A DNA stretch of 64,000 bases, taken from contig NZ_JALIQP010000002.1 in assembly GCF_023566055.1 (NCBI RefSeq), positions 434,001 through 498,000 of the forward strand, in the 5' to 3' direction. A program made the translations under genes and the position numbers. Below the pieces are notes generated by a model. It worked only from the letters and a program-made list of their open reading frames with translations, had not been told where the DNA came from and ran no database searches. Shown in pieces: positions 1 through 64,000 of this stretch. Positions within the stretch are counted from its first letter, which is position 1. Each line of letters opens with the position of its first letter. The stretch comes from Halosolutus amylolyticus. Its GTDB lineage: Archaea; Halobacteriota; Halobacteria; Halobacteriales; Natrialbaceae.

Positions 1-33
1 GGGGCGGGCACGGCGACTCCAGAAACGGCCACG

Positions 34-1473
34 GTGACGTCTGACGACGCCGTCGAGACGTCCGACTCCGGGTCCGCCTGGCACTGGCGGCTCGTGACCG
101 GCGACCGCGACGTGATCGCGGCGAGTTCCGACCCCTGCGCCGACGCCGAGGCTGCCCAGGAGGCGATCGAGCGGGTGCGCGAGCAGGCCCGCGACGCCGA
201 GTTCATCGAGTTCGAAAACGCGGCGTTTCGCGTCTACGAGAGCGACGCCGGCGAGTGGCGCTGGCGGCTGCTCGACGAGGACGGAACGGTCCTCGCCGAC
301 AGCGGCGCGGAACACGCCTCCCGGGGCGAGGCCGCGGAGGCGATGCTGACGCTGAAAGAGCAGGCCCCCGACGCCGACGTCCTGGAGATCGAGACGCCCG
401 CGTTCGAACTGTTCGTCACCCCGGACGACGAGTGGGGCTGGCGGCTGATCGACGGCGCCGGCAGACTCGTCGCCGAGGATCCCGACACCCATCCCACCCG
501 GGAGGCCGCCCGCCGCGCGATGACCCGGCTGCTCGACCACCTCGAGGCCGACGTCCGCACGATGGATCGGCCGATCTTCCAGGTCTCCGGGGCCGACGAC
601 TGGCACTGGCGGTTCGTCCTCCCGACGGGCGAGCCCGTCGCGATCGCCGCCACGTCCCACCCGACCCGGGACGCCCTCGTCGAACGGCTGTCGACCGTTC
701 GCGAGACCGCGGCGGCCGCCGACGACGCGACGATCGACGAGGTCGCGATCCAGCTCTACGACGGCGGCGACTGGCACTGGCGCCTGCTCGATCGCGACCG
801 GGAAGAACTCGCCGACGGGCGGGGGACGTACCCCGATCGGGAGACGGCACTGGAGGCGGTCGAGACGCTCACGGCCCACGCCGAGGAGGGACCGATCTTC
901 ACGATCGAGGACGCCGCGATCCGCGTGGGCGGTGGGGACGGCGCGGGCGGCCACGATGATGACGGCGGGGACGGCGATGGCTGGCACTGGGACCTCGTCG
1001 ACCGGGATCGCGAGATCCTCGCCACCGCGGCCGACAGCGCCGACAGCCGGTCGGCGCTCGTGGCGGCCATCGACGACGTTCGCCGGCTTGCGCCGCTTGC
1101 CGACCCAGTCACGTTTGGGGACGCGTCGTTCGACCTCGTCGCGACCGCGGACGATCGCTGGCAGTGGCAGCTTCGCGACGAGGACGGCCAGGTCGTGGCG
1201 ACCGGCTCGGAACGGTACGCGACGAAGGCGACCGCTCGCGACGCCGTTTCGGACGTTCGACGGCTGGTCGATCGGGCGAGCGTGTTCACGATCGACAGCC
1301 CCTCGTTCGAACTGTACGCGGACGACGAGGAGTGGGCCTGGCGACTGGTCGCCGAGCACGACACGGTGCTGTTAGAGAGCACGCAGACCTACGGGACGCG
1401 CACGGCTGCCCGGGACGCGATCGACGATCTGAAAGCGTACGTACCGGATGGTGCGGTTACAGTTGTCGAGTGA
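34..1473 (+). CDS. DUF1508 (YegP/HVO_2922-like) seven-repeat protein
   Basis: Seven tandem copies of a unit of about 57 residues, each with a W-x-W-R/D/Q-L core, a D-x-(D)G-x-V-A/L turn, an S/T-x-x-(Y/H) motif and an A-x-x-A-I/V helix. This is the DUF1508 (YegP, UPF0339) fold, which usually occurs as one or two copies; seven is long. There is no signal peptide or membrane segment. A Gly/Asp-rich linker (about residues 300-315) separates repeats four and five. The start used is GTG at 34, but the frame is open to the window edge and the first repeat lacks its leading beta strand, so the gene may begin outside. The function of the family is unknown; I infer a soluble cytoplasmic protein. Confidence 0.75.
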   Translation: MTSDDAVETSDSGSAWHWRLVTGDRDVIAASSDPCADAEAAQEAIERVREQARDAEFIEFENAAFRVYESDAGEWRWRLLDEDGTVLADSGAEHASRGEAAEAMLTLKEQAPDADVLEIETPAFELFVTPDDEWGWRLIDGAGRLVAEDPDTHPTREAARRAMTRLLDHLEADVRTMDRPIFQVSGADDWHWRFVLPTGEPVAIAATSHPTRDALVERLSTVRETAAAADDATIDEVAIQLYDGGDWHWRLLDRDREELADGRGTYPDRETALEAVETLTAHAEEGPIFTIEDAAIRVGGGDGAGGHDDDGGDGDGWHWDLVDRDREILATAADSADSRSALVAAIDDVRRLAPLADPVTFGDASFDLVATADDRWQWQLRDEDGQVVATGSERYATKATARDAVSDVRRLVDRASVFTIDSPSFELYADDEEWAWRLVAEHDTVLLESTQTYGTRTAARDAIDDLKAYVPDGAVTVVE

Positions 1474-1482
1474 TCGGCGGAG

Positions 1483-3072
1483 TCAGGTGTTCCCGTTCTG
1501 GACGAACTCGCCCGAACAGTCGTACTCGAGCAGTTCGTATCTGGCGACGTCCGGGGATTCCTCGTACGGGCCGGATCGATCCGTCAGTCCGTAGACGGTG
1601 AGCGACTCGACGTTCGTCTCGTGTGAGGCGTTCCAGCGCTCACAGAGGTAGTTCGCGAAGTACGATCGGTGCTTTTCGTTGCCGGCGTACCGCATGTTCG
1701 ACACGTACTTTCGCTCGCGTGCAGTGTCGTAGGTCGCATCGACCGACGGGGGCCGGTCCCAGTCGACGTCCGAGTCGTGCAGGACGTCGGCTTTCGACCC
1801 GTCTTCCAGTTCACCCGGGACGACGAGCCACCGTGCCGTCGAGGTCGGATTGGGTGCGAACATCCGCCAGCTCTGATCGGCCCGTACCGTGTCGAGGACG
1901 TCCTCGCCCGTCTCGGGGACCTCGGTGTAGCCGACTGCCTCCGCGTTCGAGAGCACGACGAGGACGAGCAGGACCCACGGGATCACCGTCGCGAACAGGA
2001 CGCGGCCCCGAGTGGCGACGGCCGAAAACGACGGCACGTCCGGTCGAGTCACGTCCAGCTCGCTGGGACCAGGAACCGGGAGAACGGGGACTGTGGCCTG
2101 AAGTCGGTCCAGACTCCGACGAAGTGGGACGTCGACTCCGATTCGCGCGGCCACCGCGGTGGCCCCATTCCAGACGCGGGGCGGGTAAAACAGCACCAGC
2201 CCTGCAACGACGATCAGGGGAAACAGGTCGATCCGGAGCGTGACGAGCATCCCGAGGTGCATCCCGACGAACAGCGACGCGATCGACGCGCGCTTGAGCC
2301 CTGTCGAGAGAACGAGTAGCGGAGACAGAACGATGAGGATCATCCACGCGTACGTGAACGCCTGCAACAGGAGGTTCTGTCCCGCGAGGACGTTGCCCAG
2401 CAGATACGTGAGGTGATCCGCCTGAAAAATGTGGACGACCGCCTCGCCGCTCATCCACAGGTCGCTCTGGGTCTTGTGGATGGCGTTGGTCACGTACATG
2501 AGAAGGACCTGGAGGAGGACCGCCATCGTTCCCACTGAGACCACGGTCGGACGCAGTGCATCCCGATCGATCCGACAGGTGTCGACAGCCCACCGCGAGC
2601 CGAGGGGCAGAAAGATCCCCCAGAACAGGAGCATTCGCAACAGGACGTCGCCGGAGTTGAGCACCATCGGATTTCGGAGGTGAAGCGATACCAGGAGGAG
2701 CCACGAGACGATCGTCGCGGTCCGCGTTCGATAGCCGACGAGCAACGCGAGAGCGACGACTCCCGCAACGCAGAACAGGAGGGCCTGGGCCCATACCTCG
2801 CCAGAGACTGCGTGCAGGGAATACGTGTAGGGTGCCGAGTAGTCCGCGAACAGCGCTTCCCGGGGGAGCACGCCGGAATCCGTGTAGAAGTCCTCGAGCT
2901 TTCGCGCCCGTCGGAGGAGATCGACGATCAGTAGCGTGCCGAGCGCGATTCGGAATGCGGCCAGGGCTCTGCGATCGATCTCGAACCGCCGCTGGATGCC
3001 CGCTGCGATTCGATCCACGATATCTGCGACGCGATTCCGCGCTGAAGAGCGGCGCTGCCGATCCGGTGTCAT
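1483..3072 (-). CDS. HTTM domain membrane protein (vitamin K-dependent gamma-carboxylase-like)
   Basis: A 529-residue multi-pass membrane protein. It has an N-terminal cytoplasmic segment (about 1-40), then many hydrophobic helices to about residue 385, then a soluble C-terminal domain of about 140 residues. The motifs ALAAFRIALGTLLIVDLL, W-A-V-D-T and a helix with W-M-I-L-I-V-L-S-P-L are typical of HTTM (horizontally transferred transmembrane) proteins related to gamma-glutamyl carboxylase. True carboxylase activity cannot be assumed. A DCC-family thiol-disulfide protein lies divergently upstream, and HTTM and DCC domains are often neighbours or fused, so the two probably act together. Confidence 0.75.
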   Translation of the reverse strand: MTPDRQRRSSARNRVADIVDRIAAGIQRRFEIDRRALAAFRIALGTLLIVDLLRRARKLEDFYTDSGVLPREALFADYSAPYTYSLHAVSGEVWAQALLFCVAGVVALALLVGYRTRTATIVSWLLLVSLHLRNPMVLNSGDVLLRMLLFWGIFLPLGSRWAVDTCRIDRDALRPTVVSVGTMAVLLQVLLMYVTNAIHKTQSDLWMSGEAVVHIFQADHLTYLLGNVLAGQNLLLQAFTYAWMILIVLSPLLVLSTGLKRASIASLFVGMHLGMLVTLRIDLFPLIVVAGLVLFYPPRVWNGATAVAARIGVDVPLRRSLDRLQATVPVLPVPGPSELDVTRPDVPSFSAVATRGRVLFATVIPWVLLVLVVLSNAEAVGYTEVPETGEDVLDTVRADQSWRMFAPNPTSTARWLVVPGELEDGSKADVLHDSDVDWDRPPSVDATYDTARERKYVSNMRYAGNEKHRSYFANYLCERWNASHETNVESLTVYGLTDRSGPYEESPDVARYELLEYDCSGEFVQNGNT

Positions 3073-3296
3073 TGTGATGGTCGTCCGTCTGTCACGACTC
3101 TCGAGCAGACCGGTATAAGCTTGTTGAACAGTAAAGAGATCGTTTCACCTTGGGACCCCGGGTCACGGCCGAGCGAACCGACGGTCACGGCTGACGACCG
3201 CGTCGGCGTGTGCGATCGGGGCGTTCGACACTGGGCCACCTCGCTCGAACTGCACGATCGGAATACTGAACTATCGAGGCTGCCAACTGCAAGCCG

Positions 3297-3713
3297 ATGG
3301 GCGACGAGATTCCGGACGAGGACCCGATCGTGCTCTTCGACGGCGTCTGCAACCTCTGTAACGGGTTCGTGCAGTTCCTCGTGCCGCGGGACACGGAGGA
3401 GCAGTTCTACTTCGCGTCGCTCCAGTCCGAGGTCGGAACGCAGTTACTGGCCGACCACGGCCTCCCGACCGACGAACTCGAATCGATCGTGCTGATCGAG
3501 GGCGACGACTGCTACGTCAAGTCCGATGCGGTCATCCGGATCGCCACGATCCTCGGCGGCATCTACGCACTCCTGGCACCGTTTCGAGTCGTGCCGCGAT
3601 CGATTCGGGACGGACTGTACGATTTCGTCGCCGCCAACCGCTACCGCATGTTCGGCAAGAAAGAGCAGTGTCTGATGCCGACTGGAGACGTTCAGGAGCG
3701 GTTTCTCGAGTAG
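3297..3713 (+). CDS. DCC-family (DUF393) thiol-disulfide oxidoreductase-like protein
   Basis: 138 residues with the family signature D-P-I-V-L-F-D-G-V-C-N-L-C-N-G at residues 8-22, containing the name-giving DxxCxxC (D14, C17, C20). A conserved R-Y-R-M-F-G-K-K-E-Q-C-L-M-P-T tail sits near residues 115-130. Family members have a thioredoxin-like fold and are predicted redox proteins. It is encoded divergently from the HTTM gene, from which 224 bases separate it. No signal peptide is seen, so it is likely cytoplasmic or peripheral at the membrane. Confidence 0.85.
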   Translation: MGDEIPDEDPIVLFDGVCNLCNGFVQFLVPRDTEEQFYFASLQSEVGTQLLADHGLPTDELESIVLIEGDDCYVKSDAVIRIATILGGIYALLAPFRVVPRSIRDGLYDFVAANRYRMFGKKEQCLMPTGDVQERFLE

Positions 3714-3951
3714 TTCGATCGGTCCCGTGGCCGTCCAGCCGCGCGATCGCGGCAACTCCGTCTTCTCGACGGTCCCCGCGATCGACTCCTCACTCCGCCT
3801 GTGCGATGGCGGGTTCGGTGAGACGTTCTTCCGCCCGATCGCGATCCTCCGGATACCCTACGTCGATCCGCCAGCCGTCCATCCGGATCGGAATGTGATT
3901 GATTCCCTCGGACAGAAGATATTTGTTCTATGCAGACAGTCGCTCACTCAG

Positions 3952-4134
3952 ATGGAATCCGTTTCCGATCATGCCGTCGACGCCGCAGAACCTTCCCCTC
4001 TCGACCAGCTCGAAGATACGGCCTGCACGTTCTGCGATAGTGGATTGCTCGTTCGTAATCAGTACAAGGGAAACGACGCCGTGGTCTGCAACAACTGCGA
4101 GACGCCAGCGATGCAAGTCTGGGACGTGAAGTGA
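3952..4134 (+). CDS. Small zinc-finger protein (HVO_A0556-like)
   Basis: 60 residues ending N-C-E-T-P-A-M-Q-V-W-D-V-K. Two CxxC knuckles, C-T-F-C and C-N-N-C, are about 20 residues apart and fit one zinc ribbon. Longer in-frame starts exist upstream, but an A/T-rich TATA-like element at about 3918-3925 lies 28-30 bases before ATG 3952, which fits a leaderless transcript. Tiny zinc-finger proteins of this type are widespread in haloarchaea; a protein- or nucleic-acid-binding role is inferred. Confidence 0.75.
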   Translation: MESVSDHAVDAAEPSPLDQLEDTACTFCDSGLLVRNQYKGNDAVVCNNCETPAMQVWDVK

Positions 4135-4263
4135 CCACCATCGATTCTGCGTCAGTTGTTTCGTTCGGTCTCGATCGAATGATGGCCGAGCCAGTCTGTG
4201 AGTCGGTCTTTCTGGTAGCGCCTGGATCGATCCACGCCCGAGGCTGGCCGGATGCCGAAGAGG

Positions 4264-4270
4264 TTTTTAT
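4264..4270 (+). promoter_or_regulatory. TATA box of glycan cluster A
   Basis: A T-rich TATA element after an A/G-rich BRE-like stretch. Its centre is about 25 bases before ATG 4292. That spacing makes the second Met (4292) the natural leaderless start rather than ATG 4283. Confidence 0.5.
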
Positions 4271-4291
4271 CGAACGCTATCAATGCCGACC

Positions 4292-5434
4292 ATGAACCTG
4301 CTTGCGGTGGCTGCCGTCTCGCTTCTTTTCGTGACAGCCGTCCCCTATATCTGCTACCTCGGACTATATGCGTGGATTCGACCGCAGGGCTCACCCGCTG
4401 ACAAAGAACCCGCAGAACCAACGGTGAGTATCGTTCTCCCGACGTATAATGAAGCACAGATTGTGGAAACGAAACTCGACGATCTGCTCGAACTCGACTA
4501 TCCGATGGAAAAGGTCGAACTCGTCGTCGTCGACTCGTCGACCGACGACACCCGAGAACTCATCCGCAACTACTTCGCGGACATGGATGCCCCGGAACTG
4601 GTGCTGCTGGAAGAGGACGAGCGTCGCGGGCTCGCGCCGGCGCTCAACGACGCCTACGAGGCTGCATCGAACGAGATGGTCGTGAAGACCGACTGCGATT
4701 CCAAACTCTCGCCGGACGTGCTCCGGGAAGCCGCCGCGAATCTCGCGGACGACGACGTCGCGGCGGTGACTGGCCGGAACGTGGAGGTGTTAGGCGGGAG
4801 TGAGGTCGAATCCGGCTACCGTGGCGTCCAGAGTCACATCCAGCAGTTAGAGTCACACCTCGATTCTACGCTCATCTTTCATGGCCCCTTCTCTGCGTTT
4901 GAGAACGACGCACTGCTTCCGATCGATCCGAACTCGCTGGCCGACGACACCGAACTCGCGCTGAAGATTCGGCGCCAGGGCGATCGCGTGCTCTTCGATC
5001 CCGCCGTCCAGTACATGGAGGCCAGTCACTCTGAGTTCGTCAAGCGGCGAAAGCAGAAGGATCGCCGCGGAATGGGATTGATTCGGTTGCTAGTGCAGCA
5101 CCGAGACGCGATCGGCAGGTACGGCAAGTACGGACGCGTGGTGTTGCCGTTCAACTGGTGGTTCATGATCGTCTCGCCGTGGCTGCTCGCGGTGACGATC
5201 GTGATTTGGACCGGCGCGGCCCTTTCCCTGTTTGGGATCGGCGGGCTGGCGGTTCCGGTGGCAATCAGTGTATTCGTATTTCTCGGACAGCGTGACTTAC
5301 TCGGGCCTGTACAGACGCTGTACTCAATATTCGACACACAAGTGTCGCTGCTACGGGCCAGCGTAGAACTGTTAATTGGCGACTCGGACGGAACGTGGGA
5401 TGTCGATTCGGAGTTGCGGGAGGCGTTCGAATGA
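4292..5434 (+). CDS. Membrane glycosyltransferase family 2 (cluster A)
   Basis: 380 residues. One N-terminal membrane helix (about 3-25) leads to a GT-A domain starting at VSIVLPTYNE. It has the nucleotide-binding V-V-D-S-S-T-D-D and D-C-D-S (DxD-type) motifs and an acceptor-side D-D-T-E-L-A-L-K-I-R-R motif. Two or three membrane helices follow (about 285-340) after FNWWFM. The architecture fits a polyprenyl-phosphate-linked sugar transferase with its active site facing the cytoplasm. It is first in an eight-gene + strand series and has a clearly homologous partner at 40109-41269. The sugar donor cannot be told. ATG 4283 is the alternative start. Confidence 0.85.
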   Translation: MNLLAVAAVSLLFVTAVPYICYLGLYAWIRPQGSPADKEPAEPTVSIVLPTYNEAQIVETKLDDLLELDYPMEKVELVVVDSSTDDTRELIRNYFADMDAPELVLLEEDERRGLAPALNDAYEAASNEMVVKTDCDSKLSPDVLREAAANLADDDVAAVTGRNVEVLGGSEVESGYRGVQSHIQQLESHLDSTLIFHGPFSAFENDALLPIDPNSLADDTELALKIRRQGDRVLFDPAVQYMEASHSEFVKRRKQKDRRGMGLIRLLVQHRDAIGRYGKYGRVVLPFNWWFMIVSPWLLAVTIVIWTGAALSLFGIGGLAVPVAISVFVFLGQRDLLGPVQTLYSIFDTQVSLLRASVELLIGDSDGTWDVDSELREAFE

Positions 5435-5471
5435 AGAACCGAATTCACGTTGGAACAAGGAGGCAACTACA

Positions 5472-6602
5472 ATGACGGATGATCTCAAGGATCAGGACGT
5501 TTCAGTAGCAATTCTCCACGATCGATTCCCAGGAATCGGTGGTGGGGAAAAGTTCGCTATCGAGGCAGCTCGAGTGCTAAATGCGCCGGTATACACAATG
5601 TATGTTTACCCAGGAACAGAGATTCCAGACAACGTGGAGGTCATTCCAATACGACAGAAGAAGTACACAGGCGGTCTCTCTCAGCGGATTCTCGCGTGGC
5701 GGAACGAAGGTTCGAATCCACTCGAGACATTGAGCGTCGCGATGGACATGACAGACGCTCACCCTGAGCTCGTAGATTATGATGTGGTTCTCTCCAGTGC
5801 ACCGCTCAGTAAGAATTACGTCCCGACCACTGACCAACGAGTCGTCCACTATCCTCATAGCCCGCCGCGCTGGTTGTATGACCTATTCCGCGACCGTATG
5901 TCGTCGTTCGACTACTCTGGGATTCGGTTCATATTGAAAGCCTACGCAAAGTGGTGGCGTGCGCTCGACAAGGAGGCGAACGACTACGTGGACACGTTCG
6001 TCGCCAACAGCGAACTTATCCGGGATCGCATTCGACGCTACTACGATCGGGATGCAGAGGTTGTCTATCCACCTATAACAGGGGAGTGGCGTAACGAGGG
6101 TGACGACGGTTACTTCGTCACATGGTCGCGCCTCGCGCCTGAGAAGCGAATTGATCTGATCGTAGAGGCGTTTACCGAACTGGATGAAAAACTCGTTGTG
6201 GCTGGCGATGGTGAACAGCGCGAAAAGCTCGAACGCATGGCACGTGGCTACGATAACATCGAAATCCGAGGGTTCGTCGAGGACATCGAATCGCTGGTCG
6301 CGAAGGCGACTGCAGTCGTGTATGCGCCAAAGAATGAGGACTTTGGCATGGTTGGAGCAGAAGCCATGATGGCAGGAAAACCGTTGTTAGGTGTAGATGA
6401 GGGGTTCACAAAGTATCAGGTCGAACAGAGGATCACCGGAGAACTATTTGAGCCAACTGCCGAGTCGATACGAGAAGCGGTCCAAGAGTTCGACGCGAGC
6501 ATTTATGACGGAGACGAGATCCAAGATCGTGCCAGACGATATCGGTACAAGGAGTTCGAGACGGGATTGCGGCACATCGTTTCAAAGGTGACAAACGAAT
6601 GA
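5472..6602 (+). CDS. Glycosyltransferase family 4 (cluster A)
   Basis: 376 residues, GT-B fold. The N-terminal Rossmann domain opens VAILHDRFPGIGGGEKFAIEAARVL. The C-terminal donor domain has F-V-T-W-S-R-L-A-P-E-K-R-I-D-L and the EX7E-type motif E-D-F-G-M-V-G-A-E-A-M-M-A-G-K-P. The start is set by a strong Shine-Dalgarno sequence (aaggaggc, 5457-5464) eight bases before ATG 5472; an upstream in-frame ATG inside the previous gene lacks this. The stop overlaps the next start in ATGA. It adds a sugar to a lipid-linked intermediate at the cytoplasmic face (inferred). Paralogue at 38895-40112. Confidence 0.88.
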   Translation: MTDDLKDQDVSVAILHDRFPGIGGGEKFAIEAARVLNAPVYTMYVYPGTEIPDNVEVIPIRQKKYTGGLSQRILAWRNEGSNPLETLSVAMDMTDAHPELVDYDVVLSSAPLSKNYVPTTDQRVVHYPHSPPRWLYDLFRDRMSSFDYSGIRFILKAYAKWWRALDKEANDYVDTFVANSELIRDRIRRYYDRDAEVVYPPITGEWRNEGDDGYFVTWSRLAPEKRIDLIVEAFTELDEKLVVAGDGEQREKLERMARGYDNIEIRGFVEDIESLVAKATAVVYAPKNEDFGMVGAEAMMAGKPLLGVDEGFTKYQVEQRITGELFEPTAESIREAVQEFDASIYDGDEIQDRARRYRYKEFETGLRHIVSKVTNE

Positions 6603-7270
6603 ATGTCGAGCGTCCGATTACTCACGACGACCCCGACATCACAATCGTGATCCCGACGCTCCCTGTGAACAGTCACGACCAGGTGGTTGACGATCTTCAC
6701 AATCAGACACACGACGCTGTTGAGGTCATCGTAGTGAACGACCCGGAGAAAGACATCTGTGAGGCGCGCAATGCCGGCATTGAGGCAGCGTCAGCACCGA
6801 TCGTCGCGCTAACTGATGACGATTGTCGGCCACCAGCAGTGTGGGTAGAGCGCATCGTTGCAGCCTTTGAGGCCAATCCCCAACTGGTATGTCTGGAGGG
6901 GAGCGTTCGTGGTGGTCGCACATATGACGGTAAGCGGAAGTACGTAGGATGCAACCTTGCGTTCAACCGAAAGGAAGCATTAGCTGTCGGTGGATTCGAT
7001 AGCGATTACGCCGGATGGCGGGATGACACTGAGTTCGGCTGGCGGATGGAGCGAGATGCTGAGGGACACTGTATGTTCCTTGCTAATGTAGAAATGATCC
7101 ACCCAAACAAACCACGCGCAAGGATTGATAAGGGGAATGAAAATCGGCTGCAAGCCGGGTATCCGGGCAAGTATAACAAAATTATTTTACCCAATACCCT
7201 CCTTGGTCGTTTTAATGACTGGTTGTGGCGATGGGGTTTCTGGGACGCCGTTGACCGCATCCGTACCTGA
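6599..7270 (+). CDS. Soluble glycosyltransferase family 2 (cluster A)
   Basis: 223 residues, a single GT-A domain: I-T-I-V-I-P-T-L-P-V-N-S-H-D near residue 17, then D-I-C-E-A-R-N-A-G-I, A-L-T-D-D-D-C (DxD-like) and a conserved D-D-T-E-F-G-W-R-M-E-R acceptor motif. It has no membrane helix. It overlaps the preceding GT4 gene by four bases (ATGA), so translation is probably coupled. Closest relative in the window is 38176-38898. Base composition is lower in G+C than the genome average here. Confidence 0.87.
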   Translation: MNVERPITHDDPDITIVIPTLPVNSHDQVVDDLHNQTHDAVEVIVVNDPEKDICEARNAGIEAASAPIVALTDDDCRPPAVWVERIVAAFEANPQLVCLEGSVRGGRTYDGKRKYVGCNLAFNRKEALAVGGFDSDYAGWRDDTEFGWRMERDAEGHCMFLANVEMIHPNKPRARIDKGNENRLQAGYPGKYNKIILPNTLLGRFNDWLWRWGFWDAVDRIRT

Positions 7271-7272
7271 TC

Positions 7273-8592
7273 ATGACTAATATTGCACTTATTGTATTGG
7301 ACACGCTTCGGAAAGATACGTTTGATGAACACTTTGACTGGTTACCCGGCCAGCAGTTCGAGAATGCGTGGTCAACGAGTCACTGGACGGTGCCTGCACA
7401 CGCGTCGCTGTTTACAGGCAAGTATGCGAGCGAAGCAGGGGTCTACCGCGGCGCACAGATGCTTGATGTGGACGAAGAAGTGCTCCCCGAACGATTTTCT
7501 CGAGCGGGATATACTACCCGCGCATTCAGTGCCAATCCAAATATCTCTTCGCAGTTCTCATTTGACCGCGGATTTGATCAGTTCAAGGGGAGTTGGCGGT
7601 TGAACGCCATGGACGATAACCTGTTTGACTGGGACGTGTTTATCGAGAAACATCGTGAGGACGGCGCGTCACGCTACCTGAAAGCAATCTGGGAGTGCGT
7701 CATGGGCGACTGCAAAACTATCCCATCACTGAAGCGTGGCGGGTTGCTCAAACTGCGCGATCTGGGTTACGGAAAGTCAACTGTCGATGATGGTGCACAG
7801 TCGGCGCTGGAACTTATTGAGAACACGGACTTTGGTGATGAAGAGTTCTTCTTCGCAAACCTGATGGAAGCGCACTCTCCGTACTCCGCCCCAGCGGAGT
7901 ATCAGACTGTCGAGCCACCAGAAATACGAGGTCTTGAAGCTACTTTCACTGAGGTTAATTCAAACCCAGATCACATCAGGCAGGCATACCATGACGAAGT
8001 GCGCTACCTTTCGGACATGTATCAAAAGATGTTTACAGAACTACGTGAAGCCTTCGATATTATCATTACCGTGTCAGATCACGGCGAACTCCTAGGTGAA
8101 CACGATGCATGGGAGCATATGTACGGCATATATCCTGAGTTGACTCACATTCCTCTCGTTGTCTGGACCGGCGAAAATGATGCCGAACGCCGGAGCGAGA
8201 GCGTAAACTTGCTCGATATCTACCGTACCGTTCTTGAAATCGCCGATATCGATCCAGCAGACACGCGAGGCCGTGACCTCAGGACCGAACTTGATGATGC
8301 GAAGTGTCTTACCGAATATCACGGCATCTCAGAACGACACTACCAGTCGCTGTTAAACAAGGACATCGTCAATATTGAACACCTCCGTCAGGAACTCTCG
8401 GGGTTCGCGTGCCACAAGTACTACTACCACGAAACGTTCGACGGGTACAGAGAATACGGCGAGTCGCCCTACGACGATCCTGGCAGCCATTTATCTGACC
8501 TCGTTTCGAGTTTGGAGAAGCATTACATTGATGAGGAAGATGATATAGACGACGCCGTATTGGACCACTTAGAAGATCTGGGATATGCCTGA
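7273..8592 (+). CDS. AlkP-superfamily (sulfatase-fold) enzyme, type 1 (cluster A)
   Basis: 439 residues without a signal peptide. Metal ligand D10 lies in I-V-L-D-T-L-R. The nucleophile position is T39 in S-H-W-T-V-P-A-H-A-S-L-F-T-G. The second metal site D269-H270 lies in V-S-D-H-G-E-L-L-G-E-H. True sulfatases carry Cys/Ser-x-Pro-x-Arg, matured to formylglycine; here it is Thr-x-Pro-Ala-His, as in phosphotransferases and phosphodiesterases, so sulfatase activity is doubtful. It starts two bases after the GT2 stop. The C-terminus is L-E-D-L-G-Y-A, a tail shared by all enzymes of this fold here. A cytoplasmic role on nucleotide- or lipid-linked glycan intermediates is inferred. Paralogue 36738-38147. 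Confidence 0.8.
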   Translation: MTNIALIVLDTLRKDTFDEHFDWLPGQQFENAWSTSHWTVPAHASLFTGKYASEAGVYRGAQMLDVDEEVLPERFSRAGYTTRAFSANPNISSQFSFDRGFDQFKGSWRLNAMDDNLFDWDVFIEKHREDGASRYLKAIWECVMGDCKTIPSLKRGGLLKLRDLGYGKSTVDDGAQSALELIENTDFGDEEFFFANLMEAHSPYSAPAEYQTVEPPEIRGLEATFTEVNSNPDHIRQAYHDEVRYLSDMYQKMFTELREAFDIIITVSDHGELLGEHDAWEHMYGIYPELTHIPLVVWTGENDAERRSESVNLLDIYRTVLEIADIDPADTRGRDLRTELDDAKCLTEYHGISERHYQSLLNKDIVNIEHLRQELSGFACHKYYYHETFDGYREYGESPYDDPGSHLSDLVSSLEKHYIDEEDDIDDAVLDHLEDLGYA

Positions 8593-9201
8593 GGAAACAT
8601 TATGCGTCATAGCGCTTGATGCTGTCGACTACCAACTATAGTAGCCACTGAAAGTCAATGCACACCTGATCGCAGGACAGCTTTGCGATCAGTGTGTAAA
8701 TCGTTTCAGTGGCTACTATAGCCGGTAAATAGAACTGCAAGAACGTTCTTCTTGACAAGCACCGATAATTAAAAACGTTCTCGTACTCGAAAAAGGGGTG
8801 TAGTGACCTTGGAAGTCTGGACTTCCGTTGCGACTGGTGTCATCCCCGCGACCATGGAATGAGGTTAACAGGAGAGCGACAAGAGTGGAACAATCCACTA
8901 CTTCGAATCGCGGGTCGGAGAGAACGTTGACGAGATGCTAGGTAAGGATTGTGACTACGTTAATCGGCTTGTGGTGTTCTCTGATCGCGGAATGGTGGTT
9001 GGATGGATAGATGGCGACAAAGGGCCGGGTTCACACGGTTGGCAAGCTATGTTCGGAACAACCGAGAGCAAACCGTTACCAAAAGATATCTATGATGTTC
9101 GAGAATGGTTAGAGGAGCAGAAATCCGATCACGATGGTAATCGTGATACTACATCTCTCGGCATGGCTCGTGAACCCCTCAAAGAGCTCGGATACTTGTA
9201 A
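8585..9201 (+). pseudogene. Ruined AlkP-superfamily type 4 gene, remnant of the 32355-33359 family
   Basis: Fragments in different frames match the intact gene at 32355-33359 in order. 8585-8635 reads L-C-V-I-A-L-D-A-V-D-Y-Q-L and is cut by a MITE. 8721-8790 reads N-C-K-N-V-L-L-D-K-H-R with stops at TAG and TAA. 8809-8862 reads L-E-V-W-T-S-V-A-T-G-V. 8911-9201 reads from N-V-D-E-M-L-G through W-I-D-G-D-K to L-K-E-L-G-Y-L. About 190 residues of the middle are missing. The metal motif SDHG has become SDRG. ATG 8585 overlaps the end of the preceding gene, as in an operon. The open frame from 8935 could still make an 88-residue fragment, but it is not a working enzyme. Confidence 0.85.
8636..8721. 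mobile_element. 86-bp palindromic MITE inside the type 4 pseudogene
   Basis: Perfect 18-bp terminal inverted repeats, ctatagtagccactgaaa at 8636-8653 and its complement at 8704-8721. Inside lies a second imperfect inverted repeat (cacacctgatcgca against tgcgatcagtgtg), so the whole element folds into one long hairpin. No room for a gene. The target duplication cannot be separated from the palindromic tata at the ends. It interrupts the pseudogene after codon 18. Confidence 0.8.
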
Positions 9202-9334
9202 GGGGCATAATACAGCGATTAAGTATCGATACCCCCCAAATAGGCTGTGAAAATTGGTTGATTATATGTTGTGAAAACATCCGAGAAGATAAAAGAGACA
9301 TCTTCAAATCCCTTGGCTCAAAAAGGGATTACTG

Positions 9335-10435
9335 ATGAAGACCCTCCTGGTTACTGTGGACTCGCTTCGTCACGACCACTTCGAGTATATGCCGAACACA
9401 TTAACCTTTCTTGACATGAACCACAACCGTGCATTCGCCCCCTCGACGGCGACGATCGGCAGTTTTCCAGGGATTATTGGCGGGGAGTTCGCAAATGGGG
9501 CTGGGCTCACTGGAACAAGCATTGCAACTCGTTTTGACGAGTACAGCGTAGGCTTAACGACCAATCATCTTCTCTCAGAGGAGTACGGCTACGACGAGGG
9601 GTTCGATGTGTTCAACTCGCCGAAAGGCGGTGGTGACTCGATCAAGGACAAAGCCGCTATCTACCTTACTCGCGGCTCGTTTGCGTACCGGCTTGCCTCT
9701 TGGGGCTGGAGCCACTACCAGCGACTTACGAACCTATCTGGTGACGTCGAGAAATCCTTTCGGTCTGCTGAGAAGATTATCTCTCAGTTTGACTCAGAGA
9801 TCGACAACCGAGAAGAGTGGTTCGGTTGGTTGCATTTTATGGAACCACACCATCCGTACGACCCAGACGGTAGCGAAATGAGCCGTGCTCAGGCGCAGAG
9901 ACTCACACGTAAGGTTCTTGCTGGGAGCGGCGGCGAGTCAGATCAAGAGCGCGTTCGCGAACTCTATCGATTGGAAGTAGCTGAACTTGACAAGAAGCTG
10001 GATATGCTCTGGAAAGCGATTCCAGACGACACGCGAGTCGTGTTCTGTGCCGATCACGGAGAACTTCTAGGTGAAGACGGAATGTGGGGGCATCCGGGAG
10101 AAATGCGGCCTGAACTTCTTCGCGTTCCGTTTGGAACGAAAAATGCTCCAGAAATCGGTGGCGTCGTATCGCTCCTTGATGTACCGTCAATACTACTGGG
10201 ATCTGAATACGGACTGGGAGAATTGGACCGTGACGTTGCCTTCGCAACCTATGGGGTGAAGAAAGCGGCAATGAATGCCAACAACATAGCAACTGATAAG
10301 GGAGTTATATCATTCGACAGCAACGAGCCCACCGAAGATCCGAGTTTGGAGCGGGCACTCGATCGGTTCGAACCCGGTAGCGTGGTCAAGGAGGATGCGC
10401 TTAAGGAGGACTTGGAGGACCTCGGATACGCATGA
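9335..10435 (+). CDS. AlkP-superfamily enzyme, type 2 (cluster A)
   Basis: 366 residues, no signal peptide. D9 lies in L-L-V-T-V-D-S-L-R. The probable nucleophile is a Thr (T38 or T40) in A-P-S-T-A-T-I-G-S-F-P. A W-L-H-F-M-E-P-H-H-P-Y motif is present and D240-H241 lies in C-A-D-H-G-E-L-L-G-E. No sulfatase Cys/Ser-x-Pro-x-Arg. C-terminus L-E-D-L-G-Y-A. The stop overlaps the next start in ATGA. The 133 bases upstream (9202-9334) are A/T-rich and hold no gene. Close paralogue 35528-36691, nearly collinear along its length. Probably hydrolyses or transfers a phosphoester on a glycan precursor (inferred). Confidence 0.8.
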   Translation: MKTLLVTVDSLRHDHFEYMPNTLTFLDMNHNRAFAPSTATIGSFPGIIGGEFANGAGLTGTSIATRFDEYSVGLTTNHLLSEEYGYDEGFDVFNSPKGGGDSIKDKAAIYLTRGSFAYRLASWGWSHYQRLTNLSGDVEKSFRSAEKIISQFDSEIDNREEWFGWLHFMEPHHPYDPDGSEMSRAQAQRLTRKVLAGSGGESDQERVRELYRLEVAELDKKLDMLWKAIPDDTRVVFCADHGELLGEDGMWGHPGEMRPELLRVPFGTKNAPEIGGVVSLLDVPSILLGSEYGLGELDRDVAFATYGVKKAAMNANNIATDKGVISFDSNEPTEDPSLERALDRFEPGSVVKEDALKEDLEDLGYA

Positions 10436-11337
10436 CTGTCGTAGTTCTCGCCCTCGACGCACTAGATGCGGGTCTCGTAGAGTACTTTGATGCGACTGAG
10501 TTTGAACTCGAGTCGAGTAAGCAAATTCAAACATTTGCCCACAGTAAAGACAATCCCTATACCCCTGAAGTATGGGCAACGGTAGCTACAGGGCTTGGAC
10601 CGGATGAACACGGCATAACTGGTTCTGGCACGAGCGAGTGGAACAATTCGATTTTTGAGTTCGCTTCGCGGTTTACTGGGAGACTGGACGAATCGACACG
10701 CGGGACGCTCGGCCGATTCGTTCGCGAGAAGACCGGCGAGCGCGAACAGATCGGGGAGACTGACGTCGAATCGATATTCGATCGTGATGGAGCAGTCGTG
10801 CACAATTGGCCGGGTGTCCACGATGGCAGTGATCTACAACGGGCATGGGACCTGATGAACGCAGTTGCTGAAGGCAAGCCGAAACACGAATTCGAACAGG
10901 AGCTCCTCGGACTTGCTGCCCAGCAGTTTGGGTGGGTTCGAGAAATGCTTCACCACAATGTTGCGCTTGCAGGCGTTCATATCCATACCCTTGATGCTGC
11001 AGGTCACGCATACGCCGAGGACGAGGAATCGCTCCAACGGATCTACCAACGAGTCGCTGGTTTTGTAGACGAACTTGTACAAATTCTCAATCCGGATGAC
11101 AATCTCCTTCTATTGAGCGACCACGGAATGTGTACCTCTTTCTATAGGCCAACCGACAGAGACGGGAGTCCAGGCTCGCATTCTTGGCGTGCATACGCGA
11201 GTTCAACCACTACCGATGTTCCGGCCGACGTCTTTGATGTCGTCGACTGGATTGATGAGCACGTAAAGAACGGAACAATAGCTGATGAACAAATCGATAT
11301 CGACGAAGAGCATCTCAAAAATCTCGGTTACATATGA
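10432..11337 (+). CDS. AlkP-superfamily phosphodiesterase-like enzyme, type 3 (cluster A)
   Basis: 301 residues with the nucleotide pyrophosphatase/phosphodiesterase pattern: V-L-A-L-D-A-L-D (D9), nucleophile T50 in E-V-W-A-T-V-A-T-G-L-G-P-D-E-H-G, a D-A-A-G-H-A-Y metal motif and L-L-L-S-D-H-G-M. No signal peptide or membrane helix. C-terminus L-K-N-L-G-Y-I. Overlaps its neighbours by ATGA on both sides, so it is tightly coupled to the type 2 enzyme and the flippase. Paralogue 34602-35531. Substrate unknown; a sugar-nucleotide or polyprenyl-phosphate diester is a reasonable guess. Confidence 0.8.
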   Translation: MTVVVLALDALDAGLVEYFDATEFELESSKQIQTFAHSKDNPYTPEVWATVATGLGPDEHGITGSGTSEWNNSIFEFASRFTGRLDESTRGTLGRFVREKTGEREQIGETDVESIFDRDGAVVHNWPGVHDGSDLQRAWDLMNAVAEGKPKHEFEQELLGLAAQQFGWVREMLHHNVALAGVHIHTLDAAGHAYAEDEESLQRIYQRVAGFVDELVQILNPDDNLLLLSDHGMCTSFYRPTDRDGSPGSHSWRAYASSTTTDVPADVFDVVDWIDEHVKNGTIADEQIDIDEEHLKNLGYI

Positions 11338-12773
11338 ACGTCGGTGAGGCAGACTTCGGGCTCGAAATCTCACGAGGCGTCCTCGCAAAGTTCGCTATGG
11401 CCGCCATCGGCTTTGCTGGTTCCGTGATCTTTGCTCGAGTACTAGGACCGAGTGGCTACGGAACGTTCTACGTCGTCCTAACGCTCGTCCATGTCCTCGA
11501 TAACCCCGTAACTGGATGGGGAGGAGCCTGTAAAAAACGAATTTCCGAAACGGGTTTTCCGACGGCAGAGGCACTTGGTTCAGGGCTATTCGGTGCAGTG
11601 TTGCTCCCACTCATCATGTTGCCTATTGTGTATACATTTCACTATTTTACGGACATTTACGATCTCACTGGGTTATTTATTCCGTTCTCCACACTCTTCA
11701 CCATTATTTGTTTTTTTGCAGTTACAAATAGAATTCTCTCGGCACGTTCGAATTTTTCTGCCGCTGAATGGTCCGACACACTTCGATCACTCTTCACAAC
11801 TCCCCTGCAACTAGTATTTATCACTCTTGGGTTCGGAACCGCTGGAATGGTATACGGGCTAACTCTTGCGACTGCGTTGACTGTCCCTTACGTCATCTAC
11901 CGTATTCACGTCAAACCAGTACTTCCTACCAGAGAATCGTTATTTAGTATTGCATCCTATGCCAAGTATAGTATTCCGAATGGTTTTATCGGAACTGCTC
12001 AGTCGCGCTTCGACATACTTCTTCTCGGCGCACTTCTCACATCGTCGGCAGTTGGCGACTACCAAGTTGCAATGCAACTCACTTTAGCAGGAACGTTTAT
12101 CGGTGCTGTTACGTCAAAAGGGTTGATGGCTCGAGTAAGCGAACACTGGAGCAGAAACGACAAGTCAGCGGTGGTTACCGATGTTACGAATTCGCTCGGC
12201 TATGCGAGCGTTCTCGCAATACCGATTTTCTTCGGTGCTGCTGCGATGCCGAACACTCTGGTAGAGACAATATTCGGGTCACAGTACACTGGTATTGGAT
12301 TGGTTCTCGTTGGGTTAGCCTTCTTCCGAGTGTTAAAAGTGCAATCAGCTCAGCTTCAATCGACAATGGCCGGTCTAGATCGGCCAGACATTAACATGCG
12401 AATTGGAATAATTGTTTTAATTCTGAATGTCGGTCTTGGTTACCTCTTGCTCCTCAAATACGGGATCCTTGGCGTCGTGGGAGCAACGATTATCTCCGAA
12501 GTCGTTCGGTATACGGCACTTGCGTACATGATCAAACAGTACCTTCCAGACGTGCCCCTGTTTTCCCAACCCTTGCGCTTTCAACTGTTCGCTGGCTCCG
12601 TAATGTTTGTTCTTGTCGACCACCTCCACACTACCACCGGGGTTTCGTGGTGGGGAGACCTGTTGATCCTCGTCGGTCTTGGCGGACTCATCTATTTCGG
12701 GAGTCTTACAGTAATTAGCGAGTCGTTCCGCATCACCGCCAAAGGTATCCTCTCAGATGCTTTGAACAACTAG
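11334..12773 (+). CDS. Oligosaccharide flippase (Wzx/AglR-like, cluster A)
   Basis: 479 residues with about 14 hydrophobic segments, the MOP/polysaccharide-transporter fold. It opens G-V-L-A-K-F-A-M-A-A-I-G-F-A-G-S-V-I-F-A-R-V-L-G-P, a typical first helix of archaeal flippases such as AglR. It is predicted to move or help move lipid-linked glycans across the membrane to AglB, whose gene follows about 650 bases downstream. Translationally coupled to the type 3 enzyme by ATGA. Low G+C like the rest of cluster A. Paralogue 30589-32031, similar throughout. Confidence 0.87.
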   Translation: MNVGEADFGLEISRGVLAKFAMAAIGFAGSVIFARVLGPSGYGTFYVVLTLVHVLDNPVTGWGGACKKRISETGFPTAEALGSGLFGAVLLPLIMLPIVYTFHYFTDIYDLTGLFIPFSTLFTIICFFAVTNRILSARSNFSAAEWSDTLRSLFTTPLQLVFITLGFGTAGMVYGLTLATALTVPYVIYRIHVKPVLPTRESLFSIASYAKYSIPNGFIGTAQSRFDILLLGALLTSSAVGDYQVAMQLTLAGTFIGAVTSKGLMARVSEHWSRNDKSAVVTDVTNSLGYASVLAIPIFFGAAAMPNTLVETIFGSQYTGIGLVLVGLAFFRVLKVQSAQLQSTMAGLDRPDINMRIGIIVLILNVGLGYLLLLKYGILGVVGATIISEVVRYTALAYMIKQYLPDVPLFSQPLRFQLFAGSVMFVLVDHLHTTTGVSWWGDLLILVGLGGLIYFGSLTVISESFRITAKGILSDALNN

Positions 12774-12796
12774 ACTTCCTATAATCGCGCCACTCT

Positions 12797-13027
12797 GGCA
12801 CTGTCTATATAAGGAAAACCGCAAGACGTGGAAACGGTGAAGCGTGACGAAACCTGTGACACCACCATCTAATCTCTGATATAAGTAGGGCCCGATCGAC
12901 GAACAGCGAAAATTCGACTATTTCAACACACTTCTCACGAGGAGTGGATCTTTCATCCTTCACCAACGGTGCCGCGACAGCCGCTAAATCGTCGGTCAAC
13001 GCCAAAAGCGCTTAACTAGACAGTGCC
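12797..13027. mobile_element. 231-bp MITE or deleted IS with 8-bp target duplication
   Basis: Terminal inverted repeats ggcactgtcta at 12797-12807 and tagacagtgcc at 13017-13027. The flanks carry an exact 8-bp direct repeat gccactct (12789-12796 and 13028-13035), the footprint of a true transposition event. An 8-bp duplication is usual for IS6, IS66 and IS1595 elements, among others. A 66-codon open frame on the - strand (13005-12805, TTG start) may be a transposase fragment, but I do not recognise it. Confidence 0.85.
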
Positions 13028-13380
13028 GCCACTCTAGTGATGATTACGATCACGGAGCACGGGAAACTGGTCTACAATCGATTCCTCAACTGTGACATCA
13101 CCGCTGACTAATACACATTTATCTCTTCATCATCTCAATTTTCTTTGACCTACTTACAGTTCCGGAACCGTATTAGTTGCCGTGTTCAGTACAAATAATG
13201 GACAGGCAGAATCGTGGTTGACGATTCAGTGACATCATAGTCACCTCGATGCTGATAATCGTCAGTTAGTAGTTTCAGGCCTCACAGAGGGGAAACTTGG
13301 CTGACCATGTACTGATGATTAGAAAACTAAAAATTAAAGAAACGTTCTCAATTATAGAACCAGATATCAAACGACCACAA

Positions 13381-13388
13381 GTATATAA
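13381..13388 (+). promoter_or_regulatory. TATA box of aglB
   Basis: gtatataa, the clearest TATA element in the region. Its centre is 40 bases before the aglB ATG, giving an expected short leader of about 14 bases. Confidence 0.6.
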
Positions 13389-13424
13389 CAAGACTTATTC
13401 TTGACTTGGGTCTCGTGAAAGGCA

Positions 13425-16400
13425 ATGAGTACGGACACCGAACGCGTCGAGGAGGGGACGGAAACGTCCTTCCTCGAGACGTGGCGAGACTGGTATCACA
13501 TCCCCGTCGTCGGGGCCGTGATGCTGTTCATGTTCTGGGTACGGACCCAATCTTACAGCGAGTTCGTGACCGACGACGGGACGCCCGCCCTCGCGGGTGT
13601 CGACTCGTGGTACCACTGGCGAACGATCCAGTGGACCGCGGAGAACTACCCGCGAACGATGCCGTACGAGGTCTGGACCGGGTTCCCGACGGGCCAGTAC
13701 GTCGGGCAGTTCGGGACGCTGTTCGATCAACTCATCGTCACCGTCGCGATGATCGTCGGCCTCGGCGATCCGTCGCCCGAGACCCTCTACACGGTCTCCC
13801 TGCTCGCCATTCCGGCTATGGCCGCCCTCGTCGCCGTCCCCGTCTTCTACGCGGGCCGGCGACTCGGCGGCACGATCGGCGGCATCGTCTCCGTGATCGT
13901 CCTCGCGCTCGCGCCCGGCCAGTTCTTCGTCCGCTCGACGGTCGGGCAACTCGACCACCACGTCGGCGAGGTCCTGTTCATGGCGATCGCGGTCGTCGCG
14001 ATGATGGTCGCGCTTCGCGTGGGCGAGGAAGAAAAGCCGATCTACGAACTGGTGGCAGACCGAGACTGGGACGCCCTCCGCAGGCCGGCCATCTACAGTG
14101 CCCTCGCCGGGTTCGCACTCGCCCTGTACATCTGGGTCTGGCCGGCGGCGATCGTCCTCGTCGGCATCTTCGGCGTCTTCTTCGCCGTCCAGCTCTCTCT
14201 GGACTACGTTCGCGGCGTCTCGCCGGATCACGTCGCATTCGTCGGCGCCGTGAGCCTCGGTGTCACGACCATCGTGACAGCGCTCCTGATCGAGCAATCG
14301 GGATTCGGGACGACGGACTTCAGCTTCCTACAGCCGCTCACCGCACTGCTCGTCGCCGTCGGCTGTGTCTTCATGGCCTGGCTCGCTCGTGAGTGGAACA
14401 GCCGTGATCTCGAACGCCGGTACTATCCGGCCGCGATCGCCGGCATCGCCGTCGCTGCGATAGCCGTCATGTGGCTCACCCTCCCCGATCTGTACAGCAC
14501 CCTCATGGGGAACCTCACGAGCCGTCTGCTCCCGCTCGATCCGTCGACGGGAACGCTGACCATCCAGGAGGCACAGCCGCCGGAGAACTTCCTCTCGGAG
14601 TACGCGTTCGAGGAGTTCGGCGCGGCCTTCTACACGATGCTCGCCGGCCTCGCACTCCTCGCGGTGCGGCCGTTCCTCGGCCGCGAGTTCCGCGCTGAGT
14701 ACACCCTGGTCATCGTCTGGTCGCTGTTCCTGCTCAGCATGGCCGCGACGCAGATTCGCTTCGCGTACTACCTCGTGCTCGCGGTGGCGGTCGTCAACGC
14801 CGTCTTCGTCGCCGACGTCGTGCGGATCTTCGACCTCGACGTCCAGGGCGGCGTCGATTCGCTCAGGCAGATCGAAACCTACCAGGTCATCGTCCTGTTC
14901 ATGGTCGTCCTCCTGCTGTTCGCGCCGCTGCTCCCGCCGCTCGCCAGCGCGGGGGTCGTCGAGCGCGGCGACAACACCGGCCCACACAGCGACGCCATGA
15001 CCTGGGAGCAGTCGACCCACTGGCTCGAGGAGAACACCCCCGAGCCGGGGAACTACGGCGACGCCGAAAACGCCGACCAGCTCGACTACTACGGCACCTA
15101 CAATCCCGACGATGGCGACTACGACTACCCCGACGGGGCCTACGGCGTGATGTCGTGGTGGGACTACGGCCACCTGATAACGACCCAGGGCGAGCGGATC
15201 CCCCACTCGAACCCGTTCCAGCAGAACGCCCGCTCCTCGTCGGCGTATCTCACCGCCGAATCCGAAGCGGAAGGGGAGCTGGTCCTCGACGCGATCGCCT
15301 CCGACGCGGACGTCAACTGGGGAGACTACGACCAGGAAGAGCTCGAATCGATCGTCGCCGACTCCGACGGGAGCGGCGAGGAGATCCGGTACGTGATGAT
15401 CGACGACCAGATGGTCGGTGGCAAGTTCAGCGCGATCACCCAGTGGACCGGCCCCGATCGCGGCCACTACGTGACGCCCGACGGCTACGAGGAGGGCGAT
15501 CAGATCCCGGTCTCCGCGCTCGAGAACGCGTCCTCCGACGCGCCGTACCACGACACGATGCAGGCCCGGCTGTACTTCGACGACGCCAGCGGGATGGAAC
15601 ACTACCGGCTCGTCCACGAGAACGACGACTACGTGATGGCGTTCACGAGTTACGCGATCGTCAACACCCAGACCGGCAACGTCCTGACAGAGGACCTCGG
15701 GACCGTGATCGATCGCTTGGTCCAGCAGCAGGGAGAGGGCGAGGTCGAGGCCCCGGAAGACACCGCGTGGGAGCCCCAGATCTACATGAACCAGCGGGGT
15801 GGCCCACAGCAGATCCAGCAGCGGTACAGCTTCCTCCAGCAGATCCCGCAGCTGGAACTCCAGCCCTTCGACGTGCGCCAGGCCGCCGCGATCAAGACCT
15901 ACGAGCGCGTCGAGGGCGCGACGCTGACCGGCACCGTCGAGGACGAGCACCTCCGGGACGGTAACGCGACGGTCCGGGCGACGGTCGAACTCGATCGGAA
16001 CTCGCGACTGGGCTCGCTCACGTACCAGCAGACCGCGACGGTCCAGGAGGACGGCAGCTTCGAAATGACCGTTCCGTACGCGACCGACGACGAACTCGGC
16101 GTCGAGGACGGCGCCACGAACAGCGACGTCGAGGCGAACGGCTCGTACTCGCTGTCCGTCGTCGGCCCGCACCCCGAGCAGCCCTTGCCCGGCGTGCAGT
16201 ACGAGGGCCAGACCGAGGTCCCCGAGACGGCGGTCGTCGACGGTGAGACGATCGACGTCGACCTCGAGGAGGTCGAGTTCGAGGAGACCGATCCGGGCAA
16301 CGAGTCCGACGGCAACGAGACCGACGCCGGCAACGAAACTGGCGACGACGGGACCGCGGGCAACGAGACGGGAGACAACGAGACGCAGACTGACGAGACG

Positions 16401-16442
16401 GCCGGATCGATCGCCCCGATCGCCGCCGAACCCGCGCACTGA
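13425..16442 (+). CDS. aglB: AglB oligosaccharyltransferase (STT3 family)
   Basis: 1005 residues. It transfers a lipid-linked oligosaccharide to Asn in N-X-S/T sequons of S-layer and other surface proteins. The N-terminal half is multi-pass, with D60 in the first external loop (A-G-V-D-S-W-Y-H-W-R). The catalytic WWDYG motif is at residues 578-582, on the outer face. Beta-rich external domains follow. The C-terminal tail is Asp/Glu/Thr-rich and contains five N-E-S/T sequons between N959 and N985, so the enzyme may glycosylate itself. No C-terminal membrane anchor is seen. It follows cluster A but has its own promoter. Confidence 0.97.
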   Translation: MSTDTERVEEGTETSFLETWRDWYHIPVVGAVMLFMFWVRTQSYSEFVTDDGTPALAGVDSWYHWRTIQWTAENYPRTMPYEVWTGFPTGQYVGQFGTLFDQLIVTVAMIVGLGDPSPETLYTVSLLAIPAMAALVAVPVFYAGRRLGGTIGGIVSVIVLALAPGQFFVRSTVGQLDHHVGEVLFMAIAVVAMMVALRVGEEEKPIYELVADRDWDALRRPAIYSALAGFALALYIWVWPAAIVLVGIFGVFFAVQLSLDYVRGVSPDHVAFVGAVSLGVTTIVTALLIEQSGFGTTDFSFLQPLTALLVAVGCVFMAWLAREWNSRDLERRYYPAAIAGIAVAAIAVMWLTLPDLYSTLMGNLTSRLLPLDPSTGTLTIQEAQPPENFLSEYAFEEFGAAFYTMLAGLALLAVRPFLGREFRAEYTLVIVWSLFLLSMAATQIRFAYYLVLAVAVVNAVFVADVVRIFDLDVQGGVDSLRQIETYQVIVLFMVVLLLFAPLLPPLASAGVVERGDNTGPHSDAMTWEQSTHWLEENTPEPGNYGDAENADQLDYYGTYNPDDGDYDYPDGAYGVMSWWDYGHLITTQGERIPHSNPFQQNARSSSAYLTAESEAEGELVLDAIASDADVNWGDYDQEELESIVADSDGSGEEIRYVMIDDQMVGGKFSAITQWTGPDRGHYVTPDGYEEGDQIPVSALENASSDAPYHDTMQARLYFDDASGMEHYRLVHENDDYVMAFTSYAIVNTQTGNVLTEDLGTVIDRLVQQQGEGEVEAPEDTAWEPQIYMNQRGGPQQIQQRYSFLQQIPQLELQPFDVRQAAAIKTYERVEGATLTGTVEDEHLRDGNATVRATVELDRNSRLGSLTYQQTATVQEDGSFEMTVPYATDDELGVEDGATNSDVEANGSYSLSVVGPHPEQPLPGVQYEGQTEVPETAVVDGETIDVDLEEVEFEETDPGNESDGNETDAGNETGDDGTAGNETGDNETQTDETAGSIAPIAAEPAH

Positions 16443-16541
16443 CCGCCGGTTCCCGACCGACGGAACGATCACGAATCGACTGACGGCCGCGCGATCCGAA
16501 AGTGAGAAGGCTTTTACCGGCATTCGGAATACCAACGAGCG

Positions 16542-17468
16542 ATGCGGGAACTTCTCGCCGTCTACCTCAAGGGATTCTCGATGGGGTCTGCGGACGTCGT
16601 TCCGGGCGTTTCCGGGGCGACGATCGCGCTCATCGTCGGCATCTACGATCGACTGATCGCCGCGATCACGGCGATCGACCCGCGCCGCTTCGATTCGATC
16701 CTCCGCCTCCACGAACCGGATGGCAGGGCGGCTCTCCGGGAGGAAATCGAGCGTATCGACGCACCGTTCCTGATCGCGCTGGGGCTCGGCATCGCGACGG
16801 CGATCGTGGTGCTCTCGCAGCTCATGCACGAGGCGGTGACGGTGTATCCCGTCCCGACCTACGGCTTCTTCTTCGGACTCATCGCGGCGTCGGCGATCGT
16901 CCTCTACGGCGAGGTCGAAACCTGGACCGCCCCGCGAGTGGCCGTCTCGATCGCCGGGATCGCGATCGCGGCGGCGGTGACGGGCGTCACGGCGGGCGAT
17001 GCCCCACACGGGTTACCGATGCTCCTTCTCGCCGGTGCGGTCGCGATCTGTGCGATGGTGCTCCCGGGCGTCTCGGGCGCGTTCTTCCTGCTGGTCCTCG
17101 GGCAGTACGAGTACATGACCGGGACGCTGAGCCGGTTCGTCGACGGGATCGTCGGCCTGGCGAACGGCGGGTCGCTGACGCCGGTGATCGAGGCGGGGAC
17201 TATCGTCGCGGTCTTCGGCGTCGGGGCGGCCATCGGCCTGTTCACGATGGCCCACGCGGTCAGTCGCGCGCTCGATCGGTACCGGGCCGCGACGCTCGCC
17301 TTCCTCGTGAGCCTGATGGTCGGCGCGCTCCGGCTTCCCGTGACGGAGGTCTCCACGAACCTCGGCGACACGACGGCGAACTCGCCGGGAGCCGCGGTGC
17401 TGGCCGCGCTCGTCGGGATCGTCGCCGTGCTGGTCGTCGATCGGTACACGGACGATCTGGAGTACTAG
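16542..17468 (+). CDS. DUF368 membrane protein, candidate polyprenyl-phosphate translocase
   Basis: 308 residues with about eight membrane helices. The family signature K-G-F-S-M-G-S-A-D-V-V-P-G-V-S-G-A-T at residues 9-26 is repeated as M-V-L-P-G-V-S-G-A-F-F near residue 170, the two half-repeats of DUF368. Bacterial DUF368 proteins have been shown to recycle undecaprenyl phosphate across the membrane. Directly after aglB, the natural substrate would be the dolichyl phosphate left after glycan transfer (inference). A TATA element (cttttac, 16512-16518) about 27 bases before ATG suggests a leaderless transcript of its own. Confidence 0.85.
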   Translation: MRELLAVYLKGFSMGSADVVPGVSGATIALIVGIYDRLIAAITAIDPRRFDSILRLHEPDGRAALREEIERIDAPFLIALGLGIATAIVVLSQLMHEAVTVYPVPTYGFFFGLIAASAIVLYGEVETWTAPRVAVSIAGIAIAAAVTGVTAGDAPHGLPMLLLAGAVAICAMVLPGVSGAFFLLVLGQYEYMTGTLSRFVDGIVGLANGGSLTPVIEAGTIVAVFGVGAAIGLFTMAHAVSRALDRYRAATLAFLVSLMVGALRLPVTEVSTNLGDTTANSPGAAVLAALVGIVAVLVVDRYTDDLEY

Positions 17469-17480
17469 AACCGCCCGTCG

Positions 17481-17933
17481 TCACTCGGATACCGCGTGAA
17501 ACTCGGAGAGAATCTCGTCGGGTACGGGATTCCGGTACTCGAACGGTTCGTCCGCACACAGCGTCTCGAAATCCCGATCGGTGGTAAGGAGCACGTCGGC
17601 ATCCGCCTCCCGCGCGACGGCGACGTAAAAGCAGTCGTAGACGTCGTGATTCTTTGCGGCGCTAATCTCGTAGGCGTCGAGGATGGTCTGCGGTGTCACG
17701 TCGACGGGTTCCATCGGATACTGGAGCAGCGAACTCACGGCGTTCCGCGCATCGACCGTCGGAACGTCGAGATCCTCCAGCACCCACTGGACGCGAAGCG
17801 GGAGGTACCCGAACATCAGGAGCGTCCGTTCCCCCTGCAGGGCAGGCACGAGGTGGTCGGCGATGTACGGATGCCCCGGATGGTCGTCGATCAGCTGGAT
17901 AGCGAGCGCATTGAGATCGGGAAGGACCCGCAT
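17481..17933 (-). CDS. PIN-domain toxin (VapC-like)
   Basis: 150 residues with a PIN ribonuclease fold: D6 in L-P-D-L-N-A-L, D100 in D-V-Y-D-C-F-Y-V-A-V-A, and D119/D121 in L-L-T-T-D-R-D-F. These are the usual metal-binding acids; the acid normally near residue 40 is not obvious (L-M-F-G-Y-L). It starts directly after the stop of the antitoxin gene with no gap, the classical two-gene layout. The predicted action is cleavage of RNA when the antitoxin is lost. Confidence 0.85.
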   Translation of the reverse strand: MRVLPDLNALAIQLIDDHPGHPYIADHLVPALQGERTLLMFGYLPLRVQWVLEDLDVPTVDARNAVSSLLQYPMEPVDVTPQTILDAYEISAAKNHDVYDCFYVAVAREADADVLLTTDRDFETLCADEPFEYRNPVPDEILSEFHAVSE

Positions 17934-18200
17934 TTACCGCCCTCCGAACGTCGCTTCCCCCGCATCACGGAACGCCTTTTCGCCCCAGTCGTCTCGTGAT
18001 TTGCCGGTGGAGAGCGTCTGCAGTTCGGGGAGGTGACGGACGAGACGGATGTCGCGTCCCTCTCGAACGACGGTAAACGTCGTCCCGCCCTCGATGTGGA
18101 GGTCGTCTCGGAGCTCTTTCGGAATCGTCAGCCGGCCGCGATCGTTGATTTCGGCCTCCCCGTACTCCTCCTCGGTAGCCGTATCGTCGGTCGAACTCAT
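17934..18200 (-). CDS. AbrB/SpoVT-type antitoxin
   Basis: 88 residues from ATG 18200. A swapped-hairpin DNA-binding motif, A-E-I-N-D-R-G-R-L-T-I-P-K-E-L-R-D-D-L, is near residues 20-38, followed by a C-terminal toxin-binding segment rich in Arg/Asp. A longer in-frame start (18356) is unlikely, since its 52 extra residues look non-coding. Upstream, tcatca at 18233-18238 and tgatga at 18249-18254 form an inverted repeat near the promoter, a possible autoregulatory operator. Confidence 0.85.
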   Translation of the reverse strand: MSSTDDTATEEEYGEAEINDRGRLTIPKELRDDLHIEGGTTFTVVREGRDIRLVRHLPELQTLSTGKSRDDWGEKAFRDAGEATFGGR

Positions 18201-18392
18201 CTGATCACCCTGTATGTATCTACCTGATTCAATCATCATAAGCGCTGGTGATGAATCGGTTTTGAGAGTTCGAAGACGGCCGTCCTGGTACCGCACGTCG
18301 GGTACTGACGACAACTGACCGACACCGACTGCGAGAGTTGCCGTGGAAAATCTCACGTCCTGGTCGTCTCTCCAGCGGAACCAGCGGGAAAA

Positions 18393-19553
18393 CTACGCCG
18401 AATCGTCTGCTGCCGGCCCGAGCGATCGGAACGCGATCGTCGGAAATCGCGGTTCGACCGTGCTGGGGCGGCGACCGCTCCCGCTCGAGGGGAGCGGGAC
18501 GCGCTCGATCACGCCGCGATCGGCGAGTTCGTAGAGGAAGCGTTTGACGGTGCCCGCCGTCAGCGAGGATCGGTCGGCGATTTCGGCCGCGACCTCGCGG
18601 ATCGACCGGCCGGCCGAGTCGACGGTGACGAGATCGAGCAGGACCCGCTGGCGGGTCTCCGAGAGCGCGAGCGCCCGATCGACGTGGACGCCGTTTTCGG
18701 GGACGTCGGCTTTCGCCGTCTCGAGGTGGCGCTGTTCGATCCGGTCGTCTTCCTCCTCGCTCGCGAGTACGGCGGCACCGAACAGCGCCGCGAGCGCGTC
18801 GTGGGCGTTCCCGTCGGCCCAGACGGCCAGGTCGCGAATCGACTCGTGATCGAGCGCGCCCGCGGCCAGTCCGGTCGAGGCGCGATCGGTGACGACGTCG
18901 ACCAGTTCGTGGTGGCGGTAAGCCGGCACCGTGACGGTCGGACCCTGCCAGTCGTCCGGTTCGGTCTGGCCGACGGCCAGCGTCGAGACGCTGTCGCCCG
19001 CCGGTTCGAGCAGTTCGCGGACCCGCTCGTAGCCGAGCGTCTCCGGTTCGTCGTGGTGGTCGATCGCGACGACCGCCCGCCGATCGGGTCGGGAGAGACG
19101 ATCACAGAGCCGTTCGAGGAGTTCGTCCGTGCCGACGCCGCTCTCGGGGACGGGCTCGCTCGAGACGACCGAGAGGACGGCCCGGTAGAAGGCGAAGGGG
19201 CTGTCGACGCGGCGCGCGTCGGCGTAGACGAACCACGTCACCGGACCGGGGCTGCCGGCCCGCGTCGTCGTGCCGATCGTGCGCGACGATTCGCCGAGTC
19301 GGTCGTTCATCGCGTCGAAGAGCGCGGTCACGATCGCGGACGTGCCGGCACCCGCCGGGCCGACCACTGCGACCGGTTCCGGGAGGTCGCCGTCGAACAC
19401 CGGTTCGAGTTCGTCCAGCAGTTGCTCGAGAACGGGGCCGCGCCCGATCGGTTCCGAGCGGTGGACGACCGGACTGAGGTGGTCCCGATCGACGACGACG
19501 TCCCGACCCTGGTGTGCGGACCGTCGGCGAACGATCCGTTCCTGCAGGTTCAT
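18393..19553 (-). CDS. Cdc6/Orc1-like AAA ATPase relative coupled to glpC
   Basis: 386 residues from ATG 19553, which overlaps the glpC stop as ATGA. The fold resembles archaeal Cdc6/Orc1: an N-terminal R-G-P-V-L-E-Q-L-L-D-E-L, a P-loop V-V-G-P-A-G-A-G-T-S and a Walker B-like V-V-A-I-D-H-H. A C-terminal winged helix spans about residues 310-365. The P-loop lysine is replaced by Thr (GAGTS, not GAGKS), so ATP hydrolysis is doubtful. The position in the glycerol operon points to regulation rather than replication initiation (inference). A longer in-frame start inside glpC is rejected. Confidence 0.7.
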   Translation of the reverse strand: MNLQERIVRRRSAHQGRDVVVDRDHLSPVVHRSEPIGRGPVLEQLLDELEPVFDGDLPEPVAVVGPAGAGTSAIVTALFDAMNDRLGESSRTIGTTTRAGSPGPVTWFVYADARRVDSPFAFYRAVLSVVSSEPVPESGVGTDELLERLCDRLSRPDRRAVVAIDHHDEPETLGYERVRELLEPAGDSVSTLAVGQTEPDDWQGPTVTVPAYRHHELVDVVTDRASTGLAAGALDHESIRDLAVWADGNAHDALAALFGAAVLASEEEDDRIEQRHLETAKADVPENGVHVDRALALSETRQRVLLDLVTVDSAGRSIREVAAEIADRSSLTAGTVKRFLYELADRGVIERVPLPSSGSGRRPSTVEPRFPTIAFRSLGPAADDSA

Positions 19554-20920
19554 TCCTGCGTCCCAGCTCCGACGAGGGCGTCCTCGAGCACTTCGAGCGT
19601 GTGCGTGATCTCGTAGCCCGTACCGTGTTCCATCTGCATCGAGCAGGTCGGACACTCCGTGAGGCCGGTCTCTGCGTCGGCGTCTTCCATGTGCTCGAAC
19701 ATTTCCGCCCCGATTTTCATGGATGTTTCGTAATTCTCCGCCTTCCAGCCGTACGTGCCGGAGATTCCCGAACAGGAGTCGCCGACGTCTTCGGCGTCGA
19801 CGCCGTCGATGCGGTCCATGATCTCGATCGTCTGGCCGTCCAGGCCCTGGTTGCGCGAGTGACACGGGGCGTGGTATGCGAAGTTCTCGTCCTCGACGGA
19901 CGTCCCCTCGAGCGCACGCTCTAGGTCCTCGTGGACGCGGAGGTACTCGACGGCGTCCCACGTGTTTTCCGCGAGCGTCTCGGTCCCCTCGAAGTCGAAC
20001 AGTTCGGGATACTCCTGGCGGAGCGACATCGAGCAGGAGCTACAGGAGGCGACGACGTCCGCGCCGTCTTCGATCGCGGCCCCGAGTTCGCGGACGTTCG
20101 TCTCGGCCGCGCGGCGGGCGTCGTCTAACATCCCGTTCGCGAACATCGGCGTCCCGGAACAGGACTGTTCGGGGACCATGATCTCGTAGCCGAAGTGCTC
20201 GTAGACGCGCACGAGCGCCTTCGCGACCTCGGGGGTGTTGTAGTTCGAGTAACAGCCGTGGAAGTAGGCGATGCGCTTGTCGGGGTTTTCGACCTGCGCT
20301 CCGCCGCGCTTTGCTCGCGCTTCCTGCGCTCGCTTTTTCGAGGTGGCGTTGCCACCTCGCTTCGCCCACCACTCGCGGAAGGTCTCGGTGGCGAAGTCGG
20401 GGAACTCCCGCTCGCCCGTGACGCCGAGCAGTTTCTCGCCCATCCACTTGGTGACGGAGAGGCCCATCACGAAGTTGGCCGTGCGCGGGAACGTCGCCGC
20501 CAGCGGCGCGAGTCGACGGTAGTTCGCGAGCATCCGGTTCCGGAGGTACTCCCGGGAGAATTTGCTCATGTGTTCGTCGACGTACTCGCCCCGGGCCGTG
20601 TTGTGCATCTGCGACAGGGGGACCTCCGAGGGGCAGGCGCTGTCACAGCGCATGCAGTTCGAACACTTCATCACCGAATCGTCGATGTCGTGGTCGTCCT
20701 GGCGCTTGAGTCGCCACTGCTCTGGCCCCTGGAACTTCGGCCCCGGGAACTCGTCGTCGACTTCGGCGACGGGGCAGTTCGTGTCGCAGGTCGAGCACTT
20801 GTAGCAGTTGTCCGCCCCCGGCCGCAGGTCCATCTCCTCGGCCTCGGGGAACACCTGGATCGGTTCGAACTCGTCGTCGCCCGGTACGTGGTCGTCCGTC
20901 GGCCGTTCTGCGTCGCTCAT
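19550..20920 (-). CDS. glpC: Glycerol-3-phosphate dehydrogenase subunit C (iron-sulfur)
   Basis: 456 residues. Two 4Fe-4S motifs near the N-terminus (C-Y-K-C-S-T-C-D-T-N-C-P and C-S-N-C-M-R-C-D-S-A-C-P), then two CCG domains (H-G-C-Y-S-N-Y-N and C-S-G-T; C-S-S-C-S and C-S-G-I-S). Membrane-associated electron-transfer subunit of the GlpABC complex that oxidises glycerol-3-phosphate and passes electrons toward quinone. A low-complexity linker (about residues 188-210, A-K-R-G-G repeated) is encoded by a perfect 9-bp hairpin at 20339-20359. Lies between glpB and the Cdc6-like gene in one operon. Confidence 0.93.
   Translation of the reverse strand: MSDAERPTDDHVPGDDEFEPIQVFPEAEEMDLRPGADNCYKCSTCDTNCPVAEVDDEFPGPKFQGPEQWRLKRQDDHDIDDSVMKCSNCMRCDSACPSEVPLSQMHNTARGEYVDEHMSKFSREYLRNRMLANYRRLAPLAATFPRTANFVMGLSVTKWMGEKLLGVTGEREFPDFATETFREWWAKRGGNATSKKRAQEARAKRGGAQVENPDKRIAYFHGCYSNYNTPEVAKALVRVYEHFGYEIMVPEQSCSGTPMFANGMLDDARRAAETNVRELGAAIEDGADVVASCSSCSMSLRQEYPELFDFEGTETLAENTWDAVEYLRVHEDLERALEGTSVEDENFAYHAPCHSRNQGLDGQTIEIMDRIDGVDAEDVGDSCSGISGTYGWKAENYETSMKIGAEMFEHMEDADAETGLTECPTCSMQMEHGTGYEITHTLEVLEDALVGAGTQE
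20339..20359. repeat. Hairpin-forming palindrome inside glpC
   Basis: Stem cgaggtggc (20339-20347), three-base loop gtt, complementary stem 20351-20359. It encodes part of the Gly/Lys/Arg linker of GlpC. Same design (9-10 bp stem, three-base loop) as the intergenic array at 45099-45344. Confidence 0.6.
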
Positions 20921-21000
20921 CGAATCACCTGAATCAGTCGACTCTGCTCCGGATCGATCGGGTCGGTCGTCTCGTCAGTCGTCACGGTCGTCTCGCTCAT
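20917..21000 (-). CDS. Possible 27-residue leader peptide between glpB and glpC
   Basis: ATG at 21000, two bases after the glpB stop. It reads M-S-E-T-T-V-T-T-D-E-T-T-D-P-I-D-P and so on, and its TGA overlaps the glpC ATG by four bases. Tight packing on both sides and acidic haloarchaeal composition suggest it is translated, perhaps only to couple glpB to glpC. No homology recognised; it may be chance. Confidence 0.3.
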   Translation of the reverse strand: MSETTVTTDETTDPIDPEQSRLIQVIR

Positions 21001-21002
21001 CG

Positions 21003-22289
21003 TCAGTCACCGTCCTCCGCACCGGCACGCCGGCCGGCCGCGTAGCCCGTCGCGAGCGAGACGCCGGCGCCGGACTTCTCAGCAGCGTAGTCGTAACCGC
21101 CGAGCACCGCGCCCGCCGCGCGCAGGTTCGCGAACTCGGGTTCGTCGTCCGCGTCGAGCGGTCGGAGGTCACGATCGGCGGCGAGTCCGAACTGCGCGTA
21201 GGGCTGGTCGCCGAAGACGTCGTCGACGAACCAGTCGTAGCGATCGTCGGCGTGTTCGACGTGGCAGTCGAAGATCGGTTCGAACACCCGTTCGCGCTCC
21301 GAGCGGACGCCCTTGCCGACGAGTCCGCCCGTCGCGAGCACGTACTGGTCGGCGCGGTGGGGAATCTCCGCCCCGTGGCGGTCGACGACGACGTGGTCGA
21401 TCCGACCGTTCCCGTCCGTCTCGTAGTCGATCACGGGCACGCCCGACGTGACCGCCACGCCCGCGTTCTCGAGCGCGTCGTACAGCAGGTCCTCGAGGCG
21501 CATCCCCGGGAGGCTCGGCGGCCCCATCGGCACCTCGAACACGTCGGCACCGATCGCGTCCGCGAGGTCGGCCCGGACCGCGTCCGCGTGTTCGTCGCCG
21601 AGGACGGCGGGGAAACCGACCCGCGGCTCACCGTCGAGGTGTGCACGAACCGCGTCCGCGAGCGCCTCGCGGGCGGTCGTCGTCCCGGCAGCCGTCTCGA
21701 CCGTCTCGTCCTGGTCGAGCAGGTGGGCGTACCGCGTCACCTTCGCGTCGTCCCGTCGAATGCCGGGGAACGAGAGCGTCACGCCGCGGGTCTCGAACGG
21801 CGCGCCCGCGGCCTCGAGGTGGGCCGCAGCCAGCGGCGCCTCGAAGTCGGGCAGCGTCTCGAACCCGACCAGCAGCGCGTCTCGCGGATCGCTCGCCAGC
21901 CCGGCGGCGGTCGAGACCGGGTAGCGAGCGGTCGGCTTGACGGTGCCGCCGTGGGTCGGGACGAGCGCGTTCGCGTCCGTGTGCCCGCCGGCGTACGCCT
22001 CACCCGCGACGTCGTCGAAGAACGACAGCGCGTCGCGAACCGTCTCCGCGCCGACGCGTTCGTAGGGATGGCCCTCGGGGAGGTCGGCAAGCGCGTCGAA
22101 CGGATCGACCAGCGGCCCGTCGCCGTCCGGCGTGTAGCCGAGGATATCGACCAGGCCGCTGGCGTGGCGGAGGGTGCTCTGCTTGTAGGTGACCAGCCGC
22201 ACCCGTGCGTCGCGGTCGGCCGCGGCCAGCGCCGCCGTCGCGCCCGCAACGCCGCCGCCGATCACGAGGACGTCGTCTTCGATCGCCAT
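21003..22289 (-). CDS. glpB: Glycerol-3-phosphate dehydrogenase subunit B
   Basis: 428 residues. N-terminal FAD/NAD Rossmann motif V-L-V-I-G-G-G-V-A-G-A-T-A-A-L-A-A-A, a central G-x-x-P-T-A-R-Y-P-V-S region, and a C-terminal F-A-N-L-R-A-A-G-A-V-L-G-G-Y-D-Y. GlpB is the second flavoprotein subunit of the bacterial-type anaerobic complex used by haloarchaea for glycerol breakdown. ATG 22289 is chosen because it lies one base after the glpA stop; the 33-residue longer frame overlaps glpA. Confidence 0.92.
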   Translation of the reverse strand: MAIEDDVLVIGGGVAGATAALAAADRDARVRLVTYKQSTLRHASGLVDILGYTPDGDGPLVDPFDALADLPEGHPYERVGAETVRDALSFFDDVAGEAYAGGHTDANALVPTHGGTVKPTARYPVSTAAGLASDPRDALLVGFETLPDFEAPLAAAHLEAAGAPFETRGVTLSFPGIRRDDAKVTRYAHLLDQDETVETAAGTTTAREALADAVRAHLDGEPRVGFPAVLGDEHADAVRADLADAIGADVFEVPMGPPSLPGMRLEDLLYDALENAGVAVTSGVPVIDYETDGNGRIDHVVVDRHGAEIPHRADQYVLATGGLVGKGVRSERERVFEPIFDCHVEHADDRYDWFVDDVFGDQPYAQFGLAADRDLRPLDADDEPEFANLRAAGAVLGGYDYAAEKSGAGVSLATGYAAGRRAGAEDGD

Positions 22290-22290
22290 C

Positions 22291-23994
22291 TCACTGCCCT
22301 CCGTCGGTGCGGGGTTCCGCCCGCTGACGGCCGCCGTCGAACGCGTCGTACTCGATCGACCCGTCCGCGCTGGCGGGGTCCTTGTCACGGTTCATCGTCG
22401 TCGCGTGCAGGGCGTAGTTGAGCATCGCCTGGGAGAGCTGTTCGCCCCAGAGGGCGTGGCGCTCGCCCTTCCAGCGCTCTTCGAAGAGTTCGTCGAGCGC
22501 GTCCCGGACCGTCGGCTCGTCGTACTCGGGGTGGAGTTCGTTGGCCATGTTCTGACAGCAGAAGCCGCCCTGGCAGTTCCCCATCGAGGCGCGCGTCCGG
22601 ATCCGGACCGCGTTCAGGTCGGAGCCGGACTGGTCGATCGCGTCCTGGATCTCCGCGCGCGTGACACCCTCGCACTGGCAGATTACCGGGTTCGCCGCGT
22701 CGGTGTCGAGCACGTCCGCCGCGCGGCTTCCCAGCCGTTGCTTGCTCCGCCGGGCGATCGGCGATCGGAGGCCGAAGTCGTCCATCCCCTCCTCCAAGAT
22801 CGAGAGGTCCTCGCTCCCGGGGAGGGGTTCCTCGGCGGTGGCACACGTCGCGGTAACGCCGAGTTTCTCGCAGACGTGATCGGAGATCCCCTCGGCCATC
22901 ATTCGATACGTGGTGAACTTCCCGCCGACGATACTGGTCATCCCCGCGACGCCGTCGCGCTCGTCGTGATCGAGCAGGAAGAAATCCCGCGTGATGTCCG
23001 TCGGGTCCTCCGTGCCGGTCCCCGGCGGTTCGTACAGCGGCCGGACGCCCCAGAACGAGCGGATCGTCCGGGCCTCCTGCAGGATCGGGACGAGTTCCGA
23101 GAGGGTGTCGATCATCTGGTCGACCTCCCACCGTTCCTCGGGGTAGTCGTCGGGATCCTCCACCTCCTCGTCGGTCGTCCCGAGGATGGCCGTCGTCTCG
23201 TGGGGGACGACGATGTCGGCGTCGCCTTTCGGCCGGCAGCGGTTGATTACGGTGTCGACCTGCCGGACGTTCATGATCGTCATGACGCCCTTGGAGGGGC
23301 GAACCTCGACGTCGAGATCCGCCATCGCGCCGATCTGGCCCGCCCACGCACCCGTCGCGTTGACGACGTAATCGGCGGTTATCTCCTCGGTCGTGCCGGG
23401 TGCCGCGTGGTTTCGCTTCCCCGGCCCGGAGGTGTGGCGTACTTTCACGCCGTAGATGTCGTCGCCGTCGCGTAGCAGGTCGACCACCTCGGCGTGGGTC
23501 TCGATGCGTGCGCCGTGGACCTCGGCGTCGATCGCGTTCGCCACGCACAGACGAAACGGGTCGACCGCGCCGTCGGGGACCTCGATCGCGCGCTCGACGT
23601 CCTTCGCGAGGTAGGGTTCGACCTCGCGGGCCTCCCGTCCCGAGAGGACCCGCGCGGGAATGTTACACTCGCGACAGCCCTCGAGTTTCTCCCGGAAGTA
23701 GTCGTCGGGGTCCTCCGGACGCTGGACGAACAGGCCGCCGGTCATCTCGACGCAGTGGCCGGCGATCTCCCGAAGGACCTCGTTTTCCTCGATACACTCT
23801 TTCGCGCTTGCCTGATCCGAGACGGCGTACCGTCCCCCGCTGTGGAGGAGGCCGTGCATCCGGCCAGTCGTGCCGCCTGTCAGATTGCCCCGTTCGACGA
23901 GCGTGACCTCGAGCCCGCGCATCGCCAGATCCCTGGCGATGCCACAGCCCGTGGAACCGCCGCCGAGAACGAGGACCTCGGTGTCATGTGCCAT
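22291..23994 (-). CDS. glpA: Glycerol-3-phosphate dehydrogenase subunit A (FAD)
   Basis: 567 residues. FAD-binding motif [14 protein letters not shown] near the N-terminus and a DAO-type catalytic domain. A C-terminal BFD-like 2Fe-2S domain has C-Q-C-E-G-V-T-R and C-Q-G-G-F-C-C-Q. It oxidises glycerol-3-phosphate to dihydroxyacetone phosphate, feeding the Entner-Doudoroff lower branch or gluconeogenesis. First gene of glpA-glpB-glpC-cdc6-like, transcribed away from glpK across a shared 310-base control region. Confidence 0.95.
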
Positions 23995-24304
23995 CCCTTC
24001 ACTCCCACCTAGGGGCCCTCCGTCTTTATTTTATCGGCGCTCGCCTAACGCCCATAACGAACTGCAAGTATTGCGACCAGTCCGCCACGACGGAAACTCG
24101 GGATGAGAGAGGCGATCCGGTCCAGTTTTCCCGATCGACACTGAATCCGCTCGTAGCGCTCGAATACGCGCCCAATACATAATAAATATTATAAATCCTG
24201 TGCTAGAGGATCGGTAACATTTATAATGATCGTCGTTACTGTTTACCAATAGCACGCGACCGACAGTAAAGACGTCGCGTGGGAGTTCACGAGGGTGACC
24301 AGAA
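23995..24304. promoter_or_regulatory. Divergent glpA/glpK control region
   Basis: 310 bases without a gene. For glpK: a TATA element at about 24219-24227 (atttataat) and, just past the expected start site, a perfect 8-bp inverted repeat cacgcgac/gtcgcgtg (24253-24260 and 24274-24281) with a 13-base spacer, a good operator or mRNA hairpin candidate. For glpA: a T/A-rich element near 24030-24037. A further A/T block (24177-24194) lies between. Confidence 0.55.
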
Positions 24305-25849
24305 GTGACTGACAATACATACGTCGGCGCAGTAGACCAGGGGACGACCGGGACGCGATTCATCGTTTTCGACCACGCGGGCCAGGTCGTCGCCAACGCG
24401 TACGAGAAACACGAACAGATCTACCCGGAACCCGGCTGGGTCGAACACGACCCGATGGAGATCTGGGAGAACACGAAACGCGTCATCACGACCGCGCTCG
24501 GGCAGGCGGGCATCAGTCCCGACCAGCTCGAGGCACTGGGTGTGACGAACCAGCGCGAAACCACGCTCCTGTGGGACGCAGACTCGGGCAAACCGGTCCA
24601 CAACGCCATCGTCTGGCAGGACCGCCGAACCACGGACCGGGTCGAGCAACTCGAGGAGGACGGCATGGTCGGGACCATCCGCGAGAAGACCGGGCTGGAG
24701 GCCGACGCGTACTTCTCGGCGACCAAGGCCGAGTGGCTGCTCGACAACGCCGACCCGATCAAACTCGAGCGATCGCGGCCGGAAGACATCCGCGACCGCG
24801 CAGAGAAGGGCGAGGTCCTGTTCGGCACGATCGACACGTGGCTCATCTACAACCTCACGGGCAACCACATCACCGAGGTCACGAACGCGTCGCGCACGAT
24901 GCTGTACAACATCCACGACCTCGAGTGGGACGACGACCTCCTGGAGGAGTTCTCGGTTCCCGGGGAGATGCTGCCCGAGGTCCGGCCGTCCAGCGACGAC
25001 GAGACCTACGGGACGACCGATCCCGAGGGCTTCCTCGAGGCCGAGGTGCCCGTCGCGGGCGCGCTCGGAGACCAGCAGGCGGCCCTGTTCGGCCAGACCT
25101 GTTTCGACGCCGGCGACGCGAAGAACACCTACGGGACGGGGTCGTTCTTCCTGATGAACACCGGCAACGAGGCCGTCGAGAGCGACCACGGCCTCCTGAC
25201 GACGATCGGCTTCCAGAAGTCCGGCGAGGACGTCCAGTACGCCCTCGAAGGCTCGATCTTCATCACCGGCGCGGCGATCGAGTGGCTCGAGGACATGACG
25301 CTGATCGACGATCCCGCGGAGACGGCCGAACTCGCCCGCAGCGTCGACTCGACCGACGGCGTCTACGTCGTTCCCGCCTTCACCGGCCTCGGAGCCCCTC
25401 ACTGGGACCAGCGCGCACGCGGCACCATCGTCGGGATGACTCGCGGCACCCGCAAGGAGCACGTCGTCCGCGCGACCCTGGAGTCGATCGCCTACCAGAC
25501 GCGCGACGTCGCCGAGGCCATGGAAGCGGACTCGGGCATCGAGATGACGAGCTTGAAGGTCGACGGCGGTGCCGTCAAGAACAATTACCTCTGCCAGCTC
25601 CAGTCCGACATCATCGGCTCGGACATCGTCCGCCCCGTCGTCGACGAGACGACGGCGCTCGGCTCCGCCTACGCGGCCGGGCTGGCCGTCGGCTACTGGA
25701 GCGACGTGGACAGCCTGCGCGACAACTGGCAGGTCGACGCCGAGTTCGAACCCGAGATGGACCGGAGCGAGGCCGACGAGAAGTACAGCCGCTGGAGCGA
25801 CGCGATCGACCGATCGCGTGACTGGGCAACGGACGGTGGAGGGGAATGA
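24305..25849 (+). CDS. glpK: Glycerol kinase
   Basis: 514 residues, FGGY family, usual length. N-terminal A-V-D-Q-G-T-T-G-T-R phosphate-binding loop, E-I-Y-P-E-P-G-W-V-E-H-D-P, W-Q-D-R-R-T-T, the G-A-L-G-D-Q-Q-A-A-L-F-G-Q motif and V-D-G-G-A-V-K-N-N near the C-terminus. Phosphorylates glycerol with ATP to give glycerol-3-phosphate for GlpABC. GTG start at 24305. The stop overlaps the start of the next membrane protein in ATGA. Confidence 0.96.
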   Translation: MTDNTYVGAVDQGTTGTRFIVFDHAGQVVANAYEKHEQIYPEPGWVEHDPMEIWENTKRVITTALGQAGISPDQLEALGVTNQRETTLLWDADSGKPVHNAIVWQDRRTTDRVEQLEEDGMVGTIREKTGLEADAYFSATKAEWLLDNADPIKLERSRPEDIRDRAEKGEVLFGTIDTWLIYNLTGNHITEVTNASRTMLYNIHDLEWDDDLLEEFSVPGEMLPEVRPSSDDETYGTTDPEGFLEAEVPVAGALGDQQAALFGQTCFDAGDAKNTYGTGSFFLMNTGNEAVESDHGLLTTIGFQKSGEDVQYALEGSIFITGAAIEWLEDMTLIDDPAETAELARSVDSTDGVYVVPAFTGLGAPHWDQRARGTIVGMTRGTRKEHVVRATLESIAYQTRDVAEAMEADSGIEMTSLKVDGGAVKNNYLCQLQSDIIGSDIVRPVVDETTALGSAYAAGLAVGYWSDVDSLRDNWQVDAEFEPEMDRSEADEKYSRWSDAIDRSRDWATDGGGE

Positions 25850-26964
25850 TCGACGCGTTGCTCGACCTCGCAGAGCTCATCGCCGCCTTCGGCGGTGGCG
25901 CGTTCGGGGCGGCGCTCGGGCCGCTCCCGGCGTTCATCTTCACCGGCTTCGTGGTGATCGCCGGCGAAGCGGCGGCGATCACCGGCGTCGAGGGCTCCGG
26001 CGCGATCACGGGTAGCGTCGCCTTTGGCCCGCCGTTTTCGCCGGCGATCTCTTTCGCCGGCGGTGTCGCCGCGACCGCCTACGCCGCACGGCGGGGCTAC
26101 ATGGATACCGACTTCGACTATCACGAGGCGAAGAACATCGCCTTCGCGCTCGGGACCAAGCCCGACGTGCTCGCCGTCGGCGGCGCGTTCGGGATCCTCG
26201 GCTACTGGCTCCAGACCGCGTCGGCGGAACTGGCGATGCCGTACGACCCGATCGCGATGGGCGTCGTCCTCTCGGCGCTGTTCCACCGGCTCATCCTCGG
26301 CTACAGCGTCATCGGCACGGTCCGTGGCTCGGGACTCCTCGACATGACGCCCTTCGAGCGCGAGGAGCGCCGCCCCGCGACCGACGGCGGCGAACTCGTG
26401 ACTGACGGTGGGGAGACCGAAGCGTCAGCGGTCGACGCCGCTGCCGCCCGGACCGGCCGCTTCGCGGTCGAACCGTGGCTTCCCCACCAGTACAGGTGGG
26501 GCCACGTCGCGATGATCGGCCTTTCGGCCGGGATCGTCGGTGCCTACGCGTCGATCGTCACCGGGAGCGCGTTCATCGGCTTCGGGATCAGCGCCGCGAC
26601 GCTCGTCTTCCTCAACTGCGGCGTCGAACAGATCCCGGTGACCCACCACATCACGCTGCCCGCCGGCACGGCCGCACTCGCCGTCTGGGCCGGCTCCGAC
26701 AGCGGAATCGCGGAGGGGGCTCCGGTGGCGTACGACAGTAGCGCCGTCCTCGCCGGCACAGGCATGGAAGTCGCGCTGATCGTCGGCCTCGTCTTCGGCG
26801 TGATCTGTGCACTCTTCGCCGAACTGTTCCAGCGGATCTTCTACGCCCACGGCGACACTCACTGGGACCCGCCGGCCGCGGCGATCGTCTTCGGAACGCT
26901 CCTGATCGCGATCCTGTACGCCGCGGGCGTCTTCGCCACCACCGTCTGGGTGCCGTGGTTCTGA
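25846..26964 (+). CDS. Multi-pass membrane protein coupled to glpK
   Basis: 372 residues with about eight to nine hydrophobic helices in two halves, joined by a hydrophilic loop (about residues 175-205, E-R-E-E-R-R then D-G-G repeats). No MIP/aquaporin NPA motifs are seen, so it is not GlpF. Translational coupling to glpK (ATGA) suggests a role in glycerol entry or a related solute; this is inference only. I do not recognise a characterised family. Confidence 0.6.
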   Translation: MIDALLDLAELIAAFGGGAFGAALGPLPAFIFTGFVVIAGEAAAITGVEGSGAITGSVAFGPPFSPAISFAGGVAATAYAARRGYMDTDFDYHEAKNIAFALGTKPDVLAVGGAFGILGYWLQTASAELAMPYDPIAMGVVLSALFHRLILGYSVIGTVRGSGLLDMTPFEREERRPATDGGELVTDGGETEASAVDAAAARTGRFAVEPWLPHQYRWGHVAMIGLSAGIVGAYASIVTGSAFIGFGISAATLVFLNCGVEQIPVTHHITLPAGTAALAVWAGSDSGIAEGAPVAYDSSAVLAGTGMEVALIVGLVFGVICALFAELFQRIFYAHGDTHWDPPAAAIVFGTLLIAILYAAGVFATTVWVPWF

Positions 26965-26991
26965 TCGCCGGCTCTCCCTTCACCGACGCTC

Positions 26992-27051
26992 CGTTTTGCA
27001 CGCGATACCCACAGCGCCGGGGCCCACGTTTTGCACCGGAGAGCCACAGCG
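26992..27051. repeat. Two 25-base imperfect direct repeats
   Basis: 26992-27016 and 27027-27051 share cgttttgcac at the left and ccacagcg at the right around a variable 7-base core, 35 bases apart. They lie in the gap before the HAD phosphatase gene. The T-runs could act in termination after the glpK unit. Confidence 0.4.
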
Positions 27052-27099
27052 ACGGCGTCGACCCGATCGCTTTAGGCGACGGCTCCCCGACTGACGGCT

Positions 27100-27783
27100 A
27101 TGACCGCTGATCCGCCGCTCGTGCTCGACATCGACGGGACGCTCACCCGCCCCGATCGGTGGGGACTCGACCCGCGCGTCTTCGACCCGATCCGCGAGTG
27201 GGACGCCCCCGTCGTCATCGCCACCGGGAAGGCGTTCCCCTATCCCGTCGCGCTCTGTCACTTCGTCGGCGTGCCGGAACTCGTCGTCGCCGAGAACGGC
27301 GGCGTCGTCTACACCGGCGACGACGTCTTCTTCACCGCCGATCGCGAGGCAGCCCAGGCCGTCGTCGAAGAGTACCGCGCGCAGGGCTACTCGCCGGGCT
27401 GGGGCGAAGAGGATACCGTCAACCGGTGGCGCGAGACCGAGGTCGCCGTCAATCTGGAGCAGCCGATCGGCCCCCTCCGCGAGATCGCCGCCGCCCACGG
27501 TCTCGAGGTGGTCGACACCGGCTACGCCTACCACGTGAAAGACGCCAGCCCGAACAAGGGCGACGGCGTCGAGACGATCGCCGATCGCGTCGGAATCGAC
27601 CTCGAAGAGTGCGTGGCGATCGGTGACTCCGTCAACGACGTCTCGACGTTCGAGCGCGTCGGGCGGAGTTTCGCGGTCGCGAACGCCGACGAGGCCGCGA
27701 AAGCGGCGGCCGGCGAGATACTCGATCGGCCCCACGCCGACGGGACGCTGGCGGTTCTCGATCGGGTCCGCGGGTCGGAATAG
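27100..27783 (+). CDS. Phosphoglycolate phosphatase (archaeal HAD type)
   Basis: 227 residues. HAD motif I D-I-D-G-T-L-T near residue 9, K-D-A-S-P-N-K-G-D-G-V-E near residue 150 (motif III Lys) and I-G-D-S-V-N-D-V (motif IV) near residue 178. The Cof/TA0175-like layout matches archaeal phosphoglycolate phosphatase; a sucrose-phosphate-phosphatase-like activity is an alternative. A TATA-like ctttaggc about 28 bases before ATG fits a leaderless transcript. Confidence 0.85.
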   Translation: MTADPPLVLDIDGTLTRPDRWGLDPRVFDPIREWDAPVVIATGKAFPYPVALCHFVGVPELVVAENGGVVYTGDDVFFTADREAAQAVVEEYRAQGYSPGWGEEDTVNRWRETEVAVNLEQPIGPLREIAAAHGLEVVDTGYAYHVKDASPNKGDGVETIADRVGIDLEECVAIGDSVNDVSTFERVGRSFAVANADEAAKAAAGEILDRPHADGTLAVLDRVRGSE

Positions 27784-27794
27784 CATCTTCTGAG

Positions 27795-27872
27795 ACGGAT
27801 TGCTGTAACGAGTTACCGGCGCAACCGCCGCCCGGATCGCAGTTGCGCCGGAAATGACTAACAGTAAACCGT
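27795..27872. repeat. 78-bp palindromic repeat unit
   Basis: Perfect central stem ccggcgcaac (27816-27825) with gttgcgccgg (27842-27851), extended outward as an imperfect inverted repeat to acgg at 27795 and ccgt at 27872. No coding content. The layout suits a MITE or REP-like haloarchaeal palindrome; copy number in the genome is unknown from here. It could also end transcription of the HAD gene. Confidence 0.6.
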
Positions 27873-28054
27873 ATGAGAGGGACGTTCGAAGACGAAACCG
27901 CTCCAGCGAGGCGCACGATTGCGTTATCGGGTCGCGAAGTCGCGCCACCGGGACGCGCTGTCGGCATCGTCTAGAATTCTAGTACTGACACGAATCGATG
28001 ACTAACCACATGAGTTGAAATATCTTCAAACGATCCGGCGTCGATACCGCATCT

Positions 28055-29053
28055 ATGGCGGATATCATCGCGAAGGTGAACCGGGCCGTCAGTGATCCAT
28101 CGGACGTCAAGCCCTGGGTCGACACCAATCGGCGAAAGGTCGAGCGCTGGCTCCGTCGCGGGGAAGTGGGGCCACTGCTCGGCGGCCTCACGGGCGGACT
28201 CCTCGACTGGAACGCGTACACGGAGTATCTCTCCTGGAGGGGCGACACCGAACTCGTGGTGCGCGAAATCAACGGCAGCGACATGGTTCTCGATCCGTCG
28301 ATGGCCGGTATCTCACAGGAGTTGCTCATGTACGGTGGCCGTGAAGAACTGTCGGCCAGTATCTTCGAGTCGGAACTCGAACGGCTCAAAGAGCGAGTCG
28401 ACTCGACCGTGACCGTGCTGGAAATCGGGGCAAACATCGGGTACTACGCGCTGCTGGAGGCGCACGTGCTCGGTGACCGCGGTCGGATACTCGCGTTCGA
28501 ACCCGATCCGAGAAACGTCGACCTCCTGTCGAAATCGATCGAGTACAACGGCTACGGCGACCGGATCGACGTCGAACGCGTGGCTGTGGGGGACAGCGAC
28601 GGTACGGTCACGTTCAATATATTACCGTTGAGTAACAAATCACACGTCGACGAGGACGCCTTTGTCCGGACTCACCCGATCGAACGCCAGATAGACGTCC
28701 CGCAGAAGACGGTCTCGACACTCCTCGACGAGCACGACGTCCAACCGGAGTCGATCAACGTGGTCCGGATGGACGTCGAGGGGTACGAAGCACAGGTCTT
28801 CCGGGGAATGCCTGCCGTCCTCGAGTCGGACCAGCCGCTGGTGATTTTCTTCGAACTCCATCGGTCACGATTGGACGACGAGACGTTCGAAGGGCTACTC
28901 GACACGCTGGCCGAATCCGACCTCGAAATCGTCGCCGTGACGGACCTCGAGGGCCCGATGTGGTACGAGATCCAGCTCCCGTGGGACTCGTTCGACGACC
29001 TGCGTGCGATGGACGAATCCCACTCGCTTCACGTCGTTCTCAGACGGACGTAG
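28055..29053 (+). CDS. FkbM-family methyltransferase
   Basis: 332 residues. SAM-binding motif V-L-E-I-G-A-N-I-G-Y-Y-A near residues 123-134, then L-A-F-E-P-D-P-R-N and the family motif V-V-R-M-D-V-E-G-Y-E near residue 234. The N-terminal 100 residues are variable. FkbM enzymes are O-methyltransferases often found near glycosylation genes, so methylation of a glycan sugar is plausible, especially as it lies between clusters A and B. Substrate unknown. Confidence 0.85.
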   Translation: MADIIAKVNRAVSDPSDVKPWVDTNRRKVERWLRRGEVGPLLGGLTGGLLDWNAYTEYLSWRGDTELVVREINGSDMVLDPSMAGISQELLMYGGREELSASIFESELERLKERVDSTVTVLEIGANIGYYALLEAHVLGDRGRILAFEPDPRNVDLLSKSIEYNGYGDRIDVERVAVGDSDGTVTFNILPLSNKSHVDEDAFVRTHPIERQIDVPQKTVSTLLDEHDVQPESINVVRMDVEGYEAQVFRGMPAVLESDQPLVIFFELHRSRLDDETFEGLLDTLAESDLEIVAVTDLEGPMWYEIQLPWDSFDDLRAMDESHSLHVVLRRT

Positions 29054-29119
29054 TCATGTCATCGGCAGTCGAGCGTCCGCACGCGGAACGCTTTTGCGCT
29101 GGCACCCGAACCGGGACGT

Positions 29120-29419
29120 ATGGGACCAGTACCGTCATCCGCGATCGCACTTCTCGGCCTCGCGGCGACGATCGGCGTCTTCGCGTACGTCTACCGGGAC
29201 GCGACGCGGGTCGAGATGGGACGGCCCCGGCTGTGGGCTGCGATCGCGGCGGGCTCCGTCGCGATCGGGTTCGGGCTGTACCTGTTCGTCCCGGCCGCGC
29301 CGATGACCGGCGTCATCCTCACCGCCAATACGGGTCCGGTACTGTACACCTTCGAGCGGGAGATCGCGACGGAGGACGACGACCCGCCGGAACCGGGGCA
29401 GCTTCCCCACCAGAAGTGA
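29120..29419 (+). CDS. Small membrane protein, unknown
   Basis: 99 residues with two or three hydrophobic helices (about 7-24, 38-56, 60-75) and an acidic, Pro-rich C-terminal tail. A TATA-like gcttttgc about 28 bases before ATG supports the start and a leaderless transcript. No family recognised. It precedes the Taw1 gene by 63 bases. Confidence 0.6.
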   Translation: MGPVPSSAIALLGLAATIGVFAYVYRDATRVEMGRPRLWAAIAAGSVAIGFGLYLFVPAAPMTGVILTANTGPVLYTFEREIATEDDDPPEPGQLPHQK

Positions 29420-29482
29420 TTCGTTCGCTCGAACCGCACACACCACACGCCTTTTCATCACGCCCGTCCAACGACCGCCAAC

Positions 29483-30514
29483 ATGAGCGACTCCGCGAAT
29501 CCCGGGGGCGACGGAGCGAGCGCCGACGCCGGAACCGGCGGCGATACCGGCGGACCGGCGCAGGTCTCGAGCCCGGACTACCACAGCGAGAACCACACGG
29601 CCGCCCAGACCTGCGGCTGGACGGCGAACGCCATGCGCGGCGAGGGCAAGTGCTACAAGAACATCTGGTACGGAATCGAGTCCCACCGCTGTATCCAGAT
29701 GACGCCCGTGGTCAAGTGCAACGAGCGCTGCGTCTTCTGCTGGCGCGACCACCAGGGCCACGCCTACGAGATGGACGACGTCGAGTGGGACGACCCCGAG
29801 GCCGTCGTCGACGCCTCGATCGACCTCCAGAAGAAGCTCCTGTCGGGCTTCGGTGGGAACGACGAGGTCCCCCGCGAGGTCTTCGAGCAGGCGATGGAAC
29901 CCCGCCACGTCGCCATCTCCCTCGACGGCGAACCGTCGCTGTACCCCTACCTGCCCGAACTCATCGAGGCGTTCCACGATCGGGACATCACCACGTTCCT
30001 CGTTTCGAACGGCACCCGGCCCGAAGTGCTCCGGGAGTGCGATCCCACCCAGCTGTACGTCAGCGTCGACGCGCCCGAGCGCCACACGTTCGACGAGGTC
30101 GTCGGCGCGATGGAGGACGACGCCTGGGAGAACCTCCTCGAGACGATGGCTGTCCTCCGGGAGAAAGACGAGACCCGGACCGTCCTCCGGACCACGCTCG
30201 TCGAGGGCGAGAACATGCACCACCCCGACTGGTACGCCGGTTTCTACCAGCAGGCCGACCCCGACTTCATCGAACTCAAGGCCTACATGCACGTCGGCCA
30301 CTCCCGGGGCCGACTCGATCGATCGTCGATGCCCGACCACGAGACGGTCGTCGAGTTCGCCGAGGGCGTCCGAGAGTACATGCCGGAGTTCACCGAACTC
30401 AAGGAGGTCCCCGCCTCCCGCGTCGCACTTCTCTCGAAGACGGACGATACCTGGGTCCCCAAACTGAAGAAAGACAGCGAGTTCTGGGCGCGCGATCCGG
30501 TGACGGGCGACTGA
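29483..30514 (+). CDS. taw1: 4-demethylwyosine synthase Taw1/Twy1 (radical SAM)
   Basis: 343 residues. Radical-SAM cluster C79-x3-C83-x2-C86 (C-N-E-R-C-V-F-C). Three more cysteines, C44, C57 and C70, have the regular 13-residue spacing typical of the second Twy1 cluster. S-L-D-G-E-P-S and E-L-K-A-Y-M-H-V-G motifs follow. It builds the tricyclic wyosine base at G37 of tRNA-Phe using pyruvate. The Gly/Asp-rich first 27 residues are a haloarchaeal extension. A T-rich TATA element (about 29451-29458) fits leaderless transcription. Confidence 0.95.
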   Translation: MSDSANPGGDGASADAGTGGDTGGPAQVSSPDYHSENHTAAQTCGWTANAMRGEGKCYKNIWYGIESHRCIQMTPVVKCNERCVFCWRDHQGHAYEMDDVEWDDPEAVVDASIDLQKKLLSGFGGNDEVPREVFEQAMEPRHVAISLDGEPSLYPYLPELIEAFHDRDITTFLVSNGTRPEVLRECDPTQLYVSVDAPERHTFDEVVGAMEDDAWENLLETMAVLREKDETRTVLRTTLVEGENMHHPDWYAGFYQQADPDFIELKAYMHVGHSRGRLDRSSMPDHETVVEFAEGVREYMPEFTELKEVPASRVALLSKTDDTWVPKLKKDSEFWARDPVTGD

Positions 30515-30588
30515 TCGCGACTCGGAGTTGCGTACCGGACCCGGGACGCCGTTCGAACCGATCGACACCGGGTAATCGAGCCGAGCGG

Positions 30589-32031
30589 TCACTGTTCGAC
30601 GCCGAAACTACCGACGATTCCGCTGATCGTCACCCGGAGCTTTCGGCTGATCGCGACCAGCACGAGCGAGTAAACCGCCGCGCCGACCGCGACGACGCCG
30701 AGTAGCACGTACCACTGGTCGATCGCGATCGTTCGCACCAGCGAGAAGACGACGACGAACATCAGCACCGACGCCGCGACCTGCTCTCCGAGCGTCCGTG
30801 GGAGCAACACGACGTCCGGCAACTCTCGTTTGACGACGCGGGCCGAGAGGACGTACCGGAGCGTCTCCGCGATCACCGTCGCGATGACGACCCCGATCGC
30901 GCCGAACGCGAGCGTCAGCGCGACGCCGAGGACGACGTTGAGAGAGAGCGTCACCGCCGAGATCCGGGTGTTGATCTCCGGGCGATCGATCCCGCCGATC
31001 GCGCTCGTGAGCGGCCCGCTCTGGGTGTTCGCGACCTGAAACAGCGCGAGGCCGACGAGCAGCGACGCGGCGTCGGCGTACTCCGGGCCGAACGCGGTCA
31101 CGACGAGCACCTCGGGCATCGCGAGGGCGCCGAACAGCATCGGAATCGCCACGATGCTCGAGAACGCGACCGTGTTGGAGACGTCGTCGCTGACGCCTTT
31201 GCCCTGGCTGTGGAGGCGGCTGACGCGGGCCATCAGCCCGCTCTGGGCGGCCAGCATCACGAACGTCGCCGGCACCGTGAGCTTCAGGGCGACCTCGTAC
31301 CGCCCGGCCGCGGCGGGAGCCAGCAGGAATCCGAGCAGAAGGATGTCGAACCGATCGTAGGCCTGACCCAGAAACGAGTTCGGGATGCTGTACTTCGCGT
31401 ACGACCAGAGGCTCGACAGCGTCTCGCGGCTCGGAGTCGTCGGTCGTACGCGAACGAAGTACCAGAGCATCGGCACCGACAGGAACGTCGCCGCGGCGAG
31501 CCCGTAGGCCATGCCGGCGGCACCCAGCCCGAGGAGAACGAGCGCCAACTGAATCGGGAACGTCAGCAGCGATCGGACCGTGTCGATCCACATCGAGGCG
31601 CCGATGAGCCCGCGAGCCTGGACGACTCGGTCGATCGGCTCGTAGAGCGTGACCGAAGCCATCAGCACGACGAACAGGACCGGCGCCTCGGGGAGTCCGG
31701 TGTAGGAGACGAGCCAGCCCGAAGCGAAGACGGCGGCCGCTCCCGTCAGGACGAGCCAGCCGAACGTGAACGCGAACTGGCCGCCGATCAACTCCCGCTC
31801 CGGGGCCCCCGCCTCCGAAAACCGCTTCATGACCGCCGTTCCCCAGCCGTTGACCGCCCGATCGCCGAGCTTCACGAGCGAAAATAGCAGGTAGAATCCG
31901 CCGAACCCGGTCGGGCCGAGTACTCGCGCGAAGACGACGGTTCCGACGAATCCGATCACGGCCATCGTGAACTTCGCGATCGTCGCCTTCACCGTCTCGC
32001 CGCCGAGACTGACCGACGTCGCGTCCGTCAT
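30589..32031 (-). CDS. Oligosaccharide flippase (Wzx/AglR-like, cluster B)
   Basis: 480 residues, about 14 membrane helices. It opens V-K-A-T-I-A-K-F-T-M-A-V-I-G-F-V-G-T-V-V-F-A-R-V-L-G-P and is collinear with the cluster A flippase (11334-12773). High G+C in contrast to that copy. ATG 32031 overlaps the stop of a 59-codon membrane ORF (32207-32028) in ATGA, hinting at coupled translation. In cluster A the gene before the flippase is AlkP type 3; here the order is broken by an inverted type 4 gene and a molybdopterin oxidoreductase. Confidence 0.87.
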   Translation of the reverse strand: MTDATSVSLGGETVKATIAKFTMAVIGFVGTVVFARVLGPTGFGGFYLLFSLVKLGDRAVNGWGTAVMKRFSEAGAPERELIGGQFAFTFGWLVLTGAAAVFASGWLVSYTGLPEAPVLFVVLMASVTLYEPIDRVVQARGLIGASMWIDTVRSLLTFPIQLALVLLGLGAAGMAYGLAAATFLSVPMLWYFVRVRPTTPSRETLSSLWSYAKYSIPNSFLGQAYDRFDILLLGFLLAPAAAGRYEVALKLTVPATFVMLAAQSGLMARVSRLHSQGKGVSDDVSNTVAFSSIVAIPMLFGALAMPEVLVVTAFGPEYADAASLLVGLALFQVANTQSGPLTSAIGGIDRPEINTRISAVTLSLNVVLGVALTLAFGAIGVVIATVIAETLRYVLSARVVKRELPDVVLLPRTLGEQVAASVLMFVVVFSLVRTIAIDQWYVLLGVVAVGAAVYSLVLVAISRKLRVTISGIVGSFGVEQ

Positions 32032-32207
32032 ACGCGTCGTTCCCGCGGTGCAGCCCGGGCCGTCCGGTCGTCGATTCCAGCACTGTCCGCGGGCCGGACG
32101 CTATCGATGCGACCGATCCGCGGTCGAGCGACGATCGCCGATCGACGGGCTACGAGCGTGAGCAGGGTCGTCACCATCGACATCAGTATCGAGATCGCGT
32201 ACGGCAC
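32028..32207 (-). CDS. Possible 59-residue membrane peptide coupled to the flippase
   Basis: GTG at 32207. One hydrophobic helix (residues 2-20, ending L-L-T-L-V-A) is followed by a basic tail with many Arg. The TGA overlaps the flippase ATG. An in-frame TAG lies just upstream, so the frame cannot be longer. A TATA-like tgatactacc lies about 20-25 bases before the GTG on this strand. No homologue recognised; composition is plausible for a small membrane protein. Confidence 0.4.
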   Translation of the reverse strand: MPYAISILMSMVTTLLTLVARRSAIVARPRIGRIDSVRPADSAGIDDRTARAAPRERRV

Positions 32208-32354
32208 AGTCCACTAGCCGGTAGTATCAGTGTACCGCCGGCATTCGATGAGCAATAGATCGGGCTCCCGCTAGCTGGATCGGCGCACGGACGGCTCCGG
32301 CCTGTATTCACGTTGGACCCGACATTCAAGGGCGCGCTCGTGGTGTTCCAGTCC

Positions 32355-33359
32355 ATGACGGTCGCGATCGTCGCGCTCGATGCGGCGGACTACGCGCTCG
32401 CCCGGGAGTGGGACTGCGAGAACATCCTGCTCGATCGGCACCGCGAACTGGAAACGTTTGCCTACTCCGGACCGAACCCGAACACGCTGGAGGTGTGGAC
32501 CTCGGTGGCGACGGGCGTCGGGCCCGAAGAACACGGCCTCGCGTCGACCGGCGAGCAACAGCAGTGGGGGAATCCGGCCCTCGAGTACGCGAGCAAGGTC
32601 GCGCCGTACGTCCTGCCGAAAGAGACCCGCATCAAGATCGGCACGTGGCTGCGCGGCGATTCCGGCGCGGGCGCTACGGACGGGACGGGCGGCGCGGACG
32701 ACACGGACGGCGCAAGCGACACCGGCGGCCTGCGGAGTGGTATCGGCGGCAGTGCCGCCGGAATGACGCTCCGACAGACCGATCATCCACACCTCTTCGA
32801 AGCCGCCGATCGCGTCGTCCGCTGGTGGCCCGGCGTCACCCCTGGCGAACACCTGAGCCAGACCTGGCACTGGCTCAACCTCGCGTCGAGCGGCGAGATC
32901 ACCGACGCCGAACTCTGGCGGCGGCTGTACGGCAATGCCGGCCTCGAGGTCGGCTGGCTCCAGGGGATGGGGCACGCGAACGTCCCCCTCGCTGGCGTCC
33001 ACATGCACGTCCTCGACGCCGCCGGTCACGCCTTCGCGACCCACCCCGATCGCCTCCGAGAGGTCTACGAACGGGTCGATCGCCTGCTCGGCACCCTCCG
33101 AGAGCACGTCGACGACCTCCTGGTGCTGTCGGATCACGGCATGCAGGTCGAGTGGATCGACGGCGACGACGAACCTGGCTTTCACAGCTTTCGAGCGATC
33201 GGGTCGACGACGATCGACGATCGGCCGCCGGAGAGCGTCTTCGACGTCCCGGAGTGGATCGAAGTCCGGGTCGAGGACCAGCGCGGGACGAAAGACGATC
33301 GGCCGGCGGTGATGGACACCACGGAAGAACAGCTTCGCGATCTGGGCTATCTCGAGTGA
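32355..33359 (+). CDS. AlkP-superfamily phosphodiesterase-like enzyme, type 4 (cluster B)
   Basis: 334 residues from ATG 32355, chosen because relatives begin M-T-V-x-x-x-A-L-D; a 14-codon longer frame exists. Metal ligand D9, nucleophile region E-V-W-T-S-V-A-T-G-V (T49/S50), D-A-A-G-H-A-F and L-V-L-S-D-H-G-M. A Gly/Asp/Thr-rich insert lies at about residues 97-125. C-terminus L-R-D-L-G-Y-L-E. The only intact type 4 gene here; its cluster A counterpart is a pseudogene. It stands on the + strand, inverted with respect to the rest of cluster B, next to the flippase. Confidence 0.8.
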   Translation: MTVAIVALDAADYALAREWDCENILLDRHRELETFAYSGPNPNTLEVWTSVATGVGPEEHGLASTGEQQQWGNPALEYASKVAPYVLPKETRIKIGTWLRGDSGAGATDGTGGADDTDGASDTGGLRSGIGGSAAGMTLRQTDHPHLFEAADRVVRWWPGVTPGEHLSQTWHWLNLASSGEITDAELWRRLYGNAGLEVGWLQGMGHANVPLAGVHMHVLDAAGHAFATHPDRLREVYERVDRLLGTLREHVDDLLVLSDHGMQVEWIDGDDEPGFHSFRAIGSTTIDDRPPESVFDVPEWIEVRVEDQRGTKDDRPAVMDTTEEQLRDLGYLE

Positions 33360-33389
33360 GCCCGATCGCGACGTAACCCCCGCTGCGAT

Positions 33390-34481
33390 TCACTCGAAGC
33401 CGCTGACGAGCGTCACGAGCCACTGCGCCGGATCGCCGCGGCGACGGACGTCGACTCGGTCGACCCACTTTACCCACTGGAAGCCGCGGCGACCGGGTGC
33501 GACAAGTCGCATCGGCGCCCCGTGCCCGGGGCTCAGTCGCTCGTCGCCCACGTGCGTCGCGAGCAGCGCGTCCCGCGCCTCCTCGATCGGGAGCGACCAG
33601 CGGTAGCCGGTGACCGAGACGAATCTGACGTACTCGGCCTCGTCCCGGACTCCGGCCGCGTCGAGCAGGTCGCCCACGCGACCCCCGCGCCACCGCTGGA
33701 CGGTGTACCAGCCGCTCGTGCAGTCCAGCAGCGCCCGTTCGTCGCCGTCGAGCGACAACTCGTCGTAGGCGTACTCGAGCGGCGACTCGACCTCGCCGCG
33801 GACGGTCAGCGTCCACTCGGCACGATCGATCGGCTCGGGGTCGTCCGCGACCCACGAGGTGACCGGAAAGCTCCCGTTCCCCTCGCCGCGTCGCGGTTGG
33901 GATCCGGTGAACCGTCGATCGGCGCCGGGCGTCTCGAGGAGGCGGTTCGCGACTTCTTGCGCCCGGTAGGCTGCCGCTCCGCCGACCAGCAGTGCCGAGT
34001 ACTTCAGGGTCGTCCGGCGGCGATCGAAGTCCTGCCGCCTCGGGAGCCGAAACCGGGTCGAGAGGTGCCACACCATCAGCGGGACGAGCGCGAGTCCGAA
34101 CCCGACGTGGACGCTCAACAGCGTCCAGTAGGCGATCCGAACGTCGAGTCCGACCGCCCAGGCGACGCCCGTCGCGAGCGCTCCCAGCGCCGCGACGAGG
34201 CTGAGCACCGACAGGAGCGTCGTGGGGCGCCACCGTCCGCTCTCGGTCAGTCGATGCCGGACCCGGGCGAGTTTAAATCCCAGGAGGACGACGAGCGTCA
34301 GGCCGAAGATCCGGTGGAGCCAGAATAGCGGCCACGCCGACGGCGACCCGATCGTGAACGACACGAGACCCGAGACGGCTTCGAACAGGACGATCGCGAA
34401 GATCGACCAGTCCACGAGTCGAGGCGGCGGCCTCACGGCGGCGAGGGAACCCCGAACGAGTGACCCCGGCCTCTTTCCCAT
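33390..34481 (-). CDS. Membrane-anchored molybdopterin oxidoreductase (sulfite oxidase/YedY-like)
   Basis: 363 residues from ATG 34481. About four N-terminal membrane helices (to about residue 140) with His residues in W-L-H-R-I-F-G and V-H-V-G-F-G-L/W-H-L-S that could bind haem b. A molybdopterin-binding domain follows, with the Mo-ligand Cys in L-L-D-C-T-S-G-W-Y-T-V-Q-R-W and G-H-G-A-P-M-R-L-V-A-P. This fuses a YedZ-like anchor and a YedY-like catalytic part in one chain. Substrate unknown. It interrupts glycan cluster B and looks unrelated to it. A 30-residue longer start is possible but its composition is non-coding-like. Confidence 0.85.
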   Translation of the reverse strand: MGKRPGSLVRGSLAAVRPPPRLVDWSIFAIVLFEAVSGLVSFTIGSPSAWPLFWLHRIFGLTLVVLLGFKLARVRHRLTESGRWRPTTLLSVLSLVAALGALATGVAWAVGLDVRIAYWTLLSVHVGFGLALVPLMVWHLSTRFRLPRRQDFDRRRTTLKYSALLVGGAAAYRAQEVANRLLETPGADRRFTGSQPRRGEGNGSFPVTSWVADDPEPIDRAEWTLTVRGEVESPLEYAYDELSLDGDERALLDCTSGWYTVQRWRGGRVGDLLDAAGVRDEAEYVRFVSVTGYRWSLPIEEARDALLATHVGDERLSPGHGAPMRLVAPGRRGFQWVKWVDRVDVRRRGDPAQWLVTLVSGFE

Positions 34482-34601
34482 GTGCTGTGGTACAGGGCCA
34501 CACGGAGAGAAGCGTTGCGATCGTCCCGGCGACGCTCCGCGAGGAGGGAAGCGGATCGATCCCGACGGCAATCGTCGCCCGAACCCCGTCCTAGGCGGTC
34601 G

Positions 34602-35531
34602 CTAGTCCATGTACCCCAGTTCGCGCAGGTGCTCCGTCGGCACGTCGATGCGCTCTCCCGCACTGTCCTCGATACCCTCGCTCTCGACCCGTGTCTTCCT
34701 CGCCTGCTCTTCCACCCACTCCCGCACGTCGTACACCGACTGTGGACACGAGTCGGTCGTCGAACTGGCGTACGCCCGCCACGAGTGCGTTGCCGGGTTC
34801 TCGCCGGCATCGGGCGGATAGAACTCCGTCCGCATGCCGTGATCGCTGAGCAGAAGGAGGTCGTCACCCTCCCCGAGCGCGTCGACCACCTCTCGGACGA
34901 ACTCGCCGACGCGATCGTAGGTGCGCCGGAGCGCCGCCTCGTCGTCGGCGTAGGCGTGACCTGCCGCGTCGAGCGCGTGGACGTGGACGCCGGCGATCGA
35001 CACCGGGTGCCGAAGCATCTCCCGCGCCCACGCGAACTGCTGGGCACACTGGCCGAACAGTTCCCGTTCGAATTCGCTTCGGGGCATCCCCTGCGCGACG
35101 GCGTTCATCAGGTCCCAGGCCCGCTGGAGCGGGCGGCCGTCGGCAACGCCCGGCCAGTTGTGGACGACCGCCCGATCGGCGTCGAACATCGACTCGGCGT
35201 CGGTGCGGCCGATCCGCTCGCGCTCGCCCGTCTTCGATCGGACGAACCTCCCGAGCGTCCCGCGGGTCGACTCGTCCAGCCGACCCGACACGCGCGAGAG
35301 CCCCTCGAGGACGGGGTTATCCCACTCGCTCGTGCCGCCGCCCGTGATGCCGTGTTCGTCCGGCGGGAGGCCGGTCGCCACCGTCGCCCACACTTCCGGC
35401 GTGTACGGCAGGTCTTGCGTCAGCGCGAACGTCTCGAGGTCGCGACTCGTTTCGAGGTGTACGGCGTCGAGATCGAACTGCTCGACGAGGCCGGCGTCGA
35501 GCGCGTCCAGCGCGAGTACGAGTACGGTCAT
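34602..35531 (-). CDS. AlkP-superfamily phosphodiesterase-like enzyme, type 3 (cluster B)
   Basis: 309 residues, collinear with 10432-11337. V-L-A-L-D-A-L-D-A-G-L, nucleophile Thr in E-V-W-A-T-V-A-T-G-L-P-P-D-E-H-G, D-A-A-G-H-A-Y-A and L-L-L-S-D-H-G-M. C-terminus L-R-E-L-G-Y-M-D. No signal peptide. Overlaps the type 2 gene in ATGA, as in cluster A. Probably acts in the cytoplasm on a sugar- or lipid-phosphate diester; this is inferred from the fold and context. Confidence 0.8.
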   Translation of the reverse strand: MTVLVLALDALDAGLVEQFDLDAVHLETSRDLETFALTQDLPYTPEVWATVATGLPPDEHGITGGGTSEWDNPVLEGLSRVSGRLDESTRGTLGRFVRSKTGERERIGRTDAESMFDADRAVVHNWPGVADGRPLQRAWDLMNAVAQGMPRSEFERELFGQCAQQFAWAREMLRHPVSIAGVHVHALDAAGHAYADDEAALRRTYDRVGEFVREVVDALGEGDDLLLLSDHGMRTEFYPPDAGENPATHSWRAYASSTTDSCPQSVYDVREWVEEQARKTRVESEGIEDSAGERIDVPTEHLRELGYMD

Positions 35532-36691
35532 GCGTATCCAAGGTCCTCCAGATCCTCGTGCAGCGCGTCCTCTTTCACGACGTAGGCGGGATCGAACCGG
35601 TCGAGTTTTCGTTCGAGCGCGGGATCGGTCGCCGGTTCCCCGTCGGCCAACCGAGTCGTTCCCGCCTCGCTGGCCAGGTGGTCAGCGTTCATCGCCGCCT
35701 TGTGCTCGCCGTAGGCGGCGAAGGCGACCTCGCGATCGAGCGTCCCGACGCCGTGTTCGGTCCCGGCGAGGATCGTCGGCACGTCGATCAGCGAGACGAC
35801 CTCGCCGACCTCGGGCGCGTTTCGCGTTCCGAACGGTACGCGGAGCAGTTCGGGACGCATCTCGCCGGGGTGACCCCACAGGCCGTCCTCGCCCAGGAGT
35901 TCGCCGTGGTCCGCGCAGAAGACGACCCGCGTCTCGTCGGGGATCGCCTCCCAGAGCCGCGCCAGTTTCCGATCGAGTTCGACGACCTCCCGGCGGTAGA
36001 GTTCGCGGACGAGGTCTTCGTCCTCGGGGGAGCCGCGACCCGAGAGCACGCGACGGGTCACCCGCTGGGCCTCGGCTCGACTCACGGCCGCACCGTCCGG
36101 GTCGTAGGGGTGGTGAGGTTCCATGAAGTGTAGCCAGCCGAACCACTCCTCGCGGCCCTCGGATTCCGCGAGGAACTGCTCGATCACGTCCTCGGCCGGG
36201 CGGAACGACTTCTCGATCTCGCGAAACCGACTCCGGAGCGCCTGGTACCGGTTCCAGGCCCAGCTCGCGACGTCGTACGCGAGGGTGCCCCGATCGAGCA
36301 GGATCGCCCCCTTGTCCTTCAGGGTCTCGCCGCCCCCCTTCGGCGAGGAAACGGAGTCGAAGCCCTCGTCGTAGCCGTACTCTGCCGAGAGGAGGTGGTT
36401 CGTCGTCACGGCGACGCAGTGGCGATCGAACCTGCGAGCGACGCTCGTCCCGTCGTTGAGGCCGCCGCCGGTCGCGTACTCGCCGCCGACGATCGCCGGG
36501 AAGCTCCCCAGGGTCGCCGTCGAGGTGGCGAACGCTCGCGGATGGGTTCGATCGAGGAACTCGATCGTCCGCTCGAGTTCGTCGACGTGATCGGCGCGCA
36601 GCGAGTCGACGGTGACCAGCAGCGTCCGTCGCGGCGCGTCGGTCGAGTTCGACTCCGTTCTCGTCTCCGTCAGGGGCGATCGGTGGTTCAT
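35528..36691 (-). CDS. AlkP-superfamily enzyme, type 2 (cluster B)
   Basis: 387 residues. After an N-terminal Thr/Ser-rich extension of about 20 residues absent in the cluster A copy, it reads R-T-L-L-V-T-V-D-S-L-R. Probable Thr nucleophile in A-T-S-T-A-T-L-G-S-F-P, W-L-H-F-M-E-P-H-H-P-Y and C-A-D-H-G-E-L-L-G-E. C-terminus L-E-D-L-G-Y-A. No formylglycine motif and no signal peptide. Close to 9335-10435 along its whole length. The start is uncertain, since no Met lies closer to the conserved domain. Confidence 0.8.
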   Translation of the reverse strand: MNHRSPLTETRTESNSTDAPRRTLLVTVDSLRADHVDELERTIEFLDRTHPRAFATSTATLGSFPAIVGGEYATGGGLNDGTSVARRFDRHCVAVTTNHLLSAEYGYDEGFDSVSSPKGGGETLKDKGAILLDRGTLAYDVASWAWNRYQALRSRFREIEKSFRPAEDVIEQFLAESEGREEWFGWLHFMEPHHPYDPDGAAVSRAEAQRVTRRVLSGRGSPEDEDLVRELYRREVVELDRKLARLWEAIPDETRVVFCADHGELLGEDGLWGHPGEMRPELLRVPFGTRNAPEVGEVVSLIDVPTILAGTEHGVGTLDREVAFAAYGEHKAAMNADHLASEAGTTRLADGEPATDPALERKLDRFDPAYVVKEDALHEDLEDLGYA

Positions 36692-36737
36692 CGACGGGTC
36701 ACCTTCGGGCGCGTCTCGGAGTACGGCGCGTTCCCCG

Positions 36738-38147
36738 TCATGCGTACCCCAGGTCCTCCAGTTGTCGCATCACCGATTCGTCGAGTTCGGGATCCTCGGA
36801 GACGTCGGTCCGCCGATCGATCCCCTCGACGAGCGTCTCGATCCGGGCCCGCGGGTCCTCGTAGGGCGAGTCGCCCCACTCCTCGAAGCCGTCGAACGTC
36901 TCGTAGCCGAAGTAGTCTGCGACGGCGACGCCGTCGAGCCACCCGGTGCGGTCGTCGAGGTCCTCGAATCCCTTGCGCCGCAGAGCGTCTACGTGTCGTT
37001 CGGGGAGGCCGTGGTACTCGACGAGGACCTCGCCCGCGCGGACGCTGTCCGCCGGTTCGCCGTCGGCTTCGTCATCCACTCCAGCCGAATCGGGTTCCCG
37101 ATCGGCGTCCGGAAGATCGGTGAGGTCGCGCCCTCGAGTCCCCGGATCGGATTCGAGGTTCGCCGCGGCCAGGACCGTTTCGTGGACGTCCATCAGCGAG
37201 ACCGATCGATCGTCGTAAATGACGTCTTCGACGGGGCCGTCGCGCGCGTCGTAGACCGACAGCGGGACGCGGGCGAGTTCCGGGTAGATGCCCGAGAGGT
37301 GCTCCCAGCCGTCGTGTTCGCCGAGGAGTTCGCCGTGATCGCTGAGGGTGACGATCACGTCGAACTCCTCGCGCAGGCGGGCGAAGATCCGCTCGTAGAC
37401 GTGCGAAAGGTACTGCACGCAATCGTCGTATGCCCGCCTGATGTCCGCCGGGTCGTCCTCGGGTTCGCCGAGGGAGGCGGCCAGGCCGTCGATATCGACC
37501 TCGACGGTCTTCCACTCCGGAGGCGGATCGTACGGCGAGTGGGCCTCCATCAGGTTCAGAAAGAGGAACTCTTCGTCGCCGAACCTCGCGTCGCGAACCA
37601 GGTCGAGCGCGGTGCTCGCGCCCTCGTCGACGTGCTCGACGCTGCTCGCGAGCGGCGTGTCCCGCAGTTTCAGGACGGCCCCGTGTTTCAGCGACGGTAG
37701 CGTCCGGTTGTCGCCAAGCAGGACCTCCTTGAGCGCGTGTGCGTACCGCTCCGGTCCCCGATCGCGCGTCTCCGCGATGAAGCCGTCCCAGTCGAACAGG
37801 TCGTCGCCGTGGTGCCGAATGCGCCAGCTCAACTCGAACTCGTCGAACCCGCGATCGGCGTCGAAGACCGGCGAGAGGTTCGGGTTCGCGCTGAACGCTC
37901 GCGTGGTGTAGCCGGCAGATCGCAAGCGCTCGGCGAGCAGGGGATCGGGCCAGTCGAACGTCTGTGCGCCGGCGTAAATCCCGACCTCGCTGGCGTACCT
38001 GCCGGTGAACAGCGAGGCGTGAGCCGGGACCGTCCAGTGGCTCGTGCTCCAGGCGTACTCGAACCGTCTGCCGGGAAGCCAGTCGAAGTGCTCTTCGAAG
38101 GCGTCGTACCGGAGCGTGTCGAGGACGACGAGTGCGACGTTCGTCAT
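36738..38147 (-). CDS. AlkP-superfamily (sulfatase-fold) enzyme, type 1 (cluster B)
   Basis: 469 residues, collinear with 7273-8592 but about 30 residues longer, mostly an acidic insert D-A-D-R-E-P-D-S-A-G-V-D-D-E-A-D-G near residue 355. V-V-L-D-T-L-R (D10), T in S-H-W-T-V-P-A-H-A-S-L-F-T-G, T-L-S-D-H-G-E-L-L-G-E-H. C-terminus L-E-D-L-G-Y-A. Thr at the nucleophile position argues against a classical sulfatase. No signal peptide. The 28-base gap to the upstream GT2 gene indicates one operon. Confidence 0.8.
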   Translation of the reverse strand: MTNVALVVLDTLRYDAFEEHFDWLPGRRFEYAWSTSHWTVPAHASLFTGRYASEVGIYAGAQTFDWPDPLLAERLRSAGYTTRAFSANPNLSPVFDADRGFDEFELSWRIRHHGDDLFDWDGFIAETRDRGPERYAHALKEVLLGDNRTLPSLKHGAVLKLRDTPLASSVEHVDEGASTALDLVRDARFGDEEFLFLNLMEAHSPYDPPPEWKTVEVDIDGLAASLGEPEDDPADIRRAYDDCVQYLSHVYERIFARLREEFDVIVTLSDHGELLGEHDGWEHLSGIYPELARVPLSVYDARDGPVEDVIYDDRSVSLMDVHETVLAAANLESDPGTRGRDLTDLPDADREPDSAGVDDEADGEPADSVRAGEVLVEYHGLPERHVDALRRKGFEDLDDRTGWLDGVAVADYFGYETFDGFEEWGDSPYEDPRARIETLVEGIDRRTDVSEDPELDESVMRQLEDLGYA

Positions 38148-38175
38148 AGATCTGTGTGGTCGATAGTGGGCTGGC

Positions 38176-38898
38176 TCATCTTCTGACGGATCGAATCATC
38201 TTCGGGAGATCGTACCGGACGGTATCGACGAGATCCCAGACCCCCTTGCGCCAGAGCCAGTCGTTGATCCGGCCGTGGAGGCTGTCGGGCACGATTACCT
38301 CCTCGTACCGCGTGGGATACTCCCGGCGCAGACGCGACTCGAGTGCCTCGTCGATCGTCGCTCGCGGCTGATCCGGGTGGGACATGCGAACCTCGTCGAG
38401 ATACGCGCAGTGTCCCGAAGCATCGCGCTCCATCCGCCAGCCGAACTCGGTATCGTCGCGCCAGCCGGCGAATTCGGAGCGGAAGCCGCCGACTTCGAGC
38501 GCCGCCTCGCGATCGAAAGCGAGGTTGCAGCCGACGTACCGGCGCTCGCCGTCGTAAGTCCGCCCGCCGTGGACGGCACCCTCGAGACAGACGAGGTCCG
38601 GGTCCCGATCGAACGCCTGCTCGACGCGCGAGAGCCAGTCCCGGGGTGGCCGGCAATCGTCGTCGGTCAGCGCGACGATATCGCCCCGAGCGGCCCGGAT
38701 ACCCGCGTTGCGCGCCTCGCAGATGTCGAGCGACGCATCGTCGACGACGATCCCCTCGTAGGCATCGGCCGTCTGCTCCCGGAGGTGCTCGACGACGGCG
38801 TCGTGGCTGTTCGCGGGAATCGTCGGGACGACAACCGACACGCGGGGGTCCGAGTGATCGATCGGACGGGAGACCTCCGAGACCGTCGTCGCGGTCAC
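38176..38898 (-). CDS. Soluble glycosyltransferase family 2 (cluster B)
   Basis: 240 residues from GTG 38898, which overlaps the GT4 stop as GTGA. V-S-V-V-V-P-T-I-P-A-N-S-H-D, D-I-C-E-A-R-N-A-G-I, A-L-T-D-D-D-C-R-P-P and D-D-T-E-F-G-W-R-M-E-R. About 17 residues longer at the ends than the cluster A partner (6599-7270). Soluble, cytoplasmic, predicted to elongate a lipid-linked glycan. High G+C. Confidence 0.87.
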   Translation of the reverse strand: MTATTVSEVSRPIDHSDPRVSVVVPTIPANSHDAVVEHLREQTADAYEGIVVDDASLDICEARNAGIRAARGDIVALTDDDCRPPRDWLSRVEQAFDRDPDLVCLEGAVHGGRTYDGERRYVGCNLAFDREAALEVGGFRSEFAGWRDDTEFGWRMERDASGHCAYLDEVRMSHPDQPRATIDEALESRLRREYPTRYEEVIVPDSLHGRINDWLWRKGVWDLVDTVRYDLPKMIRSVRR

Positions 38899-40112
38899 TC
38901 GTCGGTCACCCCCTCGATCGAGGTGGGGCCCGTTTCGTCGGTGCGCCGCCCCTCAGCGTCGACCCGTCGCGATCGGTCCCGGTCCTCGCCGGGCCGCGAA
39001 CGCGGTTCTACGGACGCCGTCTTCGCGACGACCGACCGAAGATCCTCCGCAAACCGATCGTACTCGTACTTTCTCGCCTCCTCGCGAATCACGACCGGGT
39101 CGAAGTCGTCGGGGTCGAACCGTCGAACCGCGTCCCGGATCGAGGTGACGGTCGGGTCGAAGAGAAGTCCCGTCCGACCGCTCTGGACCTGGTACCGCGT
39201 GAACCCTTCGTCGACGCCGAGCAGGGGTTTCCCGGCCATCATGGTCTCGGCCCCGACGAGCCCGAAGTCCTCCTGTTTCGGGGCGTAGACGACCGCGGTC
39301 GCCCGCGCGACGAGCGATTCGATGTCGTCGACGTAGCCCCGGAGCTCGATGTTGTCGTACGTGGCCGCGAATTGCTCGAGATACTCGCGCTGTTGGCCGT
39401 CACCGGCGATCACGAGGCGCTCGTCGAGTCCCGCGAAGGCCTTCGCGATCAGGTCGATCCGCTTCTCGGGAGCGAGTCGCGACCACGTGACGAAGTAGCC
39501 GTCGTCGCCCTCGTTGCGCCAGTCGCCGGTCACCGGCGGGTAGACGACGTCGGCGTCTCGATCGTAGAAGCGACGGATCCGATCGCGGACGAGGTCACTG
39601 TTCGCGACGAACCGATCGACGTAGTCGTTGGCCTCCTTGTCCAGCGCCCGCCACCCCTTCGCGTAGGCCTTGACGCCGGCCTCGACGAACGGCTTCCGGA
39701 ACGACGAGAGCCGATCGCGGTAGAGGTCGTACAGCCAGCGCGGTGGGCTGTGCGGGTAGTGGACGATCCGCTGGCCGGTCGTCGGGACGTAGTTCTTCGA
39801 GAGCGGGGCGCTCTCGAGGACCACGTCGTACCCGGCGAGGTCCGGGTGGGCGTCGGTCAGATCGAGCGCCACGTTGAGCGTCTCGAGTGGGTTCATCCCC
39901 TCGTTTTTCCACTCGAGAAACGGCCGCCACGGGAGCGACGTGTACTTGGCCTGCCGGAACGGGATCACGACGACGTCGTCCGGCAGGGTCGTGCCCTCGG
40001 CGACGTAGGTCGTGTAGATCGGCGCGTCGAGCACTCGCGCGGCCTCGATGGCGAACTCCTCGCCGCCACCGATGCCGGGGAACCGATCGTGGAGGATCGC
40101 GACGTCGGTCAC
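38895..40112 (-). CDS. Glycosyltransferase family 4 (cluster B)
   Basis: 405 residues from GTG 40112. The GTG is preceded by a ggaggtg Shine-Dalgarno and overlaps the stop of the upstream GT2 (GTGA). The body matches the cluster A GT4 from V-A-I-L-H-D-R-F-P-G-I-G-G-G-E onward, including E-D-F-G-L-V-G-A-E-T-M-M-A-G-K-P. It has an extra Arg/Asp/Glu-rich C-terminal tail of about 30 residues, absent in copy A. A longer in-frame start inside the neighbour is rejected. Confidence 0.87.
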   Translation of the reverse strand: MTDVAILHDRFPGIGGGEEFAIEAARVLDAPIYTTYVAEGTTLPDDVVVIPFRQAKYTSLPWRPFLEWKNEGMNPLETLNVALDLTDAHPDLAGYDVVLESAPLSKNYVPTTGQRIVHYPHSPPRWLYDLYRDRLSSFRKPFVEAGVKAYAKGWRALDKEANDYVDRFVANSDLVRDRIRRFYDRDADVVYPPVTGDWRNEGDDGYFVTWSRLAPEKRIDLIAKAFAGLDERLVIAGDGQQREYLEQFAATYDNIELRGYVDDIESLVARATAVVYAPKQEDFGLVGAETMMAGKPLLGVDEGFTRYQVQSGRTGLLFDPTVTSIRDAVRRFDPDDFDPVVIREEARKYEYDRFAEDLRSVVAKTASVEPRSRPGEDRDRSRRVDAEGRRTDETGPTSIEGVTDE

Positions 40113-41269
40113 TGTAACACCTCCCGGAGTTCCCGATCGGGGGTCCAGGTACCGTCGTGGGTCGCCTCCTCGTCGCCGCGAGCGCGGAGGAGCGCTACGC
40201 TCGCGCGAAACAGCGAGACCTGCGTGTCGAACAGCGCGTAACACGGCTGGAGCGGGCCGAGCGCGTCGCGGGACCCGAGCGCCGTGAACGCGACGATTCC
40301 GGCTGGAACCGTCAATCCGAGGGGGCCCAGCACCGCCAGCGAACCGATCGTGGTGAGCGCGAGCGTCCCGGCGACGAGCCAGGGCGAGACCACCATGAAC
40401 CACCAGTTGAACGGCAGGACGACGCGGCCGTAGGCCCCGTGTCGACCGAGCGCGTCGCGCTGTCGCCACAGCAGGCGAAGGAGCCCCATCGCGCGCCGAT
40501 CCTTCTGCTCGCGGCGCTTGCCGAACGAGGAGTGGGCGGCTTCCCGGTACCGGATTTCGGGATCGAAGACGACTCTGCCTCCGTTGCGCCGGATCTTCAG
40601 AGCGAGTTCGGTGTCGTCGGCGATCGAGTCCGGATCGATCGGCACGATCGCGTCGCGCTCGTACGCCGAGAACGGGCCGTGGAAGATCAGCGTCGAGTCG
40701 ACGTGAGACTCGAGGATCTGGATCATCGTTTGGATATCCCGGTACCCCTGCTCGACTTCGCTGCCGCCGATGACGTCGGCGTTGCGGCCGGTCACCGCGG
40801 CCACCTCGGGATCCGCGAGGTTCGCGGCCGCCCGCCTGACGGCGCCGGGTGCGAGACGGGAGTCACAGTCGGTCTTGACGACGATCTCGTTTTCGGCGGC
40901 GGCGTAGGCCTCGTTCAGCGCGATCGCGAGCCCCTCGCGATCGTCCTTTCGGATGAGCGTCAGTTCCGGCTCCGTGCGGCCGGCGAAGAAGGTTTCGACC
41001 AGGTCGGCAGTCTCGTCGTCGCTCGAATCGACGACGACGAGTTCGACCCGATCCATGGGGTAGTCGAGTTCGACCAGTTCCTCGAGTTTCGACTCGACGA
41101 TCGACGCTTCGTTGTACGTCGGCAGGACGATGCTCACCGACGGCTCTCGGGGCCACGTGTCGGCGGGCGTGCCCGAGGGCCGCCGAAGGTAATACACCGC
41201 GAGGTAGATCAGGTAGGGGAGGCCCGTCAGCGCGACCAGACCGAACAGGGCCTCGAGGAAACGCTTCAT
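40109..41269 (-). CDS. Membrane glycosyltransferase family 2 (cluster B)
   Basis: 386 residues with the same layout as 4292-5434: an N-terminal helix, V-S-I-V-L-P-T-Y-N-E, V-V-V-D-S-S-D-D-E, K-T-D-C-D-S, D-D-T-E-L-A-L-K-I-R-R, and C-terminal helices after F-N-W-W-F-M. First gene of cluster B, reading toward the flippase. Predicted to add a sugar to a lipid carrier on the cytoplasmic side. High G+C. Confidence 0.86.
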   Translation of the reverse strand: MKRFLEALFGLVALTGLPYLIYLAVYYLRRPSGTPADTWPREPSVSIVLPTYNEASIVESKLEELVELDYPMDRVELVVVDSSDDETADLVETFFAGRTEPELTLIRKDDREGLAIALNEAYAAAENEIVVKTDCDSRLAPGAVRRAAANLADPEVAAVTGRNADVIGGSEVEQGYRDIQTMIQILESHVDSTLIFHGPFSAYERDAIVPIDPDSIADDTELALKIRRNGGRVVFDPEIRYREAAHSSFGKRREQKDRRAMGLLRLLWRQRDALGRHGAYGRVVLPFNWWFMVVSPWLVAGTLALTTIGSLAVLGPLGLTVPAGIVAFTALGSRDALGPLQPCYALFDTQVSLFRASVALLRARGDEEATHDGTWTPDRELREVLQ

Positions 41270-41429
41270 GCGAGTACGCGTAGACCCTCAACAGATCGAA
41301 GTATAGCCAGCGGGCTTGCATTCTCCAAGTGAAGGTCGTCCCCCTCGCCAATCGGTGGCTTTTTGCGCCCACGCTGGGAGTCCGAAACACGCAATAAACC
41401 GTCGTGAACCCCATTCCAGTTTTGGGATG

Positions 41430-41449
41430 CATACCACATTCGGCATGCT
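41430..41449 (+). promoter_or_regulatory. Candidate RbkR operator
   Basis: Inverted repeat gcatacc (41430-41436) and ggcatgc (41443-41449), six of seven positions matching, directly before the T-rich TATA-like element (about 41448-41454) of the riboflavin operon. A repressor here would block TBP/TFB. RbkR is known to regulate riboflavin genes in archaea; that this is its site is inferred. Confidence 0.45.
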
Positions 41450-41477
41450 TTTAGTGTGGGGTCACCAACTCTCGACC

Positions 41478-42185
41478 ATGTCACTGACGACCGAGTCCGC
41501 CGTCGGCCACGACGAACTCGCGGTGCTGAAACTGCTCGCACTCGAGGGCGGTCTCGAGGGCGACGTCAAGATATCCTGTTCTCACCTCGCCGATCGGCTC
41601 GACGCGTCGAACCAGACCGCCTCGCGTCGGCTCCAGCGTCTCGAGAGCGCTGATCTGCTCGAGCGCGACACGGTCAGCGACGGCCAGTGGGTCGCGATCA
41701 CCGACGCCGGCGAGCGGACCCTCCACGCGGAGTACGAGGACTACCGCCGGATCTTCGAGTCCGACGCGGAAGTCGAACTCGACGGCACCGTCACCAGCGG
41801 GATGGGCGAGGGCCGCCACTACATCTCGCTCCCGGGTTACAGCCGCCAGTTCGAGGAGCGACTGGGCTACGAACCGTTCCCCGGTACCCTGAACGTCGAC
41901 CTCCGGGAGGACAGCGTCCGCCGGCGGAGTGCAATTTCCTCGCTCGAACCGGTCCCGATCGACGGCTGGGAGGACGACGAGCGGACCTACGGTCCGGCGG
42001 TCTGTCACCCCGCGACGGTCGAAACGGCCGACGGCGACAGCTACGACCGGGCGCACGTCATCGCCCCCGAACGGACCCACCACGACGACGACCAGCTCGA
42101 GGTCATCGCGCCCGACAAACTTCGCGAGGAACTCGGCCTCGAGGACGGCGACCACGTCACGGTCTCCGTGGGTGATCGCCGATGA
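41478..42185 (+). CDS. rbkR: CTP-dependent riboflavin kinase with N-terminal HTH (RbkR type)
   Basis: 235 residues from ATG 41478. A winged helix-turn-helix at about 10-80 ([20 protein letters not shown]) is followed by the DUF120 archaeal riboflavin kinase domain ([22 protein letters not shown]). It makes FMN using CTP, and the two-domain form doubles as a transcription factor for riboflavin genes. Its stop overlaps ribB in ATGA. A 54-codon upstream extension is rejected as non-coding-like. Confidence 0.92.
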
Positions 42186-42892
42186 CGAGCCACCACGCCG
42201 GCACCCGCTCTGACGCGGGGCCGGGCGACGCGGGGACGAGCGCCGACCGCGACGCGTTCGACCGCGCCCTCGACGCGCTCCGGACCGGCGACCCCGTGCT
42301 GGTCCACGACGCGGCCGATCGCGAGGGCGAGACGGACCTCATCTACCACGCCGACGCGGTCACGGCCGACGCCGTCGCCCGCCTGCGCAACGACGCCGGG
42401 GGGCTGGTCTGCGTCGCGCTCGGCCACGACGTCGCGGAGGCGTTCGACCTCCCCTTCTACACCGAGGAGGTCGACCATCCCGCCGCCGGCGACCACGACC
42501 TCGGCTACGACGAACGCTCCTCGTTCTCGCTGACCGTCAACCACCGCGACACCTACACCGGGATCACCGACGCCGATCGATCGACGACGATCCAGGCCCT
42601 CGGCGCGGCCGCCGCCACTCCCGGGCGCGTCGACTTTCCCGACCAGTTTCGCGTCCCCGGCCACGTCCACCTGCTGAAAGCCGCCCCCGACCTGCTCGCC
42701 CAGCGCGAGGGCCACACCGAACTCGGGGTCGCGCTCGCCGACGCCGCCGGCCTTCCCGCTGCCGTCGTCGTCTGCGAGATGCTCGACGACGAGACCGGCG
42801 AGGCGCTTTCGCCCGCCGACGCCCGTGCCTACGCGGATCGTCACGACTTCGCCTACCTCGAGGGGAGCGAGATCACGACCCGACTCGGCTGA
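42182..42892 (+). CDS. ribB: 3,4-dihydroxy-2-butanone 4-phosphate synthase
   Basis: 236 residues. Converts ribulose-5-phosphate to the four-carbon precursor of riboflavin. D-R-E-G-E-T-D-L motif near residue 40, [10 protein letters not shown], and [11 protein letters not shown] near residue 120. An N-terminal 20-residue Gly/Ser-rich extension is present. Translationally coupled to rbkR, so the regulator controls and shares its operon. Confidence 0.94.
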
Positions 42893-42915
42893 CCACGGCG
42901 CCGCCAGGCCAACCC

Positions 42916-42960
42916 GCCCGCCTCGCCCGCCTCGCCCGCCTCGCCCGCCTCGCCTGCCTC
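42916..42960. repeat. Five tandem copies of a 9-bp unit
   Basis: gcccgcctc repeated four times exactly and once with a single change, starting 24 bases after the ribB stop and running up to the convergent neighbour. Probably a slippage repeat. Confidence 0.8.
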
Positions 42961-42968
42961 GCCCAGGC

Positions 42969-43316
42969 CTACTCGTCACTGCTCACCGGAACGCGATCGG
43001 TCCCCGGCCCGCTCCGGTAGACCGCGTAGAGGACCAGCACGGCGATCGTGAAGTCACAGCCGTGCTCGACGAGGTGGTGGACGGTCATCGGAACCAGCCC
43101 GAACACCGTCCCAAGGCCGACAACGGAGCGACCCACGAGCAGCCCGAGGACGATCGTGATCAGCAGGTACCGGGTCGATCGTCGCCGCCGGTACGCGACG
43201 ACGCCGGAAAAAAAGAGCACCGTCGTCCCGACGACGGCGAGGACGATGACGACGATGAGGACGGGCGCCAGCTGTGGATCCAGCCACGGGACGTCGAACG
43301 GGCTCGTGTAGTCCAT
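42969..43316 (-). CDS. Small membrane protein paired with a wHTH regulator
   Basis: 115 residues with three hydrophobic helices (about 17-40, 48-70, 80-105), an R-R-R-R patch after helix one and His residues in V-H-H-L-V-E-H. Divergent from the winged-helix gene at 43511, with which it probably forms a regulatory pair. No characterised family recognised. Confidence 0.65.
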   Translation of the reverse strand: MDYTSPFDVPWLDPQLAPVLIVVIVLAVVGTTVLFFSGVVAYRRRRSTRYLLITIVLGLLVGRSVVGLGTVFGLVPMTVHHLVEHGCDFTIAVLVLYAVYRSGPGTDRVPVSSDE

Positions 43317-43470
43317 GTCCGCTACGCTAGCTGGGTCGAACAGGACCGTATGTGCTTCGGTCGGCCCCGACTCCCATCGCGAGAATCAGGACCGACCCCG
43401 TCCGGCCGACGCCCGACGATTCTCAGCCGCCGGGAACGATCGACCCTCCTTATGCGGGCCTCACTTCTAG

Positions 43471-43487
43471 CTAGGAGTAGTCCCTAG
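43471..43487. promoter_or_regulatory. Inverted repeat before the wHTH gene
   Basis: ctaggagtagtccctag, with ctagg/cctag arms, about 25-40 bases before the start of the 43511 gene. CTAG words are rare in haloarchaeal DNA, so two here stand out. Possible autoregulatory operator. Confidence 0.35.
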
Positions 43488-43510
43488 TCGAGCTACCGGG
43501 ACGGATCCAC

Positions 43511-44056
43511 ATGAGCGAGACGCGACGACAGATACGCGATCGCATCCACGCGAACGCCGGCGTCCACTTCAACGAACTCGTCCGCCGGTCGGAGTTCGCG
43601 CCCGGACAGGTCCAGTACCACGTCCGTCGACTGCTCGACGCGGACGAACTCGTCCGCAACGAGTTCTACGGGCAGACCCACTACTACCCGCCGAGCTACG
43701 ACCCCTGGGAACGCGCCGCACTCGCGCTGTTCCGGCGCGAAACCGCCCGCGAGGTCGTCGTCTACCTCATCGAACACGAGCCGGTCGACCCCGCTACGGT
43801 CGCCGACGACCTCGACATCGCCCGGAGCACGCTCGAGTACCACCTCGACCGACTCGTCGAGCACGACGTCGTCGAGAAACGCTACGACGATCGCAACCGC
43901 GTCAGTCTCCGCCTCGCGAACCCCGATCGGACCGCCCCGCTGCTCTCGGAGGTCGAGCCCACGGTTCCCGATCGGCTGGTCGATCGGTTCAGCCGACTCG
44001 TCGACGGCCTCCTCGAGAACGCGCCGGAGGCCGACCGAGCCACCGAGGCCGACTGA
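43511..44056 (+). CDS. Winged helix-turn-helix transcription regulator
   Basis: 181 residues with two HTH domains in a row: residues 5-55 (I-H-A-N-A-G-V-H-F-N-E-L-V-R-R-S) and about 75-140 (D-P-A-T-V-A-D-D-L-D-I-A-R-S-T-L-E-Y-H-L-D-R-L). The acidic tail (about 145-181) may dimerise. The type is common in haloarchaea and often partnered with a small membrane protein, as here at 42969-43316. Target unknown. Confidence 0.82.
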   Translation: MSETRRQIRDRIHANAGVHFNELVRRSEFAPGQVQYHVRRLLDADELVRNEFYGQTHYYPPSYDPWERAALALFRRETAREVVVYLIEHEPVDPATVADDLDIARSTLEYHLDRLVEHDVVEKRYDDRNRVSLRLANPDRTAPLLSEVEPTVPDRLVDRFSRLVDGLLENAPEADRATEAD

Positions 44057-44148
44057 ACCCACCGGAGCAACTGGACCTGCCGTGTCGATCGACCGTCCGG
44101 CCCCCGAATCGCGAACACTTAGTACGGTGGCTTGCAACACTTCCGAGC

Positions 44149-45078
44149 ATGGGATTCGACGAGATGGACGTCGACACGATCTGGATGGACGGGGAGTTCG
44201 TCGACTGGGACGAGGCACAGATCCACGTGCTCACCCACGGACTCCACTACGGGACGGGCGTCTTCGAGGGCGCGCGGTGTTACGACACCGAGCAGGGCCC
44301 CGCGATCTTCCGCTGGGAGGAACACCTCGATCGGCTCTTCCAGTCCGCCAAACCGTACGAGATGGACATCGACTTCTCGAAAGAAGAGCTTACCGAGGCG
44401 ACGATCGAACTGATCCAGCGCCAGGAACTGCCCTCCTGCTATATCCGGCCGCTCGCGTTCTACGGCTACAACTCGCTGGGCGTGAGCCCGTCGGACTGTC
44501 CCACCAAGACGGCGATCGCCGTCTGGCCGTGGGGCGCCTACCTCGGCGAGGACGCCCTGGAGAACGGGATCGAGGTGATGGTCTCCTCGTGGCGGAAACA
44601 CGCCTCGAGCCAGATCCCGACGAACGCCAAGACCACCGGCCTCTACGTCAACAGCATGCTCGCCGGCGAGGAAGCCCGCCGCAACGGCTACGCGGAGGCG
44701 ATCGTGCTCAACAAGGAGGGCGACGTCGCGGAAGGCCCCGGTGAGAACATCTTCCTCGTGCGCGACGGCGAACTCTACACGCCCGGGCTCTCGGAGTCCA
44801 TCCTCGACGGGATCACCCGTGACACCGTGATCACGCTCGCCGAGGACCTCGGCTACACCGTCCACGACAACGTCTCGATCTCCCGTGGCGAACTCAACAC
44901 GGCCGACGAACTGTTCTTCACCGGCTCCGCCGCCGAGGTGACTCCCATTCGGAAGGTCGACAACGTCGTCATCGGCAACGGCTCTCGCGGCCCGATCACC
45001 GAGGAGATCCAGTCCAAGTTCTTCGAGGTCGTCGAGCGCCGCACCGACGAGTACGACGAGTGGTTCCACTACGTCTAA
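44149..45078 (+). CDS. ilvE: Branched-chain amino acid aminotransferase
   Basis: 309 residues, PLP fold type IV, usual length. G-T-G-V-F-E-G near residue 38, catalytic K161 in N-A-K-T-T-G-L-Y, E-G-P-G-E-N-I-F near residue 195 and F-F-T-G-S-A-A-E-V-T-P near residue 258. Makes Val, Leu and Ile from their 2-oxo acids with glutamate. A TATA-like ttagta about 30 bases before ATG fits a leaderless transcript. Confidence 0.95.
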   Translation: MGFDEMDVDTIWMDGEFVDWDEAQIHVLTHGLHYGTGVFEGARCYDTEQGPAIFRWEEHLDRLFQSAKPYEMDIDFSKEELTEATIELIQRQELPSCYIRPLAFYGYNSLGVSPSDCPTKTAIAVWPWGAYLGEDALENGIEVMVSSWRKHASSQIPTNAKTTGLYVNSMLAGEEARRNGYAEAIVLNKEGDVAEGPGENIFLVRDGELYTPGLSESILDGITRDTVITLAEDLGYTVHDNVSISRGELNTADELFFTGSAAEVTPIRKVDNVVIGNGSRGPITEEIQSKFFEVVERRTDEYDEWFHYV

Positions 45079-45410
45079 CGAACGAACTTTTACGCTGCGT
45101 GCGGCCGCTTCGCGGCCGCACTCGGTAAAATCTTCAAAAGAGCGCTTCGCGCTCTTTTGGACCTCGCGGGATCTTCGATCCCGCTCAGCTTCGATGAAAA
45201 GCCTCCTCCTTCCGTTCTGGTGAGCTTCGCTCACCTCCACGTCAGTCGTCGGCCCGCTCGCTACGCCGTAGGCGTCGCTCGCGGCGCACGATCGGTGACT
45301 CGCCTGCCCTCCCCCGAGTCGCGCACTCGCCGGATACCGGCGAGCGCGCTCCCGGCCACGAATCTCTGAATTCCGATCAGTCAATCTCCGATCGAACGAT
45401 CTCCAATCGG
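45079..45410. other. Gene-free stretch after ilvE packed with hairpins
   Basis: 332 bases without a credible gene. It contains the stem-loop array described separately and short words rich in gctcgc/cgctcgc. The first stem-loop may end ilvE transcription, though no T-run follows closely. Confidence 0.6.
45099..45344. repeat. Array of five stem-loops with three-base loops
   Basis: Perfect stems: 45099-45108/45112-45121 (gtgcggccgc), 45136-45145/45149-45158 (aaaagagcgc), 45166-45173/45177-45184 (gcgggatc) and 45219-45225/45229-45235 (ggtgagc), each around the loop ttc. A fifth, 45326-45333/45337-45344 (ctcgccgg), has loop ata. The stems differ in sequence but share the design, so they are not copies of one repeat. 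Confidence 0.85.
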
Positions 45411-45854
45411 TCAGCCCCCGGTCGTAATTTCGAGACGAAGGGCGTCGCCGTCCCGAACTTCGTACTCGGTCGGATCGACCGCCTCGCCGTCGACGGTGAA
45501 CGTCAGCTCCGTCTCCGGATCGCCGGCATCGTACGTCTCGCCGTCGATCGTCACGACGTGATCGCCGTCGGCGTCCGTATACTCGAAATGCGGGAGCAGG
45601 TCGATCCCCTCCGCGAACGTGACCGGGTCCTCGCCCTCCATGAACCACTCGTCGTGACCCTCGTGGAGGTGGAACGCGATCGAGTCGTTCTCGGCGTATT
45701 CGGACTGGAACCGGTTCGCGGAGAGATCGATCGGCTCCCCGTCGACGACGACGTCGATGCTTCCGCGGCCGAGTATCGCGGTCTTCTCCTCGACAAGACA
45801 GCCCGCGAGGAGGGGAACGCTCGAGACGGAAGCGAGGACCGCTCGTCGCTTCAT
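45411..45854 (-). CDS. Secreted lipoprotein, unknown function
   Basis: 147 residues from ATG 45854. Signal M-K-R-R-A-V-L-A-S-V-S-S-V-P-L-L-A-G-C with lipobox L-A-G-C, so probably lipid-anchored outside the cell. The mature part looks all-beta, with V-V-V-D-G-E-P-I-D-L, F-H-L-H-E-G-H-D-E-W and a C-terminal D-G-D-A-L-R-L-E-I-T. No twin arginine pair in the usual spacing (R3-R4 only). No enzyme motif recognised. A longer in-frame start at 45902 is not favoured, as the lipobox sets the N-terminus. Confidence 0.75.
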   Translation of the reverse strand: MKRRAVLASVSSVPLLAGCLVEEKTAILGRGSIDVVVDGEPIDLSANRFQSEYAENDSIAFHLHEGHDEWFMEGEDPVTFAEGIDLLPHFEYTDADGDHVVTIDGETYDAGDPETELTFTVDGEAVDPTEYEVRDGDALRLEITTGG

Positions 45855-45976
45855 ACCGAGGGAAGGGAGCGGGTTCTCAAAACGTCCTTGCTTCGCTCCC
45901 ACCGGTCTGGAATCGTTCCGATCGGCTGGAGAGACCGGTGTCGGTCGCGCTACTGAGCGATCGGGGTAACCGGTCG

Positions 45977-46675
45977 TTAGTCGTCGTCGGCTTTGTCCGG
46001 GTTCCCCGTCGAGTTCGCGCTCGCTTCGTCGACGACGTCGATCGAGACGCCGGCGTCCATGCCGCGGTTCGCGTCGCCGAACCCGGCACTGAGAACCCGC
46101 GTGAGCGCGTCCTCGACGTCCTCGTCGAGTTCGGTGATGTCCTCGGACTCGACTTCGATGACGAATCCGGTCGTGATGTTCGGCGACGTCGGCAAGAAGA
46201 GCACTTCTCTACCGTCCTGTGACGTCTTGCCGGTCTTGAACGCCGTCATCCGGAGGCCGTCCCAGACCTCGATCTTGACCGGCTTCTGGAGCGACTCCTG
46301 TTCGCCGAAGGCGGTCTCGGCGGCCATCTTCGAGGCGTTGTAGACGACCCGCACGACGGGCACGCGGTTGGCGACGTCGTCGACCACCCGTTCGGCGAGG
46401 CCGCCGACCGTCGTCCGCATCAGGTAGCCGACCGAGAACGTGAGGATGATGAAGACGGTGAGCGCGACGATAACACGGAGCAGTTGCGCGAGTTGCTCGC
46501 GAGTCTGTTGCATGTTCTCCCCGGGAAGCAACGGCACGAGCGCGTCGGCCTCCAGAATGAGTCCCGGCGTCACCCCGGCGACGAGTCCGTAGAGCCAGTA
46601 GATGACGTAGAGGGTGATGAGAATCGGGCCGAGGACGATCAGCCCACTCGCGAAATCCCGCTTCCACGAAGCCAT
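45977..46675 (-). CDS. DUF502 membrane protein
   Basis: 232 residues. Two membrane helices (about 10-35 and 65-90), the P-x-x-x-x-Y-x-x-x-K motif (V-P-V-V-R-V-V-Y-N-A-S-K) typical of DUF502 near residue 108, then a beta-rich soluble domain and an acidic tail. ATG 46675 chosen; a GTG nine bases upstream (46684) is equally possible. Function unknown. Confidence 0.8.
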   Translation of the reverse strand: MASWKRDFASGLIVLGPILITLYVIYWLYGLVAGVTPGLILEADALVPLLPGENMQQTREQLAQLLRVIVALTVFIILTFSVGYLMRTTVGGLAERVVDDVANRVPVVRVVYNASKMAAETAFGEQESLQKPVKIEVWDGLRMTAFKTGKTSQDGREVLFLPTSPNITTGFVIEVESEDITELDEDVEDALTRVLSAGFGDANRGMDAGVSIDVVDEASANSTGNPDKADDD

Positions 46676-46714
46676 GTACGACACCTCACACTACCGGCTA
46701 ATGAGCCCTTCCCT

Positions 46715-47551
46715 TTAGCGGCCGACGATCGCCCGGACGGCGAACCAGAGGTTCTCCTTTCGCTCCATCGCTCGCCGATAGAAGTACGACTTCCAGCGAT
46801 CGCCGTAGGGGGCGTACTGCCAGACCTCGTAGTCGTCGGCGAGTTCTTCCTGCGCGTCGTCGCGAACCCCCATGAGCATCTGGATCTCGAAGTCAGTTCC
46901 GTGTTCCTCGTGGAGGTCGATCGCGCGATCGATCATCGCGGGATCGTGACTGCCGACCGCGATCCCGCCGTCGAAGTGCTCGAACGCGTACTCCAGTAGC
47001 GCCTCGTACTCGCGGTTGACGGTCGCCTTGTCTTTGTACGCGACGTCGGCCGGTTCATCGTAGGCACCCTTGACGAAGCGGACCTTTCCGGGGATGTCGG
47101 CGAGCCGTCTGACGTCGTCGCGGGTGCGTTTGAGGTTGGCCTGGACGCAGACGCCCACGCCCCCGTCGTGCTTCCGGGCGAGATCCTCGAACGCGTCGAG
47201 CGTCGTATCGGTCGTCGTGTGATCCTCCATGTCGATCCAGACGAAGACCCCCTCCTCGGCGGCGCTGTCGACGATCGTCGTGACCTCCTCGCGGAAGACG
47301 TCCGCTCCGAGATCGAGCCCCAGCTGCGACGGTTTGACCGAGATGCAGGCGTCGAGGTCGGTCGCCGCGATGTCGGCCGCGAGCGATCGGTACTCCGCGG
47401 CGTCCGCCCGGGCCGACTCCCGGTCGTCGTAGTGTTCGCCGAGCAGGTTGACGATCGCCTTGAGGTCGCGGTCGTTCAGGTTCCGGACGTGATCGAGAGC
47501 TTCGGCCGGCGTCTCCCCGGCGACGAAGCGGGTCGCGATCGGCGGGATCAT
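46715..47551 (-). CDS. Proline dehydrogenase
   Basis: 278 residues, single-domain FAD-dependent PRODH with a (beta/alpha)8 barrel. S-V-K-P-S-Q-L-G-L near residue 92, W-I-D-M-E-D-H near residue 124, R-F-V-K-G-A-Y near residue 157, and the substrate-binding Y-x-x-R-R in W-K-S-Y-F-Y-R-R-A-M-E-R near residue 258. First step of proline breakdown to glutamate. No P5C dehydrogenase gene lies next to it. Confidence 0.92.
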   Translation of the reverse strand: MIPPIATRFVAGETPAEALDHVRNLNDRDLKAIVNLLGEHYDDRESARADAAEYRSLAADIAATDLDACISVKPSQLGLDLGADVFREEVTTIVDSAAEEGVFVWIDMEDHTTTDTTLDAFEDLARKHDGGVGVCVQANLKRTRDDVRRLADIPGKVRFVKGAYDEPADVAYKDKATVNREYEALLEYAFEHFDGGIAVGSHDPAMIDRAIDLHEEHGTDFEIQMLMGVRDDAQEELADDYEVWQYAPYGDRWKSYFYRRAMERKENLWFAVRAIVGR

Positions 47552-47669
47552 ACGTCACTAATGTCACGCCATCACCAAGCAGTTGGTGGTGATTCTCACC
47601 GACGGAGCGGGTGCGCCCGACGAGCGCGAACCACCGGCGATTAAGACACCGGGGTTCGTCCCGGCCGAT

Positions 47670-48215
47670 ATGGCAGTGATCGAGACGATCGTCGTCGCCT
47701 TCTGGGCGATGTTGCCCGCCTACGTTCCCAACAACGCCGCGGTGCTGGCCGGCGGCGGCCGGCCGATCGACGGCGGACGCACGTGGGGCGACAGGCGGGT
47801 TCTCGGGGACGGAAAGACGTGGCGCGGGACGGCCGCGGGCATCGTCGCCGGCGTGGCCCTCGCGGGGGTGCTCTCGGTTCTCGCGGACGACGTCAGCGCC
47901 GCGATCGGGATCGAGGTTCCGGCGTTCGAACCGCTCGCCGCGATCGGACTCGCCGCCGGGGCGATGCTGGGAGACATCCTCGCGTCGTTTCTCAAACGCC
48001 GATCGGGCCGACAGCGCGGGGCGATGTTCCCCGGACTCGACCAGCTGGACTTCGTCGTCGTGTCGCTCCCGCTGACCGCCCTGCTCGCGACCGACTGGTT
48101 CCGCGAGGTGTTCACCCTGGACGTGATCCTCGTCGTCGTCGTGCTCACGCCGGTCCTGCACGTGACGACGAACGTGATCGCGTACCAGCTGGGACTGAAG
48201 AACGAGCCCTGGTGA
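47670..48215 (+). CDS. carS: CDP-archaeol synthase
   Basis: 181 residues, five membrane helices, DUF46/CarS family. L-P-A-Y-V-P-N-N-A-A-V near residue 15, G-D-R-R-V-L-G-D-G-K-T-W-R-G near residue 39 and D-Q-L-D-F-V-V near residue 125. Activates digeranylgeranylglyceryl phosphate with CTP for archaeal polar lipid synthesis. ATG 47670 (M-A-V-I-E-T-I-V-V-A-F-W) chosen over an upstream start whose extra residues are hydrophilic and not part of the family. Confidence 0.94.
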   Translation: MAVIETIVVAFWAMLPAYVPNNAAVLAGGGRPIDGGRTWGDRRVLGDGKTWRGTAAGIVAGVALAGVLSVLADDVSAAIGIEVPAFEPLAAIGLAAGAMLGDILASFLKRRSGRQRGAMFPGLDQLDFVVVSLPLTALLATDWFREVFTLDVILVVVVLTPVLHVTTNVIAYQLGLKNEPW

Positions 48216-48529
48216 GCCCCGGAACCCGCCGCTCGCCGGCGGACCCCGGGTCCGTCGGCGAATCCCTGCGAATGTCGGGCGAACCACTACTGCGACCCAC
48301 GTAGACGATTGACACGGTCTGTCACCGACGCCGAGATCGCCGCACGCATGGTCGGAGTCGGGGCAGATCATCCGCTGAGCGACCCACCGCCGACGACGGG
48401 AGTGGTCCGATGTTGGACCGCTCCTCGTCCGGTTCGCGGACTCCGATACCTGCGTGGCCCGTTCCGACTGTCCAACCGTCGTGAGCGGTCGCCACGGGGT
48501 ACATGTGCTCGAACGGTGTAGTTACTCCC
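48216..48529. other. Gene-free stretch before the PCD-like gene
   Basis: 314 bases. Short open frames on both strands have no recognisable product and I do not credit them. No repeat or clear promoter element beyond weak A/T steps near 48505-48525. Confidence 0.4.
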
Positions 48530-48889
48530 ATGAGCGAACCAGCACTCGCCGACCGGGAGTGTATCGCCTGTACGAGCGACGACGATCCGCTGGATGGGAC
48601 GGAACTCGACGAGTTCTACGAGGATCTCGACGCCGACGTCTGGGACGTCGTCGACGACCACCACCTCGAGGGGACCTACGAGTTCGACGACTTCCGCGAC
48701 GCACTCGAGTTCACGAAGGAAGTGGGCGAACTGGCCGAGGAGGAGTGGCACCACCCCGACGTCCACCTCTCGTGGGGCGAAGTCGTGATCGAGATGTGGA
48801 CCCACAAGATCGACGGGTTGTTCCAGACCGACTTCATCATGGCCGCACGAATGGACCGGATCTACGAGGAGTACGCGCCGGCGGAGTAG
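48530..48889 (+). CDS. Pterin-4a-carbinolamine dehydratase-like protein
   Basis: 119 residues. The PCD motif E-E-W-H-H-P-D-V followed by [11 protein letters not shown] and G-L-F-Q-T-D-F matches the family active site, with both His present. A 60-residue acidic N-terminal part starts with E-C-I-A-C and replaces the usual short N-terminus. It could recycle a pterin cofactor or act in molybdopterin metabolism; no aromatic hydroxylase is nearby. ATG 48530 chosen over one nine codons upstream. Confidence 0.82.
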
Positions 48890-48986
48890 TCGGCGCGGTT
48901 CGAGACGTCCGGATCGAATGCGCCTGTCGGCGATCGGGGCTCCAGCCTGGACGGGACTTTAGACGGCGGCTCCCGTAGAATCAGAT

Positions 48987-49493
48987 ATGGATCTCGAGAC
49001 GATCCTCGCGAAGCCGCCCGACCCGCGTTCCCACAGCTTTCCGGACTACTCGCTCCCGCGCGGGGAGCCCGTGATGCCGATCGCGGTGACCCAGGACGAA
49101 CTGTCGACGCTGCTCTCGCTCTACGAGACGTTCGCGGCGGTCGACCCGACCGGGATCGACTCGAACCCGTTTCTGAAGGCGACGACCGAGTTACTCGAGC
49201 AGACCTTCGGAGTGCCCCAGTACCGGCCGGACGATCAACTCAACGACGACATCGCGGCCACGCTGAACGACTTCTCCGACGACCTCGGCGGGGCCGAGAT
49301 CGGCGTCGCCGACGCGACGCCGAATCACTACAAGGCGCTGTACTTCTTCCTAGTCACCTGCCGCGGCTACAACTCGGCTCCGCACGTCCGCTTCGAACCC
49401 GACGTCGAGGCGATCGACACGCTGTACCGGCTCTACGATCGGGTCTCGAAGCAGGACATGTACCTCAAGCGGCCGGAGACGGTCTTCGAGTAG
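48987..49493 (+). CDS. Conserved-looking soluble protein, unknown
   Basis: 168 residues, acidic, mostly helical, no signal or membrane segment. A TATA-like cttttaga about 30 bases before ATG supports a leaderless transcript. Notable blocks: P-V-M-P-I-A-V-T-Q-D-E-L, F-G-V-P-Q-Y-R-P-D-D and H-Y-K-A-L-Y-F-F-L-V-T-C-R-G-Y. I do not recognise the family. Confidence 0.65.
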   Translation: MDLETILAKPPDPRSHSFPDYSLPRGEPVMPIAVTQDELSTLLSLYETFAAVDPTGIDSNPFLKATTELLEQTFGVPQYRPDDQLNDDIAATLNDFSDDLGGAEIGVADATPNHYKALYFFLVTCRGYNSAPHVRFEPDVEAIDTLYRLYDRVSKQDMYLKRPETVFE

Positions 49494-49532
49494 TGAGACG
49501 AGCGGATCCAGCGACCGGCCCAGGGGCGCGAC

Positions 49533-50537
49533 TCATTCGAGCGCGTCGTGTAGATCCGTCACCACGTCGGCGTGGGCCTCGTGGGCCACTTCGAGCTCGA
49601 CCGGCGGTTCGAGCATCCCCGCGAAGCCGTGAATCATATCCGGGTAGTTCCGGTACGTGACCGGGACGCCCGCGTCCGCGAGCCGATCGGCGTATGCGGC
49701 TCCATCGTCTCGCAGCGGATCGAACCCCGCGGTGACGATCGTCGCCGGCGGGAGCGCCGAGAGCAGGCGATCGCTCGCGAGTCGCGGCGCGGCGAAGACG
49801 TTGGCCTCGTCGATCTCGCGCTCGAAGTAGTGGTCCCGGAACCACGCGCTCTCCTCGGTCGAGAGCAGGTAGCCGTCGCCGAACGCCTCGTAGGAGTCGG
49901 TCCCCGTCGCGTCGCCCGTCGCGGGGTAGAAGAGCACCTGGTAGACGACCGACGGGCCGTCGCGGCGGGCCGAAAGCAGGCTCGTCGCCGTCGCGAGGGT
50001 CCCGCCCGCGCTGTCGCCCGCGAGGACGAGGCGGTCGGGGTCGCCACCGAGGTCGTCGACGCCGTCGGCGGCCCACTCGAGCGCGGCATAGCAGTCCTCC
50101 AGGCCCGCCGGGAACGGGTGTTCGGGGGCGAGCCGATAGCCCACGCTGACGACCGGGTAGCCGGTCTCGGTCGCGAGTTTGCGACACGTCGCGTCGGCGG
50201 CGTCGATGCTCCCCACGACCCAGCCACCGCCGTGGAAATAGCAGATCGCCGGCCGCGAGCCGTCGGCCCGATCGGGTTCGGGATCGTGGATCCGGATCGG
50301 GATCTCGCCGGCCGGCCCGTCGATCCGGCGGTCCTCGACGCGCGCGACCGCGATGTCGGACTCGCGATCGAACATCGCCGCCATAGTCTCTCGTGCCTGT
50401 TCCGGCGTGAGGTCGGCGAACGACGGCGCGTCCATTGCCTCGAGCGCGTCGAGGACGGCCTGAGCCTCGGGATGTGGTTCGGCCGCAGCCCGCGCCCGAT
50501 CGATCGCCTGCGAGTCGCCCGGTGGCGTCTCGGTCAT
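49533..50537 (-). CDS. Alpha/beta hydrolase, hormone-sensitive-lipase type
   Basis: 334 residues from ATG 50537. Oxyanion-hole motif Y-F-H-G-G-G-W near residue 98, nucleophile elbow G-D-S-A-G-G near residue 168, an acid in F-D-P-L-R-D-D-G near residue 268 and the catalytic His in M-I-H-G-F near residue 302. A carboxylesterase of unknown substrate. ATG 50561 (eight codons longer) is also possible. Confidence 0.9.
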   Translation of the reverse strand: MTETPPGDSQAIDRARAAAEPHPEAQAVLDALEAMDAPSFADLTPEQARETMAAMFDRESDIAVARVEDRRIDGPAGEIPIRIHDPEPDRADGSRPAICYFHGGGWVVGSIDAADATCRKLATETGYPVVSVGYRLAPEHPFPAGLEDCYAALEWAADGVDDLGGDPDRLVLAGDSAGGTLATATSLLSARRDGPSVVYQVLFYPATGDATGTDSYEAFGDGYLLSTEESAWFRDHYFEREIDEANVFAAPRLASDRLLSALPPATIVTAGFDPLRDDGAAYADRLADAGVPVTYRNYPDMIHGFAGMLEPPVELEVAHEAHADVVTDLHDALE

Positions 50538-50643
50538 CGACGGATAGTCGGGCCGACCCATCAAAAAAACCACGTGTTCGGGACGGCCTCGGCAGTCGAT
50601 CGTATCAGACCGTTTATTTCGGTTCGGCCCGCCTGTCCGGACA

Positions 50644-51171
50644 ATGACGAACCAGGAACTCATCGACGCGCTCCGCGCGGCGGAGGCCGTCAAATTCGGC
50701 GAGTTCGAACTGTCCCACGGTGGCACGAGCGAGTACTACGTCGACAAGTACCTCTTCGAGACCGACCCGCGCTGTCTCGAGGCGATCGCCGACGCGTTCG
50801 CCGCCCGACTCGACGCGGACGACAAACTCGGCGGCGTCGCGCTCGGCGGCGTCCCGCTCGCGGCCGCGACCAGCGTCGCCGCGGACGTTCCCTACGTCAT
50901 CGCGCGCAAACAGCGCAAGGAGTACGGCACTGCGAACCTGATCGAGGGCCGCCTCGAGGAGAGCGAGGAGGTCGTCGTCGTCGAGGACATCGTCACGACG
51001 GGGACGAGCCTCGTCGACGCCGTCGAGGCGCTTCGCGAGGCCGGCGCGACGGTCGACCGGGCGCTGGTCGTCGTCGATCGCCAGGAAGGGGGCCGCGAGA
51101 ACGTCGAAGACGCCGACGTCGAGATGGAGGCGCTGGTGACGGCCGAGGAGTTGCTGGCCGATCGGGACTAG
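50644..51171 (+). CDS. pyrE: Orotate phosphoribosyltransferase
   Basis: 175 residues. F-G-E-F-E-L-S-H-G near residue 17, K-Q-R-K-E-Y-G near residue 91 and the PRPP motif [13 protein letters not shown] near residue 110. Makes OMP from orotate and PRPP in pyrimidine synthesis. Distinct from the regulator relative at 56801 in lacking an N-terminal HTH. Confidence 0.94.
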
Positions 51172-51193
51172 CGGTGCCGGAGGGATCGCATCG

Positions 51194-51685
51194 ATGGCTC
51201 TCGGAGTCGATCCCGGCGTCCCTCGGGAGCAGCAGACGCTCCGGCTCCCCGAGTCGAAACTCGCGTCGCTTCGCGAGTGGGCGATCGAGGGCACCGGACT
51301 GACGGCCGCGGCGCGCGTGACCGATCCCGACGACCGGATCGCGCTCGTGAAGAACCGCTGGTCCGACGGCTGGATCCTGCCCGGCGGCGGCGTCGAACCC
51401 GGCGGAGACCCGATCGACGCGGCCCGACGCGAAGTGCGCGAAGAGACGGGATTAGCGGCGACGATCGGCGATCCGCTCCTCCTGGTCGATCAGACGTACG
51501 TCTCGAGACGCGACGGCGAAGAGCGGTTTTCGGGCCAGTACGTCGTCTACTCGGCCCGCGCCGGAGGGACGATTCCCGACGCTGACGACCTGGGCGAGAC
51601 GGACGACGAAATCTCCGCGGCCCAGTGGTTCGACGCACTTCCCGACGACCTCCACGACGGGGACCTGCTCCGGCCGTACCTTTAA
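51194..51685 (+). CDS. Nudix hydrolase
   Basis: 163 residues. Complete Nudix box G-G-G-V-E-P-G-G-D-P-I-D-A-A-R-R-E-V-R-E, then E-T-G-L, near residues 63-86. The N-terminal 30 residues are haloarchaea-like and acidic. It hydrolyses a nucleoside diphosphate linked to another moiety; the substrate cannot be told. Starts 22 bases after pyrE, so possibly co-transcribed. Confidence 0.9.
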   Translation: MALGVDPGVPREQQTLRLPESKLASLREWAIEGTGLTAAARVTDPDDRIALVKNRWSDGWILPGGGVEPGGDPIDAARREVREETGLAATIGDPLLLVDQTYVSRRDGEERFSGQYVVYSARAGGTIPDADDLGETDDEISAAQWFDALPDDLHDGDLLRPYL

Positions 51686-51800
51686 TACGATCTGTCATCC
51701 GTCAGTTCCGGCGCACTCGCAGACGGGTCTCGGTTGCGCGGGTACAGCGGACAGCAATCCGTTGGATCGGAACGCCGTCCCGGACTCGACGACCGGGTGC

Positions 51801-52448
51801 TCACTGCCCGTACGATTCGAACTTCTCGATCACCGTCTCGAGTTGTGCGTCCGAGAGCGTCTCCGGTTCGAGGCCGGCCGATCGGGTCTGCAGATAGAGT
51901 CGCGCGAGGCTCTCGACGTGGGTCGTGTTCTCGAGTGCGGTCTCGAGATCGGGGGCGGTGACGACGAGGCCGTGGTTCTCGATGAACGAGGCGGTCGCGT
52001 CCGCCTCGGCCATCGCGGTTACGATGTTCGCCGCGAGTTCGTCGGTTCCGTAGGGCGCGTATTCGGCGACCGGAACCCGCTTGCCGACCGCGACGATCAT
52101 GTAGTGGATCGGCGGGAGCGGCTCGTGAGCGATCGCCATCGCCGTCGACCACGGCGAGTGGGTGTGGACGATCGCACCGACGTCCTCGCGGCGGTAGATG
52201 GCGGCGTGCATCGGCACCTCGCTGCTGGGGGCCATCCGGCCGTCGCGTCGCTCGCCGTCGACCCCGACGACGGGGACGTCGTCGACGTCGAAGCTGTCGT
52301 AGGGCACTCCCGTCGGCGTGATCGCGAAGGCGTCGCCGTCGTCGGGTGTCCCGTCGCGAACGCTGAGGTTCCCCGTTCGACCGGGCGTCAGGGTCGCGAG
52401 ATCCGAGGCGCGATCGACGACGAGCCGTCGTTCGGACTCGAGGATCAC
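51801..52448 (-). CDS. Class II aldolase (fuculose-phosphate aldolase-like)
   Basis: 215 residues, GTG start at 52448. G-R-T-G-N-L-S-V-R near residue 22, I-T-P-T-G-V-P-Y near residue 43, catalytic E in S-S-E-V-P-M-H near residue 75, zinc ligands in H-T-H-S near residue 94 and N-H-G near residue 158. Family members cleave sugar-1-phosphates such as fuculose-1-phosphate. Overlaps the stop of the HAD gene by four bases; the two may handle the same sugar phosphate. Confidence 0.88.
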
Positions 52449-53146
52449 AGTACCACCTCCGTTAGTTCCTCGAACGCATCTATCCTGTGGTCGGGTTTTC
52501 GCCGCCCCTCGAGCGGGTCGTCGGGATCGGCGTTGAACAGCACCGTCTCGAGACCGACGGCGTTTGCACCCACGACGTCGGCCCTGGCGTCGTCGCCGAC
52601 CATCACCGCCTCGGACGCCCGCCGGTCGAGCCGCGCCAGCGGGAGCGTAAACATGACCGACCCCGGCTTCTCCCGGCCCGTCTCCTCCGACGTGAGCAGG
52701 AGATCGATGTCGGGCTCGAGTCCGAGCCGATCGACTTTCTCCAGCTGGATGCGCGTCGTGAGGTTGGTCACGATGGCGACGTCGAGCCCCGCCGCCTGGA
52801 GCGTGGCGAGCGTCTCCTCGACGCCCGGGAAGAGTTCCATCTCGTCGACGTAGGCGCTCCAGAACGCCTCGCCCAGCGCCAGTGCGTCACCGGGGTTCGG
52901 TTCGCCCGTCCGCTGTTCGAGCGCGCGCTTGAAGTACAGGAAACGCTCGTGGGTCGCCGCCGTCCCGGAGAGTTCGCGCTTGACCTCCCGGCGTCCCCGC
53001 TGGTAGAACTCGTCGAACGACTCGCGATCGAACTCGTAGCCCAGTTCGCGGGCCGTCTCCCGAGCCGCGTCGATACCTGCCTCCTTGCACGGCGGGTACG
53101 GGTAGAGCGTGTCGTCGAGGTCGAACAACACGGCCTTCGTGGTCAT
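52445..53146 (-). CDS. HAD-superfamily hydrolase
   Basis: 233 residues from ATG 53146. Motif I D-L-D-D-T-L-Y near residue 9, motif II V-T-N-L-T near residue 125, K in G-R-E-K-P near residue 158 and motif [10 protein letters not shown] near residue 182. A haloacid-dehalogenase-type phosphatase. Translationally coupled to the aldolase. The in-frame extension to 53698 crosses the neighbouring promoter region and is not real. Confidence 0.9.
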
Positions 53147-53437
53147 ACCGTGTTCATGTACGGCGTACCGCAAAACGAGTATCGGTGCGAGCGGATCGAC
53201 GCATCGACGACTCGGTTCCTCCGAACGACGGTTCGCGGTGCCCGCACGAGCGGTTTCCGTCTCGATCGCGCTCCGGAACCGGACCAACCAGCCCGGGTTC
53301 CTCGGTCTCCAGGTCGCAACGTCGTCGAGCCGGAGGGTTTTACGAGCATGGTCGTGGTACGTCGCCGGGCCGTTTCGAGGACGCCACCGTGCCCGTGCGA
53401 GCGGGCAACCTGACTCGGCGAACCCGACAGCACAACC

Positions 53438-53881
53438 ATGACTGAAATCAGCGCACTCGTTCGGCGCGATCCGGAGGAGATCTGGACCGAAGGGAACCTC
53501 GACACGATCGACGAGATCTTCGCGGAAGAGTTCGTCCTGCACGATCCGTCGACGGACGACGAACCGCGAGGCCGTGACGACTACAGGGACTACGTCGAGA
53601 CCTACCGGGAGGCGTTTCCCGACGTGGAGTACGAGGTCGAAACCGTGATCGTCGAGGACGAGACCGCCGCCGTCCGATACACCGCATGTGGTACTCACGA
53701 GGGCGAGTTTATGGGACTCGAGCCGACCGGCGATCGCGTGTCGGTCTCGGGGATGGAGATGTACCGCGTCGAAGACGGGCGGATCGTCGAACTGTGGACG
53801 AGCTACGACGCGCTCGGCCTGTTCCAGGAACTCGGCGTCCTCCCGCCGATCGAGGACCTGGGCGAGTCGGGGCTAGACTGA
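53438..53881 (+). CDS. SnoaL-like ester cyclase family protein
   Basis: 147 residues with an NTF2-like alpha+beta barrel: N-L-D-T-I-D-E-I-F-A-E-E-F-V-L-H-D-P near residue 19, Y-R-E-A-F-P-D-V near residue 55, and M-Y-R-V-E-D-G-R-I-V-E-L-W near residue 108. This matches SnoaL-type proteins; the actual ligand or reaction is unknown. The 291 bases before it (53147-53437) hold no gene. Confidence 0.85.
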   Translation: MTEISALVRRDPEEIWTEGNLDTIDEIFAEEFVLHDPSTDDEPRGRDDYRDYVETYREAFPDVEYEVETVIVEDETAAVRYTACGTHEGEFMGLEPTGDRVSVSGMEMYRVEDGRIVELWTSYDALGLFQELGVLPPIEDLGESGLD

Positions 53882-53930
53882 ACGCACGAAGGCGGGTACG
53901 CGAGGGGGCGATCGATCACCGATTACGGAC

Positions 53931-54258
53931 TCACTCCCGGTCCCGATATCGTCGGTAACTCACCACTGCCAGTGCGAGCGCGAGAAGGCCGCCGATCGCG
54001 AGGCCGCCGCCGACGAGCCACTGGCCCCGGAACACGAGGAGCATGAGCCCCAGCGCGCCCGCGAAGAGTCGCGGCGTGGACGAGCACGGCGACGACGACG
54101 AACGCGAGCAGGGTCGATCGGTCGATCTCGCCGAACGCCTCCTCGAGGTCGTCGCCCTCGTCGTCACCCTCGAGCGGGTCGTCGCCGAACGGATCCTCCA
54201 GCGGATCGTCGCCGAAGGGGTCGTCGAACGGATCGTCGTCGCCTGGGTCGAGGCCCAC
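53931..54258 (-). pseudogene. Frameshifted small membrane protein with D-P repeats
   Basis: From GTG 54258 it reads V-G-L-D-P-G-D-D-D-P-F-D-D-P and two near-identical acidic repeats (D-P-F-G-D-D-P-L-E), then a membrane helix L-L-A-F-V-V-V-A-V-L-V-H-A. The frame then shifts: a second helix pair, L-F-A-G-A-L-G-L-M-L-L-V-F and G-G-G-L-A-I-G-G-L-L-A-L-A-L-A-V, ends Y-R-R-Y-R-D-R-E at 53931 in another frame. One extra base near 54069 explains the break. Either a recent mutation or a sequencing error. Confidence 0.7.
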
Positions 54259-54422
54259 GATCGATCGTAACCGACGCGGACGCAAAATCGTTCGGACGAC
54301 GGTGCGCGTGTCGTATGACGAGCCGAACACTCGCAGTCTATCCCACCGTGCTGGCAGCGAGTGCGCGGCCGATCGGGTCCACGGAACGATCACGGAATGA
54401 CGATCGCGCTGGTCCATCACAA

Positions 54423-54432
54423 TGTTTTTATC
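54423..54432 (+). promoter_or_regulatory. TATA box of thrS, far upstream
   Basis: tgtttttatc, the only good TATA element before thrS. It predicts a start near 54454 and hence a leader of about 150 bases, unlike the leaderless pattern of most genes here. Confidence 0.5.
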
Positions 54433-54459
54433 CCGTACGAGACTACGCGTATCCACGAT

Positions 54460-54581
54460 GGTAGGTGTCCGCTTTACAGGGGCTCTCGCCCGCTTCTAAC
54501 CTACACCTACCGCTCTCTGTGTCCGGATCGCCCCACAGTGAGCGGGACGCGGACTACCGATCGAACTTCTCACCGAAGTTC
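54460..54581 (+). promoter_or_regulatory. Structured 5' leader of thrS (three stem-loops)
   Basis: Hairpin 1: ggtaggtgt (54460-54468) with acacctacc (54503-54511), perfect 9 bp. Hairpin 2: cgctc-t-ctgtg (54511-54521) with cacag-t-gagcg (54534-54544), ten pairs and one T-T mismatch. Hairpin 3: gaacttc (54563-54569) with gaagttc (54575-54581), loop tcacc. They fill the predicted leader between promoter and ATG. Candidate cis-regulatory RNA; the loop of hairpin 3 contains ACC, a Thr codon. Confidence 0.55.
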
Positions 54582-54604
54582 CCAGATCAGCCACAGCCAT
54601 AGCC

Positions 54605-56548
54605 ATGTCAGAATCAGACTCACAGGAGCAGATCGCGGTCGTACTGCCAGACGGATCCGAACTCGACGTCGACCCAGACGCGACGGTCGAGGACTGTGCC
54701 TACGAGATCGGGCCCGGCCTCGGGAGCGACACCGTCGCCGGCAAACTCGACGGCGACCTCGTCGCCAAAGAGGAACCCGTCTACGACGGCGCCGAACTCG
54801 AGATCGTCACCGACGGCAGCGAGGAGTACCTCGACGTGATGCGCCACTCCGCGGCCCACTGTCTCGCCCAGGCCGTCGAGCGCCACTACGACGACGTCGA
54901 CCTCGCGATCGGCCCGCCGACCAACGAGGGGTTCTACTACGACTTCGACAACTTAGACGTCGACGAGGAGGACCTCGCGCACCTCGAGAGCGAGATCGAG
55001 GAGCTCATCGAGGCTGACTACGACATCGAACGCGAGGAGGTCTCGATCGAGGAGGCCGAGGAGCGACTCGCCGACGAGCCCTACAAACTCGAACTCTTAG
55101 CGGAGTTCGCCGACGAGAACGACACCGTCACGTTCTACAGCCAGGGCGAGTGGGAGGACCTCTGTGCCGGCCCGCACGTCGATTCGACGGGCGAGATCGG
55201 CGTCGTCGAACTGCTCGAGATCGCCGGCGCCTACTGGCGCGGCGACGAGGACAACCCGATGCAGACGCGTATCTACGGGACGGCCTTCGAGGACGAGAGC
55301 GACCTCGAGGCGTTCTTAGAGCGCAAGCGCGAGGCCGAGAAACGCGATCACCGCCGCATCGGATCGGAGATGGACCTCTTCTCCATCCAGGACGTGACGG
55401 GGCCGGGCCTGCCGCTCTATCACCCCGCCGGGAAGACCGTCCTGAAGGAACTCGAGGCCTTCGTCGAGAATCTCAACGAAGAGGCGGGCTACGACTACGT
55501 CGAGACCCCCCACGTCTTCAAGACGGACCTCTGGCACCGATCGGGCCACTACGAGAACTACGCCGACGACATGTTCATCTTCGACGTCGGCGACGACGAG
55601 TTCGGCCTGAAGCCGATGAACTGCCCCGGCCACGCCGCCATCTTCCAGGACCACTCCTGGAGCTACCGCGACCTGCCGATCCGGTACGCCGAGAACGGGA
55701 AGGTATACCGGAAGGAGCAACGCGGCGAACTCTCCGGACTCTCGCGCGTCTGGGCGTTCACGATCGACGACGGCCACCTGTTCATCCGCCCCGACCAGAT
55801 CGAGCGCGAGGTCGAGGAGATCATGGACATGATCACGGACGTCCTCGAAACGTTCGACCTGGAGTACGAGATGGCGCTGGCCACGCGGCCCGAGAAGTCG
55901 GTCGGCTCCGACGAGATCTGGGAGAAAGCCGAGGCCCAACTCGAGAGCGTGCTCGAGGCCCACGGCCACGAGTACGAGATCGAGGAGGGCGACGGCGCGT
56001 TCTACGGCCCGAAGATCGACTTCGCGTTCGAGGACGCGATCGGCCGCTCGTGGGACGGCCCGACGGTCCAACTCGACTTCAACATGCCCGAGCGGTTCGA
56101 CCTGAGCTACGTGGGCGAAGACAACGAGGAGCACCGCCCGGTCATGATCCACCGCGCGCTGTACGGCAGCTACGAGCGGTTCTTCATGATGCTCATCGAG
56201 CACTACGAGGGGCGGTTCCCGCTGTGGCTGGCTCCCGAACAGGTCCGCGTGCTGCCGATCTCCGACGACAACCTCGGCTACGCCCACCGCGTCGCGAACG
56301 AGTTCGACGACTTCCGCGTCGAGGTCGACGACCGCGACTCCACCCTCGAACGGAAGATCCGCGCGGCCCACGACGATCGGGTCCCGTACCAGATCATCGT
56401 CGGCGACAACGAGGAGGAGGCCGGCAACATCTCCGTCCGCGATCGCTTCGAGGACCAGGAGTACGACGTCGCGATCGACGAGTTCCGGGCGCACCTCGAA
56501 GCGGAGCGCGACGAACAGCGGACGGAACCTGACTTCCTGCAGGACTGA
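54605..56548 (+). CDS. thrS: Threonyl-tRNA synthetase (bacterial-type domain order)
   Basis: 647 residues. TGS domain (about 8-70), the AlaX-like editing domain with H81-x3-H85 and C187 (D-L-C-A-G-P-H), the class II catalytic core (R-M-x-x-E motif region around [15 protein letters not shown]; motif 3 [11 protein letters not shown]) and an anticodon-binding domain. This is the bacterial architecture, not the archaeal one with a D-aminoacyl-deacylase-like N-domain. It charges tRNA-Thr. Preceded by an unusually long structured leader. Confidence 0.96.
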
Positions 56549-56800
56549 TGCGGTCCGTTGTGATTCGTTCCCGGTGATCGCCGCTCCGGTCGGGCGATCA
56601 CCGGTAAAACGTTACAACGATCCGTATGACGCCAGGATCGGTTCGGCGATCGAGTTTCCGGGCCGATTTTCCGGCGCGCGAGTTCGAGTTCGCCGATCGT
56701 TTCTCGCCCGTCCGGGTTCCTGGCTGGCCCACGTTCGTGCTTATCAAATGGGTTGAAAAGGATCGAAATACCCATACTTGTGGGATCGTGGATAGCTACC

Positions 56801-57511
56801 ATGAACAGAGCCGAGAAGGCGGCCCTCCAGTTGCGGGCCGTCGACGTGTTGCGGATGCTGAAGGAGACCCGGACCTACGAGGAACTCGCCGCGACGACCG
56901 GGCTCCCGGCCGGCGATCTCAACCGGTACGTCAACGGACACGTTCTTCCGGGAACCGATCGCGCACGGGAGGTCGTCGACGACCTCGGGCGGGAGGCGCT
57001 GGCCGAGGAACTCGAGGCCAGGATTCGGGTCGACGACGAGGGGTACGTCGACAACTCCGGGACCGTCTTCGACCAGTCGTTCCTGGACCTCGTCGCCCCC
57101 GTCGTCGCGAACGGCTACGAGTTCGATCGACCGGACGTCGTCCTCACCGCCGCGACCGACGGGATCACCCTCGCTGCGGCGCTGGCGAGTTACTACGGCA
57201 CCCGGTGTGCCTACGCGAAAAAGCGCAAGGAGACCGCCGTCGAGGAGTTCATCGAGGCGCGCGAGCGCCTCCAGTCGGGGATCGAACTCACCTACTACCT
57301 GCCCGCGTCCGCGATCGGCCCCGCCGAATCCGTCCTCGTCGTGGACGATCTCATCCGATCGGGCGAAACCCAGGAACTCCTGCTCGACATCGTCGAGACG
57401 GCCGACGCGGACGTGGCTGGCGTCTTCGCCCTCATCGCGGCCGGTGACGACGGGATCAGACGGGCGCGCGAGCGGACGGATGCCCCGGTCGGCGCGCTGA
57501 CGACCGTCTGA
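56801..57511 (+). CDS. gfcR: GfcR transcription regulator (PRTase-like with HTH)
   Basis: 236 residues from ATG 56801. N-terminal HTH (about 15-55, T-Y-E-E-L-A-A-T-T-G-L-P-A-G-D-L-N-R-Y) fused to a type I phosphoribosyltransferase fold with V-L-V-V-D-D-L-I-R-S-G-E-T near residue 178. This is the layout of haloarchaeal GfcR, an activator of glucose, fructose and galactose degradation genes, formerly called PyrE-like. Upstream in-frame codons to 56753 are likely untranslated. Confidence 0.88.
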   Translation: MNRAEKAALQLRAVDVLRMLKETRTYEELAATTGLPAGDLNRYVNGHVLPGTDRAREVVDDLGREALAEELEARIRVDDEGYVDNSGTVFDQSFLDLVAPVVANGYEFDRPDVVLTAATDGITLAAALASYYGTRCAYAKKRKETAVEEFIEARERLQSGIELTYYLPASAIGPAESVLVVDDLIRSGETQELLLDIVETADADVAGVFALIAAGDDGIRRARERTDAPVGALTTV

Positions 57512-57528
57512 TCGTCACGACCGCCGGC

Positions 57529-57572
57529 CAGTCGCCGCGGCGTGACCGAGCGGACAGTCGCCGCGGCGTGAC
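57529..57572. repeat. Two exact 18-bp direct repeats with palindromic core
   Basis: cagtcgccgcggcgtgac at 57529-57546 and 57555-57572, start-to-start 26 bases. Each holds the 10-bp palindrome cgccgcggcg. They lie 18 bases after the gfcR stop and about 215 bases before glmS. The spacing would suit two dimers on nearly the same DNA face. Confidence 0.75.
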
Positions 57573-57788
57573 TGTACGGCCGATCTGCGGAACGGACGTT
57601 CGTGGACTTTCTTCCCAGAACGGTTGCACTCGAGTGACCGTTCCGCGATCGGGTTCTCGATCCGGGCTCTCGATCGGCAGACCGGGTCGACGAACGGGCA
57701 GTATCGCACGACGGCGACCGTGTTACCAAGTGGCACATGATTAATGATTAAGTTTATGTGGGTCGCCGCAGTTGGTGGTGGTACGACC

Positions 57789-58235
57789 ATGACGAAGCCA
57801 GTCATCCTCGGCGTGATCGGTTCCGACGCGCACGTCGTCGGGATCACCATCCTCGAACAGGCGCTGGAGGCGAGCGGGTTCGACGTCGTTAACCTGGGGG
57901 TCCAGACGTCCCAGGACGAGTTCGTCGAGGCCGCGGAGTCCGCCGACGCCGAGGCTGTACTCGTGTCCTCGCTGTACGGTCACGCCGAGCAGGACTGTCA
58001 GGGCTTCCACCAGCGGCTGGCGGACGCCGACCTCGACGTCACCACGTACATCGGCGGCAACCTCGCGGTCGGGCAGGACGACTTCGAGGAGACCCGGCGG
58101 ACGTTCCGCGAGATGGGATTCGATCGGGTCTTCGATTCGGAAACCGATCCCGAGGAGGCCATCGAGGCGCTGAAGGCAGACCTGGACATGCGCTCGACGG
58201 AAGCCGAACGCGAGAGCCAGACCCTCTCGGCCTGA
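57789..58235 (+). CDS. glmS: Methylaspartate mutase small (S) subunit
   Basis: 148 residues from ATG 57789. B12-binding motif D13-x-H15-x-x-G18 (G-S-D-A-H-V-V-G), then V-L-V-S-S-L-Y-G-H and Y-I-G-G-N-L. With the E subunit it interconverts glutamate and 3-methylaspartate, part of the methylaspartate cycle for acetyl-CoA assimilation in haloarchaea. The E-subunit gene does not follow; instead a stress protein on the other strand and a transposon do. TATA-like attaagttta near 57746. Confidence 0.9.
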   Translation: MTKPVILGVIGSDAHVVGITILEQALEASGFDVVNLGVQTSQDEFVEAAESADAEAVLVSSLYGHAEQDCQGFHQRLADADLDVTTYIGGNLAVGQDDFEETRRTFREMGFDRVFDSETDPEEAIEALKADLDMRSTEAERESQTLSA

Positions 58236-58255
58236 CCGCGGGACTGGGACCGTTT

Positions 58256-58690
58256 TTAGCGAACGATCGTCACCGGCACCGGCGACCGCCGGGCGACGGT
58301 CTCCGCGACGCTGCCGAGCAGGATCCGACTCGCGCCGGTCCGGCCGTGACTGCCGATCGCGATGTGATCGACGTCGTGGTCCTCGGCGTAGGAGACGATC
58401 GATCGGGAGACGCCGCCGACGACGTGCTCGGTGTCGATCTCGACGCCGTGTTCGGCCGCCTGCTCGCGGGCGTCCTCGAGGATTTCCTCGGCCCGATTCT
58501 CGTGGTGTTTCTGGATCTCCTCGTAGTTGGCCATCGCGCCCCCTTCGACGCCGGTCGCGGTGTAGAAATCACCCGGATCGAGGACGTGCAACGCCGTGAT
58601 CTGGGCGTCCGGGTACTCCGTGCAGGCGAAATCGATGGCGTCGGCCGATCGGTCCGACTCGTCGACAGCGACGAGAACGTGTTCGGGCAT
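58256..58690 (-). CDS. Universal stress protein (UspA family)
   Basis: 144 residues from ATG 58690. V-L-V-A-V-D-E-S-D-R-S at the N-terminus and the ATP-binding motif G-S-H-G-R-T-G-A-S-R-I-L-L-G-S-V-A (G-2x-G-9x-G-S/T) near residue 112. Cytoplasmic nucleotide-binding stress protein; specific role unknown. Convergent with glmS. Forty codons of in-frame extension run into the transposon end and are not part of the gene. Confidence 0.92.
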   Translation of the reverse strand: MPEHVLVAVDESDRSADAIDFACTEYPDAQITALHVLDPGDFYTATGVEGGAMANYEEIQKHHENRAEEILEDAREQAAEHGVEIDTEHVVGGVSRSIVSYAEDHDVDHIAIGSHGRTGASRILLGSVAETVARRSPVPVTIVR

Positions 58691-58725
58691 AGCCGTGTGT
58701 ACGGCGGCCCCTGAATTGAACGTTA

Positions 58726-58770
58726 CCCCGCGCACAGTGGCGTGGGGAATCCTGCTCTCACGAGGGCAGG
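58726..58770 (-). ncRNA. Likely 3' end of the TnpB guide (omega) RNA
   Basis: Two successive stem-loops at the end of tnpB and just past it: 58751-58770 (cctgctctc/gagggcagg with a mismatch) and 58726-58747. In this family the guide RNA spans the gene end and the right end, with the guide itself read from flanking DNA (here below about 58720). Position is inferred from family knowledge. Confidence 0.45.
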
Positions 58771-59999
58771 CTTCCTGTTTCAATGACGTGACTTGCAGAC
58801 ACAGACTCAAACCGAGTCGTGTCCGTAGCGGTCACAGTCTCCACAGGCGTGTCTTCGGGCCATCCCAGCCCTAGTTCAGCAAAACCACGTTTGAGGAGGT
58901 TCATCGCCGCGTTCGCGTCCCTATCCGTCTCGAACCCACACGAGGGGCAGGAGTGTTCCCTGATCCAGATAGGTTTCGGCGTCTCCGCGCCACATGCCGC
59001 GCACTCTTTGGTAGTACCTCGCGCTTCTACCTGTACGACGTGACAGCTGTACAGGTCGGCTTTGTATTCGAGAAGTTGGATGAACTGTCGCCACGCCGCA
59101 TCCTGCTTGTTACGGGCGTTCCCATCGCCCTGAAGCATACTCTGGACGTTCAGGTCTTCCACGAACACTGCGTCGTACTCGCGGACGAGCCACGTCGTTA
59201 TCTTATGTTGGTAGTCCATCACTTTCCTCTGGATGCGGCGCTTGACCTTCGCCACTTCTCGACGTCGTTTCTCGTAGTTGTTTGATCCGTGTTCTTTCCG
59301 TGACAACTTCCGTTGCTCGCGGCGGAGTCGCTCGTATTCATCCTCAAGGTCGAGCCAATCCACAGTCTTGCCATCGCTGGTGTGGATGTAGTTGAGGATA
59401 CCGAGGTCGATCCCAACGCTGTTGCTCGTATTGAGCGAGTCCACATCGGGTTTCTCAGGAAGGGTGGCATCATCCGTTTCCAAACCGAAGGAGACGAACC
59501 ACTCGCCGGTCGTCTCCTTTTTGAACGTAACCTCTTTGATGGTGGCGTGGTCAGGGATTGGGCGTGAGTACCGAATTTTGACCCAGCCGATTTTGCTGAA
59601 GCGGACGTACGCATACCTGTCGTGGCCCCTCTTTTCATCGAGGTCGAAACCAGACTGATTGTACGTCACGCTTCGATAATCAGCGGGTGCTTGCCGCTTG
59701 AGCTGACCAACATTGTGTCCGTTCTCTTTCTTCTTACGAAGGTTCGAGAGGTTCCGATGGAAACGTGCAACGGTGGCTTGTGCGGCCTTCGAGTGCAGTT
59801 CACCGAACACCGGCCACCGCTGTTTCCACTCGGGGAGTTTGTTGTTCTGGTCGTACTCACTTGGCTTGTCGTCTTCCAGGGCTTGTTCGTAGTCCCAGCG
59901 GACGTGGTTGTAGAGTTGGCGATGAACGTCGAGATGGTGTTCCAGTCGCTCCGCTACCTCTTGTGTCGGGTATGCTTGGTAGCGGTGACTGTATTCCAT
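58758..59999 (-). CDS. tnpB: TnpB RNA-guided nuclease (OrfB)
   Basis: 413 residues from ATG 59999. The helical N-terminal region opens Y-S-H-R-Y-Q-A-Y-P-T-Q-E-V-A-E-R-L. RuvC acids are intact: D198 (V-G-I-D-L-G), E281 (F-V-E-D-L-N) and D361 (D-R-D-A-N-A-A-M-N). The zinc ribbon is C333/C336 and C351/C354. The last 25 residues, ending V-I-E-T-G-S-L-P-S, overlap the guide RNA region. Apparently functional despite no adjacent transposase; mobility would need TnpA from elsewhere. Confidence 0.93.
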   Translation of the reverse strand: MEYSHRYQAYPTQEVAERLEHHLDVHRQLYNHVRWDYEQALEDDKPSEYDQNNKLPEWKQRWPVFGELHSKAAQATVARFHRNLSNLRKKKENGHNVGQLKRQAPADYRSVTYNQSGFDLDEKRGHDRYAYVRFSKIGWVKIRYSRPIPDHATIKEVTFKKETTGEWFVSFGLETDDATLPEKPDVDSLNTSNSVGIDLGILNYIHTSDGKTVDWLDLEDEYERLRREQRKLSRKEHGSNNYEKRRREVAKVKRRIQRKVMDYQHKITTWLVREYDAVFVEDLNVQSMLQGDGNARNKQDAAWRQFIQLLEYKADLYSCHVVQVEARGTTKECAACGAETPKPIWIREHSCPSCGFETDRDANAAMNLLKRGFAELGLGWPEDTPVETVTATDTTRFESVSASHVIETGSLPS

Positions 60000-60206
60000 C
60001 GCTGTCTCTTGATTACCGATGTGTTCACTTAATGGCTTGTACCACGAGTTGTCGGCTTCATCCCCGAGCACGGTGGGTCGGGGGTATTCGCCTCGCAATC
60101 AAGTATAAACGCCCACCCTTTCTCCCACGAGACAGGGAGCCGGACTGAGCGCTCTCGAAGACGAGCGGTCGACAAAAGTCGAGATGATACGGGGTCGATC
60201 GCGACG

Positions 60207-60797
60207 TTACTTCGCGCGACCCTGGCCGCCAGTGTTGGACGGCCGGACCTTCTCCGCACCCTTGCCGCGGTTGTTGAGACCGCGGTTGGCCTTGCCCGCG
60301 TTGGTGAGGCCGCGGAAGGCGCGGTTCTGGTGGTTGTCGTCGCAGATCCAGTTGAGGTCGTCGTCGTTCTCGATCGCCGGGTGGTTCGGATCGACGAGGA
60401 TCACTTCGAACCACTTCTGGCTACCGTCTTCACCGACCCAGTAGCTGTTGAGCACCCGCAGGTTGGGGTACTTCCGGGAGACGCGCTCTTCGCCCATGCG
60501 CTGGATGTTCTTGCGCCGCCCGATGCGGTTGACACCCTGGCGCTTCGTCCGGCGACCGGCCGTGAACCGCTCCTTGCGAGCGGTCCCCTTGCGGACCGAG
60601 ACGCGGGTCATCACGATCCCCTGCTTGGCCTTGTAGCCGAGTTCGCGAGCCTTGTCGAGTCGCGTCGGGCGATCGATTCGCTCGATCGCGCCCTGCTTTC
60701 GCCATTCCTGCTTGCGCTGCCACTGGAGTTCCCCGAGTTTCCCGTCGCCGGGGTCCTTCCACGCGTCCTTGATGTGGGAGTAGAAGCTTTTTGCCAT
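60207..60797 (-). CDS. rpl15e: Ribosomal protein L15e
   Basis: 196 residues, the usual length. Starts M-A-K-S-F-Y-S-H-I-K-D-A-W, with G-Y-K-A-K-Q-G-I-V-M-T-R-V and Y-P-N-L-R-V-L-N-S-Y-W-V-G-E-D. Large-subunit protein of archaea and eukaryotes. ATG 60797 fixed by homology; the frame upstream is leader. A TATA-like gcttatacac on this strand (about 60945-60955) implies a leader of roughly 120-150 bases containing a strong hairpin (60835-60849). Confidence 0.96.
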   Translation of the reverse strand: MAKSFYSHIKDAWKDPGDGKLGELQWQRKQEWRKQGAIERIDRPTRLDKARELGYKAKQGIVMTRVSVRKGTARKERFTAGRRTKRQGVNRIGRRKNIQRMGEERVSRKYPNLRVLNSYWVGEDGSQKWFEVILVDPNHPAIENDDDLNWICDDNHQNRAFRGLTNAGKANRGLNNRGKGAEKVRPSNTGGQGRAK

Positions 60798-60834
60798 CGT
60801 CATCACCGCGGGCGTTTCCTGGTTCAATCCGAGA

Positions 60835-60849
60835 CGGGGCGACGCCCCG
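60835..60849 (-). promoter_or_regulatory. Hairpin in the L15e leader
   Basis: cggggc (60835-60840) and gccccg (60844-60849) around a three-base loop gac, about 40 bases before the L15e ATG. Candidate site for ribosomal protein autoregulation; no proof. Confidence 0.35.
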
Positions 60850-60992
60850 CGGATCACATCCCGTCCTGTGGCGGCGTCGTGCCGAACAGGTGCCCGCTGG
60901 TGCCCGCGACCCAGCGAGTCTGCCAAAACGTATCCAGCGGTCGTGTATAAGCGCTTCGAACCGTCGAGACGGGACGGGAGCCGATCGATCCC

Positions 60993-63029
60993 TCACTCCG
61001 TGCGGAAGACCACGTCCGCGCCGTCGACGCCGGCCCGGAGGTAGCCGTCCGCGAGTGCCGAGTCGTCGATCCGATCGGACCCGCCCGTGAGCGTCGCCGC
61101 GTCGCCGACGAGTTCGCCGGCGTCGGCGGGAACGATCGCGAACACCGCCGCGCCGTGAGCGGGCAGTTCGCGTTCGACCGTCGGTCCCTCGAGCACGCGG
61201 CCCTCGAACCCGTCCCAGAGGACGACCGCGTCCGTCTCAGCCGACGCGCCGTCGAGATAGTCGCGCGCGTCGAACGCGATCGATCGGGGGTCGTCGGCCC
61301 AGTTGAACAGCGCAACCGTCGTGGTGCCGTCGCCGGGGCGGTCGCAGACGACGCGCGACGGGAACCGTTCCGCCGCGAGCCCCTCGACGACACCGGTCTC
61401 GGCCGGTGGGAGCGATCGCTCCAGGAGCCGACGGCCCGCGGGATCGATCTCGGCCAGCCGATCGGAGAAGATACCGACGCCGCCGGTCGTCGCGACGAGG
61501 GCCGCGAAGGCCTCGCGCTCGGCGTCGGTGAGGTCGCTCGTCTCCCGAACGAGCTGGCAGTCGGGATCGTTGACCCACCAGCGGCGGTGGAGGAACTGTC
61601 GGGTGAGGGTGTTTCGAACCGCGTTCTTCAGGGCGGGCTGGCTCGCGGCCTCGCCCTCGGTTTCCCAGACGGGATCGGTATCGGGACCGATCCGCATCGC
61701 GTCGAACCGGCCGACGCTCGGTGCGAGCGGCGCCCCACAGCCCAGCAGAAAGACGTCGTCCCCGACGGTTTCGTCGATGATCTCGACGCCCCGGCGGTAG
61801 GCCTCGAACCGGGTCGCGTCCGGGTCGTAGCGGTCGCCGGGAAGCGCCGCCGCGAAGAGGAAGTCCAGTTTGAGGTAGGAAAAGCCCCAGTCGTCGACGA
61901 TCGTCTCGACGGTCTCGCGGAGCCACTCCTGCACCTCGGGGTGGGTGGTGTCGAGTCCGTAGAGCTTCGATCCGGCGCGGAAGCCGCCGTCGACCGGATC
62001 GCCGACGGCGCTCGAACTGCCGTCGGCGATCGCTTCGTCGGCCGACCCCGGCTCGGTGACGAACCAGTCGGGATGCTCCGCGTACAGCGTCGCGCCGTCT
62101 TCGACGTAGAACGGCGCGAGCCAGAGTCCCGGCCGGTAGCCCGCCGACTCGACGTCGCTCGCGAGCGCGGCCATGTCGGAGAAGCCGTCGGCGATCGATC
62201 GCCAGTCGCCGAACGCCTCCATGTACCCGTCGTCGAGCTGGACGACGTCGACCGGAATGCCCCACTCCCGAAGTTCCTGGAGGTTCTCGCGGACGTCGGC
62301 CTCGGTGACGTCCGTGAAGTAGTGGTACCACGAACACCAGCCGGTCGGCACCGCGTCCGGCACCCGGGCGTCCATCTCCGCGCCGATCAGGTCGGCGAGG
62401 GCGGTCAACCCCGCCTGAAGGTCCCGACCCGCGTCGATCCAGAGCGTCGGCACCGAGAGCGTCTCGCCCGGGTCGAGGGACCGCCCCTCGAACGGACAGA
62501 CGGCGACCACCTCGTGAACGCCGTCCGCGTCGTCGACGACGTCGAACCGTGTACAGAACCGCTCGTGCTGGAGAAAGCCAATCGTCAGGGCTCGATCGCC
62601 CTCGACGAAGCCGGTGAGGTAGCTACTGGTCCGGCGATCCTCGGGTGCCGCGAGGTCGACCATCATCGGCGCGTTGTCGGGGTCCTCGGCGGGGAACCGC
62701 TCGCCGACCGGCAGGGTCCCCGTCGGCGACCACGACTGGTAGCCGTGACGGAAGACGCGCGCCTCGGCGCCGAAGGCGGCGTCACAGGTGAGCGAGAGCC
62801 GATCGAGCGAGACCGGATCGTCGCCCTCGTTCGCGAGGGTGAGCGAAAGGGCGATTCCGCCCGCCCGGGCCGTCGTCGACACGTCGTCGATCGCGACCGT
62901 CGTCGACCCCGGTGTGGCGGCGACGTCGAACCGCCCCGAGAGGAGTTCGCCGGAACTATCAGACAGAGAAAACGATCCGCCCGCCGGATCGCATCGAACC
63001 GTGCTGCCATCGGTCGATATCTCCTTCAT
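60993..63029 (-). CDS. Alpha-galactosidase, GH36 type
   Basis: 678 residues from ATG 63029. Beta-sandwich N-domain (1-220), then a barrel with G-W-C-S-W-Y-H-Y-F, Q-L-D-D-G-Y near 265, nucleophile D389 (Y-L-K-L-D-F) and acid/base D450 (R-I-G-P-D-T-D). No signal peptide, so intracellular. Removes alpha-linked galactose from oligosaccharides; a melibiase role is likely. Divergent from a GH42 beta-galactosidase across only 75 bases. In-frame sequence up to 63995 antisense to that gene is spurious. Confidence 0.9.
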   Translation of the reverse strand: MKEISTDGSTVRCDPAGGSFSLSDSSGELLSGRFDVAATPGSTTVAIDDVSTTARAGGIALSLTLANEGDDPVSLDRLSLTCDAAFGAEARVFRHGYQSWSPTGTLPVGERFPAEDPDNAPMMVDLAAPEDRRTSSYLTGFVEGDRALTIGFLQHERFCTRFDVVDDADGVHEVVAVCPFEGRSLDPGETLSVPTLWIDAGRDLQAGLTALADLIGAEMDARVPDAVPTGWCSWYHYFTDVTEADVRENLQELREWGIPVDVVQLDDGYMEAFGDWRSIADGFSDMAALASDVESAGYRPGLWLAPFYVEDGATLYAEHPDWFVTEPGSADEAIADGSSSAVGDPVDGGFRAGSKLYGLDTTHPEVQEWLRETVETIVDDWGFSYLKLDFLFAAALPGDRYDPDATRFEAYRRGVEIIDETVGDDVFLLGCGAPLAPSVGRFDAMRIGPDTDPVWETEGEAASQPALKNAVRNTLTRQFLHRRWWVNDPDCQLVRETSDLTDAEREAFAALVATTGGVGIFSDRLAEIDPAGRRLLERSLPPAETGVVEGLAAERFPSRVVCDRPGDGTTTVALFNWADDPRSIAFDARDYLDGASAETDAVVLWDGFEGRVLEGPTVERELPAHGAAVFAIVPADAGELVGDAATLTGGSDRIDDSALADGYLRAGVDGADVVFRTE

Positions 63030-63104
63030 AAATGATACTCGAACTGGAGTTACAAATAGACTGCTATGAGAACCCTTAGGTAGCCCCGCTCTGTCCTGTG
63101 ATTC

Positions 63105-64000
63105 ATGACTATCGGGGTATGTTACTTCCCGGAGCACTGGCCCCGGGAGCGATGGGAGCGAGACGTCGAAGAGATGGCCGCGGCCGGCATCGAGTACGTT
63201 CGCATGGCGGAGTTCTCGTGGGCCGTCCTCGAACCCGAACGCGGCGAGTTCGATTTCGAGTGGCTGGACGAGGCCGTCGAACTCGTGGGCGACCACGGCA
63301 TGCAGGCGGTGCTCTGTACGCCCACCGCGACGCCCCCGAAGTGGCTGGTCGACGAGCGACCCGAGATTCTGCAGGAAGAACCCGACGGCACCGTCCGGGA
63401 GCACGGCAGTCGCCGCCACTACTGTTTCAATTCCCGGTCCTACCGCGAGGAAACCGAACGGATCGTGACGAAACTGGCCGATCGGTACGCTGACGACCCC
63501 CACGTTGCGGGCTGGCAGACCGACAACGAGTTCGGCTGTCACCGCACCGTCCGCTGTTACTGTGACGACTGCGCCGACGCCTTCCGGGCGTGGCTCGCCG
63601 AGAAATACGGCTCGATCGAGGCGCTCAACGAGGCCTGGGGCAACGCCTTCTGGAGTCAGCGCTACACCGCCTTCGAGGAAGTCGATCCGCCGGGGCCGAC
63701 GCCCGCCGAACACCACCCCTCGCGACTGCTCGACTACGCCCGGTTCTCGAGCGATTCGGTCGTCGACTACAACCGGTTGCACGTGGACCTGCTCCGCGAG
63801 CGGAACCCGGACTGGTTCGTGACCCACAACTTCATGGGTCGGTTCCCGACGCTCGACGCCTACGCCGTCAGCGAGGACCTCGATCTGGTCTCGTGGGACT
63901 CCTATCCGACGGGGTTCGTCCAGGATCGACTCGAGGGGGAACCGACACCGGACCAGTTGCGGGCCGGCGACCCCGACCAGGTCGGCATGGACCACGACCT
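63105..64000 (+). CDS. Beta-galactosidase GH42 (cut by the window end)
   Basis: First 298 residues from ATG 63105; the frame runs off the window. M-T-I-G-V-C-Y-F-P-E-H-W-P at the start, A-T-P-P-K-W near residue 75, acid/base E142 in T-D-N-E-F-G-C. The zinc-binding Cys set C145, C151, C153 and C156 is typical of GH42. Similar in type to the characterised haloarchaeal BgaH. Intracellular, releases beta-linked galactose. Shares a 75-base divergent promoter region with the alpha-galactosidase. Confidence 0.93.
   Translation, partial: MTIGVCYFPEHWPRERWERDVEEMAAAGIEYVRMAEFSWAVLEPERGEFDFEWLDEAVELVGDHGMQAVLCTPTATPPKWLVDERPEILQEEPDGTVREHGSRRHYCFNSRSYREETERIVTKLADRYADDPHVAGWQTDNEFGCHRTVRCYCDDCADAFRAWLAEKYGSIEALNEAWGNAFWSQRYTAFEEVDPPGPTPAEHHPSRLLDYARFSSDSVVDYNRLHVDLLRERNPDWFVTHNFMGRFPTLDAYAVSEDLDLVSWDSYPTGFVQDRLEGEPTPDQLRAGDPDQVGMDHD

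Follow-up and report, generated by a model that had tools for sequence, protein, structure and literature searches.

A DUF368 membrane protein encoded behind aglB is a candidate for dolichyl-phosphate return in haloarchaeal N-glycosylation

Loss of DUF368 or DedA proteins in bacteria leads to undecaprenyl phosphate at the cell surface (PMC9876793, PMC12826051). In Pseudomonas, the two families are mutually exclusive, and DedA can be replaced by DUF368 (PMC12893004). Sit et al. 2022 (PMC9876793) showed at least partial complementation of a Vibrio mutant by the DUF368 protein of Haloferax volcanii; the same authors mentioned dolichol phosphate as a possibility, and suggested a sodium dependence and an enrichment of DUF368 in halophiles, which would suit haloarchaea. 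The glycans of H. volcanii ride on dolichol phosphate (PMC3871713), and dolichol monophosphate was the carrier of the archaeal N-glycans characterised to the date of PMC4476749. The papers on archaeal N-glycosylation pathways consulted here assign no protein to the inward return of the empty dolichyl phosphate. To our knowledge, this step is likewise an open question in eukaryotes. The transport family itself was already known, and what is specific here is the assignment of its haloarchaeal member to a pathway. The idea is less new than the original prediction had made it, since both the Vibrio complementation and the mention of dolichol phosphate were already in print (PMC9876793). In the literature searched, which did not include Roney and Rudner's paper on PopT, no report was found that ties DUF368 to AglB or to N-glycosylation. 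The abstract of that 2022 paper reportedly mentions synteny, and the paper may already contain the haloarchaeal pairing of aglB with DUF368.

On the + strand of the window, by which we mean the whole stretch of 64,000 nucleotides of Halosolutus amylolyticus DNA that was analysed, aglB (13425-16442) encodes an archaeal oligosaccharyltransferase (STT3) of the archaeosortase-A-associated type, as assigned with Pfam, NCBIfam and the translation. The gene is full-length. Its 1005-residue product contains the Pfam domains STT3, AglB_core and AglB_L1, scored 872 bits against NCBIfam TIGR04154 (cut-off 450) and carries the WWDYG motif, so that every feature looked for in an AglB/STT3 protein was present. 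As the original prediction had claimed, a DUF368 gene (16542-17468, + strand) comes right after aglB, both genes being confirmed by their profiles (PF04018 and those for AglB), with an intergenic stretch of 99 bases between them (16443-16541, + strand). Within this gap, the motif TTTTA (16512-16516) precedes the ATG of DUF368 by about 27 bases, which is the spacing that a haloarchaeal leaderless promoter would show. The motif could serve as TATA box for a DUF368 transcript without a leader, in which case the gene may own a transcription start here besides read-through from aglB.

The two genes close a co-oriented glycan cluster. In order along the + strand, the cluster encodes three glycosyltransferases (4283-5434, 5376-6602 and 6599-7270, spanning 4283-7270), two sulfatase-like proteins (7273-8592 and 9335-10435), a type I phosphodiesterase-like protein (10432-11337), a MOP-type polysaccharide flippase (11334-12773; Polysacc_synt, from Pfam and NCBIfam) that likely exports lipid-linked glycan, AglB and the DUF368 protein. 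The sulfatase-like and phosphodiesterase-like genes form a trio of the alkaline-phosphatase superfamily between the glycosyltransferases and the flippase (7273-11337), perhaps for glycan sulfation or phosphate trimming. Beyond the cluster, a probable toxin-antitoxin pair on the - strand (17481-18356) is convergent with the DUF368 gene; it consists of a PIN-domain protein and a protein similar to MazE/AbrB. A protein with four DUF1508 repeats is encoded on the + strand at the window's edge (34-1473).

We consider it likely that the DUF368 protein is a transporter of the PopT/VCA0040 type that takes dolichyl monophosphate from the outer face of the membrane, once AglB has acted, and returns it to the inner face. 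The glycosyltransferases would assemble the glycan on dolichyl phosphate at the inner face, the MOP-type flippase would move the loaded dolichyl carrier outward, and AglB would hand the glycan to protein, leaving dolichyl phosphate outside. The DUF368 protein, with its two homologous halves and their PGxSG hairpins, would then bring dolichyl phosphate back for the next round. The substrate, the direction and N-glycosylation as the main user are what we infer here; the position behind aglB, the separate MOP-type flippase and a near-perfect co-occurrence with AglB (see below) point to the return step. While the original prediction had AglB release dolichyl (pyro)phosphate, only the monophosphate stands, as the by-product of haloarchaeal AglB and the type of substrate handled by the family. 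Because the carrier is dolichol monophosphate, this by-product would directly be a substrate of the right type, with no pyrophosphatase needed in between. We considered the opposite direction, in which DUF368 would not bring the empty carrier inward but export the loaded one, flipping dolichyl-phosphate-linked sugars in the manner of AglR/Agl15. The location of the gene in a glycan cluster and its membership of a transporter family would agree with such a role. However, the cluster in the window already has its MOP-type flippase, and the characterised relatives of DUF368 handle bare undecaprenyl phosphate (PMC9876793, PMC12893004), making outward transport highly unlikely.

The DUF368 protein, a 308-residue membrane protein of PF04018 (VCA0040-like, PopT-type), matched the family model over positions 1-234 of 246 with 226.6 bits (cut-off 26; E 4.5e-67), and the 4.6 Mb genome has no other PF04018 match. 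The protein was filed under PF04018 and not under the NCBI equivalogs NF052564 and NF052563, since its scores against these (197.7 and 99.8 bits, respectively) are below the cut-off of 400. Bacterial DUF368 proteins (from Salinivibrio, Parabacteroides, Halomonas and Photobacterium) are ≈34-40% identical to it and have invariant residues in common with it. The family signature, which had been said to occur twice, was indeed found as PGVSG at residues 21-25 (16602-16616, + strand; hairpin of repeat 1) and again at residues 175-179 (17064-17078, + strand; hairpin of repeat 2). Both PGxSG motifs were invariant in an alignment of 63 archaeal DUF368 sequences, and a conserved basic residue, K10, lies just upstream of the first one. 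The two halves of the protein (residues 1-130 and 150-308) are homologous by profile-profile comparison (E 1.4e-12, probability 97.7%, compared to 8% for a reversed-sequence control). Judging from this homology, the doubled signature stems from a duplication within the protein, which is typical of the DUF368 family and no peculiarity of the window gene.

The AlphaFold2 model of the protein (mean pLDDT 92.4, pTM 0.86) is all helical and has a multi-helix membrane fold, in which a short broken hairpin is predicted at each PGxSG motif, with long helices after it. There was no solved structure in the PDB related to the protein by sequence, and Foldseek gave no match to the model at E 0.001 or better. 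The best VIA-align row was a ZIP zinc transporter (Z 9.8), which was rejected, as this score is within the uninformative range of the tool for helical proteins. No viral copies of DUF368 were confirmed in the viral contigs searched. Four phage records (OR850095, PV200784, OR844991 and MT836900) carry a DUF368 gene, probably as flanking or contaminating host DNA.

The pairing was followed through 292 haloarchaeal genomes, representing 78 genera and 11 families, with the profiles PF04018 and PF22627 (AglB core). Genomes beyond the best-match listing were searched one by one, and all positions were then merged. PF04018 was found in 289 and PF22627 in 287 of these genomes; 286 had both genes, one had AglB alone, three had DUF368 alone and two had neither. 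The genes were taken as linked when both had the same orientation and DUF368 followed the AglB core within 3.5 kb. Linked pairs were present in 203 of the 286 genomes with both genes, in 55/78 genera and 9/11 families. The DUF368 match in the linked genomes was 0.9-3.4 kb behind the AglB core, a distance that leaves room only for the C-terminal part of AglB and at most one or two genes or so. By chance, ≈0.1-0.2 linked genomes would be expected (assuming a 3.5 kb same-strand window in ≈3.7 Mb and ignoring relatedness); the adjacency is thus far beyond chance. The gaps from the aglB stop to the DUF368 start (as chosen by a script) were mostly -4 to +157 bases, and in 16 entries (14 genomes) the two genes overlap by 4 or 1 bases. 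The original prediction, which had proposed this count and would have been refuted by a lack of conservation, came through it in haloarchaea, where the conserved adjacency supports DUF368 as a candidate gene for carrier return. One might object that the two genes have no functional link and hitch-hike in an ancestral gene order, as neighbors are often co-inherited within families, and the linkage is absent outside Halobacteria (see below). However, in the loci chosen as linked, the flanking genes (before aglB and after DUF368) vary between genera while the pair stays, and this persistence, the many end-to-end or overlapping junctions and the co-occurrence in 286/292 genomes leave hitch-hiking highly unlikely.

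Some pairs are interrupted or separated. In several Haloferax and Halogeometricum genomes and in Haloquadratum, aglM (UDP-glucose dehydrogenase) lies between aglB and DUF368, and in Halobellus, where the link to aglB is lost, aglM still adjoins DUF368. By physical linkage, DUF368 therefore belongs with the agl pathway, through aglB in the 203 linked genomes and through aglM in Haloferax, Haloquadratum, Halogeometricum and Halobellus. The published H. volcanii cluster extends from HVO_1517 (aglJ) to HVO_1531 (aglM) (PMC3871713); DUF368 would be the next gene beyond its end, if the order seen in the Haloferax relatives applies. At one locus (L211, genome G043), ≈2.4 kb (4466-6853), including a reading frame of 295 residues, separates aglB from DUF368, which may be an insertion; the relatives have a direct junction. 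The pair was not together in 83 haloarchaeal genomes, which speaks against the return step: the genes were far apart in 44 and on different contigs in 39, a few cases being contig ends. Some of the different-contig cases are assembly breaks, as in G262, where aglB is at a contig end and aglM-DUF368 on another contig. Furthermore, synteny speaks for a common pathway, not for a reaction.

A DUF368 tree of 123 sequences was calculated by a quick method, with SH-aLRT values and no bootstrap. The deep haloarchaeal branches of this tree are occupied by aglB-linked copies, and the linkage therefore looks ancestral in Halobacteria. Most unlinked copies (36 sequences; unlinked loci L099-L131, L137 and L138) form a single clade (SH-aLRT 96). 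Its members are scattered over families f1, f3 and f11, a pattern resembling spread by transfer, with the incoming gene replacing or joining the linked one. In this clade, position 10 is I, V or Y, the basic residue being gone in 36/36 sequences; K or R occupies this position in 57/57 linked copies, 9/10 relocated copies, 20/20 sequences from other archaea and 4/4 of the bacteria examined. R264 is also lost in part of the unlinked clade. A tentative and rather doubtful reading of this pattern is that haloarchaeal DUF368 proteins fall into two functional classes: one ancestral and AglB-coupled, in which K/R10 would meet the phosphate, and one mobile and independent of aglB, which lacks this residue. 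The former would be produced in step with AglB, perhaps receiving dolichyl phosphate directly from it, and the latter would act on another lipid or use another energy source.

The unlinked copies are also relevant to a broader role, in which DUF368 would be a general recycler of dolichyl phosphate or similar lipids for all surface glycans. N-glycosylation would then be one user among others, including exopolysaccharides and the dolichyl-phosphate-hexose of AglS-type enzymes, and the adjacency to aglB would reflect the largest user. Genomes with an unlinked copy only, in which DUF368 is found among non-glycan genes, manage with it, and AglB was undetected in the three genomes that have DUF368 alone. 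No other glycan gene, however, stays with DUF368 as persistently as aglB does, and we therefore consider general recycling unlikely.

For the preferred role, return of dolichyl monophosphate after AglB, the distribution outside Halobacteria is less favorable. DUF368 was patchily present in 54 of the 312 non-haloarchaeal genomes of the phylum sample, and none of these 54 had it adjacent to STT3. In several genomes of family f30, DUF368 and STT3 are 13-20 kb apart; this linkage was rejected, as the intervening tiaS, chaperonin and kinase are non-glycan genes. The neighbor of DUF368 in f30 is uracil phosphoribosyltransferase, which is not a glycan gene either. The linkage of aglB and DUF368 is thus a haloarchaeal rule only, and the adjacency expected over archaea held for Halobacteria and failed for the rest of the phylum. 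Both the lack of aglB linkage outside Halobacteria and the lack of DUF368 in most other genomes of the phylum count against the return step.

So do the DedA-family proteins, which were present alongside DUF368 in every haloarchaeon sampled and could do the same job; redundancy is therefore to be expected upon deletion of DUF368. Among the non-haloarchaeal genomes, DedA (PF09335) was rarer alongside DUF368, occurring in 12/54 genomes with and 128/258 without it (Fisher p 2.5e-4, uncorrected for relatedness), which fits a mutual replacement of the two families. About half of the DUF368-negative genomes have no DedA either, and other proteins must therefore exist. DedA was not found in the place of DUF368 beside STT3, except in G445, where it is ≈2 kb off and on the other strand. 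One haloarchaeal genome of 1.9 Mb (G021; aglB at L032) has AglB and DedA without DUF368 and is a natural test case for DUF368 replacement.

A single gene tied to aglB in most haloarchaea makes the question of carrier return experimentally approachable, in organisms with good genetics and with measurable S-layer glycans and dolichyl-phosphate pools. If the proposed role is true, the DUF368 transport family reaches from peptidoglycan to protein glycosylation.

Compared to the C55-P translocases VCA0040 of Vibrio cholerae and PopT of Gram-positives, the window protein has a whole-domain match and both PGxSG motifs in common with them, but falls below the NCBI equivalog cut-offs, has aglB as its partner gene and would have dolichyl phosphate as its lipid. 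It also has an insert at approximately residues 200-217 that the aligned bacterial and methanogen proteins lack. The DedA proteins UptA/PA4029 (PF09335) were proposed for the same bacterial step, but belong to a different Pfam family from DUF368. AglR and Agl15 of H. volcanii have the pathway, the carrier and membrane transport in common with the role proposed here; unlike the DUF368 protein, they are proposed to move loaded carriers outward (PMC3871713, PMC4335974), and the gene of the corresponding type in the window is the flippase gene at 11334-12773.

Follow-up and report, generated by a model that had tools for sequence, protein, structure and literature searches.

The pheST leader of Escherichia coli is a bacterial leader-peptide attenuator on a synthetase gene. 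E. coli thrS is controlled through an operator in which ThrRS binds a tRNA-like RNA near the ribosome site, and the T-box leaders of Gram-positive thrS and thrZ read threonyl-tRNA charging by direct tRNA binding. Attenuators have furthermore been predicted for trpS and leuS in Streptomyces (PMC1262725). In Haloferax volcanii, uORFs in long 5'-UTRs have been described before the gene of tryptophan--tRNA ligase HVO_A0127 (23 aa) and before pheS, HVO_2948 (26 aa) (PMC4983044). The passages of that report concerned with these uORFs call them small proteins, give only their lengths (15-31 aa), do not list thrS among the genes, and offer no interpretation in terms of cognate codons, an RNA switch or an attenuator. 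In searches of the open-access literature, we found neither leader-peptide attenuation nor threonine-responsive leaders in archaea; a sequence-only reading of the locus analyzed here likewise knew of no archaeal precedent for a thrS leader.

The haloarchaeal thrS leader described below resembles the bacterial synthetase attenuators in its short leader ORF with a cognate codon (ACA, one conserved codon), at which a ribosome would decide between RNA helices, and in its proposed control of a synthetase gene. However, it is archaeal, its uORF is predicted to be leaderless at the 5' end, it has one conserved Thr codon and no clear terminator, and the 5' arm of its proposed switch lies within uORF codons 1-4.

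The thrS leader and its distribution

The window, i.e., the whole stretch of 64,000 nucleotides of Halosolutus amylolyticus DNA that was analyzed, encodes a threonyl-tRNA synthetase of 647 aa at 54605-56548 on the forward strand, as are all window features given below unless stated otherwise. The product scores 671 bits against TIGR00418 (cut-off 384) and contains the TGS, tRNA_SAD, core (tRNA-synt_2b) and anticodon (HGTP_anticodon) domains of Pfam, which bears out the previous assignment of the gene as a bacterial-type thrS. It is 93% identical to the ThrRS of Natrinema limicola, and the genome belongs to family f1, whose named members include Natrinema, Natronococcus, Halopiger, Natrialba, and other Natrialbaceae. 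The TATA element, previously placed about 175 bases before the ATG, is found as TTTTTAT at 54425-54431, 174-180 nt before the thrS start at 54605. The 3 proposed stems are present as well, with 9 bp (54460-54468/54503-54511), approximately 10 bp including one mismatch (54510-54521/54534-54545), and 7 bp (54563-54569/54575-54581).

Compared with 200 dinucleotide shuffles, the leader (54423-54604) has a more stable predicted fold than 195 (-59.2 versus -49.8 +/- 4.2 kcal/mol, z -2.2), so that its predicted single-sequence fold is only moderately unusual. Although chance folding of an ordinary 5' region could give such a moderate advantage over shuffles, a covariance model (R1) of the leader's proximal part matches 132 of 392 haloarchaeal genomes, once per genome and with E-values down to 4e-24, and the helices carry compensatory changes. 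The genome comparison thus refutes chance structure, to which we assign a negligible probability. The existence of the structured leader, as first observed, is confirmed, and the view of it as long and regulated-looking gains support from its retention across haloarchaea with compensatory changes.

The leader is linked to ThrRS genes. All 27 matches away from known thrS places (7 pattern matches holding TTTACA and 20 model matches) precede a ThrRS gene. At one of these genes (L281 in genome G283, reverse strand), the leader precedes an archaeal-type ThrRS (NF003068, 828 bits) instead of the unrelated bacterial type, which indicates that the element follows function and not a single gene lineage. 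A tree of 36 ThrRS sequences places the leader-bearing copies in 2 clades with a leaderless clade between them (2 label changes). At least 3 genomes (G147, G242, and G349) combine a leaderless main thrS with a second copy that has the leader. Among 80 named thrS loci, the motif was found in 18 of the 19 haloarchaeal ones, the exception, at a contig end, being a match that begins inside the gene, and in none of the 61 non-haloarchaeal ones. The phylum-wide model search matched 22 of 392 genomes, all within the same order; since the share of the 392 that lies outside this order is not given, this says little about absence elsewhere. In 2 nearly complete genomes of genus g15, within the same family (G197 and G344), the leader is absent, and the only ThrRS match among those listed is a distant one (E ~1e-43).

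The predicted leaderless uORF and its threonine codon

The key part of the leader that the sequence-only reading missed is a short ORF, conserved in frame, in which an ACA Thr codon is invariant. As judged from the sequence comparison, the thrS leader is a real, conserved, and ThrRS-linked element with a previously unrecognized, predicted leaderless uORF. In the window, this putative leader peptide, MVGVRFTGALARF, is encoded by 13 codons at 54458-54499 (from 54458: ATG GTA GGT GTC CGC TTT ACA GGG GCT CTC GCC CGC TTC TAA), with the putative regulatory ACA as codon 7 at 54476-54478. Such a uORF is present in 102 of 110 thrS upstream regions, these being from genes among the matches listed for the 392 haloarchaeal genomes searched; 100 of them fit one pattern, and 2 (L018 and L049) are longer variants.

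The TATA-like element starts 33 nt 5' of the uORF ATG. In 6 of 7 leader family groups, AT content peaks at -32 to -34 relative to this ATG (-40 in f17), and in the 8 thrS upstream regions without uORF, the pooled AT peak lies approximately 31 bases before the thrS start itself. The TATA-to-uORF distance is like that of the uORF-less thrS genes and is the spacing expected of a leaderless transcript. Judged by this spacing alone, the uORF would be suitably placed for the transcription and translation that an attenuator requires.

In 107 leaders (the 100 together with 7 second thrS copies), codon 3 is GGT, codon 6 TTT, and codon 7 ACA without exception; as the pattern fixed the frame and allowed TTY and ACN, only the free bases count as evidence for invariance. 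The 7 second copies were chosen for TTTACA in the pattern match, matches with other third bases resembling ordinary coding sequence. With 20 additional leaders, detected by a model for which 35 of the 107 had served as input, TTTACA is in frame in 127 of 127 tabulated leaders, ACA being codon 7 in 123 and codon 8 in 4. The start is further upstream by one codon in 4 leaders (L267, L274, L281, and L283) and by many codons in L018 and L049, which do not match the pattern and are outside the 107; in all 6, the ATG is in frame with TTT ACA. Both codons are rare: in filtered window genes, ACA accounts for 25 of 728 Thr codons (3.4%) and TTT for 30 of 414 Phe codons (7.2%), while the thrS coding sequence uses ACA for 0 of 20 Thr and TTT for 0 of 29 Phe codons. 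A longest-ORF set was dropped for this count, being contaminated with antisense frames.

The encoded peptides are 10-18 residues long across families, with mostly 13- and 14-codon forms in Natrialbaceae. Among 35 distinct 13-codon uORFs, codons 1-4, 6, and 7 are invariant, and at codons 12 and 13, 11 of 12 minor alleles each differ in the third base. Across families, only G3, F6, and T7 are kept; position 4 is V, G, D, or E, position 5 is R, C, Y, or H, and the stretch after the Thr differs in length and sequence. One-nucleotide neighbors in codons 8-13 comprise 14 synonymous and 17 non-synonymous changes, which suggests that the peptide as a whole is weakly constrained. With no other residues retained and the length variable, codon identity and RNA seem to matter more than the peptide. 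This bears on the idea of an arrest peptide, in which the uORF product would stall the ribosome by its own sequence in response to an effector other than tRNA charging. Such a peptide would be conserved up to the arrest site. The ARF end before the stop, kept within Natrialbaceae with codons 12-13 changing almost only at the third position, and the 3 residues common to all families would fit this idea, but the variation of positions 4 and 5 and of the C-terminal stretch between families makes it very unlikely. 

Matches of the peptide-end pattern in other families (L111, L112, L118-L120, and L130, among the matches listed) were rejected as uORFs, as these conserved sites are promoter-like and lie 24-25 bases 5' of the ATG of another gene. 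A conserved TTTCACTTTC-type promoter-like element is located at these loci approximately 50 bases 5' of a gene of unknown function.

Helices of the leader and the proposed attenuator

Helix A is formed by uORF nucleotides 3-12 and the sequence just 3' of the stop. Its 5' arm (54460-54468) lies in codons 1-4, where it overlaps the 5' side of helix B, and its 3' arm (54503-54511) directly follows the uORF. In 35 sequences from several families, 85% of the cells are paired and 16 cells show double changes; 0 of 500 shuffles attain the covariation score. Helix A also covaries in a 56-row alignment, with double changes at 6 of 10 pairs, though this alignment was fitted to its own model. Pairing in this register is poorer in some leaders, among them the second copies L211-L213. 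Hairpin 2 (54510-54545), whose first two C are shared with the 3' arm of helix A, has 91.5% of cells paired and 32 double-change cells, with all 500 shuffles scoring lower.

Helix B pairs uORF codons 3-5 (54464-54472) with a segment approximately 50 nt before the thrS ATG (54549-54558) in Natrialbaceae-type leaders. The RNAalifold consensus of 44 Natrialbaceae leaders picks helix B over helix A; 85.7% of its cells are paired, with 5 double-change cells and all 500 shuffles scoring lower, and some codon-5 variants (CGC and CGT, as well as TGC in genera g20/g23) are matched by the distant element. Best-helix scores are 21.5 versus 14.8 +/- 2.6 after shuffling in 71 f1 leaders and 23.0 versus 12.9 in 8 g20/g23 leaders. 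In contrast, there is no signal in 9 f7 leaders (13.2 versus 12.9) or 5 second copies (13.0 versus 15.1), and helix B is weak in 3 f10 leaders. The score is also low (12.2) in 6 leaders with GTC TAC (4 f1, 1 f7, and 1 f10), which counts against helix B there. Helices A and B overlap and would exclude each other; both covary in Natrialbaceae, and outside this family A alone is supported. Helix B appears, from the sequence comparison, to be confined to Natrialbaceae.

Conservation by compensatory changes holds for the first 2 of the 3 stems of the sequence-only reading. Hairpin 3 (54563-54581, 7 bp) is present in only part of the family: of 86 distinct Natrialbaceae-type leaders, 29 have the exact stem, and the loop is not conserved, with ACC in 14 of these 29. 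The proposal that this ACC loop senses tRNA or the synthetase is accordingly rejected, and the earlier interpretation as a whole is partly supported. Scanning 54380-54660 against Rfam with E-values up to 10 yielded a lone match to a nematode snoRNA family (E 6.5). Elsewhere in the window, Rfam identifies an eL15-Euryarchaeota ribosomal protein leader (RF03144) at 60816-60890 on the minus strand, with 41.1 bits (gathering score 33.7).

These data also bear on direct autoregulation, in which ThrRS or tRNA-Thr would bind the leader RNA and the short ORF would be a by-product of conserved RNA. In the E. coli thrS operator, the gene is likewise controlled by its leader, through an anticodon-like hairpin beside the ribosome site; the haloarchaeal leader instead has a conserved uORF and no conserved anticodon-like loop, and an SD-like motif was found in just 1 of 80 f1 leaders. 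The T-box leaders share with the proposal made here the readout of charging and, in some genomes, a second, regulated thrS copy. However, the Rfam scan gave no match to a T-box or a Thr leader, and sensing would be performed by the ribosome. Although GGU and UUUACA are invariant at the nucleotide level, which is more than a peptide requires, the helices show compensatory changes, and ThrRS retains its N-terminal domains, the uORF frame survives insertions and start shifts, the element also occurs before the unrelated archaeal-type ThrRS, and the pheS and trpS leaders described below differ in sequence yet carry their own cognate codons. We therefore consider direct autoregulation unlikely.

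The conserved uORF with its invariant ACA shifts the likely sensor from binding between RNA and tRNA or protein to ribosome stalling. We favor as probable that the thrS leader is a ribosome-mediated attenuator, in which stalling at a hungry Thr codon of a leaderless uORF changes thrS expression. Transcription would begin no more than a few bases from the uORF ATG, and the uORF would accordingly be translated from a leaderless transcript. Codons 1-4 of the uORF would double as the 5' arm of helix A and, in Natrialbaceae, codons 3-5 as the 5' side of helix B. When threonyl-tRNA is scarce, above all the ACA-reading isoacceptor, the ribosome would wait at codon 7 and cover the 5' arm, thereby blocking helix A (and B) and raising thrS expression. 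When it is plentiful, the ribosome would reach the stop and leave, the freed 5' arm would form helix A or B, and expression would be held down. With the usual footprint, a leaderless ribosome stays on the 5' arm from initiation until past about codon 9-10, so that a ribosome waiting at codon 7 would keep both helices open. That the uORF is translated, that ribosomes stall in it upon threonine shortage, and that stalling raises thrS expression are inferences; what the comparison across genomes itself shows is the conserved frame, the invariance of the rare Thr codon, the spacing to the promoter, helices A, B, and 2, the linkage to ThrRS, and the parallels in pheS and trpS.

Control may act at the level of transcription or translation. 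A T-enriched stretch after helix A (0.31 versus 0.16 over the leaders) would allow termination; long T runs are rare, and a run of at least 5 T is absent from most leaders. That a waiting ribosome would raise expression follows conventional attenuator logic. Predicted accessibility of the thrS start under footprint masks (f1 group mean) is 0.603 with a stalled ribosome, 0.577 with one at the stop, and 0.583 for the free leader; as masking shifts it by at most a few percent, folding lends no support to this direction of control. Further points count against an attenuator: classical attenuators have more cognate codons than the one conserved Thr codon seen here; the UUU that precedes ACA is just as invariant, which codon sensing leaves unexplained; helix B is limited to one family; and the peptide as a whole is under only weak constraint.

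Leaders before pheS and trpS

Prompted by the uORFs of Haloferax volcanii (PMC4983044), we also inspected pheS and trpS in the genome of the window and its relatives. A Phe-rich uORF ending in GFGFFFAR, or close to that, precedes pheS in 6 of 9 genomes; in the genome of the window itself (G000, contig C1), the leaderless-looking uORF MASESRVRVGVVHQLPHRRSGFGFFFAR is found at 634-720 of locus L287 (forward strand). For the longer type of trpS, a uORF with one to three Trp codons is present in 6 of 6 cases (WRW in 5), of which one starts with GTG and one holds a single Trp. Here, an arm 5' of the Trp codons pairs with an arm 3' of them: on the same contig, uORF MTSALECPWRWQGPSRADSVAATGDAA before trpS 360871-361731 (L299, reverse strand) has a 13-bp hairpin flanking its Trp codons. 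The other trpS type has such a uORF in 0 of 5 cases. With the same criterion, hisS (5 of 6 loci; the sixth lies at a contig edge), ileS (5 of 6; the sixth match begins within the gene), and cysS (6 of 6) gave 2 chance hits, none of them conserved.

A motif, GACAGT[AG]TCG, was observed in or next to the 3' arm of the trpS uORFs (L295-L300); it is likewise located a short distance 5' of the pheS start in L286, and L289 and L290 hold closely similar versions.

Each of the thrS, pheS, and trpS uORFs thus contains codons for its cognate amino acid. In thrS and trpS, the 5' arm would be occupied by a ribosome at the hungry codons, whereas pheS has its Phe codons at the uORF end and hence a geometry unlike that of the other two. 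The uORFs of HVO_A0127 and HVO_2948 are probably relatives of the trpS and pheS leaders found here. Their description as small proteins (PMC4983044) would agree with a constitutive leader that is blind to threonine and whose uORF and hairpins only fix the thrS level or specify a small protein. Against such a leader, which we regard as improbable, stand the linkage to ThrRS, the invariance of the rare Thr codon, and the cognate codons of the pheS and trpS uORFs. That haloarchaea use leaderless leader peptides more generally for amino-acid-sensing attenuation, at thrS (ACA), pheS (GFGFFF), and one of two trpS (WRW), with the hungry codons of each uORF setting a stalled ribosome on one arm of a regulatory hairpin, seems to us more likely than not.

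If the attenuator reading is true, leader-peptide attenuation would extend to Archaea, with leaderless translation serving as the sensor: the logic of the trp and pheST attenuators would operate there from a 5'-terminal leaderless ORF, with archaeal ribosomes and RNA polymerase as the machinery. It would allow a direct test of how archaeal translation couples to transcription or to downstream initiation, and would provide a reason why some haloarchaeal synthetase genes retain long leaders. Through the pheS and trpS leaders, for both of which uORFs are already listed in Haloferax volcanii, the idea would be testable in a laboratory strain.
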